Below, one piece after another: positions 1 to 64,000 of a stretch of DNA of 64,000 nt. Location of the stretch: NCBI GenBank assembly GCA_037783545.1, contig JBBELK010000301.1, positions 1 through 64,000 on the forward strand. Direction: 5' to 3'. Position 1 is the stretch's first letter, and each line of letters begins with the position of its first letter. Origin of the DNA: Henricia sp. BOLD:AAB3569. Taxonomy: Eukaryota > Echinodermata > Asteroidea > Spinulosida > Echinasteridae. The translations under genes were made by a program, and so were the position numbers. The notes beneath the pieces are model-generated. The model saw only the letters and a list, made by a program, of their open reading frames with translations, made no database searches and was not told the origin of the DNA.

Positions 1-1882
1 GGAATTTTCCAACCAACTTCAAATTTTGCATGCTCCAAACTGTATATATTCCGCACTTGTCATGCAAAATTGACAGATTTTCGCTGGGAAATGACGGAGA
101 AATTTCAGAGTTTAGGGAAAACGGAGCTCGGCTGCGTGGTTATTCCCCTAACCGTGGCTGTTGGGACACCCTGCGCCTGCGCTGGTGTACTACATTTGTA
201 TCGGCCGTTGACTCACCCCAGATTGTGACGGGAATTAGGTCAAAGTGTGTCCCAAATGCGGCAAATTTGGAAATCAAGGAATTTTCCAACCAACTTCAAA
301 TTTTGCATGCTCCAAACTGTATATATTCCGCACTTTGTCATGCAAAATTGACAGATTTTCGCTGGGAAATGACGGAGACAATTCAGAGTTTAGGGAAAAC
401 GGAGCTCGGCTGCGTGGTTATTCCCTAACCGTGGCTGTTGGGACACCCTGCGCAGCGCTGGTGTACATTTGTACGGCCGTTGACTCACCCCAGATTGTGA
501 CGGGAATTAGGTCAAAGTGTGTCCCAAATGCCGGCAAATTTGGAAATCAAGGATTTTCCAACCAACTTCAAATTTTGCATGCTCCAAACTGTATATATTC
601 CGCACTTGTCATGCAAAATTGACAGATTTTCGCTGGGAAATGACGGAGAAATTTCAGAGTTTAGGAAAAACGGAGCTCGGCTGCGTGGTTATTCCCCTAA
701 CCGTGGCTGTTGGGACACCCTGCGCCGCGCTGGTGTACATTTGTACGGCCGTTGACTCACCCCAGATTGTGACGGGAATTAGGTCAAAGTGTGTCCCAAA
801 TGCCGGCAAATTTGGAAATCAAGGAATTTTCCAACCAACTTCAAATTTTGCATGCTCCAAACTGTATATATTCCGCACTTGTCATGCAAAATTGACAGAT
901 TTTCGCTGGGAAATGACGGAGAAATTTCAGAGTTTAGGGAAAACGGAGCTCGGCTGCGTGGTTATTCCCCCTAACCGTGGCTGTTGGGACACCCTGCGCA
1001 TGCGCTGGTGTACATTTGTACGGCCGTTGACTCACCCAGATTGTGACGGGAATTAGGTCAAAGTGTGTCCCAAATGCCGGCAAATTTGGAAATCAAGGAA
1101 TTTCCAACCAACTTCAAATTTTGCATGCTCCAAACTGTATATATTCCGCACTTGTCATGCAAAATTGACAGATTTTCGCTGGGAAATGACGGAGAAATTT
1201 CAGAGTTTAGGGAAAACGGAGCTCGGCTGCGTGGTTATTCCCCTAACCGTGGCTGTTGGGACACCCTGCGCATGCGCTGGTGTACATTTGTACGGCCGTT
1301 GACTCACCCCAGATTGTGACGGGAATTAGGTCAAAGTGTGTCCCAAATGCCGGCAAATTTGGAAATCAAGGAATTTTCCAACCAACTTCAAATTTTGCAT
1401 GCTCCAAACTGTATATATTCCGCACTTGTCATGCAAAATTGACAGATTTTCGCTGGGAAATGACGGAGAAATTTCAGAGTTTAGGAAAACGGAGCTCGGC
1501 TGCGTGGTTATTCCCCTAACCGTGGCTGTTGGGACACCCTGCGCATGCGCTGGTGTACATTTGTACGGCCGTTGACTCACCCCAGATTGTGACGGGAATT
1601 AGGTCAAAGTGTGTCCCAAATGCCGGCAAATTTGGAAATCAAGGAATTTTCCAACCAACTTCAAATTTTGCATGCTCCAAACTGTATATATTCCGCACTT
1701 GTCAATGCAAAATTGACAGATTTTCGCTGGGAAATGACGGAGAAATTTCAGAGTTTAGGGAAAACGGAGCTCGGCTGCGTGGTTATTCCCCTAACCGTGG
1801 CTGTTGGGACACCCTGCGCCGCGCTGGTGTACATTTGTACGGCCGTTGACTCACCCCAGATTGTGACGGGAATTAGGTCAAA
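1..1882 (+). repeat. Indel-rich left edge of the visible array
   Basis: Six to seven monomers with roughly ten small indels relative to the common sequence. Examples are an extra TAC and T near 191-201, a lost C in GCCGG near 263, an extra T near 335, C-run changes in TTATTCCCCTAACC near 424 and 968, a lost A near 553, CACCCA for CACCCCA near 1036, a lost T near 1098, a lost A or G near 1483 and an extra A near 1704. Beyond this point such indels become rare for the next 12 kb. Most are single-base changes in homopolymers. Real edge decay and uncorrected sequencing error are both possible. Confidence 0.8.
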
Positions 1883-2268
1883 GTGTGTCCCAAATGCCGG
1901 CAAATTTGGAAATCAAGGAATTTTCCAACCAACTTCAAATTTTGCATGCTCCAAACTGTATATATTCCGCACTTGTCATGCAAAATTGACAGATTTTCGC
2001 TGGGAAATGACGGAGAAATTTCAGAGTTTAGGGAAAACGGAGCTCGGCTGCGTGGTTATTCCCCTAACCGTGGCTGTTGGGACACCCTGCGCATGCGCTG
2101 GTGTACATTTGTACGGCCGTTGACTCACCCCAGATTGTGACGGGAATTAGGTCAAAGTGTGTCCCAAATGCCGGCAAATTTGGAAATCAAGGAATTTTCC
2201 AACCAACTTCAAATTTTGCATGCTCCAAACTGTATATATTCCGCACTTGTCATGCAAAATTGACAGAT

Positions 2269-2287
2269 TTTCGCTGGGAAATGACGG
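2269..2287 (+). other. CENP-B-box-like motif (one example per monomer)
   Basis: TTTCGCTGGGAA followed by ATGA and then CGG. The first 12 bases match 10 of 12 bases of the mammalian CENP-B box 5' part (TTTCGTTGGAAA). The CGG part is displaced by about four bases, so the strict spacing NTTCGNNNNANNCGGGN is not met. The motif is present in nearly every unit. Variants TTTCGATGGG, TTTCGCTTGG and TTTCGCTAGG occur in some. Binding by any CENP-B-like protein is speculation. Confidence 0.25.
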
Positions 2288-2375
2288 AGAAATTTCAGAG
2301 TTTAGGGAAAACGGAGCTCGGCTGCGTGGTTATTCCCCTAACCGTGGCTGTTGGGACACCCTGCGCCGCGCTGGT

Positions 2376-2427
2376 GTACATTTGTACGGCCGTTGACTCA
2401 CCCCAGATTGTGACGGGAATTAGGTCA
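2376..2427 (+). promoter_or_regulatory. Clustered transcription-factor-like motifs (per-monomer example)
   Basis: Within 52 bp lie GTACATTTGTAC (2376-2387, inverted repeat), TGACTCA (2394-2400, an exact AP-1/TRE core) and AATTAGGTCA (2418-2427, close to an ROR/Rev-erb monomer site with the AGGTCA half-site). GGAATTTTCC at 2191-2200 in the same unit matches 9 of 10 positions of the kappa-B consensus. Most of the roughly 220 units keep all of these. Individual matches of this length can be chance, and no function is shown by sequence alone. Confidence 0.25.
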
Positions 2428-2429
2428 AA

Positions 2430-2703
2430 GTGTGTCCCAAATGCCGGCAAATTTGGAAATCAAGGAATTTTCCAACCAACTTCAAATTTTGCATGCTCCA
2501 AACTGTATATATTCCGCACTTGTCATGCAAAATTGACAGATTTTCGCTGGGAAATGACGGAGAAATTTCAGAGTTTAGGGAAAACGGAGCTCGGCTGCGT
2601 GGTTATTCCCCTAACCGTGGCTGTTGGGACACCCTGCGCATGCGCTGGTGTACATTTGTACGGCCGTTGACTCACCCCAGATTGTGACGGGAATTAGGTC
2701 AAA
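2430..2703 (+). repeat. Representative class A monomer (274 bp)
   Basis: Same unit as class C, but the junction is the perfect 10-bp palindrome GCGCATGCGC (2636-2645) followed by TGG. Class A occurs only left of 13,633 in this window. It differs from class AC by loss of a 5-bp CGCGC-like block, and class C differs from AC by loss of ATGCGC. Either loss could arise by slippage between GCGC direct repeats. Confidence 0.93.
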
Positions 2704-5700
2704 GTGTGTCCCAAATGCCGGCAAATTTGGAAATCAAGGAATTTTCCAACCAACTTCAAATTTTGCATGCTCCAAACTGTATATATTCCGCACTTGTCAT
2801 GCAAAATTGACAGATTTTCGCTGGGAAATGACGGAGAAATTTCAGAGTTTAGGGAAAACGGAGCTCGGCTGCGTGGTTATTCCCCTAACCGTGGCTGTTG
2901 GGACACCCTGCGCCGCGCTGGTGTACATTTGTACGGCCGTTGACTCACCCCAGATTGTGACGGGAATTAGGTCAAAGTGTGTCCCAAATGCCGGCAAATT
3001 TGGAAATCAAGGAATTTTCCAACCAACTTCAAATTTTGCATGCTCCAAACTGTATATATTCCGCACTTGTCATGCAAAATTGACAGATTTTCGCTGGGAA
3101 ATGACGGAGACAATTCATAGTTTAGGGAAAACGGAGCTCGGCTGCGTGGTTATTCCCATAACCGTGGCTGTTGGGACACCCTGCGCATGCGCTGGTGTAC
3201 ATTTGTACGGCCGTTGACTCACCCCAGATTGTGACGGGAATTAGGTCAAAGTGTGTCCCAAATGCCGGCAAATTTGGAAATCAAGGAATTTTCCAACCAA
3301 CTTCAAATTTTGCATGCTCCAAACTGTATATATTCCGCACTTGTCATGCAAAATTGACAGATTTTCGCTGGGAAATGACGGAGAAATTTCAGAGTTTAGG
3401 AAAAACGGAGCTCGGCTGCGTGGTTATTCCCCTAACCGTGGCTGTTGGGACACCCTGCGCCGCGCTGGTGTACATTTGTACGGCCGTTGACTCACCCCAG
3501 ATTGTGACGGGAATTAGGTCAAAGTGTGTCCCAAATGCCGGCAAATTTGGAAATCAAGGAATTTTCCAACCAACTTCAAATTTTGCATGCTCCAAACTGT
3601 ATATATTCCGCACTTGTCATGCAAAATTGACAGATTTTCGCTGGGAAATGACGGAGAAATTTCAGAGTTTAGGGAAAACGGAGCTCGGCTGCGTGGTTAT
3701 TCCCCTAACCGTGGCTGTTGGGACACCCTGCGCATGCGCTGGTGTACATTTGTACGGCCGTTGACTCACCCCAGATTGTGACGGGAATTAGGTCAAAGTG
3801 TGTCCCAAATGCCGGCAAATTTGGAAATCAAGGAATTTTCCAACCAACTTCAAATTTTGCATGCTCCAAACTGTATATATTCCGCACTTGTCATGCAAAA
3901 TTGACAGATTTTCGCTGGGAAATGACGGAGAAATTTCAGAGTTTAGGGAAAACGGAGCTCGGCTGCATGGTTATTCCCCTAACCGTGGCTGTTGGGACAC
4001 CCTGCGCATGCGCTGGTGTACATTTGTACTGCCGTTGACTCACCCCAGATTGTGACGGGAATTAGGTCAAAGTGTGTCCCAAATGCCGGCAAATTTGGAA
4101 ATCAAGGAATTTTCCAACCAACTTCAAATTTTGCATGCTCCAAACTGTATATATTCCGCACTTGTCATGCAAAATTGACAGATTTTCGCTATGAAATGAC
4201 GGAGAAATTTCAGAGTTTAGGGAAAACGGAGCTCGGCTGCGTGGTTATTCCCCTAACCGTGGCTGTTGGGACACCCTGCGCATGCGCTGGTGTACATTTG
4301 TACGGCTGTTGACTCACCCCAGATTGTGACGGGAATTAGGTCAAAGTGTGTCCCAAATGCCGGCAAATTTGGAAATCAAGGAATTTTCCAACCAACTTCA
4401 AATTTTGCATGCTCCAAACTGTATATATTCCGCAATTGTCATGCAAAATTGACAGATTTTCGCTGGGAAATGACGGAGAAATTTCAGAGTTTAGGGAAAA
4501 CGGAGCTCGGCTGCGTGGTTATTCCCCTAACCGTGGCTGTTGGGACACCCTGCGCCGCGCTGGTGTACATTTGTACGGCCGTTGACTCACCCCAGATTGT
4601 GACGGGAATTAGGTCAAAGTGTGTCCCAAATGCCGGCAAATTTGGAAATCAAGGAATTTTCCAACCAACTTCAAATTTTGCATGCTCCAAACTGTATATA
4701 TTCCGCACTTCTCATGCAAAATTGACAGATTTTCGCTGGGAAATGACGGAGACATTTCAGAGTTTAGGGAAAACGGAGCTCGGCTGCGTGGTTATTCCCC
4801 TAACCGTGGCTGTTGGGACACCCTGCGCATGCGCTGGTGTACATTTGTACGGCCGTTGACTCACCCCAGATTGTGACGGGAATTAGGTCAAAGTGTGTCC
4901 CAAATGCCGGCAAATTTGGAAATCAAGGAATTTTCCAACCAACTTCAAATTTGGCATGCTCCAAACTGTATATATTCCGCACTTGTCATGCAAAATTGAC
5001 AGATTTTCGCTGGGAAATGACGGAGAAATTTCAGAGTTTAGGGAAAACGGAGCTCGGCTGCGTGGTTATTCCCCTAACCGTGGCTGTTGGGACACCCTGC
5101 GCCGCGCTGGTGTACATTTGTACGGCCGTTGACTCACCCCAGATTGTGACGGGAATTAGGTCAAAGTGTGTCCCAAATGCCGGCAAATTTGGAAATCAAG
5201 GAATTTTCCAACCAACTTCAAATTTTGCATGCTCCAAACTGTATATATTCCGCACTTGTCATGCAAAATTGACAGATTTTCGCTGGGAAATGACGGAGAA
5301 ATTTCAGAGTTTAGGGAAAACGGAGCTCGGCTGCGTGGTTATTCCCCTAACCGTGGCTGTTGGGACACCCTGCGCCGCGCTGGTGTACATTTGTACGGCC
5401 GTTGACTCACCCCAGATTGTGACGGGAATTAGGTCAAAGTGTGTCCCAAATGCCGGCAAATTTGGAAATCAAGGAATTTTCCAACCAACTTCAAATTTTG
5501 CATGCTCCAAACTGTATATATTCCGCACTTGTCATGCAAAATTGACAGATTTTCGCTGGGAAATGACGGAGAAATTTCAGAGTTTAGGGAAAACGGAGCT
5601 CGGCTGCGTGGTTATTCCCCTAACCGTGGCTGTTGGGACACCCTGCGCATGCGCTGGTGTACATTTGTACGGCCGTTGACTCACCCCAGATTGTGACGGG

Positions 5701-5986
5701 AATTAGGTCAAAGTGTGTCCCAAATGCCGGCAAATTTGGAAATCAAGGAATTTTCCAACCAACTTCAAATTTTGCATGCTCCAAACTGTATATATTCCGC
5801 ACTTGTCATGCAAAATTGACAGATTTTCGCTGGGAAATGACGGAGACATTTCAGAGTTTAGGGAAAACGGAGCTCGGCTGCGTGGTTATTCCCCTAACCG
5901 TGGCTGTTGGGACACCCTGCGCATGCGCTGGTGTACATTTGTACGGCCGTTGACTCACCCCAGATTGTGACGGGAATTAGGTCAAA

Positions 5987-6252
5987 GTGTGTCCCAAATG
6001 CCGGCAAATCAAGGAATTTTCCAACCAACTTCAAATTTTGCATGCTCCAAACTGTATATATTCCGCACTTGTCATGCAAAATTGACAGATTTTCGCTGGG
6101 AAATGACGGAGAAATTTCAGAGTTTAGGGAAAACGGAGCTCGGCTGCATGGTTATTCGCCTAACCGTGGCTGTTGGGACACCCTGCGCATGCGCTGGTGT
6201 ACATTTGTACGGCCGTTGACTCACCCCAGATTGTGACGGGAATTAGGTCAAA
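5987..6252 (+). repeat. 266-bp monomer with 8-bp deletion
   Basis: A class A unit in which GCCGGCAAATTTGGAAATC has become GCCGGCAAATC. TTGGAAAT was lost between two AAAT copies, as expected from slippage or short-homology deletion. It is a single copy in this window and has not been amplified. Confidence 0.9.
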
Positions 6253-9200
6253 GTGTGTCCCAAATGCCGGCAAATTTGGAAATCAAGGAATTTTCCAACC
6301 AACTTCAAATTTTGCATGCTCCAAACTGTATATATTCCGCACTTGTCATGCAAAATTGACAGATTTTCGCTGGGAAATGACGGAGAAATTTCAGAGTTTA
6401 GGGAAAACGGAGCTCGGCTGCGTGGTTATTCCCCTAACCGTGGCTGTTGGGACACCCTGCGCCGCGCTGGTGTACATTTGTACGGCCGTTGACTCACCCC
6501 AGATTGTGACGGGAATTAGGTCAAAGTGTGTCCCAAATGCCGGCAAATTTGGAAATCAAGGAATTTTCCAACCAACTTCAAATTTTGCATGCTCCAAACT
6601 GTATATATTCCGCACTTGTCATGCAAAATTGACAGATTTTCGCTGGGAAATGACGGAGAAATTTCAGAGTTTAGGGAAAACGGAGCTCGGCTGCGTGGTT
6701 ATTCCCCTAACCGTGGCTGTTGGGACACCCTGCGCATGCGCTGGTGTACATTTGTACGGCCGTTGACTCACCCCAGATTGTGACGGGAATTAGGTCAAAG
6801 TGTATCCCAAATGCCGGCAAATTTGGAAATCAAGGAATTTTCCAACCAACTTCAAATTTGGCATGCTCCAAACTGTATATATTCCGCACTTGTCATGCAA
6901 AATTGACAGATTTTCGCTGGGAAATGACGGAGAAATTTCAGAGTTTAGGGAAAACGGAGCTCGGCTGCGTGGTTATTCCCCTAACCGTGGCTGTTGGGAC
7001 ACCCTGCGCCGCGCTGGTGTACATTTGTACGGCCGTTGACTCACCCCAGATTGTGACGGGAATTAGGTCAAAGTGTGTCCCAAATGCCGGCAAATTTGGA
7101 AATCGAGGAATTTTCCAACCAACTTCAAATTTTGCATGCTCCAAACTGTATATATTCCGCACTTGTCATGCAAAATTTACAGATTTTCGCTGGGAAATGA
7201 CGGAGAAATTTCAGAGTTTAGGGAAAACGGAGCTCGGCTGCGTGGTTATTCCCCTAACCGTGGCTGTTGGGACACCCTGCGCATGCGCTGGTGTACATTT
7301 GTACGGCCGTTGACTCACCCCAGATTGTGACGGGAATTAGGTCAAAGTGTGTCCCAAATGCCGGCAAATTTGGAAATCAAGGAATTTTCCAACCAACTTC
7401 AAATTTTGCATGCTCCAAACTGTATATATTCCGCACTTGTCATGCAAAATTGACAGATTTTCGCTGGGAAATGACGGAGAAATTTCAGAGTTTAGGGAAA
7501 ACGGAGCTCGGCTGCGTGGTTATTCCCCTAACCGTGGCTGTTGGGACACCCTGCGCCGCGCTGGTGTACAATTGTACGGCCGTTGACTCACCCCAGATTG
7601 TGACGGGAATTAGGTCAAAGTGTGTCCCAAATGCCGGCAAATTTGGAAATCAAGGAATTTTCCAACCAACTTCAAATTTTGCATGCTCCAAACTGTATAT
7701 ATTCCGCACTTGTCATGCAAAATTGACAGATTTTCGCTGGGAAATGACGGAGAAATTTCAGAGTTTAGGGAAAACGAAGCTCGGCTGCGTGGTTATTCCC
7801 CTAACCGTGGCTGTTGGGACACCCTGCGCCGCGCTGGTGTACATTTGTACGGCCGTTGACTCACCCCAGATTGTGACGGGAATTAGGTCAAAGTGTGTCC
7901 CAAATGCCGGCAAATTTGGAAATCAAGGAATTTTCCAACCAACTTCAAATTTTGCATGCTCCAAACTGTATATATTCGCACTTGTCATGCAAAATTGACA
8001 GATTTTCGCTGGGAAATGACGGAGAAATTTCAGAGTTTAGGGAAAACGGAGCTCGGCTGCGTGGTTATTCCCCTAACCGTGGCTGTTGGGACACCCTGCG
8101 CATGCGCTGGTGTACATTTGTACGGCCGTTGACTCACCCCAGATTGTGACGGGAATTAGGTCAAAGTGTGTCCCAAATGCCGTCAAATTTGGAAATCAAG
8201 GAATTTTCCAACCAACTTCAAATTTTGCATGCTCCAAACTGTATATATTCCGCACTTGTCATGCAAAATTGACAGATTTTCGCTTGGAAATGACGGAGAA
8301 ATTTCAGAGTTTAGGGAAAACGGAGCTCGGCTGCGTGGTTATTCCCCTAACCGTGGCTGTTGGGACACCCTGCGCCGCGCTGGTGTACATTTGTACGGCC
8401 GTTGACTCACCCCAGATTGTGACGGGAATTAGGTCAAAGTGTGTCCCAAATGCCGGCAAATTTGGAAATCAAGGAATTTTCCAACCAACTTCAAATTTTG
8501 CATGCTCCAAACTGTATATATTCCGCACTTGTCATGCAAAATTGACAGATTTTCGCTGGGAAATGACGGAGAAATTTCAGAGTTTAGGGAAAACGGAGCT
8601 CGGCTGCGTGGTTATTCCCCTAACCGTGGCTGTTGGGACACCCTGCGCATGCGCTGGTGTACATTTGTACGGCCGTTGACTCACCCCAGAATGTGACGGG
8701 AATTAGGTCAAAGTGTGTCCCAAATGCCGGAAAATTTGGAAATCAAGGAATTTTCAAACCAACTTCAAATTTTGCATGCTCCAAACTGTATATATTCCGC
8801 ACTTGTCATGCAAAATTGACAGATTTTCGCTGGGAAATGACGGAGAAATTTCAGAGTTTAGGGAAAACGGAGCTCGGCTGCGTGGTTATTCCCCTAACCG
8901 TGGCTGTTGGGACACCCTGCGCCGCGCTGGTGTACATTTGTACGGCCGTTGACTCACCCCAGATTGTGACGGGAATTAGGTCAAAGTGTGTCCCAAATGC
9001 CGGCAAATTTGGAAATCAAGGAATTTTCCAACCAACTTCAAATTTTGCATGCTCCAAACTGTATATATTCCGCACTTGTCATGCAAAATTGACAGATTTT
9101 CGCTGGGAACTGACGGAGAAATTTCAGAGTTTAGGGAAAACGGAGCTCGGCTGCGTGGTTATTCCCCTAACCGTGGCTGTTGGGACACCCTGCTCCGCGC

Positions 9201-10078
9201 TGGTGTACATTTGTACGGCCGTTGACTCACCCCAGATTGTGACGGGAATTAGGTCAAAGTGTGTCCCAAATGCCGGCAAATTTGGAAATCAAGGAATTTT
9301 CCAACCAACTTCAAATTTTGCATGCTCCAAACTGTATATATTCCGCACTTGTCATGCAAAATTGACAGATTTTCGCTGGGAAATGACGGAGAAATTTCAG
9401 AGTTTAGGGAAAACGGAGCTCGGCTGCGTGGTTATTCCCCTAACCGTGGCTGTTGGGACACCCTGCGCCGCGCTGGTGTACATTTGTACGGCCGTTGACT
9501 CACCCCAGATTGTGACGGGAATTAGGTCAAAGTGTGTCCCAAATGCCGGCAAATTTGGAAATCAAGGAATTTTCCAACCAACTTCAAATTTTGCATGCTC
9601 CAAACTGTATATATTCCGCACTTGTCATGCAAAATTGACAGATTTTCGCTGGGAAATGACGGAGAAATTTCAGAGTTTAGGGAAAACGGAGCTCTGCTGC
9701 GTGGTTATTCCCCTAACCGTGGCTGTTGGGACACCCTGCGCATGCGCTGGTGTACATTTGTACGGCCGTTGACTCACCCCAGATTGTGACGGGAATTAGG
9801 TCAAAGTGTGTCCCAAATGCCGGCAAATTTGGAAATCAAGGAATTTTCAAACCAACTTCAAATTTTGCATGCTCCAAACTGTATATATTCCGCACTTGTC
9901 ATGCAAAATTGACAGATTTTCGCTGGGAAATGACGGAGAAATTTCAGAGTTTAGGGAAAACGGAGCTCGGCTGCGTGGTTATTCCCCTAACCGTGGCTGT
10001 TGGGACACCCTGCGCCGCGCTGGTGTACATTTGTACGGCCGTTGACTCACCCCAGATTGTGACGGGAATTAGGTCAAA

Positions 10079-13000
10079 GTGTGTCCCAAATACCGGCAAA
10101 TTTGGAAATCAAGGAATTTTCCAACCAACTTCAAATTTTGCATGCTCCAAACTGTATATATTCCGCACTTGTCATGCAAAATTGACAGATTTTCGCTGGG
10201 AAATGACGGAGAAATTTCAGAGTTCAGGGAAAACGGAGCTCGGTTGCGTGGTTATTCCCCTAACCGTGGCTGTTGGGACACCCTGCGCCGCGCTGGTGTA
10301 CATTTGTACGGCTGTTGACTCACCCCAGATTGTGACGGGAATTAGGTCAAAGTGTGTCCCAAATACCGGCAAATTTGGAAATCAAGGAATTTTCCAACCA
10401 ACTTCAAATTTTGCATGCTCCAAACTGTATATATTCCGCACTTGTCATGCAAAATTGACAGATTTTCGCTGGGAAATGACGGAGAAATTTCAGAGTTCAG
10501 GGAAAACGGAGCTCGGCTGCGTGGTTATTCCCCTAACCGTGGCTGTTGGGACACCCTGCGCATGCGCTGGTGTACATTTGTACGGCCGTTGACTCACCCC
10601 AGATTGTGACGGGAATTAGGTCAAAGTGTGTCCCAAATGCCGGCAAATTTGGAAATCAAGGAATTTTCCAACCAACTTCAAATTTTGCATGCTCTAAACT
10701 GTATATATTCCGCACTTGTCATGCAAAATTGACAGATTTTCGCTGGGAAATGACGGAGAAATTTCAGAGTTTAGGGAAAACGGAGCTCGGCTGCGTGGTT
10801 ATTCCCCTAACCGTGGCTGTTGGGACACCCTGCGCCGCGCTGGTGTACATTTGTACGGCCGTTGACTCACCCCAGATTGTGACGGGAATTAGGTCAAAGT
10901 GTGTCCCAAATGCCGGCAAATTTGGAAATCAAGGAATTTTCCAACCAACTTCAAATTTTGCATGCTCCAAACTGTATATATTCCGCACTTGTCATGCAAA
11001 ATTGACAGATTTTCGCTGGGAAATGACGGAGAAATTTCAGAGTTTAGGGAAAACGGAGCTCGGCTGCGTGGTTATTCCCCTAACCGTGGCTGTTGGGACA
11101 CCCTGCGCATGCGCTGGTGTACATTTGTACGGCCGTTGACTCACCCCAGATTGTGACGGGAATTAGGTCAAAGTGTGTCCCAAATACCGGCAAATTTGGA
11201 AATCAAGGAATTTTCCAACCAACTTCAAATTTTGCATGCTCCAAACTGTATATATTCCGCACTTGTCATGCAAAATTGACAGATTTTCGCTGGGAAATGA
11301 CGGAGAAATTTCAGAGTTCAGGGAAAACGGAGCTCGGTTGCGTGGTTATTCCCCTAACCGTGGCTGTTGGGACACCCTGCGCCGCGCTGGTGTACATTTG
11401 TACGGCTGTTGACTCACCCCAGATTGTGACGGGAATTAGGTCAAAGTGTGTCCCAAATACCGGCAAATTTGGAAATCAAGGAATTTTCCAACCAACTTCA
11501 AATTTTGCATGCTCCAAACTGTATATATTCCGCACTTGTCATGCAAAATTGACAGATTTTCGCTGGGAAATGACGGAGAAATTTCAGAGTTCAGGGAAAA
11601 CGGAGCTCGGCTGCGTGGTTATTCCCCTAACCGTGGCTGTTGGGACACCCTGCGCATGCGCTGGTGTACATTTGTACGGCCGTTGACTCACCCCAGATTG
11701 TGACGGGAATTAGGTCAAAGTGTGTCCCAAATGCCGGCAAATTTGGAAATCAAGGAATTTTCCAACCAACTTCAAATTTTGCATGCTCCAAACTGTATAT
11801 ATTCCGCACTTGTCATGCAAAATTGACAGATTTTCGCTGGGAAATGACGGAGAAATTTCAGAGTTTAGGGAAAACGGAGCTCGGCTGCGTGGTTATTCCC
11901 CTAACCGTGGCTGTTGGGACACCCTGCGCCGCGCTGGTGTACATTTGTACGGCCGTTGACTCACCCCAGATTGTGACGGGAATTAGGTCAAAGTGTGTCC
12001 CAAATGCCGGCAAATTTGGAAATCAAGGAATTTTCCAACCAACTTCAAATTTTGCATGCTCCAAACTGTATATATTCCGCACTTGTCATGCAAAATTGAC
12101 AGATTTTCGCTGGGAAATGACGGAGAAATTTCAGAGTTCAGGGAAAACGGAGCTCGGTTGCGTGGTTATTCCCCTAACCGTGGCTGTTGGGACACCCTGC
12201 GCCGCGCTGGTGTACATTTGTACGGCTGTTGACTCACCACAGATTGTGACGGGAATTAGGTCAAAGTGTGTCCCAAATACCGGCAAATTTGGAAATCAAG
12301 GAATTTTCCAACCAACTTCAAATTTTGCATGCTCCAAACTGTATATATTCCGCACTTGTCATGCAAAATTGACAGATTTTCGCTGGGAAATGACGGAGAA
12401 ATTTCAGAGTTCAGGGAAAACGGAGCTCGGCTGCGTGGTTATTCCCCTAACCGTGGCTGTTGGGACACCCTGCGCATGCGCTGGTGTACATTTGTACGGC
12501 CGTTGACTCACCCCAGATTGTGACGGGAATTAGGTCAAAGTGTGTCCCAAATGCCGGCAAATTTGGAAATCAAGGAATTTTCCAACCAACTTCAAATTTT
12601 GCATGCTCCAAACTGTATATATTCCGCACTTGTCATGCAAAATTGACAGATTTTCGCTAGGAAATGACGGAGAAATTTCAGAGTTTAGGGAAAACGGAGC
12701 TCGGCTGCGTGGTTATTCCCCTAACCGTGGCTGTTGGGACACCCTGCGCCGCGCTGGTGTACATTTGTACGGCCGTTGACTCACCCCAGATTGTGACGGG
12801 AATTAGGTCAAAGTGTGTCCCAAATGCCGGCAAATTTGGAAATCAAGGAATTTTCCAACCAACTTCAAATTTTGCATGCTCCAAACTGTATATATTCCGC
12901 ACTTGTCATGCAAAATTGACAGATTTTCGCTGGGAAATGACGGAGAAATTTCAGAGTTTAGGGAAAACGGAGCTCGGCTGCGTGGTTATTCCCCTAACCG

Positions 13001-13632
13001 TGGCTGTTGGGACACCCTGCGCATGCGCTGGTGTACATTTGTACGGCCGTTGACTCACCCCAGATTGTGACGGGAATTAGGTCAAAGTGTGTCCCAAATG
13101 CCGGCAAATTTGGAAATCAAGGAATTTTCAAACCAACTTCAAATTTTGCATGCTCCAAACTGTATATATTCCGCACTTGTCATGCAAAATTGACAGATTT
13201 TCGCTGGGAAATGACGGAGAAATTTCAGAGTTTAGGGAAAACGGAGCTCGGCTGCGTGGTTATTCCCCTAACCGTGGCTGTTGGGACACCCTGCGCCGCG
13301 CTGGTGTACATTTGTACGGCCGTTGACTCACCCCAGATTGTGACGGGAATTAGGTCAAAGTGTGTCCCAAATACCGGCAAATTTGGAAATCAAGGAATTT
13401 TCCAACCAACTTCAAATTTTGCATGCTCCAAACTGTATATATTCCGCACTTGTCATGCAAAATTGACAGATTTTCGCTGGGAAATGACGGAGAAATTTCA
13501 GAGTTCAGGGAAAACGGAGCTCGGCTGCGTGGTTATTCCCCTAACCGTGGCTGTTGGGACACCCTGCGCCGCGCTGGTGTACATTTGTACGGCCGTTGAC
13601 CCACCCCAGATTGTGACGGGAATTAGGTCAAA
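10079..13632 (+). repeat. TTCAGGG/ATACCGG subfamily with 1,094-bp HOR
   Basis: Units at 10079 and 10352 carry AAATACCGG and AGTTCAGGG instead of AAATGCCGG and AGTTTAGGG. The first also has GGTTGCGTGG and GGCTGTTGAC. The pair recurs at 11173 and 11446, exactly 1,094 bp later (four units), then in part at 11993 and 12266 and again at 13360. The unit at 11993 has the common 5' part (ATGCCGG) joined to the subfamily 3' part, so it looks chimeric. The unit at 12540 carries TTCGCTAGG, which puts a stop in the otherwise open frame at 12658-12660. Confidence 0.88.
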
Positions 13633-13911
13633 GTGTGTCCCAAATGCCGGCAAATTTGGAAATCAAGGAATTTTCCAACCAACTTCAAATTTTGCATGCT
13701 CCAAACTGTATATATTCCGCAGTTGTCATGCAAAATTGACAGATTTTCGCTTGGAAATGACGGAGAAATTTCAGAGTTTAGGGAAAACGGAGCTCGGCTG
13801 CGTGGTTATTCCCCTAACCGTGGCTGTTGGGACACCCTGCGCATGCGCCGCGCTGGTGTACATTTGTACGGCCGTTGACTCACCCCAGATTGTGACGGGA
13901 ATAAGGTCAAA
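13633..13911 (+). repeat. First class AC monomer (279 bp)
   Basis: The leftmost unit with the long junction GCGCATGCGCCGCGC (13839-13853), which contains both the A and C versions. It marks the start of the domain in which class A is absent. Its downstream boundary carries GGGAATAAGGTC in place of GGGAATTAGGTC, and the same change recurs 1,920 bp later. Confidence 0.93.
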
Positions 13912-15831
13912 GTGTGTCCCAAATGCCGGCAAATTTGGAAATCAAGGAATTTTCCAACCAACTTCAAATTTTGCATGCTCCAAACTGTATATATTCCGCA
14001 CTTGTCATGCAAAACTGACAGATTTTCGCTGGGAAATGACGGAGAAATTTCAGAGTTTAGGGAAAACGGAGCTCGGCTGCGTGGTTATTCCCCTAACCGT
14101 GGCTGTTGGGACACCCTGCGCCGCGCTGGTGTACATTTGTACGGCCGTTGACTCACCCCAGATTGTGACGGGAATTAGGTCAAAGTGTGTCCCAAATGCC
14201 GGCAAATTTGGAAATCAAGGAATTTTCCAACCAACTTCAAATTTTGCATGCTCAAAATGTATATATTCCGCACTTGTCATGCAAAATTGACAGATTTTCG
14301 CTGGGAAATGACGGAGAAATTTCAGAGTTTAGGGAAAACGAAGCTCGGCTGCGTGGTTATTCCCCTAACCGTGGCTGTTGGGACACCCTGCGCCGCGCTG
14401 GTGTACATTTGTACGGCCGTTGACTCACCCCAGATTGTGACGGGAATTAGGTCAAAGTGTGTCCCAAATGCCGGCAAATTTGGAAATCAAGGAATTTTCC
14501 AACCAACTTCAAATTTTGCATGCTCCAAACTGTATATATTCCGCACTTGTCATGCAAAATTGACAGATTTTCGCTGGGAAATGACGGAGAAATTTCAGAG
14601 TTTAGGGAAAACGGAGCTCGGCTGCGTGGTTATTCCCCTAACCGTGGCTGTTGGGACACCCTGCGCCGCGCTGGTGTACATTTGTACGGCCGTTGACTCA
14701 CCCCAGATTGTGACGGGAATTAGGTCAAAGTGTGTTCCAAATGCCGGCAAATTTGGAAATCAAGGAATTTTCCAACCAACTTCAAATTTTGCATGCTTCA
14801 AACTGTATATATTCCGCACTTGTCATGCAAAATTGACAGATTTTCGCTGGGAAATGACGGAGAAATTTCAGAGTTTAGGGAAAACGGAGCTCGGCTGCGT
14901 GGTTATTCCCCTAACCGTGGCTGTTGGGACACCTGCGCCGCGCTGGTGTACATTTGTACGGCCGTTGACTTACCCCAGATTGTGACGGGAATTAGGTCAA
15001 AGTGTGTCCCAAATGCCGGCAAATTTGGAAATCAAGGAATTTTCCAACCAACTTCAAATTTTGCATGCTCCAAACTGTATATATTCCGCACTTGTCATGC
15101 AAAATTGACAGATTTTCGCTGGGAAATGACGGAGAAATTTCAGAGTTTAGGAAAAACGGAGCTCGGCTGCGTGGTTATTCCCCTAACCGTGGCTGTTGGG
15201 ACACCCTGCGCATGCCCCGCGCTGGTGTACATTTGTACGGCCGTTGACTCACCCCAGATTGTGACGGGAATTAGGTCAAAGTGTGTCCCAAATGCCGGCA
15301 AATTTGGAAATCAAGGAATTTTCCAACCAACTTCAAATTTTGCATGCTTCAACCTGTATATATTCCGCACTTGTCATGCAAAATTGACAGATTTTCGCTG
15401 GGAAATGACGGAGAAATTTCAGAGTTTAGGGAAAACGGAGCTCGGCTGCGTGGTTATTCCCCTAACCGTGGCTGTTGGGACACCTGCGCCGCGCTGGTGT
15501 ACATTTGTACGGCCGTTGACTTACCCCAGATTGTGATGGGAATTAGGTCAAAGTGTGTCCCAAATGCCGGCCAATTTGGAAATCAAGGAATTTTCCAACC
15601 AACTTCAAATTTTGCATGCTCCAAACTGTATATATTCCGCACTTGTCATGCAAAATTGACAGATTTTCGCTGGGAAATGACGGAGAAATTTCAGAGTTTA
15701 GGGAAAACGGAGCTCGGCTGCGTGGTTATTCCCCTAACCGTGGCTGTTGGGACACCCTGCGCATGCGCCGCGCTGGTGTACATTTGTACGGCCGTTGACT
15801 CACCCCAGATTGTGACGGGAATAAGGTCAAA
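13912..15831 (+). repeat. 1,920-bp HOR, copy 1 (7 monomers)
   Basis: Units start at 13912, 14185, 14457, 14730, 15002, 15281 and 15553. Diagnostic marks are GCAAAACTGACAG in the first unit, ACGAAGCTCGG in the second, GCTTCAA with CACCTGCGCC and GACTTACCCC in the 272-bp units (14730, 15281), AGGAAAAACGG with GCATGCCCCGCG in 15002, and GGGAATAAGGTC at the boundary. The same start order resumes at 15832. Confidence 0.88.
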
Positions 15832-17176
15832 GTGTGTCCCAAATGCCGGCAAATTTGGAAATCAAGGAATTTTCCAACCAACTTCAAATTTTGCATGCTC
15901 CAAACTGTATATATTCCGCACTTGTCATGCAAAACTGACAGATTTTCGCTGGGAAATGACGGAGAAATTTCAGAGTTTAGGGAAAACGGAGCTCGGCTGC
16001 GTGGTTATTCCCCTAACCGTGGCTGTTGGGACACCCTGCGCCGCGCTGGTGTACATTTGTACGGCCGTTGACTCACCCCAGATTGTGACGGGAATTAGGT
16101 CAAAGTGTGTCCCAAATGCCGGCAAATTTGGAAATCAAGGAATTTTCCAACCAACTTCAAATTTTGCATGCTCCAAACTGTATATATTCCGCACTTGTCA
16201 TGCAAAATTGACAGATTTTCGCTGGGAAATGACGGAGAAATTTCAGAGTTTAGGGAAAACGAAGCTCGGCTGCGTGGTTATTCCCCTAACCGTGGCTGTT
16301 GGGACACCCTGCGCCGCGCTGGTGTACATTTGTACGGCCGTTGACTCACCCCAGATTGTGACGGGAATTAGGTCAAAGTGTGTCCCAAATGCCGGCAAAT
16401 TTGGAAATCAAGGAATTTTCCAACCAACTTCAAATTTTGCATGCTCCAAACTGTATATATTCCGCACTTGTCATGCAAAATTGACAGATTTTCGCTGGGA
16501 AATGACGGAGAAATTTCAGAGTTTAGGGAAAACGGAGCTCGGCTGCGTGGTTATTCCCCTAACCGTGGCTGTTGGGACACCCTGCGCCGCGCTGGTGTAC
16601 ATTTGTACGGCCGTTGACTCACCCCAGATTGTGACGGGAATTAGGTCAAAGTGTGTCCCAAATGCCGGCAAATTTGGAAATCAAGGAATTTTCCAACCAA
16701 CTTCAAATTTTGCATGCTCCAAACTGTATATATTCCGCACTGGTCATGCAAAATTGACAGATTTTCGCTGGGAAATGACGGAGAAATGTCAGAGTTTAGG
16801 GAAAACGGAGCTCGGCTGCGTGGTTATTCCCCTAACCGTGGCTGTTGGGACACCCTGCGCCGCGCTGGTGTACATTTGTACGGCCGTTGACTCACCCCAG
16901 ATTGTGACGGGAATTAGGTCAAAGTGTGTCCCAAATGCCGGCAAATTTGGAAATCAAGGAATTTTCCAACCAACTTCAAATTTTGCATGCTTCAAACTGT
17001 ATATATTCCGCACTTGTCATGCAAAATTGACAGATTTTCGCTGGGAAATGACGGAGAAATTTCAGAGTTTAGGGAAAACGGAGCTCGGCTGCGTGGTTAT
17101 TCCCCTAACCGTGGCTGTTGGGACACCTGCGCCGCGCTGGTGTACATTTGTACGGCCGTTGACTTACCCCAGATTG
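15832..17176 (+). repeat. 1,920-bp HOR, copy 2, interrupted by the insert
   Basis: It repeats GCAAAACTGACAG (15832 unit) and ACGAAGCTCGG (16105 unit) 1,920 bp after copy 1. It then carries the 16651 unit with CACTGGTCATGC and GAAATGTCAGAG, and the 272-bp unit at 16924 with GCTTCAAAC, CACCTGCGCC and GACTTACCCC. That unit is split after base 253 by the mobile element and finishes at 20373-20391. Confidence 0.88.
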
Positions 17177-17200
17177 CATTACGAATTTCTCCCATTTAAA
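17177..17200 (+). repeat. Left terminal inverted repeat (24 bp)
   Basis: It starts CATTACGAATTTCTCCC and continues ATTTAAA. It is perfectly complementary to 20349-20372 over 24 bases, and identity stops abruptly after that. It directly abuts the satellite base 17176. Confidence 0.95.
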
Positions 17201-17204
17201 CGAA

Positions 17205-17230
17205 TCCGAGTTGGAGCTTTCTAACTCGGA
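17205..17230. other. Subterminal hairpin next to the left TIR
   Basis: TCCGAGTT (17205-17212) pairs with AACTCGGA (17223-17230). Inside this a G-T pair and two further pairs close over a GCTT loop. It lies five bases inside the left TIR. No matching hairpin was found at the right end, so the two ends of the element are not symmetrical beyond the TIRs. Confidence 0.7.
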
Positions 17231-17729
17231 AAGAGCGCATCGCATTCAAAAGTGACAGCTGTTCCCAGCGGACATAATTGTAATAGCCCCTTGTGGGTCA
17301 CAGCCAAGGTAGTAATAGCCTATTGACCTCTATAAGTGTACATTGTGCCACCTGGGTAATGGAATTGACTGGTTATTTTCATCATGGAGGTAGGAATGTT
17401 TTCATCCACTGATGGTAGTTATCAATGGTTGCTGCAATAACCACCAGCTTCATGCGTAGGAATATGAAAATAAGAAAACATGGAAATTAAGTCATTATCA
17501 CTTAAAGTTAAATTTAATAATCTATATGTTAATTTTGTTGGGTCCAAACAACTCGGTCCTGTCTCAGAGTTTGGGTGGAATTTTTATCACTTAGGCCTAC
17601 ATGTAGCAGGAAAAGCACAAAAGTGTGAAGTACATGTACGTTGCTTCAAATGGTTTAAGGACTGATTTACAGAGTACACAGGGAGTCACTCGTGCCATTC
17701 ATACCTGTTAAGCATATGTATTTGACACA
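17231..17729. other. Insert interior, no recognised gene
   Basis: AT-rich unique sequence. GTAATAGCC occurs twice (17280-17288 and 17312-17320). A 61-codon open frame at 17480-17665 has no recognisable domain and is of chance length. CATGTA-type motifs (17599-17605, 17631-17638) recur through the insert. Nothing else is supported. Confidence 0.6.
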
Positions 17730-18053
17730 ATGTATGGTTTGACCAGGGTAGTAGAAAAGTTGTTGAACCTTGAACTCCAAAAAAAAAAATTGTCCGAAAG
17801 ACACAAGGCACAACAACTAAAACAAAGCACACCTTCAATGAAGCAACTTATTGACAATTTAGTTTCAAATATCAATAACAGGAGTATCCGACAAGGCAAT
17901 TTTCAAATTAATTTTAATAAAAGCGGAAAACAAGAACCCATGCAAAGATCATGCATTATAATTAGTCCTGTTCCACTTGGGAGAAAAGCAATTTTCCCAT
18001 GTTATGAAAATGTTGTCCCCAACAAATTGGAACAGCATTTATGTAATGTATGA
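17730..18053 (+). CDS. Hypothetical ORF, 107 aa, unrecognised
   Basis: The longest ATG-initiated open frame in the insert, preceded in frame by TAA near 17708. The first 50 residues are lysine-, glutamine- and leucine-rich (ELQKKKLSERHKAQQLKQ) and could form a short helix or coiled coil. The C-terminal part holds two cysteines (SCIIIS and FPCYEN) and ends LCNV. No signal peptide, membrane segment or catalytic motif is visible and no family is recognised. A run of nine A's lies inside the coding part, so a single length error would break it. It could be a remnant exon carried by the element or a chance ORF. No splice or promoter evidence supports expression. Confidence 0.2.
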   Translation: MYGLTRVVEKLLNLELQKKKLSERHKAQQLKQSTPSMKQLIDNLVSNINNRSIRQGNFQINFNKSGKQEPMQRSCIIISPVPLGRKAIFPCYENVVPNKLEQHLCNV

Positions 18054-18256
18054 CATTTTAAAGACAGATCCAGAACCACAATTGTTACCAGTAAAACTTC
18101 AAGGCTCTGACGTTCCGTACTTTCTTGTATTTTTCACAGATTAAACGTATCTCAATCCAAGAGTTGTTGTCTGTCCTCTTCCCAATTTATTTGAAGCAAA
18201 TTAAGGGCCACACATACAGAATATTATATATGGGGGTACAGTACGAAAACAACCTT

Positions 18257-18511
18257 TTATATAGCTCCATGCTTTAAATAAGAAACATGCAGAGTGTTTC
18301 TATCAATTGCTCTGTAGCGTATACCTGGAAAAATATTACCCCGTACAGAACCAGATATTTCATGGACCGTGACGCAGATTTTCCCATGTACGTTTTCAAA
18401 CTGAGCGGGTGGAGAGCGCACCTCAACTATATGAGTCGCCATTATTTTCAACACACCCATTACTCTAGCTCTCTCTATTATCAACCATGTACATGTATAG
18501 AAAATTATCAT
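18257..18511 (-). CDS. Possible short ORF, 84 aa, minus strand
   Basis: Open frame beginning MIIFYTCTW and containing an internal methionine in the context ATGGCGACTC, which would give a 61-residue product starting MATHIVEVRSPP. The second start has the better animal-type context, and many animal first exons start with ATGGCG. No domain is recognised. The opposite strand is also open over most of this span (18287-18580, 97 codons), so at most one is real and both may be chance. The plus-strand version is not listed because it shows no homology signal either. Confidence 0.12.
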   Translation of the reverse strand: MIIFYTCTWLIIERARVMGVLKIMATHIVEVRSPPAQFENVHGKICVTVHEISGSVRGNIFPGIRYRAIDRNTLHVSYLKHGAI

Positions 18512-18607
18512 ATAAAATCATGTGTTCATCAGAAAGAACAGTTGGAGAAACGATCGAAGCATATGGCGTGTACATGTTAAGAAACATGTCGCTGCTAGCT
18601 TGCTTGA

Positions 18608-19093
18608 TACAAGCTGTATTTCGGGGTTATATTACTCCGTCGAAAGTTGTTCGGAACAAAATATAATCCATCTCTACCGTACAAAGAGTGGACAAAGTTG
18701 AGGTTGTTGACGAAATCCATTCAATATTACACCCATCAAAATTTAGCAGAGTATCCATCAAATAAAGGGCTCTTTGCAGGTGTCACATTTGTTTTAGTTG
18801 GTGCAGTCCCTAAACAGGCTGGGAATAAATGGACTCATGAGACACTTCAGCAAAAACTAGTTTCTCTTCGTGGCAAAGTAAGCAATGCCCTACCAGGCAA
18901 CACTAAGTGACAGTCAACAAAAATTTACCATATCCCTGTCAATGAGCAAGCAATAATCAATTCCAAGAAAATTCCAGATATTGCAAGAGAGGCCATACAA
19001 CGGAGATATCCGGTCCGAATACAAATTCGATCATCTTCGACAGTATTAAAAGCAACACCCAAATTTGCAAAGACAATTACATGCCGGACCTAA
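18608..19093 (+). pseudogene. BRCT-domain-like fragment, interrupted by a stop
   Basis: One frame is open from 18608 to a TGA at 18908-18910 and then for 60 more codons to TAA at 19091-19093. Before the stop it contains GLFAGVTFVLVGAVP and LQQKLVSLRGKVSN. After the stop it has KKIPDIAREAIQRRYPV. This order (hydrophobic FVLVG strand, amphipathic helix, GGKV-like turn, then an 'SKK...A...YPV' segment) resembles a BRCT domain as in PARP or repair proteins. The characteristic WxxxC helix is not seen, and the Gly-Gly turn reads RG. There is no good ATG at the 5' end. It is best read as a decayed exon or captured host fragment inside the transposon. The family assignment is tentative. Confidence 0.3.
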
Positions 19094-19744
19094 TCAAACT
19101 ACTCAGGAAAAATTAATCAGCAACCAACACTTCATGACAAACATTTTTGTAAGAAAACACGAATGATAAGCCTCATTAAAAAAACAAAAGAAAGATACAT
19201 GCATCATGATAAATTGCCTCACAGCACTTCAAACTTGACATTTTGCCAAAGAAAAACCTGAAACGCGGTTGTACAATATATGTTAGCAAAACTGCTACAT
19301 ATGTGCTTGCATAATTAAATATGCCGCATCTTTGATTTTGTGTAAAGCTGCGCCAACAGTTTATTTGTTGCAAATAATATTCAACAAACATTCGGTCCCA
19401 TGGGAACAAAATACTTATGTTGTTGTTGTGTTTGCGCTCTAATCAGCTGTACATCATTATTCAAGTTTTATTGAATCAAATCTACATTGTGTGAAAAAAT
19501 GCTGTATCTGCTATGACAGGGTTGTTGAGACCTTAGGACACAATTTACACATTGGCAAGTGAACACGTACCCCTCCCCCTCCCACTACAAACACCTTGAA
19601 TAAAATGGATCATTGAAGATTGTAAAAATGGGGACGACAAATAAAAACATTTTGAAAGGAAATGGGGGCATATACATGTACCCCTTAAGACTTACTTGAT
19701 GTCGCACATTTCCAAGAATTAATTACTTAATTTTTGTTGTTTAC
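19094..19744. other. Insert interior, no recognised feature
   Basis: AT-rich sequence with short A runs and a C-rich stretch (CCCCTCCCCCTCCC, 19570-19583). A 77-codon minus-strand open frame at 19176-19409 shows no domain. There is no tRNA-type A or B box upstream of the SINE-like tail. Confidence 0.55.
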
Positions 19745-19806
19745 AGCTCCTTGAGCACCCTGCAGGGTGGATATGTGCGCTTTACAAATTATTATTTATT
19801 ATTATC
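19745..19806 (+). repeat. SINE/LINE-type 3' tail fragment
   Basis: It reads GAGCACCCTGCAGGGTGGAT, then ATGTGCGCTTTACAAAT and a TTATTATTTATTATTAT run. Tails of the form GCGCTTTACAAAT(TATT)n are, to my knowledge, common 3' ends of short retroelements in marine invertebrates. It contains a perfect 14-bp palindrome, CACCCTGCAGGGTG (19756-19769). No SINE head is visible, so it is probably a truncated copy nested in the transposon. Confidence 0.4.
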
Positions 19807-20348
19807 CCACACACAAACAAGTGGGGTGGTGGACTTCCTTCGCCATTCCCTTTGGAAACAACAAATATAAATTAATATTCATTTCACTGTGTTGAAAAAC
19901 AATCTGAGGTTTAAACTTTCTCAGCATTTGGGTACGGGTGTGCATAATCTGAATCTAGATTCAGTACTACATGTACAATGGAGGGAACCCTGCATCAAAT
20001 AACTACTTGTACGAACAATTGTGTATACGCACAAATCCTACATACTGTATGAGATAGCCTATGTACCTACCTACATGTACAATGTGGGCCACTTATTATA
20101 ATTTTCCCCCAAGTTTGTGTGGAAATTCTCAGAGGAGTGCTAATGGATTGAACTTAGTTGACCCAGGGTCAGAGCACCATCAGTTGGGAATTCCCCTGGA
20201 CCACATGTTGGTGACGTTTGTAGACTGTTAGCATATCACAACTGGCATGTTTTAGGAGGGGTTGAGTGATTAGACTAATACTTATCCCCAGAGGAGACAC
20301 GTTCCCATTAATCTTCTCTCCGAAAAGGATGTGGGATTTTTAGAGAAT
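19807..20348. other. Insert interior, right part, no gene
   Basis: Unique sequence with no ORF of note. Palindromes include GAATCTAGATTC near 19952 and GGGAATTCCC at 20186-20195; the latter also fits a symmetric kappa-B consensus. TGACCCAGGGTCA near 20159-20171 is an imperfect inverted repeat. GAGAATTTT just inside the right TIR resembles GAGAAATTC within it. Confidence 0.55.
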
Positions 20349-20372
20349 TTTAAATGGGAGAAATTCGTAATG
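20349..20372 (-). repeat. Right terminal inverted repeat (24 bp)
   Basis: It reads TTTAAAT on its inner side and ends GGGAGAAATTCGTAATG. It is the exact reverse complement of 17177-17200. The next base, 20373, resumes the interrupted monomer with TGACGGG. The last two bases (TG) could alternatively be a 2-bp target duplication of 17175-17176. Confidence 0.95.
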
Positions 20373-20391
20373 TGACGGGAATTAGGTCAAA
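20373..20391 (+). repeat. 3' remainder of the monomer split by the insert
   Basis: Nineteen bases, TGACGGGAATTAGGTCAAA, completing the unit begun at 16924. Together 253 + 19 = 272 bp, identical in length and marks to the intact 272-bp unit at 21490-21761. Confidence 0.95.
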
Positions 20392-21761
20392 GTGTGTCCC
20401 AAATGCCGGCAAATTTGGAAATCAAGGAATTTTCCAACCAACTTCAAATTTTGCATGCTCCAAACTGTATATATTCCGCACTTGTCATGCAAAATTGACA
20501 GATTTTCGCTGGGAAATGACGGAGAAATTTCAGAGTTTAGGAAAAACGGAGCTCGGCTGCGTGGTTATTCCCCTAACCGTGGCTGTTGGGACACCCTGCG
20601 CATGCCCCGCGCTGGTGTACATTTGTACGGCCGTTGACTCACCCCAGATTGTGACGGGAATTAGGTCAAAGTGTGTCCCAAATGCCGGCAAATTTGGAAA
20701 TCAAGGAATTTTCCAACCAACTTCAAATTTTGCATGCTCCAAACTGTATATATTCCGCACTTGTCATGCAAAATTGACAGATTTTCGCTGGGAAATGACG
20801 GAGAAATTTCAGAGTTTAGGGAAAACGGAGCTCGGCTGCGTGGTTATTCCCCTAACCGTGGCTGTTGGGACACCCTGCGCCGCGCTGGTGTACATTTGTA
20901 CGGCCGTTGACTCACCCCAGATTGTGACGGGAATTAGGTCAAAGTGTGTCCCAAATGCCGGCAAATTTGGAAATCAAGGAATTTTCCAACCAACTTCAAA
21001 TTTTCCATGCTCCAAACTGTATATATTCCGCACTTGTCATGCAAAATTGACAGATTTTCGCTGGGAAATGACGGAGAAATTTCAGAGTTTAGGGAAAACG
21101 GAGCTCAGCTGCGTGGTGATTCCCCTAACCGTGGCTGTTGGGACACCCTGCGCCGCGCTGGTGTACATTTGTACGGCCGTTGACTCACCCCAGATTGTGA
21201 CGGGAATTAGGTCAAAGTGTGTCCCAAATGCCGGCAAATTTGGAAATCAAGGAATTTTCCAACCAACTTCAAATTTTGCATGCTCCAAACTGTATATATT
21301 CCGCACTGGTCATGCAAAATTGACAGATTTTCGCTGGGAAATGACGGAGAAATGTCAGAGTTTAGGGAAAACGGAGCTCGGCTGCGTGGTTATTCCCCTA
21401 ACCGTGGCTGTTGGGACACCCTGCGCCGCGCTGGTGTACATTTGTACGGCCGTTGACTCACCCCAGATTGTGACGGGAATTAGGTCAAAGTGTGTCCCAA
21501 ATGCCGGAAAATTTGGAAATCAAGGAATTTTCCAACCAACTTCAAATTTTGCATGCTTCAAACTGTATATATTCCGCACTTGTCATGCAAAATTGACAGA
21601 TTTTCGCTGGGAAATGACGGAGAAATTTCAGAGTTTAGGGAAAACGGAGCTCGGCTGCGTGGTTATTCCCCTAACCGTGGCTGTTGGGACACCTGCGCCG
21701 CGCTGGTATACATTTGTACGGCCGTTGACTTACCCCAGATTGTGACGGGAATTAGGTCAAA
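20392..21761 (+). repeat. 1,370-bp HOR (5 monomers), contains the empty site
   Basis: Units start at 20392 (AGGAAAAACGG, GCATGCCCCGCG), 20671, 20944 (TTTTCCATGC, CTCAGCTGCG), 21217 (CACTGGTCATGC, GAAATGTCAGAG) and 21490 (GCTTCAAAC, CACCTGCGCC, GACTTACCCC). The order 16651, 16924, [insert], 20392 matches 21217, 21490, 21762. The position equivalent to the insertion point is 21742/21743, uninterrupted. Confidence 0.92.
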
Positions 21762-24700
21762 GTGTGTCCCAAATGCCGGCAAATTTGGAAATCAAGGAAT
21801 TTTCCAACCAACTTCAAATTTTGCATGCTCCAAACTGTATATATTCCGCACTTGTCATGCAAAATTGACAGATTTTCGCTGGGAAATGACGGAGAAATTT
21901 CAGAGTTTAGGAAAAACGGAGCTCGGCTGCGTGGTTATTCCCCTAACCGTGGCTGTTGGGACACCCTGCGCATGCCCCGCGCTGGTGTACATTTGTACGG
22001 CCGTTGACTCACCCCAGATTGTGACGGGAATTAGGTCAAAGTGTGTCCCAAATGCCGGCAAATTTGGAAATCAAGGAATTTTCCAACCAACTTCAAATTT
22101 TGCATGCTCCAAACTGTATATATTCCGCACTTGTCATGCAAAATTGACAGATTTTCGCTGGGAAATGACGGAGAAATTTCAGAGTTTAGGGAAAACGGAG
22201 CTCGGCTGCGTGGTTATTCCCCTAACCGTGGCTGTTGGGACACCCTGCGCCGCGCTGGTGTACATTTGTACGGCCGTTGACTCACCCCAGATTGTGACGG
22301 GAATTAGGTCAAAGTGTGTCCCAAATGCCGGCAAATTTGGAAATCAAGGAATTTTCCAACCAACTTCAAATGTTGCATGCTCCAAACTGTATATATTCCG
22401 CACTTGTCATGCAAAATTGACAGATTTTCGCTGGGAAATGACGGAGAAATTTCAGAGTTTAGGGAAAACGGAGCTCGGCTGCGTGGTTATTCCCCTAACC
22501 GTGGCTGTTGGGACACCCTGCGCATGCGCCGCGCTGGTGTACATTTGTACGGCCGTTGACTCACCCCAGATTGTGACGGGAATTAGGTCAAAGTGTGTCC
22601 CAAATGCCGGCAAATTTGGAAATCAAGGAATTTTCCAACCAACTTCAAATTTTGCATGCTCCAAACTGTATATATTCCGCACTTGTCATGCAAAATTGAC
22701 AGATTTTCGCTGGGAAATGACGGAGAAATTTCAGAGTTTAGGGAAAACGGAGCTCGGCTGCGTGGTTATTCCCCTAACCGTGGCTGTTGGGACACCCTGC
22801 GCATGCGCCGCGCTGGTGTACATTTGTACGGCCGTTGACTCACCCCAGATTGTGACGGGAATTAGGTCAAAGTGTGTCCCAAATGCTGGCAAATTTGGAA
22901 ATCAAGGAATTTTCCAACCAACTTCAAATGTTGCATGCTCCAAACTGTATATATTCCGCACTTGTCATGCAAAATTGACAGATTTTCGCTGGGAAATGAC
23001 GGAGAAATTTCAGAGTTTAGGGAAAACGGAGCTCGGCTGCGTGGTTATTCCCCTAACCGTGGCTGTTGGGACACCCTGCGCCGCGCTGGTGTACATTTGT
23101 ACGGCCGTTGACTCACCCCAGATTGTGACGGGAATTAGGTCAAAGTGTGTCCCAAATGCCGGCAAATTTGGAAATCAAGGAAATTTCTAACCAACTTCAA
23201 ATTGTGCATGCTCCAAACTGTATATATTCCGCACTTGTCATGCAAAATTGACAGATTTTCGCTGGGAAATGACGGAGAAATTTCAGAGTTTAGGGAAAAC
23301 GGAGCTCGGCTGCGTGGTTATTCCCCTAACCGTGGCTTTTGGGACACCCTGCGCCGCGCTGGTGAACATTTGTACGGCCGTTGACTTACCCCAGATTGTG
23401 ACGGGAATTAGGTCAAAGTGTGTCCCAAATGCCGGCAAATTTGGAAATCAAGGAATTTTCCAACCAACTTCAAATTTTGCATGCTCCAAACTGTATATAT
23501 TCCGCACTTGTCATCCAAAATTGACAGATTTTCGCTGGGAAATGACGGAGAAATTTCAGAGTTTAGGGAAAACGGAGCTCTGCTGCGTGGTTATTCCCCT
23601 AACCGTGGCTGTTGGGACACCCTGCGCATGCGCCGCGCTGGTGTACATTTGTACGGCCGTTGACTCACCCCAGATTGTGACGGGAATTAGGTCAAAGTGT
23701 GTCCCAAATGCCGGCAAATTTGGAAATCAAGGAATTTTCCAACCAACTTCAAATGTTGCATGCTCCAAACTGTATATATTCCGCACTTGTCATGCAAAAT
23801 TGACAGATTTTCGCTGGGAAATGACGGAGAAATGTCAGAGTTTAGGGAAAACGGAGCTCGGCTGCGTGGTTATTCCCCTAACCGTGGCTGTTGGGACACC
23901 CTGCGCCGCGCTGGTGTACATTTGTACGGCCGTTGACTCACCCCAGATTGTGACGGGAATTAGGTCAAAGTGTGTCCCAAATGCCGGCAAATTTGGAAAT
24001 CAAGGAATTTTCCAACCAACTTCAAATTTTGCATGCTCCAAACTGTATATATTCCGCACTTGTCATGCAAAATTGACAGATTTTCGCTGGGAAATGACGG
24101 AGAAATTTCAGAGTTTAGGGAAAACGGAGCTCGGCTGCGTGGTTATTCCCCTAACCGTGGCTGTTGGGACACCCTGCGCCGCGCTGGTGTGCATTTCTAC
24201 GGCCGTTGACTCACCCCAGATTGTGACGGGAATTAGGTCAAAGTGTGTCCCAAATGCCGGCAAATTTGGAAATCAAGGAATTTTCCAACCAACTTCAAAT
24301 TTTGCATGCTCCAAACTGTATATATTCCGCACTTGTCATGCAAAATTGACAGATTTTCGCTGGGAAATGACGGATAAATTTCAGAGTTTAGGGAAAACGG
24401 AGCTCGGCTGCGTGGTTATTCCCCAAACCGTGGCTGTTGGGACACCCTGCGCCGCGCTGGTGTACATTTGTACGGCCGTTGACTCACCCCAGATTGTGAC
24501 GGGAATTAGGTCAAAGTGTGTCCCAAATGCCGGCAAATTTGGAAATCAAGGAATTTTCCAACCAACTTCAAATTTTGCATGCTCCAAACTGTATATATTC
24601 TGCACTTGTCATGCAAAATTGACAGATTTTCGCTGGGAAATGACGGAGAAATTTCAGAGTTTAGGGAAAACGGAGCTCGGCTGCGTGGTTATTCCCCTAA

Positions 24701-27700
24701 CCGTGGCTGTTGGGACACCCTGCGCCGCGCTGGTGTACATTTGTACGGCCGTTGACTCACCCCAGATTGTGACGGGAATTAGGTCAAAGTGTGTCCCAAA
24801 TGCCGGCAAATTTGGAAATCAAGGAATTTTCCAACCAACTTCAAATTTTGCATGCTCCAAACTGTATATATTCCGCACTTGTCATGCAAAATTGACAGAT
24901 TTTCGCTGGGAAATGACGGAGAAATTTCAGAGTTTAGGGAAAACGGAGCTCGGCTGCGTGGTTATTCCCCTAACCGTGGCTGTTGGGACACCCTGCGCCG
25001 CGCTGGTGTACATTTGTACGGCCGTTGACTCACCCCAGATTGTGACGGGAATTAGGTCAAAGTGTGTCCCAAATGCCGGCAAATTTGGAAATCAAGGAAT
25101 TTTCCAACCAACTTCAAATGTTGCATGCTCCAAACTGTATATATTCCGCACTTGTCATGCAAAATTGACAGATTTTCGCTGGGAAATGACGGAGAAATTT
25201 CAGAGTTTAGGGAAAACGGAGCTCGGCTGCGTGGTTATTCCCCTAACCGTGGCTGTTGGGACACCCTGCGCCGCGCTGGTGTACATTTGTACGGCCGTTG
25301 ACTCACCCCAGATTGTGACGGGAATTAGGTCAAAGTGTGTCCCAAATGCCGGCAAATTTGGAAATCAAGGAATTTTCCAACCAACTTCAAATTTTGCATG
25401 CTCCAAACTGTATATATTCCGCACTTGTCATGCAAAATTGACAGATTTTCGCTGGGAAATGACGGAGAAATTTCAGAGTTTAGGGAAAACGGAGCTCGGC
25501 TGCGTGGTTATTCCCCTAACCGTGGCTGTTGGGACACCCTGCGCCGCGCTGGTGTACATTTGTACGGCCGTTGACTCACCCCAGATTGTGACGGGAATTA
25601 GGTCAAAGTGTGTCCCAAATGCCGGCAAATTTGGAAATCAAGGAATTTTCCAACCAACTTCAAATTTTGCATGCTCCAAACTGTATATATTCCGCACTTG
25701 TCATGCAAAATTGACAGATTTTCGCTGGGAAATGACGGAGAAATTTCAGAGTTTAGGGAAAACGGAGCTCGGCTGCGTGGTTATTCCCCTAACCGTGGCT
25801 GTTGGGACACCCTGCGCATGCGCCGCGCTGGTGTACATTTGTAGGCCGTTGACTCACCCCAGATTGTGACGGGAATTAGGTCAAAGTGTGTCCCAAATGC
25901 CGGCAAATTTGGAAATCAAGGAATTTTCCAACCAACTTCAAATTTTGCATGCTCCAAACTGTATATATTCCGCACTTGTCATGCAAAATTGACAGATTTT
26001 CGATGGGAAATGACGGAGAAATTTCAGAGTTTAGGGAAAACGGAGCTCGGCTGCGTGGTTATTCCCCTAACCGTGGCTGTTGGGACACCCTGCGCCGCGC
26101 TGGTGTACATTTGTACGGCCGTTGACTCACCCCAGATTGTGACGGGAATTAGGTCAAAGTGTGTCCCAAATGCCGGCAAATTTGGAAATCAAGGAATTTT
26201 CCAACCAACTTCAAATGTTGCATGCTCCAAACTGTATATATTCCGCACTTGTCATGCAAAATTGACAGATTTTCGCTGGGAAATGACGGAGAAATTTCAG
26301 AGTTTAGGGAAAACGGAGCTCGGCTGCGTGGTTATTCCCCTAACCGTGGCTGTTGGGACACCCTGCGCCGCGCTGGTGTACATTTGTACGGCCGTTGACT
26401 CACCCCAGATTGTGACGGGAATTAGGTCAAAGTGTGTCCCAAATGCCGGCAAATTTGGAAATCAAGGAATTTTCCAACCAACTTCAAATTTTGCATGCTC
26501 CAAACTGTATATATTCCGCACTTGTCATGCAAAATTGACAGATTTTCGCTGGGAAATGACGGAGAAATTTCAGAGTTTAGGGAAAACGGAGCTCGGCTGC
26601 GTGGTTATTCCCCTAACCGTGGCTGTTGGGACACCCTGCGCCGCGCTGGTGTACATTTGTACGGCCGTTGACTCACCCCAGATTGTGACGGGAATTAGGT
26701 CAAAGTGTGTCCCAAATGCCGGCAAATTTGGAAATCAAGGAATTTTTCAACCAACTTCAAATTTTGCATGCTCCAAACTGTATATATTCCGCACTTGTCA
26801 TGCAAAATTGACAGATTTTCGCTGGGAAATGACGGAGAAATTTCAGAGTTTAGGGAAAACGGAGCTCGACTGCGTGGTTATTCCCCTAACCGTGGCTGTT
26901 GGGACACCCTGCGCATGCGCCGCGCTGGTGTACATTTGTACGGCCGTTGACTCACCCCAGATTGTGACGGGAATTAGGTCAAAGTGTGTCCCAAATGCCG
27001 GCAAATTTGGAAATCAAGGAATTTTGCAACCAACTTCAAATTTTGCATGCTCCAAACTGTATATATTCCGCACTTGTCATGCAAAATTGACAGATTTTCG
27101 CTGGGAAATGACGGAGAAATTTCAGAGTTTAGGGAAAACGGAGCTCGGCTGCGTGGTTATTCCCCTAACCGTGGCTGTTGGGACACCCTGCGCCGCGCTG
27201 GTGTACATTTGTACGGCCGTTGACTCACCCCAGATTGTGACGGGAATTAGGTCAAAGTGTGTCCCAAATGCCGGCAAATTTGGAAATCAAGGAATTTTCC
27301 AACCAACTTCAAATTTTGCATGCTCCAAACTGTATATATTCCGCACTTGTCATGCAAAATTGACAGATTTTCGCTGGGAAATGACGGAGAAATTTCAGAG
27401 TTTAGGGAAAACGGAGCTCGGCTGCGTGGTTATTCCCCTAACCGTGGCTGTTGGGACACCCTGCGCCGCGCTGGTGTACATTTGTACGGCCGTTGACTCA
27501 CCCCAGATTGTGACGGGAATTAGGTCAAAGTGTGTCCCAAATGCCGGCAAATTTGGAAATCAAGGAATTTTCCAACCAACTTCAAATTTTGCATGCTCCA
27601 AACTGTATATATTCCGCACTTGTCATGCAAAATTGACAGATTTTCGATGGGAAATGACGGAGAAATTTCAGAGTTTAGGGAAAACGGAGCTCGGCTGCGT

Positions 27701-29731
27701 GGTTATTCCCCTAACCGTGGCTGTTGGGACACCCTGCGCATGCGCCGCGCTGGTGTACATTTGTACGGCCGTTGACTCACCCCAGATTGTGACGGGAATT
27801 AGGTCAAAGTGTGTCCCAAATGCCGGCAAATTTGGAAATCAAGGAATTTTCCAACCAACTTCAAATTTTGCATGCTCCAAACTGTATATATTCCGCACTT
27901 GTCATGCAAAATTGACAGATTTTCGCTGGGAAATGACGGAGAAATTTCAGAGTTTAGGGAAAACGGAGCTCGGCTGCGTGGTTATTCCCCTAACCGTGGC
28001 TGTTGGGACACCCTGCGCCGCGCTGGTGTACATTTGTACGGCCGTTGACTCACCCCAGATTGTGACGGGAATTAGGTCAAAGTGTGTCCCAAATGCCGGC
28101 AAATTTGGAAATCAAGGAATTTTCCAACCAACTTCAAATTTTGCATGCTCCAAACTGTATATATTCCGCACTTGTCATGCAAAATTGACAGATTTTCGCT
28201 GCGAAATGACGGAGAAATTTCAGAGTTTAGGGAAAACGGAGCTCGGCTGCGTGGTTATTCCCCTAACCGTGGCTGTTGGGACACCCTGCGCCGCGCTGGT
28301 GTACATTTGTACGGCCGTTGACTCACCCCAGATTGTGACGGGAATTAGGTCAAAGTGTGTCCCAAATGCCGGCAAATTTGGAAATCAAGGAATTTTCCAA
28401 CCAACTTCAAATTGTGCATGCTCCAAACTGTATATATTCGGCACTTGTCATGCAAAATTGACGGATTTTCGCTGGGAAATGACGGAGAAATTTCAGAGTT
28501 TAGGGAAAACGGAGCTCGGCTGCGTGGTTATTCCCCTAACCGTGGCTGTTGGGACACCCTGCGCCGCGCTGGTGTACATTTGTACGGCCGTTGACTCACC
28601 CCAGATTGTGACGGGAATTAGGTCAAAGTGTGTCCCAAATGCCGGCAAATTTGGAAATCAAGGAATTTTCCAACCAACTTCAAATTTTACATGCTCCAAA
28701 CTGTATATATTCCGCACTTGTCATGCAAAATTGACAGATTTTCGCTGGGAAATGACGGAGAAATTTCAGAGTTTAGGGAAAACGGAGCTCGGCTGCGTGG
28801 TTATTCCCCTAACCGTGGCTGTTGGGACACCCTGCACATGCGCCGCGCTGGTGTACATTTGTACGGCCGTTGACTCACCCCAGATTGTGACGGGAATTAG
28901 GTCAAAGTGTGTCCCAAATGCCGGCAAATTTGGAAATCAAGGAATTTTCCAACCAACTTCAAATTTTGCATGCTCCAAACTGTATATATTCCGCACTTGT
29001 CATGCAAAATTGACAGATTTTCGCTGGGAAATTAAGGAGAAATTTCAGAGTTTAGGGAAAACGGAGCTCGGCTGCGTGGTTATTCCCCTAACCGTGGCTG
29101 TTGGGACACCCTGCGCCGCGCTGGTGTACATTTGTACGGCCGTTGACTCACCCCAGATTGTGACGGGAATTAGGTCAAAGTGTGTCCCAAATGCCGGCAA
29201 ATTTGGAAATCAAGGAATTTTCCAACCAACTTCAAATTTTGCATGCTCCAAACTGTATATATTCCGCACTTGTCATGCAAAATTGACAGATTTTCGCTGG
29301 GAAATGACGGAGAAATTTCAGAGTTTAGGGAAAACGGAGCTCGGCTGCGTGGTTATTCCCCTAACCGTGGCTGTTGGGACACCCTGCGCATGCGCCGCGC
29401 TGGTGTACATTTGTACGGCCGTTGACTCACCCCAAATTGTGACGGGAATTAGGTCAAAGTGTGTCCCAAATGCCGGCAAATTTGGAAATCAAGGAATTTT
29501 CCAACCAACCTCAAATTTTGCATGCTCCAAACTGTATATATTCCGCACTTGTCATGCAAAATTGACAGATTTTCGCTGGGAAATGACGGAGAAATTTCAG
29601 AGTTTAGGGAAAACGGAGCTCGGCTGCATGGTTATTCCCCTAACCGTGGCTGTTGGGACACCCTGCGCCGCGCTGGTGTACATTTGTACGGCCGTTGACT
29701 CACCCCAGATTGTGACGGGAATTAGGTCAAA

Positions 29732-31108
29732 GTGTGTCCCAAATGCCGGCAAATTTGGAAATCAAGGAATTTTCCAACCAACTTCAAATTTTGCATGCTC
29801 CAAACTGTATATATTCCGCACTTGTCATGCAAAATTGACAGATTTTCGCTGGGAAATGACGGAGAAATTTCAGAGTTTAGGGAAAACGGAGCTCGGCTGC
29901 GTGGTTATTCCCCTAACCGTGGCTGTTGGGACACCCTGCGCATGCGCCGCGCTGGTGTACATTTGTACGGCCATTGACTCACCCCAGATTGTGACGGGAA
30001 TTAGGTCAAAGTGTGTCCCAAATGCCGGCAAATTTGGAAATCAAGGAATTTTCAAACCAACTTCAAATTTTGCATGCTCCAAACTGTATATATTCCGCAC
30101 TTGTCATGCAAAATTGACAGATTTTCGATGGGAAATTACGGAGAAATTTCAGAGTTTAGGGAAAACGGAGCTCGGCTGCGTGGTTATTCCCCTAACCGTG
30201 GCTGTTGGGACACCATGCGCCGCGCTGGTGTACATTTGTACGGCCGTTGACTCACCCCAGATTGTGACGGGAATTAGGTCAAAGTGTGTCCCAAATGCCG
30301 GCAAATTTGGAAATCAAGGAATTTTCCAACCAACTTCAAATTTTGCATGCTCCAAACTGTATATATTCCGCACTTGTCATGCAAAATTGACAGATTTTCG
30401 CTGGGAAATGACGGCGAAATTTCAGAGTTTAGGGAAAACGGAGCTCGGCTGCGTGGTTATTCCCCTAACCGTGGCTGTTGGGACACCCTGCGCCGCGCTG
30501 GTGTACATTTGTACAGCCGTTGACTCACCCCAGATTGTGACGGGAATTAGGTCAAAGTGTGTCCCAAATGCCGGCAAATTTGGAAATCAAGGAATTTTCC
30601 AACCAACTTCAAATTTTGCATGCTCCAAACTGTATATATTCCGCACTTGTCATGCAAAATTGACAGATTTTCGCTGGGAAATGACGGAGAAATTTCAGAG
30701 TTTAGGGAAAACGGAGCTCGGCTGCGTGGTTATTCCCCTAACCGTGGCTGTTGGGACACCCTGCGCATGCGCCGCGCTGGTGTACATTTGTACGGCCATT
30801 GACTCACCCCAGATTGTGACGGGAATTAGGTCAAAGTGTGTCCCAAATGCCGGCAAATTTGGAAATCAAGGAATTTTCCAACCAACTTCAAATTTTGCAT
30901 GCTCCAAACTGTATATATTCCGCACTTGTCATGCAAAATTGACAGATTTTCGATGGGAAATGACGGAGAAATTTCAGAGTTTAGGGAAAACGGAGCTCGG
31001 CTGCGTGGTTATTCCCCTAACCGTGGCTGTTGGGACACCCTGCGCCGCGCTGGTGTACATTTGTACGGCCGTTGACTCACCCCAGATTGTGACGGGAATT
31101 AGGTCAAA
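29732..31108 (+). repeat. 825-bp period (AC-C-C trimer)
   Basis: Units 29732 and 30557 are both class AC with GGCCATTGAC. Units 30011 and 30836 both have TTTCGATGGG. The spacing is exactly 825 bp. The unit at 30011 also has GAAATTACGG and TTTTCAAACC, which its partner lacks. Confidence 0.8.
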
Positions 31109-33862
31109 GTGTGTCCCAAATGCCGGCAAATTTGGAAATCAAGGAATTTTCCAACCAACTTCAAATTTTGCATGCTCCAAACTGTATATATTCCGCACTT
31201 GTCATGCAAAATTGACAGATTTTCGCTGGGAAATGACGGAGAAATTTCAGAGTTTAGGGAAAACGGAGCTCGGCTGCGTGGTTATTCTTCTAACCGTGGC
31301 TGTTAGGACACCCTGCGCATGCGCCGCGCTGGTGTACATTTGTACGGCCGTTGACTCACCCCAGATTGTGACGGGAATTAGGTCAAAGTGTGTCCCAAAT
31401 GCCGGCAAATTTGGAAATCAAGGAATTTTCCAACCAACTTCAAATTTTGCATGCTCCAAACTGTATATATTCCGCACTTGTCATGCAAAATTGACAGATT
31501 TTCGCTGGGAAATGACGGAGAAATTTCAGAGTTTAGGGAAAACGGAGCTCGGCTGCGTGGTTATTCCCCTAACCGTGGCTGTTGGGACACCCTGCGCCGC
31601 GCTGGTGTACATTTGTACGGCCGTTGACTCACCCCAGATTGTGACGGGAATTAGGTCAAAGTGTGTCCCAAATGCCGGCAAATTTGGAAATCAAGGAATT
31701 TTCCAACCAACTTCAAATTTTGCATGCTCCAAACTGTATATATTCCGCACTTGTCATGCAAAATTGACAGATTTTCGCTGGGAAATGACGGAGAAATTTC
31801 AGAGTTTAGGGAAAACGGAGCTCGGCTGCGTGGTTATTCCCCTAACCGTGGCTGTTGGGACACCCTGCGCCGCGCTGGTGTACATTTGTACGGCCGTTGA
31901 CTCACCCCAGATTGTGACGGGAATTAGGTCAAAGTGTGTCCCAAATGCCGGCAAATTTGGAAATCAAGGAATTTTCCAACCAACTTCAAATTTTGCATGC
32001 TCCAAACTGTATATATTCCGCACTTGTCATGCAAAATTGACAGATTTTCGCTGGGAAATGACGGAGAAATTTCAGAGTTTAGGGAAAACGGAGCTCGGCT
32101 GCGTGGTTATTCCCCTAACCGTGGCTGTTGGGACACCCTGCGCCGCGCTGGTGTACATTTGTACAGCCGTTGACTCACCCCAGATTGTGACGGGAATTAG
32201 GTCAAAGTGTGTCCCAAATGCCGGCAAATTTGGAAATCAAGGAATTTTCCAACCAACTTCAAATTTTGCATGCTCCAAACTGTATATATTCCGCACTTGT
32301 CATGCAAAATTGACAGATTTTCGCTGGGAAATGACGGAGAAATTTCAGAGTTTAGGGAAAACGGAGCTCGGCTGCGTGGTTATTCCCCTAACCGTGGCTG
32401 TTAGGACACCCTGCGCATGCGCCGCGCTGGTGTACATTTGTACGGCCGTTAACTCACCCCAGATTGTGACGGAAATTAGGTCAAAGTGTGTCCCAAATGC
32501 CGACAAATTTGGAAATCAAGGAATTTTCCAACCAACATCAAATTTTGCATGCTCCAAACTGTATATATTCCGCACTTGTCATGCAAAATTGACAGATTTT
32601 CGCTGGGAAATGACGGAGAAATTTCAGAGTTTAGGGAAAACGGAGCTCGGCTGCGTGGTTATTCCCCTAACCGTGGCTGTTGGGACACCCTGCGCCGCGC
32701 TGGTGTACATTTGTACGGCCGTTGACTCACCCCAGATTGTGACGGGAATTAGGTCAAAGTGTGTCCCAAATGCCGGCAAATTTGGAAATCAAGGAATTTT
32801 CCAACCAACTTCAAATTTTGCATGCTCCAAACTGTATATATTCCGCACTTGTCATGCAAAATTGACAGATTTTCGCTGGGAAATGACGGAGAAATTTCAG
32901 AGTTTAGGGAAAACGGAGCTCGGCTGCGTGGTTATTCCCCTAACCGTGGCTGTTGGGACACCCTGCGCCGCGCTGGTGTACATTTGTACAGCCGTTGACT
33001 CACCCCAGATTGTGACGGGAATTAGGTCAAAGTGTGTCCCAAATGCCGGCAAATTTGGAAATCAAGGAATTTTCCAACCAACTTCAAATTTTGCATGCTC
33101 CAAACTGTATATATTCCGCACTTGTCATGCAAAATTGACAGATTTTCGCTGGGAAATGACGGAGAAATTTCAGAGTTTAGGGAAAACGGAGCTCGGCTGC
33201 GTGGTTATTCCCCTAACCGTGGCTGTTGGGACACCCTGCGCATGCGCCGCGCTGGTGTACATTTGTACGGCCGTTGACTCACCCCAGATTGTGACGGAAA
33301 TTAGGTCAAAGTGTGTCCCAAATGCCGGCAAATTTGGAAATCAAGGAATTTTCCAACCAACTTCAAATTTTGCATGCTCCAAACTGTATATATTCCGCAC
33401 TTGTCATGCAAAATTGACAGATTTTCGATGGGAAATGACGGAGAAATTTCAGAGTTTAGGGAAAACGGAGCTCGGCTGCGTGGTTATTCCCCTAACCGTG
33501 GCTGTTGGGACACCCTGCGCATGCGCCGCGCTGGTGTACATTTGTACGGCCGTTGACTCACCCCAGATTGTGACAGGAATTAGGTCAAAGTGTGTCCCAA
33601 ATGCCGGCAAATTTGGAAATCAAGGAATTTTCCAACCAACTTCAAATTTTGCATGCTCCAAACTGTATATATTTCGCACTTGTCATGCAAAATTGACAGA
33701 TTTTCGCTGGGAAATGACGGAGAAATTTCAGAGTTTAGGGAAAACGGAGCTCGGCTGCGTGGTTATTCCCCTAACCGTGGCTGTTGGGACACCCTGCGCC
33801 GCGCTGGTGTACATTTGTACGGCCGTTGACTCACCCCAGATTGTGACGGGAATTAGGTCAAA
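31109..33862 (+). repeat. 2,754-bp HOR, copy 1 (10 monomers)
   Basis: It starts with a unit carrying TTATTCTTCTAACC and GTTAGGACACC. It contains two units with GTACAGCCG (31934, 32759), GTGACGGAAATT boundaries, and a TTTCGATGGG unit at 33311, then ATATTTCGCAC at 33590. The unit at 32486 has CCGACAAATT and AACATCAAATT, which are unique to this copy. Confidence 0.88.
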
Positions 33863-35791
33863 GTGTGTCCCAAATGCCGGCAAATTTGGAAATCAAGGAA
33901 TTTTCCAACCAACTTCAAATTTTGCATGCTCCAAACTGTATATATTCCGCACTTGTCATGCAAAATTGACAGATTTTCGCTGGGAAATGACGGAGAAATT
34001 TCAGAGTTTAGGGAAAACGGAGCTCGGCTGCGTGGTTATTCTTCTAACCGTGGCTGTTAGGACACCCTGCGCATGCGCCGCGCTGGTGTACATTTGTACG
34101 GCCGTTGACTCACCCCAGATTGTGACGGGAATTAGGTCAAAGTGTGTCCCAAATGCCGGCAAATTTGGAAATCAAGGAATTTTCCAACCAACTTCAAATT
34201 TTGCATGCTCCAAACTGTATATATTCCGCACTTGTCATGCAAAATTGACAGATTTTCGCTGGGAAATGACGGAGAAATTTCAGAGTTTAGGGAAAACGGA
34301 GCTCGGCTGCGTGGTTATTCCCCTAACCGTGGCTGTTGGGACACCCTGCGCCGCGCTGGTGTACATTTGTACGGCCGTTGACTCACCCCAGATTGTGACG
34401 GGAATTAGGTCAAAGTGTGTCCCAAATGCCGGCAAATTTGGAAATCAAGGAATTTTCCAACCAACTTCAAATTTTGCATGCTCCAAACTGTATATATTCC
34501 GCACTTGTCATGCAAAATTGACAGATTTTCGCTGGGAAATGACGGAGAAATTTCAGAGTTTAGGGAAAACGGAGCTCGGCTGCGTGGTTATTCCCCTAAC
34601 CGTGGCTGTTGGGACACCCTGCGCCGCGCTGGTGTACATTTGTACGGCCGTTGACTCACCCCAGATTGTGACGGGAATTAGGTCAAAGTGTGTCCCAAAT
34701 GCCGGCAAATTTGGAAATCAAGGAATTTTCCAACCAACTTCAAATTTTGCATGCTCCAAACTGTATATATTCCGCACTTGTCATGCAAAATTGACAGATT
34801 TTCGCTGGGAAATGACGGAGAAATTTCAGAGTTTAGGGAAAACGGAGCTCGGCTGCGTGGTTATTCCCCTAACCGTGGCTGTTGGGACACCCTGCGCCGC
34901 GCTGGTGTACATTTGTACAGCCGTTGACTCACCCCAGATTGTGACGGGAATTAGGTCAAAGTGTGTCCCAAATGCCGGCAAATTTGGAAATCAAGGAATT
35001 TTCCAACCAACTTCAAATTTTGCATGCTCCAAACTGTATATATTCCGCACTTGTCATGCAAAATTGACAGATTTTCGCTGGGAAATGACGGAGAAATTTC
35101 AGAGTTTAGGGAAAACGGAGCTCGGCTGCGTGGTTATTCCCCTAACCGTGGCTGTTGGGACACCCTGCGCATGCGCCGCGCTGGTGTACATTTGTACGGC
35201 CGTTGACTCACCCCAGATTGTGACGGAAATTAGGTCAAAGTGTGTCCCAAATGCCGGCAAATTTGGAAATCAAGGAATTTTCCAACCAACTTCAAATTTT
35301 GCATGCTCCAAACTGTATATATTCCGCACTTGTCATGCAAAATTGACAGATTTTCGATGGGAAATGACGGAGAAATTTCAGAGTTTAGGGAAAACGGAGC
35401 TCGGCTGCGTGGTTATTCCCCTAACCGTGGCTGTTGGGACACCCTGCGCATGCGCCGCGCTGGTGTACATTTGTACGGCCGTTGACTCACCCCAGATTGT
35501 GACGGGAATTAGGTCAAAGTGTGTCCCAAATGCCGGCAAATTTGGAAATCAAGGAATTTTCCAACCAACTTCAAATTTTGCATGCTCCAAACTGTATATA
35601 TTTCGCACTTGTCATGCAAAATTGACAGATTTTCGCTGGGAAATGACGGAGAAATTTCAGAGTTTAGGGAAAACGGAGCTCGGCTGCGTGGTTATTCCCC
35701 TAACCGTGGCTGTTGGGACACCCTGCGCCGCGCTGGTGTACATTTGTACGGCCGTTGACTCACCCCAGATTGTGACGGGAAATAGGTCAAA
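33863..35791 (+). repeat. Same HOR, copy 2, shortened by 825 bp (7 monomers)
   Basis: It repeats TTATTCTTCTAACC/GTTAGGACACC (33863 unit), the GTACAGCCG unit (34688), the GTGACGGAAATT boundary, TTTCGATGGG (35240) and ATATTTCGCAC (35519). It lacks the three units equivalent to 32207-33031. 2,754 minus 825 equals 1,929, the observed length. Confidence 0.88.
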
Positions 35792-37441
35792 GTGTGTCCC
35801 AAATGCCGGCAAATTTGGAAATCAAGGAATTTTCCAACCAACTTCCAATTTTGCATGCTCCAAACTGTATATATTCCGCACTTGTCATGCAAAATTGACA
35901 GATTTTCGCTGGGAAATGACGGAGAAATTTCAGAGTTTAGGGAAAACGGAGCTCGGCTGCGTGGTTATTCCCCTAACCGTGGCTGTTGGGACACCCTGCG
36001 CCGCGCTGGTGTACATTTGTACGGCCGTTGACTCACCCCAGATTGTGACGGGAATTAGGTCAAAGTGTGTCCCAAATGCCGGCAAATTTGGAAATCAAGG
36101 AATTTTCCAACCAACTTCAAATTTTGCATGCTCCAAACTCTATATATTCCGCACTTGTCATGCAAAATTGACAGATTTTCGCTGGGAAATGACGGAGAAA
36201 TTTCAGAGTTTAGGGAAAACGGAGCTCGGCTGCGTGGTTATTCCCCTAACCGTGGCTGTTGGGACACCCTGCGCCGCGCTGGTGTACATTTGTACGGCCG
36301 TTGACTCACCCCAGATTGTGACGGGAATTAGGTCAAAGTGTGTCCCAAATGACGGCAAATTTGGAAATCAAGGAATTTTCCAACCAACTTCAAATTTTGC
36401 ATGCTCCAAACTGTATATATTCCGCACTTGTCATGCAAAATTGACAGATTTTCGCTGGGAAATGACGGAGAAATTTCAGAGTTTAGGGAAAACGGAGCTC
36501 GGCTGCGTGGTTATTCCCCTAACCGTGGCTGTTGGGACACCCTGCGCCGCGCTGGTGTACATTTGTACGGCCGTTGACTCACCCCAGATTGTGACGGGAA
36601 TTAGGTCAAAGTGTGTCCCAAATGCCGGCAAATTTGGAAATCAAGGAATTTTCAAACCAACTTCAAATTTTGCATGCTCCAAACTCTATATATTCCGCAC
36701 TTGTCATGCAAAATTGACAGATTTTCGCTGGGAAATGACGGAGAAATTTCAGAGTTTAGGGAAAACGGAGCTCGGCTGCGTGGTTATTCCCCTAACCGTG
36801 GCTGTTGGGACACCCTGCGCATGCGCCGCGCTGGTGTACATTTTTACGGCCGTTGACTCACCCCAGATTGTGACGGGAATTAGGTCAAAGTGTGTCTCAA
36901 ATGCCGGCAAATTTGGAAATCAAGGAATTTTCCAACCAACTTCAAATTTTGCATGCTCCAAACTGTATATATTCCGCACTTGTCATGCAAAATTGACAGA
37001 TTTTCGCTGGGAAATGACGGAGAAATTTCAGAGTTTAGGGAAAACGGAGCTCGGCTGCGTGGTTATTCCCCTAACCGTGGCTGTTGGGACACCCTGCGCC
37101 GCGCTGGTGTACATTTGTACGGCCGTTGACTCACCCCAGATTGTGACGGGAATTAGGTCAAAGTGTGTCCCAAATGCCGGCAAATTTGGAAATCAAGGAA
37201 TTTTCCAACCAAATTCAAATTTTGCATGCTCCAAACTGTATATATTCCGCACTTGTCATGCAAAATTGACAGATTTTCGCTGGGAAATGGCGGAGAAATT
37301 TCAGAGTTTAGGGAAAACGGAGCTCGGCTGCGTGGTTATTCCCCTAACCGTGGCTGTTGGGACACCCTGCGCATGCGCCGCGCTGGTGTACATTTGTACG
37401 GCCGTTGACTCACCCCAGATTGTGACGGGAATTAGGTCAAA

Positions 37442-37715
37442 GTGTGTCCCAAATGCCGGCAAATTTGGAAATCAAGGAATTTTCCAACCAACTTCAAATT
37501 TTGCATGCTCCAAACTGTATATATTCCGCACTTGTCATCCAAAATTGTACAGATTTTTGCTGGGAAACGACGGACAAATTTCAGAGTTTAGGGAAAACTG
37601 AGCTCGGCTGCGTGGTTATTCCCCTAACCGTGGCTGTTGGGACACCCTGCGCCGCGCTGGTGTACATTTGTACGGCCGTTGACTCACCCCAGATTGTGAC
37701 GGGAATTAGGTCAAA
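37442..37715 (+). repeat. Diverged 274-bp monomer with clustered changes
   Basis: Six changes fall in about 61 bp (37539-37599): CATCCAAAA for CATGCAAAA, an inserted T in ATTGTACAG, TTTTGCTGGG for TTTCGCTGGG, AACGACGG for AATGACGG, GACAAATT for GAGAAATT and AACTGAGC for AACGGAGC. Neighbouring units have zero to three changes over the full length. The inserted T ends the long open frame. Confidence 0.9.
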
Positions 37716-39371
37716 GTGTGTCCCAAATGCCGGCAAATTTGGAAATCAAGGAATTTTCCAACCAACTTCAAATTTTGCATGCTCCAAACTGTATATATTC
37801 CGCACTTGTCATGCAAAATTGACAGATTTTCGCTGGGAAATGACGGAGAAATTTCAGAGTTTAGGGAAAACGGAGCTCGGCTGTGTGGTTATTCCCCTTA
37901 CCGTGGCTGTTGGGACACCCTGCGCATGCGCCGCGCTGGTGTACATTTGTACGGCCGTTGACTCACCCCTAATTGTGACGGAAATTAGGTCAAAGTGTGT
38001 CCCAAATGCCGGCAAATTTGGAAATCAAGGAATTTTCCAACCAACTTCAAATTTTGCATGCTCCAAACTGTATATATTCCGCACTTGTCATGCAAAATTG
38101 ACAGATTTTCGCTGGGAAATGACGGAGAAATTTCAGAGTTTATGGAAAACGGAGCTCGGCTGCGTAGTTATTCCCCTAACCGTGGCTGTTGGGACACCCT
38201 GCGCCGCGCTGGTGTACATTTGTACGGCCGTTGACTCACCCCAGATTGTGACGGGAATTAGGTCAAAGTGTGTCCCAAATGCCGGCAAATTTGGAAATCA
38301 AGGAATTTTCCAACCAACTTCAAATTTTGCATGCTCCAAACTGTATATATTCCGCACTTGTCATGCAAAAATGACAGATTTTCGCTGGGAAATGACGGAG
38401 AAATTTCAGAGTTTAGGGAAAACGGAGCTCGGCTGCGTGGTTATTCCCCTAACCGTGGCTGTTGGGACACCCTGCGCATGCGCCGCGCTGGTGTACATTC
38501 GTACGGCCGTTGACTCACCCCAGATTGTGACGGGAATTAGGTCAAAGTGTGTCCCAAATGCCGGCAAATTTGGAAATCAAGGAATTTTCCAACCAACTTC
38601 AAATTTTGCATGCTCCAAACTGTATATATTCCGCACTTGTCATGCAAAATTGACAGATTTTCGCTGGGAAATGACGGAGAAATTTCAGAGTTTAGGGAAA
38701 ACGGAGCTCGGCTGCGTGGTTATTCCCCTAACCGTGGCTGTTGGGACACCCTGCGCCGCGCTGGTGTACATTTGTACGGCCGTTGACTCACCCCAGATTG
38801 TGACGGGAATTAGGTCAAAGTGTGTCCCAAATGCCGGCAAATTTGGAAATCAAGGAATTTTCCAACCAACTTCAAATTTTGCATGCTCCAAACTGTATAT
38901 ATTCCGCACTTGTCATGCAAAATTGACAGATTTTCGCTGGGAAATGGCGGAGAAATTTCAGAGTTTAGGGAAAACGGAGCTCGGCTGCGTGGTTATTCCC
39001 CTAACCGTGGCTGTTGGGACACCCTGCGCATGCGCCGCGCTGGTGTACATTTGTACGGCCGTTGACTCACCCCAGATTGTGACGGGAATTAGGTCAAAGT
39101 GTGTCCCAAATGCCGGCAAATTTGGAAATCAAGGAATTTTCCAACCAACTTCAAATTTTGCATGCTCCAAACTGTATATATTCCGCACTTGTCATGCAAA
39201 ATTGACAGATTTTCGCTGGGAAATGACGGAGAAATTTCAGAGTTTAGGGAAAACGGAGCTCGGCTGCGTGGTTATTCCCCTAACCGTGGCTGTTGGGACA
39301 CCCTTCGCCGCGCTGGTGTACATTTGTACGGTCGTTGACTCACCCCAGATTGTGACGGGAATTAGGTCAAA

Positions 39372-39646
39372 GTGTGTCCCAAATGCCGGCAAATGTGGAA
39401 ATCAAGGAATTTTCCAACCAACTTCAAATTTTGCATGCTCCAAACTGTATATATATTCCGCACTTGTCATGCAAAATTGACAGATTTTCGCTGGGAAATG
39501 ACGGAGAAATTTCAGAGTTTAGGGAAAACGGAGCTCGACTGCGTGGTTATTCCCCTAACCGTGGCTGTTGGGACACCCTGCGCCGCGCTGGTGTACATTT
39601 GTACGGCCGTTGACTCACCCCAGATTGTGACGGGAATTAGGTCAAA
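39372..39646 (+). repeat. 275-bp monomer with TATATATA expansion
   Basis: TGTATATATATTCC replaces TGTATATATTCC, a 2-bp TA gain. The preceding unit boundary carries CCCTTCGCC and GGTCGTTGAC. The gain shifts the reading frame. Confidence 0.88.
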
Positions 39647-41017
39647 GTGTGTCCCAAATGCCGGCAAATTTGGAAATCAAGGAATTTTCCAACCAACTTC
39701 AAATGTTGCATGCTCCAAACTGTATATATTCCGCACTTGTCATGCAAAATTGTCAGATTTTCGCTGGGAAATGACGGAGAAATTTCAGAGTTTAGGGAAA
39801 ACGGAGCTCGGCTGCGTGGTTATTCCCCTAACCGTGGCTGTTGGGACACCCTGCGCATGCGCCGCGCTGGTGTACATTTGTACGGCCGTTGACTCACCCG
39901 AGATTGTGACGGGAATTAGGTCAAAGTGTGTCCCAAATGCCGGCAAATTTGGAAATCAAGGAATTTTCCAACCAACTTCAAATTTTGCATGCTCCAAACT
40001 GTATATATTCCGCACTTGTCATGCAAAATTGACAGATTTTCGCTGGGAAATGACGGAGAAATTTCAGAGTTTAGGTAAAACGGAGCTCGGCTGCGTGGTT
40101 ATTCCCCTAACCGTGGCTGTTGGGACACCCTTCGCCGCGCTGGTGTACATTTGTACCGTCGTTGACTCACCCCAGATTGTGACGGGAATTAGGTCAAAGT
40201 GTGTCCCAAATGCCGGCAAATTTGGAAATCAAGGAATTTTCCAACCAACTTCAAATTTTGCATGCTCCAAACTGTATATATTCCGCACTTGTCATGCAAA
40301 ATTGACAGATTTTCGCTGGGAAATGACTGAGAAATTTCAGAGTTTAGGGAAAACGGAGCTCGACTGCGTGGTTATTCCCCTAACCGTGGCTGTTGGGACA
40401 CCCTGCGCCGCGCTGGTGTACATTTGTACGGCCGTTGACTCACCCCAGATTGTGACGGGAATTAGGTCAAAGTGTGTCCCAAATGCCGGCAAATTTGGAA
40501 ATCAAGGAATTTTCCAACCAACTTCAAATTTTGCATGCTCCAAACTGTATATATTCCGCACTTGTCATGCAAAATTGACAGATTTTCGCTGGGAAATGAC
40601 GGAGAAATTTCAGAGTTTAGGGAAAACGGAGCTCGACTGCGTGGTTATTCCCCTAACCGTGGCTGTTGGGACACCCTGCGCCGCGCTGGTGTACATTTGT
40701 ACGGCCGTTGACTCACCGCAGATTGTGACGGGAATTAGGTCAAAGTGTGTCCCAAATGCCGGCAAATTTGGAAATCAAGGAATTTTCCAACCAACTTCAA
40801 ATTTTGCATGCTCCAAACTGTATATATTCCGCACTTGTCATGCAAAATTGACAGATTTTCGCTGGGAAATGACGGAGAAATTTCAGAGTTTAGGGAAAAC
40901 GGAGCTCGGCTGCGTGGTTATTCCCCTAACCGTGGCTGTTGGGACACCCTGCGCCGCGCTGGTGTACATTTGTACGGCCGTTGACTCACCCCAGATTGTG
41001 ACGGGAATTAGGTCAAA

Positions 41018-44000
41018 GTGTGTCCCAAATGCCGGCAAATTTGGAAATCAAGGAATTTTCCAACCAACTTCAAATTTTGCATGCTCCAAACTGTATATAT
41101 TCCCCACTTGTCATGCAAAATTGACAGATTTTCGCTGGGAAATGACGGAGAAATTTCAGAGTTTAGAGAAAACGGAGCTCGGCTGCGTGGTTATTCCCCT
41201 AACCGTGGCTGTTGGGACACCCTGCGCATGCGCCGCGCTGGTGTACATTTGTACGGCCGTTGACTCACCCTAGATTGTGACGGGAATTAGGTCAAAGTGT
41301 GTCCCAAATGCCGGCAAATTTGGAAATCAAGGAATTTTCCAACCAACTTCAAATTTTGCATGCTCCAAACTGTATATATTCCGCACTTGTCATGCAAAAT
41401 TGACAGATTTTCGCTGGGAAATTACGGAGAAATTTCAGAGTTTAGGGAAAACGAAGCTCGGCTGCGTGGTTATTCCCCTAACCGTGGCTGTTGGGACACC
41501 CTGCGCCGCGCTGGTGTACATTTGTACGGCCGTTGACTCACCCCAGATTGTGACGGGAATTAGGTCAAAGTGTGTCCCAAATGCCGGCAAATTTGGAAAT
41601 CAAGGAATTTTCCAACCAACTTCAAATTTTGCATGCTCCAAACTGTATATATTCCGCACTTGTCATGCAAAATTGTCAGATTTTCGCTGGGAAATGACGG
41701 AGAAATTTCAGAGTTTAGGGAAAACGGAGCTCGGCTGCGTGGTTATTCCCCTAACCGTGGCTGTTGGGACACCCTGCGCATGCGCCGCGCTGGTGTACAT
41801 TTGTACGGCCGTTGACTCACCCCAGATTGTGACGGGAATTAGGTCAAAGTGTGTCCCAAATGCCGGCAAATTTGGAAATCAAGGAATTTTCCAACCAACT
41901 TCAAATTTTGCATGCTCCAAACTGTATATATTCCGCACTTGTCATGCAAAATTGACAGATTTTCGCTGGGAAATGACGGAGAAATTTCAGAGTTTAGGTA
42001 AAACGGAGCTCGGCTGCGTGGTTATTCCCCTAACCGTGGCTGTTGGGACACCCTTCGCCGCGCTGGTGTACATTTGTACGGTCGTTGACTCACCCCAAAT
42101 TGTGACGGGAATTGGGTCAAAGTGTGTCCCAAATGCCGGCAAATTTGGAAATCAAGGAATTTTCCAACCAACTTCAAATTTTGCATGCTCCAAACTGTAT
42201 ATATTCCGCACTTGTCATGCAAAATTGACAGATTTTCGCTGGGAAATGACGGAGAAATTTCAGAGTTTAGGGAAAACGGAGCTCGACTGCGTGGTTATTC
42301 CCCTAACCGTGGCTGTTGGGACACCCTGCGCCGCGCTGGTGTACATTTGTACGGCCGTTGACTCACCCCAGATTGTGACGGGAATTAGGTCAAAGTGTGT
42401 CCCAAATGCCGGCAAATTTGGAAATCAAGGAATTTTCCAACCAACTTCAAATTTTGCATGCTCCAAACTGTATATATTCCGCACTTGTCATGCAAAATTG
42501 ACAGATTTTCGCTGGGAAATGACGGAGAAATTTCAGAGTTTAGGGAAAACGGAGCTCGGCTGCGTGGTTATTCCCCTAACCGTGGCTGTTGGGACACCCT
42601 GCGCCGCGCTGGTGTACATTTGTACGGCCGTTGACTCACCCCAGATTGTGACGGGAATTAGGTCAAAGTGTGTCCCAAATGCCGGCAAATTTGGAAATCA
42701 AGGAATTTTCCAACCAACTTCAAATTTTGCATGCTCCAAACTGTATATATTCCGCACTTGTCATGCAAAATTGACAGATTTTCGCTGGGAAATGACGGAG
42801 AAATTTCAGAGTTTAGGGAAAACGGAGCTCGACTGCGTGGTTATTCCCCTAACCGTGGCTGTTGGGACACCCTGCGCATGCGCCGCGCTGGTGTACATTT
42901 GTACGGCCGTTGACTCACCCCAGATTGTGACGGGAATTAGGTCAAAGTGTGTCCCAAATGCCGGCAAATTTGGAAATCAAGGAATTTTGCAACCAACTTC
43001 AAATTTTGCATGCTCCAAACTGTATATATTCCGCACTTGTCATGCAAAATTGACAGATTTTCGCTGGGAAATGACGGAGAAATTTCAGAGTTTAGGGAAA
43101 ACGGAGCTCGGCTGCGTGGTTATTCCCCTAACCGTGGCTGTTGGGACACCCTGCGCCGCGCTGGTGTACATTTGTACGGCCGTTGACTCACCCCAGATTG
43201 TGACGGGAATTAGGTCAAAGTGTGTCCCAAATGCCGGCAAATTTGGAAATCAAGGAATTTTCCAACCAACTTCAAATTTTGCATGCTCCAAACTGTATAT
43301 ATTCCGCACTTGTCATGCAAAATTGACAGATTTTCGCTGGGAAATGACGGAGAAATTTCAGAGTTTAGGGAAAACGGAGCTCGGCTGCGTGGTTATTCCC
43401 CTAACCGTGGCTGTTGGGACACCCTGCGCATGCGCCGCGCTGGTGTACATTTGTACGGCCGTTGACTCACCCCAGATTGTGACGGGAATTAGGTCAAAGT
43501 GTGTCCCAAATGCCGGCAAATTTGGAAATCAAGGAATTTTCCAACCAACTTCAAATTTTGCATGCTCCAAACTGTATATATTCCGCACTTGTCATGCAAA
43601 ATTGACAGATTTTCGCTGGGAAATGACGGAGAAATTTCAGAGTTTAGGGAAAACGGAGCTCGGCTGCGTGGTTATTCCCCTAACCGTGACTGTTGGGACA
43701 CCCTGCGCATGCGCCGCGCTGGTGTACATTTGTACGGCCGTTGACTCACCCCAGATTGTGACGGGAATTAGGTCAAAGTGTGTCCCAAATTTGGAAATCA
43801 AGGAATTTTCCAACCAACTTCAAATTTTGCATGCTCCAAACTGTATATATTCCGCACTTGTCATGCAAAATTGACAGATTTTCGCTGGGAAATGACGGAG
43901 AAATTTCAGAGTTTAGGGAAAACGGAGCTCGGCTGCGTGGTTATTCCCCTAACCGTGGCTGTTGGGACACCCTGCGCCGCGCTGGTGTACATTTGTACGG

Positions 44001-44040
44001 CCGTTGACTCACCCCAGATTGTGACGGGAATTAGGTCAAA
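41018..44040 (+). repeat. 3,023-bp HOR, copy 1 (11 monomers)
   Basis: Markers in order: TTTAGAGAAAAC and CACCCTAG (41018); GAAATTACGG (41297); ATTGTCAG (41570); TTAGGTAAAAC, CCCTTCGCC, GGTCGTTG and AATTGGGTC (41849); CTCGACTGC (42122, 42668); TTTTGCAACC (42947); CCGTGACTG (43499); and a 10-bp deletion (43778). Confidence 0.88.
43778..44040 (+). repeat. 263-bp monomer with amplified 10-bp deletion
   Basis: CCCAAATGCCGGCAAATTTGG has become CCCAAATTTGG, a loss of ten bases between AAAT direct repeats. The same deletion recurs at units 45418 and 46785, so one event was copied by array turnover. It shifts the reading frame. Confidence 0.9.
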
Positions 44041-45953
44041 GTGTGTCCCAAATGCCGGCAAATTTGGAAATCAAGGAATTTTCCAACCAACTTCAAATTT
44101 TGCATGCTCCAAACTGTATATATTCCGCACTTGTCATGCAAAATTGACAGATTTTCGCTGGGAAATGACGGAGAAATTTCAGAGTTTAGAGAAAACGGAG
44201 CTCGGCTGCGTGGTTATTCCCCTAACCGTGGCTGTTGGGACACCCTGCGCATGCGCCGCGCTGGTGTACATTTGTACGGCCGTTGACTCACCCTAGATTG
44301 TGACGGGAATTAGGTCAAAGTGTGTCCCAAATGCCGGCAAATTTGGAAATCAAGGAATTTTCCAACCAACTTCAAATTTTGCATGCTCCAAACTGTATAT
44401 ATTCCGCACTTGTCATGCAAAATTGACAGATTTTCGCTGGGAAATTACGGAGAAATTTCAGAGTTTAGGTAAAACGGAGCTCGGCTGCGTGGTTATTCCC
44501 CTAACCGTGGCTGTTGGGACACCCTTCGCCGCGCTGGTGTACATTTGTACGGTCGTTGACTCACCCCAAATTGTGACGGGAATTGGGTCAAAGTGTGTCC
44601 CAAATGCCGGCAAATTTGGAAATCAAGGAATTTTCCAACCAACTTCAAATTTTGCATGCTCCAAACTGTATATATTCCGCACTTGTCATGCAAAATTGAC
44701 AGATTTTCGCTGGGAAATGACGGAGAAATTTCAGAGTTTAGGGAAAACGGAGCTCGACTGCGTGGTTATTCCCCTAACCGTGGCTGTTGGGACACCCTGC
44801 GCCGCGCTGGTGTACATTTGTACGGCCGTTGACTCACCCCAGATTGTGACGGGAATTAGGTCAAAGTGTGTCCCAAATGCCGGCAAATTTGGAAATCAAG
44901 GAATTTTCCAACCAACTTCAAATTTTGCATGCTCCAAACTGTATATATTCCGCACTTGTCATGCAAAATTGACAGATTTTCGCTGGGAAATGACGGAGAA
45001 ATTTCAGAGTTTAGGGAAAACGGAGCTCGGCTGCGTGGTTATTCCCCTAACCGTGGCTGTTGGGACACCCTGCGCCGCGCTGGTGTACATTTGTACGGCC
45101 GTTGACTCACCCCAGATTGTGACGGGAATTAGGTCAAAGTGTGTCCCAAATGCCGGCAAATTTGGAAATCAAGGAATTTTCCAACCAACTTCAAATTTTG
45201 CATGCTCCAAACTGTATATATTCCGCACTTGTCATGCAAAATTGACAGATTTTCGCTGGGAAATGACGGAGAAATTTCAGAGTTTAGGGAAAACGGAGCT
45301 CGGCTGCGTGGTTATTCCCCTAACCGTGACTGTTGGGACACCCTGCGCATGCGCCGCGCTGGTGTACATTTGTACGGCCGTTGACTCACCCCAGATTGTG
45401 ACGGGAATTAGGTCAAAGTGTGTCCCAAATTTGGAAATCAAGGAATTTTCCAACCAACTTCAAATTTTGCATGCTCCAAACTGTATATATTCCGCACTTG
45501 TCATGCAAAATTGACAGATTTTCGCTGGGAAATTACGGAGAAATTTCAGAGTTTAGGGAAAACGGAGCTCGACTGCGTGGTTATTCCCCTAACCGTGGCT
45601 GTTGGGACACCCTGCGCCGCGCTGGTGTACATTTGTACGGCCGTTGACTCACCCCAGATTGTGACGGGAATTAGGTCAAAGTGTGTCCCAAATGCCGGCA
45701 AATTTGGAAATCAAGGAATTTTCCAACCAACTTCAAATTTTGCATGCTCCAAACTGTATATATTCCGCACTTGTCATGCAAAATTGACAGATTTTCGCTG
45801 GGAAATGACGGAGAAATTTCAGAGTTTAGGGAAAACGGAGCTCGGCTGCGTGGTTATTCCCCTAACCGTGGCTGTTGGGACACCCTGCGCCGCGCTGGTG
45901 TACATTTGTACGGCCGTTGACTCACCCCTGATTGTGACGAGAATTAGGTCAAA
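44041..45953 (+). repeat. Same HOR, copy 2, shortened (7 monomers)
   Basis: Starts with TTTAGAGAAAAC and CACCCTAG. It lacks a 552-bp pair (fusion of units equivalent to 41297 and 41849) and an 831-bp triplet (equivalent to 42668-43498), and it has one extra 273-bp unit at 45681. 3,023 - 552 - 831 + 273 = 1,913, the observed length. Confidence 0.85.
44320..44592 (+). repeat. Chimeric monomer
   Basis: The 5' half has the mark of the 41297 unit (GAAATTACGG at 44441-44450). The 3' half has all marks of the 41849 unit (TTAGGTAAAAC from 44466, CCCTTCGCC, GGTCGTTGAC, CCCCAAATTG, AATTGGGTC). The crossover therefore lies within 44451-44469. This explains the 552-bp shortening of this HOR copy. Confidence 0.88.
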
Positions 45954-47326
45954 GTGTGTCCCAAATGCCGGCAAATTTGGAAATCAAGGAATTTTCCAAC
46001 CAACTTCAAATTTTGCATGCTCCAAACTGTATATATTCCGCACTTGTCATGCAAAATTGACAGATTTTCGCTGGGAAATGACGGAGAAATTTCAGAGTTT
46101 AGAGAAAACGGAGCTCGGCTGCGTGGTTATTCCCCTAACCGTGGCTGTTGGGACACCCTGCGCATGCCCCGCGCTGGTGTACATTTGTACGGCCGTTGAC
46201 TCACCCTAGATTGTGACGGGAATTAGGTCAAAGTGTGTCCCAAATGCCGGCAAATTTGGAAATCAAGGAATTTTGCAACCAACTTCAAATTTTGCATGCT
46301 CCAAACTGTATATATTCCGCACTTGTCATGCAAAATTGACAGATTTTCGCTGGGAAATGACGGATAAATTTCAGAGTTTAGGGAAAACGGAGCTCGGCTG
46401 CGTGGTTATTCCCCTAACCGTGGCTGTTGGGACACCCTGCGCCGCGCTGGTGTACATTTGTACGGCCGTTGACTCACCCCAGATTGTGACGGGAATTAGG
46501 TCAAAGTGTGTCCCAAATGCCGGCAAATTTGGAAATCAAGGAATTTTCCAACCAACTTCAAATTTTGCATGCTCCAAACTGTATACATTCCGCACTTGTC
46601 ATGCAAAATTGACAGATTTTCGCTGGGAAATGACGGAGAAATTTCAGAGTTTAGGGAAAACGGAGCTCGGCTGCGTGGTTATTCCCCTAACCGTGGCTGT
46701 TGGGACACCCTGCGCATGCGCCGCGCTGGTGTACATTTGTACGGCCGTTGACTCACCCCAGATTGTGACGGGAATTAGGTCAAAGTGTGTCCCAAATTTG
46801 GAAATCAAGGAATTTTCCAACCAACTTCAAATTTTGCATGCTCCAAACTGTATATATTCCGCACTTGTCATGCAAAATTGACAGATTTTCGCTGGGAAAT
46901 GACGGAGAAAATTCAGAGTTTAGGGAAAACGAAGCTCGGCTGCGTGGTTATTCCCCTAACCGTGGCTGTTGGGACACCCTGCGCCGCGCTGGTGTACATT
47001 TGTACGGCCGTTGACTCACCCCAGATTGTGACGGGAATTAGGTCAAAGTGTGTCCCAAATGCCGGCAAATTTGGAAATCAAGGAATTTTCCAACCAACTT
47101 CAAATTTTGCATGCTCCAAACTGTATATATTCCGCACTTGTCATGCAAAATTGACAGATTTTCGCTGGGAAATGACGGAGAAATTTCAGAGTTTAGGGAA
47201 AACGGAGCTCGGCTGCGTGGTTATTCCCCTAACCGTGGCTGTTGGGACACCCTGCGCATGCGCCGCGCTGGTGTACATTTGTACGGCCGTTGACTCACCC
47301 CAGATTGTGACGTGAATTAGGTCAAA

Positions 47327-49534
47327 GTGTGTCCCAAATGCCGGCAAATTTGGAAATCAAGGAATTTTCCAACCAACTTTAAATTTTGCATGCTCCAAAC
47401 TGTATATATTCCGCACTTGTCATGCAAAATTGACAGATTTTCGCTGGGAAATGACGGAGAAATTTCAGAGTTTAGGGAAAACGGAGCTCGGCTGCGTGGT
47501 TATTCCCCTAACCGTGGCTGTTGGGACACCCTGCGCATGCGCCGCGTTGGTGTACATTTGTACGGCCGTTGACTCACCCTAGATTGTGACGGGAATTAGG
47601 TCAAAGTGTGTCCCAAATGCCGGCAAATTTGGAAATCAAGGAATTTTCCAACCAACTTCAAATTTTGCATGCTCCAAACTGTATATATTCCGCACTTGTC
47701 ATGCAAAATTGACAGACTTTCGCTGGGAAATGACGGAGAAATTTCAGAGTTTAGGGAAAACGGAGCTCGGCTGCGTGGTTATTCCCCTAACCGTGGCTGT
47801 TGGGACACCCTGCGCATGCGCCGCGCTGGTGTACATTTGTACGGCCGTTGACTCACCCCAGATTGTGACGGGAATTAGGTCAAAGTGTGTCCCAAATGCC
47901 GGCAAATTTGGAAATCAAGGAATTTTCCAACCAACTTCAAATTTTGCATGCTCCAAACTGTATATATTCCGCACTTGTCATGCAAAATTGACAGATTTTC
48001 GCTGGGAAATGACGGAGAAATTTCAGAGTTTAGGGAAAACGGAGCTCGGCTGCGTGGTTATTCCCCTAACCGTGGCTGTTGGGACACCCTGCGCCGCGCT
48101 GGTGTACATTTGTACGGTCGTTGGCTCACCCCAGAGTGTGACGGGAATTAGGTCAAAGTGTGTCCCAAATGCCGGCAAATTTGGAAATCAAGGAATTTTC
48201 CAACCAACTTCAAATTTTGCATGCTCCAAACTGTATATATTCCGCACTTGTCATGCAAAATTGACAGATTTTCGCTAGGAAATGACGGAGAAATTTCAGA
48301 GTTTAGGGAAAACGGAGCTCGACTGCGTGGTTATTCCCCTAACCGTGGCTGTTGGGACACCCTGCGCCGCGCTGGTGTACATTTGTACGGCCGTTGACTC
48401 ACCCCAGATTGTGACGGGAATTAGGTCAAAGTGTGTCCCAAATGCCGGCAAATTTGGAAATCGAGGAATTTTCCAACCAACTTCAAATTTTGCATGCTCC
48501 AAACTGTATATATTCCGCACTTGTCATGCAAAATTGACAGATTTTCGCTGGGAAATGACGGAGAAATTTCAGAGTTTAGGGAAAACGGAGCTCGGCTGCG
48601 TGGTTATTCCCCTAACCGTGGCTGTTGGGACACCCTGCGCATGCGCCGCGCTGGTGTACATTTGTACGGCCGTTGACTCACCACAGATTGTGACGGGAAT
48701 TAGGTCAAAGTGTGTCCCAAATCCTGGCAAATTTGGAAATCAAGAAATTTTCCAACCAACTTCAAATTTTGCATGCTCCAAACTGTATATATTCCGCACT
48801 TGTCATGCAAAATTGACAGATTTTCGCTGGGAAATGACGGTGAAATTTCAGAGTTTAGGGAAAACGGAGCTCGGCTGCGTGGTTATTCCCCTAACCGTGG
48901 CTGTTGGGACACCCTGCGCCGCGCTGGTGTACATTTGTACGGCCGTTGACTCACCCCATATTGTGACGGGAATTAGGTCAAAGTGTGTCCCAAATGCCGG
49001 CAAATTTGGAAATCAAGGAATTTTCCAACCAACTTCAAATTTTGCATGCTCCAAACTGTATATATTCCGCACTTGTCATGCAAAATTGACAGATTTTCGC
49101 TGGGAAATGACGGAGAAAATTCAGAGTTTAGGGAAAACGAAGCTCGGCTGCGTGGTTATTCCCCTAACCGTGGCTGTTGGGACACCCTGCGCCGCGCTGG
49201 TGTACATTTGTACGGCCGTTGACTCACCCCAGATTGTGACGGGAATTAGGTCAAAGTGTGTCCCAAATGCCGGCAAATTTGGAAATCAAGGAATTTTCCA
49301 ACCAACTTCAAATTTTGCATGCTCCAAACTGTATATATTCCGCACTTGTCATGCAAAATTGACAGATTTTCGCTGGGAAATGACGGAGAAATTTCAGAGT
49401 TTAGGGAAAACGGAGCTCGGCTGCGTGGTTATTCCCCTAACCGTGGCTGTTGGGACACCCTGCGCATGCGCCGCGCTGGTGTACATTTGTACGGCCGTTG
49501 ACTCACCCCAGATTGTGACGTGAATTAGGTCAAA
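47327..49534 (+). repeat. 2,208-bp HOR, copy 1 (8 monomers)
   Basis: Marks: AACTTTAAATT with GCCGCGTTGG and CACCCTAG (47327), ACAGACTTTCG (47606), GGTCGTTGGC with CAGAGTGTG (47885), TTCGCTAGG (48158), AATCGAGGAA (48431), AATCCTGGC with ACGGTGAAATT (48710), CCCCATATTG, then ACGAAGCTCGG (48983) and GACGTGAATT at the end. Three of these marks create stops in the common open frame (48276-48278, 47580-47582, 49521-49523). Confidence 0.9.
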
Positions 49535-52500
49535 GTGTGTCCCAAATGCCGGCAAATTTGGAAATCAAGGAATTTTCCAACCAACTTTAAATTTTGCATG
49601 CTCCAAACTGTATATATTCCGCACTTGTCATGCAAAATTGACAGATTTTCGCTGGGAAATGACGGAGAAATTTCAGAGTTTAGGGAAAACGGAGCTCGGC
49701 TGCGTGGTTATTCCCCTAACCGTGGCTGTTGGGACACCCTGCGCATGCGCCGCGTTGGTGTACATTTGTACGGCCGTTGACTCACCCTAGATTGTGACGG
49801 GAATTAGGTCAAAGTGTGTCCCAAATGCCGGCAAATTTGGAAATCAAGGAATTTTCCAACCAACTTCAAATTTTGCATGCTCCAAACTGTATATATTCCG
49901 CACTTGTCATGCAAAATTGACAGACTTTCGCTGGGAAATGACGGAGAAATTTCAGAGTTTAGGGAAAACGGAGCTCGGCTGCGTGGTTATTCCCCTAACC
50001 GTGGCTGTTGGGACACCCTGCGCATGCGCCGCGCTGGTGTACATTTGTACGGCCGTTGACTCACCCCAGATTGTGACGGGAATTAGGTCAAAGTGTGTCC
50101 CAAATGCCGGCAAATTTGGAAATCAAGGAATTTTCCAACCAACTTCAAATTTTGCATGCTCCAAACTGTATATATTCCGCACTTGTCATGCAAAATTGAC
50201 AGATTTTCGCTGGGAAATGACGGAGAAATTTCAGAGTTTAGGGAAAACGGAGCTCGGCTGCGTGGTTATTCCCCTAACCGTGGCTGTTGGGACACCCTGC
50301 GCCGCGCTGGTGTACATTTGTACGGTCGTTGGCTCACCCCAGAGTGTGACGGGAATTAGGTCAAAGTGTGTCCCAAATGCCGGCAAATTTGGAAATCAAG
50401 GAATTTTCCAACCAACTTCAAATTTTGCATGCTCCAAACTGTATATATTCCGCACTTGTCATGCAAAATTGACAGATTTTCGCTAGGAAATGACGGAGAA
50501 ATTTCAGAGTTTAGGGAAAACGGAGCTCGACTGCGTGGTTATTCCCCTAACCGTGGCTGTTGGGACACCCTGCGCCGCGCTGGTGTACATTTGTACGGCC
50601 GTTGACTCACCCCAGATTGTGACGGGAATTAGGTCAAAGTGTGTCCCAAATGCCGGCAAATTTGGAAATCGAGGAATTTTCCAACCAACTTCAAATTTTG
50701 CATGCTCCAAACTGTATATATTCCGCACTTGTCATGCAAAATTGACAGATTTTCGCTGGGAAATGACGGAGAAATTTCAGAGTTTAGGGAAAACGGAGCT
50801 CGGCTGCGTGGTTATTCCCCTAACCGTGGCTGTTGGGACACCCTGCGCATGCGCCGCGCTGGTGTACATTGGTACGGCCGTTGACTCACCACAGATTGTG
50901 ACGGGAATTAGGTCAAAGTGTGTCCCAAATCCTGGCAAATTTGGAAATCAAGAAATTTTCCAACCAACTTCAAATTTTGCATGCTCCAAACTGTATATAT
51001 TCCGCACTTGTCATGCAAAATTGACAGATTTTCGCTGGGAAATGACGGTGAAATTTCAGAGTTTAGGGAAAACGGAGCTCGGCTGCGTGGTTATTCCCCT
51101 AACCGTGGCTGTTGGGACACCCTGCGCCGCGCTGGTGTACATTTGTACGGCCGTTGACTCACCCCATATTGTGACGGGAATTAGGTCAAAGTGTGTCCCA
51201 AATGCCGGCAAATTTGGAAATCAAGGAATTTTCCAACCAACTTCAAATTTTGCATGCTCCAAACTGTATATATTCCGCACTTGTCATGCAAAATTGACAG
51301 ATTTTCGCTGGGAAATGACGGAGAAATTTCAGAGTTTAGGGAAAACGGAGCTCGACTGCGTGGTTATTCCCCTAACTGTGGCTGTTGGGACACCCTGCGC
51401 CGCGCTGGTGTACATTTGTACGGCCGTTGACTCACCCCAGATTGTGACGGGAATTAGGTCAAAGTGTGTCCCAAATGCCGGCAAATTTGGAAATCAAGGA
51501 ATTTTCCAACCAACTTCAAATTTTGCATGCTCCAAACTGTATATATTCCGCACTTGTCATGCAAAATTGACAGATTTTCGCTGGGAAATGACGGAGAAAT
51601 TTCAGAGTTTAGGGAAAACGGAGCTCGGCTGCGTGGTTATTCCCCTAACCGTGGCTGTTGGGACACCCTGCGCATGCGCCGCGCTGGTGTACATTTGTAC
51701 GGCCGTTGACTCACCCCAGATTGTGACGGGAATTAGGTCAAAGTGTGTCCCAAATGCCGGCAAATTTGGAAATCAAGGAATTTTCCAACCACATTCAAAT
51801 TTTGCATGCTCCAAACTGTATATATTCCGCACTTGTCATGCAAAATTGACAGATTTTCGCTGGGAAATGACGGAGAAATTTCAGAGTTTAGGGAAAACGG
51901 AGCTCGGCTGCGTGGTTATTCCCCTAACCGTGGCTGTTGGGACACCCTGCGCATGCGCCGCGCTGGTGTACATTTGTACGGCCGTTGACTCACCCCAGAT
52001 TGTGACGGGAATTAGGTCAAAGTGTGTCCCAAATGCCGGCAAATTTGGAAATCAAGGAATTTTCCAACCAACTTCAAATTTTGCATGCTCCAAACTGTAT
52101 ATATTCCGCACTTGTCATGCAAAATTGACAGATTTTCGATGGGAAATGACGGAGAAATTTCAGAGTTTAGGGAAAACGGAGCTCGGCTGCGTGGTTATTC
52201 CTCTAACCGTGGCTGTTGGGACACCCTGCGCATGCGCCGCGCTGGTGTACATTTGTACGGCCGTTGACTCACCCCAGATTGTGACGGGAATTAGGTCAAA
52301 GTGTGTCCCAAATGCCGGCAAATTTGGAAATCAAGGAATTTTCCAACCAACTTCAAATTTTACATGCTCCAAACTGTATATATTCCGCACTTGTCATGCA
52401 AAATTGACAGATTTTCGCTGGGAAATGACGGAGAAATTTCAGAGTTTAGGGAAAACGGAGCTCGACTGCATGGTTATTCCCCTAACCGTGGCTGTTGGGA

Positions 52501-52852
52501 CACCCTGCGCCGCGCTGGTGTACATTTGTACGGCCGTTGACTCACCCCAGATTGTGACGGGAATTAGGTCAAAGTGTGTCCCAAATGCCGGCAAATTTGG
52601 AAATCAAGGAATTTTCCAACCAACTTCAAATTTTGCATGCTCCAAACTGTATATATTCCGCACTTGTCATGCAAAATTGACAGATTTTCGCTGGGAAATG
52701 ACGGAGAAATTTCAGAGTTTAGGGAAAACGGAGCTCGGCTGCGTGGTTATTCCCCTAACCGTGGCTGTTGGGACACCCTGCGCATGCGCCGCGCTGGTGT
52801 ACATTTGTACGGCCGTTGACTCACCCCAGATTGTGACGTGAATTAGGTCAAA
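49535..52852 (+). repeat. 3,318-bp HOR, copy 2 (12 monomers)
   Basis: It repeats the marks of 47327-49534 for the first six units. It then has four more units than copy 1, including ACCACATTC (51743), TTTCGATGGG with TTCCTCTAACC (52022) and CTCGACTGCATGG (52301). It ends with the GACGTGAATT boundary. The excess over copy 1 is exactly 1,110 bp (three 279-bp units and one 273-bp unit). Confidence 0.9.
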
Positions 52853-55800
52853 GTGTGTCCCAAATGCCGGCAAATTTGGAAATCAAGGAATTTTCCAACC
52901 AACTTTAAATTTTGCATGCTCCAAACTGTATATATTCCGCACTTGTCATGCAAAATTGACAGATTTTCGCTGGGAAATGACGGAGAAATTTCAGAGTTTA
53001 GGGAAAACGGAGCTCGGCTGCGTGGTTATTCCCCTAACCGTGGCTGTTGGGACACCCTGCGCATGCGCCGCGTTGGTGTACATTTGTACGGCCGTTGACT
53101 CACCCTAGATTGTGACGGGAATTAGGTCAAAGTGTGTCCCAAATGCCGGCAAATTTGGAAATCAAGGATTTTTCCAACCAACTTCAAATTTTGCATGCTC
53201 CAAACTGTATATATTCCGCACTTGTCATGCAAAATTGACAGACTTTCGCTGGGAAATGACGGAGAAATTTCAGAGTTTAGGGAAAACGGAGCTCGGCTGC
53301 GTGGTTATTCCCCTAACCGTGGCTGTTGGGACACCCTGCGCATGCGCCGCGCTGGTGTACATTTGTACGGCCGTTGACTCACCCCAGATTGTGACGGGAA
53401 TTAGGTCAAAGTGTGTCCCAAATGCCGGCAAATTTGGAAATCAAGGAATTTTCCAACCAACTTCAAATTTTGCATGCTCCAAACTGTATATATTCCGCAC
53501 TTGTCATGCAAAATTGACAGATTTTCGCTGGGAAATGACGGAGAAATTTCAGAGTTTAGGGAAAACGGAGCTCGGCTGCGTGGTTATTCCCCTAACCGTG
53601 GCTGTTGGGACACCCTGCGCCGCGCTGGTGTACATTTGTACGGTCGTTGGCTCACCCCAGATTGTGACGGGAATTAGGTCAAAGTGTGTCCCAAATGCCG
53701 GCAAATTTGGAAATCAAGGAATTTTCCAACCAACTTCAAATTTTGCATGCTCCAAACTGTATATATTCCGCACTTGTCATGCAAAATTGACAGATTTTCG
53801 CTAGGAAATGACGGAGAAATTTCAGAGTTTAGGGAAAACGGAGCTCGACTGCGTGGTTATTCCCCTAACCGTGGCTGTTGGGACACCCTGCGCCGCGCTG
53901 GTGTACATTTGTACGGCCGTTGACTCACCCCAGATTGTGACGGGAATTAGGTCAAAGTGTGTCCCAAATGCCGGCAAATTTGGAAATCGAGGAATTTTCC
54001 AACCAACTTCAAATTTTGCATGCTCCAAACTGTATATATTCCGCACTTGTCATGCAAAATTGACAGATTTTCGCTGGGAAATGACGGAGAAATTTCAGAG
54101 TTTAGGGAAAACGGAGCTCGGCTGCGTGGTTATTCCCCTAACCGTGGCTGTTGGGACACCCTGCGCATGCGCCGCGCTGGTGTACATTTGTACGGCCGTT
54201 GAATCACCACAGATTGTGACGGGAATTAGGTCAAAGTGTGTCCCAAATCCTGGCAAATTTGGAAATCAAGAAATTTTCCAACCAACTTCAAATTTTGCAT
54301 GCTCCAAACTGTATATATTCCGCACTTGTCATGCAAAATTGACAGATTTTCGCTGGGAAATGACGGTGAAATTTCAGAGTTTAGGGAAAACGGAGCTCGG
54401 CTGCGTGGTTATTCCCCTAACCGTGGCTGTTGGGACACCCTGCGCCGCGCTGGTGTACATTTGTACGGCCGTTGACTCACCCCATATTGTGACGGGAATT
54501 AGGTCAAAGTGTGTCCCAAATGCCGGCAAATTTGGAAATCAAGGAATTTTCCAACCAACTTCAAATTTTGCATGCTCCAAACTGTATATATTCCGCACTT
54601 GTCATGCAAAATTGACAGATTTTCGCTGGGAAATGACGGAGAAATTTCAGAGTTTAGGGAAAACGGAGCTCGACTGCGTGGTTATTCCCCTAACCGTGGC
54701 TGTTGGGACACCCTGCGCCGCGCTGGTGTACATTTGTACGGCCGTTGACTCACCCCAGATTGTGACGGGAATTAGGTCAAAGTGTGTCCCAAATGCCGGC
54801 AAATTTGGAAATCAAGGAATTTTCCAACCAACTTCAAAATTTGCATGCTCCAAACTGTATATATTCCGCACTTGTCATGCAAAATTGACAGATTTTCGCT
54901 GGGAAATGACGGAGAAATTTCAGAGTTTAGGGAAAACGGAGCTCGGCTGCGTGGTTATTCCCCTAACCGTGGCTGTTGGGACACCCTGCGCATGCGCCGC
55001 GCTGGTGTACATTTGTACGGCCGTTGACTCACCCCAGATTGTGACGGGAATTAGGTCAAAGTGTGTCCCAAATGCCGGCAAATTTGGAAATCAAGGAATT
55101 TTCCAACCACATTCAAATTTTGCATGCTCCAAACTGTATATATTCCGCACTTGTCATGCAAAATTGACAGTTTTTCGCTGGGAAATGACGGAGAAATTTC
55201 AGAGTTTAGGGAAAACGGAGCTCGGCTGCGTGGTTATTCCCCTAACCGTGGCTGTTGGGACACCCTGCGCATGCGCCGCGCTGGTGTACATTTGTACGGC
55301 CGTTGACTCACCCCAGATTGTGACGGGAATTAGGTCAAAGTGTGTCCCAAATGCCGGCAAATTTGGAAATCAAGGAATTTTCCAACCAACTTCAAATTTT
55401 GCATGCTCCAAACTGTATATATTCCGCACTTGTCATGCAAAATTGACAGATTTTCGATGGGAAATGACGGAGAAATTTCAGAGTTTAGGGAAAACGGAGC
55501 TCGGCTGCGTGGTTATTCCTCTAACCGTGGCTGTTGGGACACCCTGCGCATGCGCCGCGCTGGTGTACATTTGTACGGCCGTTGACTCACCCCAGATTGT
55601 GACGGGAATTAGGTCAAAGTGTGTCCCAAATGCCGGCAAATTTGGAAATCAAGGAATTTTCCAACCAACTTCAAATTTTGCATGCTCCAAACTGTATATA
55701 TTCCGCACTTGTCATGCAAAATTGACAGATTTTCGCTGGGAAATGACGGAGAAATTTCAGAGTTTAGGGAAAACGGAGCTCGACTGCATGGTTATTCCCC

Positions 55801-55891
55801 TAACCGTGGCTGTTGGGACACCCTGCGCCGCGCTGGTGTACATTTGTACGGCCGTTGACTCACCCCAGATTGTGACGGGAATTAGGTCAAA
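52853..55891 (+). repeat. Same HOR, copy 3 (11 monomers, 3,039 bp)
   Basis: It follows copy 2 unit by unit, including ACAGACTTTCG, GGTCGTTGGC, TTCGCTAGG, AATCGAGGAA, AATCCTGGC, CCCCATATTG, ACCACATTC, TTTCGATGGG and CTCGACTGCATGG. Private changes include GGATTTTTCC (53168), GAATCACC (54201), TTCAAAATTTGC (54782 unit) and CAGTTTTTCGC (55061 unit). It lacks the final 279-bp unit with GACGTGAATT. Confidence 0.88.
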
Positions 55892-57814
55892 GTGTGTCCC
55901 AAATGCCGGCAAATTTGGAAATCAAGGAATTTTCCAACCAACTTCAAATTTTGCATGCTCCAAACTGTATATATTCCGCACTTGTCATGCAAAATTGACA
56001 GATTTTCGCTGGGAAATGACGGAGAAATTTCAGAGTTTAGGGAAAACGGAGCTCGGCTGCGTGGTTATTCCCCTAACCGTGGCTGTTGGGACACCCTGCG
56101 CCGCGCTGGTGTACATTTGTACGGCCGTTGACTCACCCCAGATTGTGACGGGAATTAGGTCAAAGTGTGTCCCAAATGCCGGCAAATTTGGAAATCAAGG
56201 AATTTTCCAACCAACTTCAAATTTTGCATGCTCCAAACTGTATATATTCCGCACTTGTCATGCAAAATTGACAGATTTTCGCTGGGAAATGACGGAGAAA
56301 TTTCAGAGTTTAGGGAAAACGGAGCTCGACTGCGTGGTTATTCCCCTAACCGTGGCTGTTGGGACACCCTGCGCCGCGCTGGTGTACATTTGTACGGCCG
56401 TTGACTCACCCCAGATTGTGACGGGAATTAGGTCAAAGTGTGTCCCAAATGCCGGCAAATTTGGAAATCAAGGAATTTTCCAACCAACTTCAAATTTTGC
56501 ATGCTCCAAACTGTATATATTCCGCACTTGTCATGCAAAATTGACAGATTTTCGCTGGGAAATGACGGAGAAATTTCAGAGTTTAGGGAAAACGGAGCTC
56601 GGCTGCGTGGTTATTCCCCTAACCGTGGCTGTTGGGACACCCTGCGCATGCGCCGCGCTGGTGTACATTTGTACGGCCGTTGACTCACCCCAGATTGTGA
56701 CGGGAATTAGGTCAAAGTGTGTCCCAAATGCCGGCAAATTTGGAAATCAAGGAATTTTCCAACCACATTCAAATTTTGCATGCTCCAAACTGTATATATT
56801 CCGCACTTGTCATGCAAAATTGACAGATTTTCGCTGGGAAATGACGGAGAAATTTCAGAGTTTAGGGAAAACGGAGCTCGGCTGCGTGGTTATTCCCCTA
56901 ACCGTGGCTGTTGGGACACCCTGCGCATGCGCCGCGCTGGTGTACATTTGTACGGCCGTTGACTCACCCCAGATTGTGACGGGAATTAGGTCAAAGTGTG
57001 TCCCAAATGCCGGCAAATTTGGAAATCAAGGAATTTTCCAACCAACTTCAAATTGTGCATGCTCCAAACTGTATATATTCCGCACTTGTCATGCAAAATT
57101 GACAGATTTTCGCTAGGAAATGACGGAGAAATTTCAGAGTTTAGGGAAAACGGAGCTCGGCTGCGTGGTTATTCCCCTAACCGTGGCTGTTGGGACACCC
57201 TTCGCCGCGCTGGTGTACATTTGTACGGTCGTTGACTCACCCCAGATTGTGACGGGAATTAGGTCAAAGTGTGTCCCAAATGCCGGCAAATTTGGAAATC
57301 AAGGAATTTTCCAACTAACTTCAAATTTTGCATGCTCCAAACTGTATATATTCCGCACTTGTCATGCAAAATTGACAGATTTTCGCTTGGAAATGACGGA
57401 GAAATTTCAGAGTTTAGGGAAAACGGAGCTCGACTGCATGGTTATTCCCCTAACCGTGGCTGTTGGGACACCCTGCGCCGCGCTGGGGTACATTTGTACG
57501 GCCGTTGACTCACCCCAGATTGTGACGGGAATTAGGTCAAAGTGTGTCCCAAATGCCGGCAAATTTGGAAATCAAGGAATTTTCCAACCAACTTCAAATT
57601 TTGCATGCTCCAAACTGTATATATTCCGCACTTGTCATGCAAAATTGACAGATTTTCGCTGGGAAATGACGGAGAAATTTCAGAGTTTAGGGAAAACGGA
57701 GCTCGGCTGCGTGGTTATTCCCCTAACCGTGGCTGTTGGGACACCCTGCGCCGCGCTGGTGTACATTTGTACGGCCGTTGACTCACCCCAGATTGTGACG
57801 GGAATTAGGTCAAA

Positions 57815-58912
57815 GTGTGTCCCAAATGCCGGCAAATTTAGAAATCAAGGAATTTTCCAACCAACTTCAAATTTTGCATGCTCCAAACTGTATATATTCC
57901 GCACTTGTCATGCAAAATTGACAGATTTTCGCTGGGAAATGACGGAGAAATTTCAGAGTTTAGGGAAAACGGAGCTCGACTGCGTGGTTATTCCCCTAAC
58001 CGTGGCTGTTGGGACACCCTGCGCATGCGCCGCGCTGGTGTACATTTGTACGGCCGTTGACTCACCCCAGATTGTGACGGAAATTAGGTCAAAGTGTGTC
58101 CCAAATGCCGGCAAATTTGGAAATCAAGGAATTTTGCAACCAACTTCAAATTTTGCATGCTCCAAACTGTATATATTCCGCACTTGTCATGCAAAATTGA
58201 CAGATTTTCGCTGGGAAATTACGGAGAAATTTCAGAGTTTAGGGAAAACGGAGCTCGGCTGCGTGGTTATTCCCCTAACCGTGGCTGTTGCGACACCCTG
58301 CGCCGCGCTGGTGTACATTTGTACGGCCGTTGACTCACCCCAGATTGTGACGGGAATTAGGTCAAAGTGTGTCCCAAATGCCGGCAAATTTGGAAATCAA
58401 GGAATTTTGCAACCAACTTCAAATTTTGCATGCTCCAAACTGTATATATTCCGCACTTGTCATGCAAAATTGACAGATTTTCGCTGGGAAATGACGGAGA
58501 AATTTCAGAGTTTAGGGAAAACGGAGCTCGGCTGCGTGGTTATTCCCCTAACAGTGGCTGTTGGGACACCCTGCGCCGCGCTGGTGTACATTTGTACGGC
58601 CGTTGACTCACCCCAGATTGTGACGGGAATTAGGTCAAAGTGTGTCCCAAATGCCGGCAAATTTGGAAATCAAGGAATTTTCCAACCAACTTCAAATGTT
58701 GCATGCTCCAAACTGTATATATTCCGCACTTGTCATGCAAAATTGACAGATTTTCGCTGGGAAATGACGGAGAAATTTCAGAGTTTAGGGAAAACGGAGC
58801 TCGACTGCGTGGTTATTCCCCTAACCGTGGCTGTTGGGACACCCTGCGCCGCGCTGGTGTACATTTGTACGGCCGTTGACTCACCCCAGATTGTGACGGG
58901 AATTAGGTCAAA
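57815..58912 (+). repeat. 1,098-bp HOR, copy 1 (4 monomers)
   Basis: Marks in order: AAATTTAGAAATC, class AC, CTCGACTGC and a GTGACGGAAATT boundary; TTTTGCAACC with GAAATTACGG and GTTGCGACACC; TTTTGCAACC with CCTAACAGTGG; CAAATGTTGC with CTCGACTGC. All four units recur 1,098 bp later. Confidence 0.9.
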
Positions 58913-60010
58913 GTGTGTCCCAAATGCCGGCAAATTTAGAAATCAAGGAATTTTCCAACCAACTTCAAATTTTGCATGCTCCAAACTGTATATATTCCGC
59001 ACTTGTCATGCAAAATTGACAGATTTTCGCTGGGAAATGACGGAGAAATTTCAGAGTTTAGGGAAAACGGAGCTCGACTGCGTGGTTATTCCCCTAACCG
59101 TGGCTGTTGGGACACCCTGCGCATGCGCCGCGCTGGTGTACATTTGTACGGCCGTTGACTCACCCCAGATTGTGACGGAAATTAGGTCAAAGTGTGTCCC
59201 AAATGCCGGCAAATTTGGAAATCAAGGAATTTTGCAACCAACTTCAAATTTTGCATGCTCCAAACTGTATATATTCCGCACTTGTCATGCAAAATTGACA
59301 GATTTTCGCTGGGAAATTACGGAGAAATTTCAGAGTTTAGGGAAAACGGAGCTCGGCTGCGTGGTTATTCCCCTAACCGTGGCTGTTGCGACACCCTGCG
59401 CCGCGCTGGTGTACATTTGTACGGCCGTTGACTCACCCCAGATTGTGACGGGAATTAGGTCAAAGTGTGTCCCAAATGCCGGCAAATTTGGAAATCAAGG
59501 AATTTTGCAACCAACTTCAAATTTTGCATGCTCCAAACTGTATATATTCCGCACTTGTCATGCAAAATTGACAGATTTTCGCTGGGAAATGACGGAGAAA
59601 TTTCAGAGTTTAGGGAAAACGGAGCTCGGCTGCGTGGTTATTCCCCTAACAGTGGCTGTTGGGACACCCTGCGCCGCGCTGGTGTACATTTGTACGGCCG
59701 TTGACTCACCCCAGATTGTGACGGGAATTAGGTCAAAGTGTGTCCCAAATGCCGGCAAATTTGGAAATCAAGGAATTTTCCAACCAACTTCAAATGTTGC
59801 ATGCTCCAAACTGTATATATTCCGCACTTGTCATGCAAAATTGACAGATTTTCGCTGGGAAATGACGGAGAAATTTCAGAGTTTAGGGAAAACGGAGCTC
59901 GACTGCGTGGTTATTCCCCTAACCGTGGCTGTTGGGACACCCTGCGCCGCGCTGGTGTACATTTGTACGGCCGTTGACTCACCCCATATTGTGACGGGAA
60001 TTAGGTCAAA
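58913..60010 (+). repeat. 1,098-bp HOR, copy 2 (4 monomers)
   Basis: The same four marked units as 57815-58912, apparently near identical. The only difference I noticed is CCCCATATTG near 59985 in place of CCCCAGATTG. Such similarity implies a very recent duplication. Confidence 0.9.
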
Positions 60011-60289
60011 GTGTGTCCCAAATGCCGGCAAATTTGGAAATCAAGGAATTTTCCAACCAACTTCAAATTTTGCATGCTCCAAACTGTATATATTCCGCAC
60101 TTGTCATGCAAAATTGACAGATTTTCGCTGGGAAATGACGGAGAAATTTCAGAGTTTAGGGAAAACGGAGCTCGGCTGCGTGGTTATTCCCCTAACCGTG
60201 GCTGTTGGGACACCCTGCGCATGCGCCGCGCTGGTGTACATTTGTACAGCCGTTGACTCACCCCAGATTGTGACGGGAATTAGGTCAAA

Positions 60290-62212
60290 GTGTGTCCCAA
60301 ATGCCGGCAAATTTGGAAATCAAGGAATTTTCCAACCAACTTCAAATTTTGCATGCTCCAAAGTGTATATATTCCGCACTTGTCATGCAAAATTGACAGA
60401 TTTTCGCTGGGAAATGACGGAGAAATTTCAGAGTTTAGGGAAAACGGAGCTCGGCTGCGTGGTTATTCCCCTAACCGTGGCTGTTGGGACACCCTGCGCC
60501 GCGCTGGTGTACATTTGTACGGCCGTTGACTCACCCCAGATTGTGACGGGAATTAGGTCAAAGTGTGTCCCAAATGCCGGCAAATTTGGAAATCAAGGAA
60601 TTTTCCAACCAACTTCAAATTTTGCATGCTCCAAACTGTATATATTCCGCACTTGTCATGCTAAATTGACAGATTTTCGCTGGGAAATGACGGAGAAATT
60701 TCAGAGTTTAGGGAAAACGGAGCTCGACTGCGTGGTTATTCCCCTAACCGTGGCTGTTGGGACACCCTGCGCCGCGCTGGTGTACATTTGTACGGCCGTT
60801 GACTCACCCCAGATTGTGACGGGAATTAGGTCAAAGTGTGTCCCAAATGCCGGCAAATTTGGAAATCAAGGAATTTTCCAACCAACTTCAAATTTTGCAT
60901 GCTCCAAACTGTATATATTCCGCACTTGTCATGCAAAATTGACAGATTTTCGCTGGGAAATTACGGAGAAATTTCAGAGTTTAGGGAAAACGGAGCTCGG
61001 CTGCGTGGTTATTCCCCTAACCGTGGCTGTTGGGACACCCTGCGCCGCGCTGGTGTACATTTGTACGGCCGTTGACTCACCCCAGATTGTGACGGGAATT
61101 AGGTCAAAGTGTGTCCCAAATGCCGGCAAATTTGGAAATCAAGGAATTTTGCAACCAACTTCAAATTTTGCATGCTCCAAACTGTATATATTCCGCACTT
61201 GTCATGCAAAATTGACAGATTTTCGCTGGGAAATGACGGAGAAATTTCAGAGTTTAGGGAAAACGGAGCTCGGCTGCGTGGTTATTCCCCTAACAGTGGC
61301 TGTTGGGACACCCTGCGCCGCGCTGGTGTACATTTGTACGGCCGTTGACTCACCCCAGATTGTGACGGGAATTAGGTCAAAGTGTGTCCCAAATGCCGGC
61401 AAATTTGGAAATCAAGGAATTTTCCAACCAACTTCAAATGTTGCATGCTCCAAACTGTATATATTCCGCACTTGTCATGCAAAATTGACAGATTTTCGCT
61501 GGGAAATGACGGAGAAATTTCACAGTTTAGGGAAAACGGAGCTCGACTGCGTGGTTATTCCCCTAACCGTGGCTGTTGGGACACCAAGCGCCGCGCTGGT
61601 GTACATTTGTACGGCCGTTGACTCACCCCATATTGTGACGGGAATTAGGTCAAAGTGTGTCCCAAATGCCGGCAAATTTGGAAATCAAGGAATTTTCCAA
61701 CCAACTTCAAATTTTGCATGCTCCAAACTGTATATATTCCGCACTTGTCATGCAAAATTGACAGATTTTCGCTGGGAAATGACGGAGAAATTTCAGAGTT
61801 TAGGGAAAACGGAGCTCGGCTGCGTGGTTATTCCTCTAACCGTGGCTGTTGGGACACCCTGCGCATGCGCCGCGCTGGTGTACATTTGTACGGCCGTTGA
61901 CTCACCCCAGATTGTGACGGGAATTAGGTCAAAGTGTGTCCCAAATGCCGGCAAATTTGGAAATCAAGGAATTTTCCAACCACATTCAAATTTTGCATGC
62001 TCCAAACTGTATATATTCCGCACTTGTCATGCAAAATTGACAGATTTTCGCTGGGAAATGACGGAGAAATTTCAGAGTTTAGGGAAAACGGAGCTCGACT
62101 GCGTGGTTATTCCCCTAACCGTGGCTGTTGGGACACCCTGCGCATGCGCCGCGCTGGTGTACATTTGTACGGCCGTTGACTCACCCCAGATTGTGACGGG
62201 AATTAGGTCAAA
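60290..62212 (+). repeat. 1,923-bp HOR, copy 1 (7 monomers)
   Basis: Marks: CCAAAGTGTATA (60290), CATGCTAAATTG with CTCGACTGC (60563), GAAATTACGG (60836), TTTTGCAACC with CCTAACAGTGG (61109), CAAATGTTGC with TTTCACAG and CACCAAGCGCC (61382), TTCCTCTAACC (61655), ACCACATTC (61934). Confidence 0.9.
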
Positions 62213-64000
62213 GTGTGTCCCAAATGCCGGCAAATTTGGAAATCAAGGAATTTTCCAACCAACTTCAAATTTTGCATGCTCCAAAGTGTATATATTCCGC
62301 ACTTGTCATGCAAAATTGACAGATTTTCGCTGGGAAATGACGGAGAAATTTCAGAGTTTAGGGAAAACGGAGCTCGGCTGCGTGGTTATTCCCCTAACCG
62401 TGGCTGTTGGGACACCCTGCGCCGCGCTGGTGTACATTTGTACGGCCGTTGACTCACCCCAGATTGTGACGGGAATTAGGTCAAAGTGTGTCCCAAATGC
62501 CGGCAAATTTGGAAATCAAGGAATTTTCCAACCAACTTCAAATTTTGCATGCTCCAAACTGTATATATTCCGCACTTGTCATGCTAAATTGACAGATTTT
62601 CGCTGGGAAATGACGGAGAAATTTCAGAGTTTAGGGAAAACGGAGCTCGACTGCGTGGTTATTCCCCTAACCGTGGCTGTTGGGACACCCTGCGCCGCGC
62701 TGGTGTACATTTGTACGGCCGTTGACTCACCCCAGATTGTGACGGGAATTAGGTCAAAGTGTGTCCCAAATGCCGGCAAATTTGGAAATCAAGGAATTTT
62801 CCAACCAACTTCAAATTTTGCATGCTCCAAACTGTATATATTCCGCACTTGTCATGCAAAATTGACAGATTTTCGCTGGGAAATTACGGAGAAATTTCAG
62901 AGTTTAGGGAAAACGGAGCTCGGCTGCGTGGTTATTCCCCTAACCGTGGCTGTTGGGACACCCTGCGCCGCGCTGGTGTACATTTGTACGGCCGTTGACT
63001 CACCCCAGATTGTGACGGGAATTAGGTCAAAGTGTGTCCCAAATGCCGGCAAATTTGGAAATCAAGGAATTTTGCAACCAACTTCAAATTTTGCATGCTC
63101 CAAACTGTATATATTCCGCACTTGTCATGCAAAATTGACAGATTTTCGCTGGGAAATGACGGAGAAATTTCAGAGTTTAGGGAAAACGGAGCTCGGCTGC
63201 GTGGTTATTCCCCTAACAGTGGCTGTTGGGACACCCTGCGCCGCGCTGGTGTACATTTGTACGGCCGTTGACTCACCCCAGATTGTGACGGGAATTAGGT
63301 CAAAGTGTGTCCCAAATGCCGGCAAATTTGGAAATCAAGGAATTTTCCAACCAACTTCAAATGTTGCATGCTCCAAACTGTATATATTCCGCACTTGTCA
63401 TGCAAAATTGACAGATTTTCGCTGGGAAATGACGGAGAAATTTCACAGTTTAGGGAAAACGGAGCTCGACTGCGTGGTTATTCCCCTAACCGTGGCTGTT
63501 GGGACACCAAGCGCCGCGCTGGTGTACATTTGTACGGCCGTTGACTCACCCCATATTGTGACGGGAATTAGGTCAAAGTGTGTCCCAAATGCCGGCAAAT
63601 TTGGAAATCAAGGAATTTTCCAACCAACTTCAAATTTTGCATGCTCCAAACTGTATATATTCCGCACTTGTCATGCAAAATTGACAGATTTTCGCTGGGA
63701 AATGACGGAGAAATTTCAGAGTTTAGGGAAAACGGAGCTCGGCTGCGTGGTTATTCCTCTAACCGTGGCTGTTGGGACACCCTGCGCATGCGCCGCGCTG
63801 GTGTACATTTGTACGGCCGTTGACTCACCCCAGATTGTGACGGGAATTAGGTCAAAGTGTGTCCCAAATGCCGGCAAATTTGGAAATCAAGGAATTTTCC
63901 AACCACATTCAAATTTTGCATGCTCCAAACTGTATATATTCCGCACTTGTCATGCAAAATTGACAGATTTTCGCTGGGAAATGACGGAGAAATTTCAGAG
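62213..64000 (+). repeat. 1,923-bp HOR, copy 2, cut by the window end
   Basis: Repeats all marks of copy 1 in order, up to the ACCACATTC unit that begins at 63857. I saw no private difference by eye, including the rare pair TTTCACAG and CACCAAGCGCC. It continues outside the window. Confidence 0.9.

Follow-up and report, generated by a model that had tools for sequence, protein, structure and literature searches.

What kind of transposable element lies in a satellite array between perfect terminal inverted repeats (TIRs) and leaves no target-site duplication (TSD)? TSD length is a common superfamily signature, reflecting how far apart the two joining sites lie on the target. Among class II cut-and-paste TIR transposons a fixed length is usual, though not universal. 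The window analyzed here, 64,000 nucleotides of contig JBBELK010000301.1 from Henricia sp. BOLD:AAB3569, consists throughout of one 273-bp tandem array in which the monomer form CAGATTGTGACGG was counted 194 times. An insert interrupts it.

The insert in the satellite array

The insert spans positions 17177–20372 (3,196 bp), and its two ends are perfect inverted copies of one 24-base sequence (CATTACG...CGTAATG), as the preliminary description had stated. The left TIR (17177–17200, forward strand) and the right TIR (20349–20372, reverse strand) were defined by their inverted match to each other and by a genome-wide TIR search. Excision restores the monomer, as the 40-bp flank junction without the insert is intact at 14963, 21723 and 23379. 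Both intact paralogous sites named earlier (14982/14983 and 21742/21743) are present, and a third was found at 23398/23399. The final target base before the element, 17176, abuts 20373 with zero duplicated bases.

To quantify this junction we used 315 spanning alignments drawn from the window and from fetched loci, some of which overlap. The net gain was 0 bp in 314 of them and 1 bp in one, and the absence of a TSD claimed for this copy therefore holds. A 2-bp TG duplication hidden in the right TIR end, which had been left open, does not: none of the forms looked for in the window, monomers shortened by one or two bases, occurred, against 194 full-length monomers and 314 alignments with zero gain. 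The TG reading also fails because other copies end in CATTACG/CGTAATG whatever the flanking base, with copies C266a and C258 as exceptions. Five more copies match all 3,196 bases at 95–97% identity.

Copies with the same ends are dispersed in the genome

In order to find further copies, we searched the 740.7-Mb genome for the TIR, allowing at most 3 mismatches. The search returned 104 matches (53 + 51), while the reversed control returned one (0 + 1), a difference well outside what chance would give. Both ends were located for 44 distinct copies, and the terminal bases were CATTACG/CGTAATG in all but two of these: C266a has one base changed, and C258 differs in its outermost base at both ends. 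Thus, save for C266a and C258, exact terminal inverted repeats are found in many dispersed copies, a class II TIR trait.

The set used for flank comparisons comprised 43 copies together with C232 and C641. Copies sharing these ends occur in unrelated flanks and in several satellite phases, and the sites hit include satellites and 5S gene arrays. Only a weak tendency toward T on the left and A on the right was seen, and target choice looks loose. Two long copies were rejected as coding copies: C96 contains a nested retroelement-like ORF, and C258 has lost most of the gene and carries other insertions.

Target-site duplications of 0, 1 or 2 bp occur within one family

The preliminary description had called for at least ten copies to be aligned with their empty sites. 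We were able to do this for 27 copies, those for which a paralogous empty site could be used, and obtained exact ends and TSDs of 0–2 bp. The net gain was 0 bp at 9 sites, 1 bp at 14 and 2 bp at 3; one weak empty site (85% identity) shows −1 bp. In 26 of the 27 cases the element had therefore entered an intact empty site with no host base lost.

The 32 non-satellite sites listed were handled in two ways. Genome-wide empty-site searches were run for 19 (9, 10 and 10, some sites twice), with 40 of thousands of candidates scored in each search; the remaining sites were compared with loci already fetched. In the final table, 29 of 45 rows have spanning alignments. C1969, a duplicate of C520, and C147, whose match was the element's own end, were excluded from the count. 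Three values were set by hand: C861 to 0 (the script gave 1, from a gap ~6 bp away from the junction), C192 to 1 (the script was split between 27 matches at 1 and 25 at 4) and C611 to 0 (one reading of 0, one of −1). We place less confidence in the readings for C137, C213, C127, C553 and C307.

A mixture model fitted to the flanks only (44 sites) gave proportions of 0.33, 0.51–0.53 and 0.14 for 0, 1 and 2 bp. This mixture improved lnL by 19.9 over a model with no TSD and by 6.3 over one allowing 0 or 1 bp. A strictly TSD-less family is ruled out by this fit and by the 1- and 2-bp gains at empty sites. A strict 1-bp TSD is likewise ruled out, both by the clean zero-gain sites C301, C1198, C1568 and C2024 and by clean two-base gains (AT, AT and CG). 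The fixed-length duplication usual for class II TIR elements is absent here. Thus, the claim of a missing TSD stands for the window copy and falls for the family, which is not TSD-less: its duplication length varies from 0 to 2 bp.

A long relative encodes a giant protein

A longer autonomous copy had also been sought. C641, a coding relative of 12,006 bp, contains an open frame of 1,624 codons, and its ends match the TIR with 1 and 2 mismatches. It has a stop 3' of its BRCT domain, where C232 continues for 95 further residues, and the related copy C1512 carries a stop and frameshifts and has lost its left end, so that the search yielded a coding relative but no intact source. Comparison of C641 with C1512 gave a dN/dS of 0.41 (11 synonymous and 17 replacement changes). 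The value for C641 and C232, 0.83 (2 synonymous and 6 replacement changes), does not speak for selection.

In the C232 copy both BRCT_2 (E = 6e-7) and IQ (2e-4) score above the Pfam cut-offs; when the C641 frame is searched whole, BRCT_2 is above its cut-off and IQ just below. Cys and His motifs in the N-terminal part of the long ORF may resemble those of a ubiquitin-type protease. The central region, whose core lies at about residues 930–1420 of C641, matches two other loci in the genome, C340 and C162, at ~33% amino acid identity (31–33% over ~460–510 residues for C340). Candidate catalytic acids D, D and E, in C641 numbering D992, D1068 and E1363/E1366, are conserved in the C340 alignment; this holds no more than three sequences, and two of these share 98% identity. 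In Pfam and NCBIfam profile searches the core resembles no known transposase: no Pfam transposase model matched whole C641 (1,604 aa, E up to 1), its pieces or C340 (587 aa; both E up to 10), and the NCBIfam search, run with the C641 protein only, gave no match. The lone sub-threshold Pfam match over the core, CutC (E 0.016 and 0.007; 15–16 bits against a cut-off of 23), we take to be chance. No relatives outside this genome were confirmed in the viral contigs, phages or prokaryote genomes searched.

The BRCT and IQ domains raise the question of a captured host gene, and an element could in principle capture one. This reading is weakened by the frame, which runs through a 1,624-codon ORF in an element with the same ends, and further because the core recurs in C340 and C162. 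These two loci argue that the core may be a family of its own.

Internal deletion in the window copy

The window copy is collinear with C641 and is an internally deleted, non-autonomous element. On the forward strand, its left terminal region (17177–17539) corresponds to C641 1–339 at 88% identity. At the deletion junction (17535–17539) ~6.9 kb of the long element is gone (C641 340–7240), and with it the codons of the two candidate catalytic aspartates. Two decayed remnants of the giant ORF follow, also on the forward strand. That at 17535–18108 covers the central region (C641 7241–7905), also detected as 17637–18293 with 52% amino acid identity and 5 stops. That at 18212–19201 (C641 7908–8885) covers the region of the candidate catalytic Glu and the IQ and BRCT part; here 18635–19243 matches the IQ/BRCT part at 66% amino acid identity with 2 stops. 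C641 8886–10877 is unaligned in the window copy, which resumes with 3' non-coding sequence (19211–19685, forward; C641 10878–11370, 76%) and the right terminal region (19806–20372, forward; C641 11527–12006).

In 22 of the 22 short copies compared, the C641 frame is absent at least as far as position 3227 (breakpoint 3227 in 20, 3228 in C266a and 3502 in C55), and the candidate aspartates D992 and D1068 are therefore gone from all of them. Additionally, 21 frame-breaking gaps are common to at least 18 of the 22, and dN/dS of short copies against C641 is 0.40–0.59. The lost aspartates and common frame breaks therefore point to the spread of a dead founder with protein supplied elsewhere. Over the main coding piece, identity to C641 is no higher than ~84% for the window copy and the other short copies listed, so C641 may not be their helper.

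A proposed explanation and its alternatives

We assign a probability of roughly 0.7 to the reading that the insert belongs to a cut-and-paste TIR family as a non-autonomous, internally deleted copy and that the giant C641 protein is the family's putative transposase. Midway along this protein would lie an RNase H-like DDE core, ahead of the IQ and BRCT domains toward the C-terminus. Its motifs suggest DDE chemistry; the labels transposase and DDE follow from its place within the TIRs, its size and the acids conserved among three sequences. Acting in trans, it would bind the 24-bp TIRs and excise the element exactly at C|...|G. Both 3' ends would then be joined to target phosphates that lie directly opposite each other or are offset by 1 or 2 nt, and gap repair would accordingly leave 0–2 duplicated bases. 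The BRCT/IQ tail might act in complex assembly or in recruiting repair.

In our reading the family is a candidate for a new superfamily, one of DDE-type TIR transposons that integrate almost bluntly and with a variable stagger. The odds are about even that it is an undescribed superfamily whose giant transposase (upstream exons, a ~500-residue DDE-like core, an IQ motif and a BRCT domain) cuts its target nearly bluntly without a fixed stagger, giving 0, 1 or 2 bp in one family. Judged against Pfam (C641 and C340) and NCBIfam (C641 only) profiles, an undescribed family is plausible.

It is unlikely that the family belongs instead to PHIS (PIF/Harbinger-ISL2EU-Spy), for instance by Spy-like blunt integration with occasional slippage of 1–2 bp. 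Pfam presumably includes a PHIS model, and the C641 and C340 searches gave no transposase match. PHIS does cover elements without TSDs and with TSDs of 1–4 bp (PMC10045372), and one of the 44 sites (C1568) falls precisely at an AAA/TTT boundary; Spy, however, is reported to insert at AAA/TTT without duplication (PMC11304231), while here 17 of 27 sites show a gain, at mixed targets. Still harder to sustain is an element with no recombinase of its own, in which exact-ended linear DNA is end-joined by the host into breaks with 0–2 nt overhangs after recruitment by the BRCT protein. Such joining would account for the variable gains of 0–2 bp and for the BRCT domain, but it should often delete target bases, which were lost at only 1 of 27 sites (85% identity), and the element ends are exact in the located copies with two exceptions.

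A tyrosine- or serine-recombinase, Helitron or Crypton/DIRS-type element, likewise TSD-less, could explain the window copy without duplication and is very improbable for the family: perfect TIRs with varied 1–2 bp duplications (17 of 27 sites) contradict a shared-core crossover, and the long ORF has no recombinase, HUH or helicase family match at E up to 1. Tandem arrays are difficult to assemble, yet a single rearrangement or satellite assembly artefact is scarcely credible and is refuted by copy number: the same ends recur in many copies, whose flanks are unrelated and which lie in several phases of the satellite.

If the proposed transposase reading is true, a joining distance of 0, 1 or 2 bp and a large BRCT protein would extend the range of DDE-type recombinases, and the geometry of near-blunt strand transfer would become testable. 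Other eukaryotic genomes may also contain unannotated relatives, should the core prove to be a new transposase family. For annotation, a missing TSD in one copy tells little about its family.

Comparison with known systems

KDZ (Kyakuja-Dileera-Zisupton) proteins are large, as is that of C641. Pfam presumably includes a KDZ profile, and C641 and C340 gave no Pfam transposase match. Kyakuja termini are CA..TG, similar to those described here, but Kyakuja is reported with 7-bp TSDs and no TIRs and Zisupton with 8 bp (PMC12730594), whereas this family has TIRs and lacks TSDs of 7–8 bp, its own being 0–2 bp. Plavaka (CMCT) elements share short TSDs, and the PlavakaB terminus also begins with CA; its termini are CATCA..TGATG with reported TSDs of 2 or 3 bp (PMC12730594), while the present family has no Pfam transposase match. 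KolobokP, with TSDs of 3–5 bp as reported (PMC9587614), does not fit.

In a literature search of incomplete coverage, we found neither a BRCT domain paired with a transposase in the sense meant here nor a paper naming a 1-bp TSD family, although TSDs of 1 bp are reported within the PHIS superfamily taken together (PMC10045372). IS481EU is similar in having multiple TSD lengths in one family; its reported lengths are ~4, 15 and 25 bp (PMC10045372), against 0–2 bp and no matching domain here. Spy, of the PHIS superfamily, resembles the present family as a TIR DNA transposon whose insertions leave the target unduplicated (PMC11304231, PMC4482050). Its trait of no TSD in any copy fails here, its AAA|TTT target occurs only at C1568, and neither C641 nor C340 matched a transposase profile of Pfam, which presumably includes a PHIS DDE model. 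Spy is TSD-less at AAA|TTT and uses a PHIS transposase, whereas the window family, with no transposase-profile match, duplicates 0, 1 or 2 bp at mixed sites.

Exact insertion into the window satellite

A 273-bp tandem array makes up the whole window and is interrupted at 17177-20372 by the 3,196-bp element, which carries perfect 24-bp inverted repeats (TIRs) at both ends. The preliminary description held that the empty site could be restored by removing the element; indeed, the joined, element-free flanks are found uninterrupted at three other places in the window. The monomer sequence of the insertion site occurs 194 times in the window, and the shortened forms tried are absent from it. Therefore, the window copy added the element exactly and nothing else. 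Across the window and fetched loci, 314 of 315 junction-spanning alignments, some of them overlapping, show no net gain and one shows 1 bp.

Copies across the genome

The preliminary description proposed a search for other sequences bounded by the TIR. We searched the assembly (eukaryotic by size and content; 740,731,340 bases in 2,104 contigs) and found at least five further full-length copies at 95-97% identity and at least 85 matched pieces among the best 40 of 383 candidates scored. The 24-bp TIR, allowing up to 3 mismatches, gave 53 forward and 51 reverse matches genome-wide, compared with 0 and 1 for a control in which the TIR was read backwards; 100 TIR places were listed. Both ends were located for 43 copies plus those on contigs C232 and C641. 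As the C520 and C1969 flanks are identical, these were counted as one insertion, leaving 44 distinct TIR-bounded insertions. In these copies the element ends read CATTACG and CGTAATG irrespective of the flanking base, except in C266a, with one altered base within the TIR, and C258, in which the outermost base differs at both ends.

Two loci have a more complex structure. At C188:221455-226295 (locus L103), two element left ends point the same way at a distance of 4.8 kb and have identical satellite flanks, which suggests that a truncated copy was duplicated along with the satellite. The C96 copy contains a nested insertion (L031:589-4878) whose 337-codon ORF, which may be gag-like, lies between two stretches of 91 codons; these are identical to each other and are possible long terminal repeats.

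Target duplications of 0 to 2 bp

To measure net gain, joined flanks were compared with paralogous empty sites in the window and fetched loci. Of 45 rows, 16 had no hit across the junction and two more were set aside, one as a duplicate and one as spurious; the 27 usable rows include hand readings and weaker cases. Net gain was 0 bp in 9 (the window copy, C861, C2024, C152, C1198, C1568, C137, C213 and C611), 1 bp in 14 (C520, C57, C66, C1077, C553, C1666, C1639, C366, C307, C96, C192, C260, C175 and C232) and 2 bp in three (C674, CG; C1487 and C1623, AT). The weak case C127, at 85% identity, gave -1. Thus, the initial claim of insertion without target duplication stands for the window copy and fails for the family, 17 of 27 copies having gained 1 or 2 bp. 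Homopolymer errors could explain some of the one-base differences; they do not account for the AT and CG gains or for the clean zero between TTG and TGA in the window.

The flanks alone, read without empty sites, were also analyzed. Single flanking bases match at 28 of 44 sites (11.4 expected by chance) and flanking pairs of adjacent bases at 8 of 44 (2.9 expected). A mixture fit to these 44 sites assigned 0.33, 0.51 and 0.14 to duplications of 0, 1 and 2 bp (bootstrap ranges 0.17-0.52, 0.32-0.68 and 0.03-0.25), and the 0.02 assigned to longer duplications comes from one 5-bp match at C118. That copy (C118:187493-192409) is the only one with a 5-bp flank match, TTACT on each side, reflecting either a longer duplication or chance.

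A long coding relative

The C232 copy (C232:529875-534524; 4,650 bp) adjoins 5S rRNA genes and has a 361-codon frame matching BRCT_2 (E 6e-7) and IQ (2e-4), both over Pfam cut-offs. The 5S array (L104:1-9821; C232:520700-530520) has a unit of ~187 bp, with 49 genes in 9.8 kb. Such arrays host two copies, C232 and, judged by its flanks, C192, each read as a 1-bp duplication.

Genome matches of the upstream exon of the C232 copy led to C641, where this exon (C641:113279-113482, in L101 and L107) encodes 68 aa beginning MAGKFPIGS. It has four genome matches: three are identical to it, and the fourth, at 71%, contains stops. The exon may be Tudor/chromo-like but gave no Pfam match. The C641 element spans 12,006 bp, and its two ends differ from the 24-bp TIR by 1 and 2 mismatches. 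Its flanks share one base, T on each side, as expected of a 1-bp duplication; the loci compared contained no empty site for it. The C641 open frame of 1,624 codons reaches a stop past the BRCT domain, at a point from which C232 continues for another 95 residues. A second long copy, C1512, shares 96% protein identity over 662 residues and is damaged by a stop, frameshifts and loss of the left end. The preliminary description had proposed a search for a longer autonomous copy with a transposase; a longer coding relative exists, with a protein that matches no Pfam transposase model.

The part of the C641 frame from residue 930 to 1420 has distant homologues in C340 and C162, at ~33% identity. The C340 homologue is an open frame of 587 codons (L112, around C340:2772220-2772576), and that of C162 (C162:1024191-1025612) has one stop. 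C641 and C1512 were aligned with C340, the one homologue of the two whose sequence was read. Among the acids unchanged in all three are a D in WGDG/FGDA, a D in SGDEMF/GADSMF, and others in a DSR.N.E.NLG block and in TE.GEH. By likeness to RNase H-like transposases, we propose D992, D1068 and E1363 or E1366 as a candidate catalytic triad. The core matched none of the Pfam transposase models, NCBIfam or PDB sequences searched; the sole Pfam row over it was a sub-threshold CutC. Searches of viral contigs, phages and prokaryote genomes confirmed no relative.

Origin of the short copies

The window copy is collinear with C641: element positions 1-363, 359-932, 1036-2025, 2035-2509 and 2630-3196 correspond to C641 positions 1-339, 7241-7905, 7908-8885, 10878-11370 and 11527-12006. 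Its 6.9-kb deletion covers C641 6988 and 7216, where the first two acids of the candidate triad are encoded. The coding remnant begins at frame position 3227 in 20 of 22 short copies, at 3228 in C266a and, following a bigger deletion, at 3502 in C55. Set against the C641 frame, each of the 22 shows 1-4 stops and, as counted over BLAST pieces, 21-30 frame-breaking gaps; 21 of the gap places recur in 18 or more of the copies. It follows that a single dead founder spread, very probably using protein made elsewhere. Pairwise identities of 97.4-99.7% over ungapped columns (gapped BLAST identities are lower) indicate that this spread was fairly recent.

Values of dN/dS were 0.41 for C641 against C1512, 0.40-0.59 for the short copies against C641, and 0.83, from 8 changes, for C641 against C232. 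With small counts, most of these values fit past selection acting on the protein. Small insertions and deletions are unusually abundant in the short copies, including 17177-20372, for a dN of only ~0.05 against the C641 frame.

Mechanism and comparison with known systems

The best reading of the family is a DDE-type cut-and-paste transposon, in which the large protein would bring the two target phosphates into nearly opposite positions, staggered by 0-2 nt. Insertion without duplication is also known for Spy, which has a PHIS transposase (PMC11304231, PMC4482050); however, Spy inserts between AAA and TTT, a target seen at only 1 of our 44 sites. PHIS as a whole is described as ranging from no TSD up to 4 bp (PMC10045372). 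IS481EU offers a precedent for several TSD lengths within one family, although these are about 4, 15 and 25 bp (PMC10045372), compared with 0-2 bp here. Kyakuja leaves 7 bp, Zisupton 8 bp and Plavaka 2-3 bp (PMC12730594). Going by the published descriptions cited here, none of Spy, PHIS, IS481EU, Kyakuja, Zisupton and Plavaka fits.
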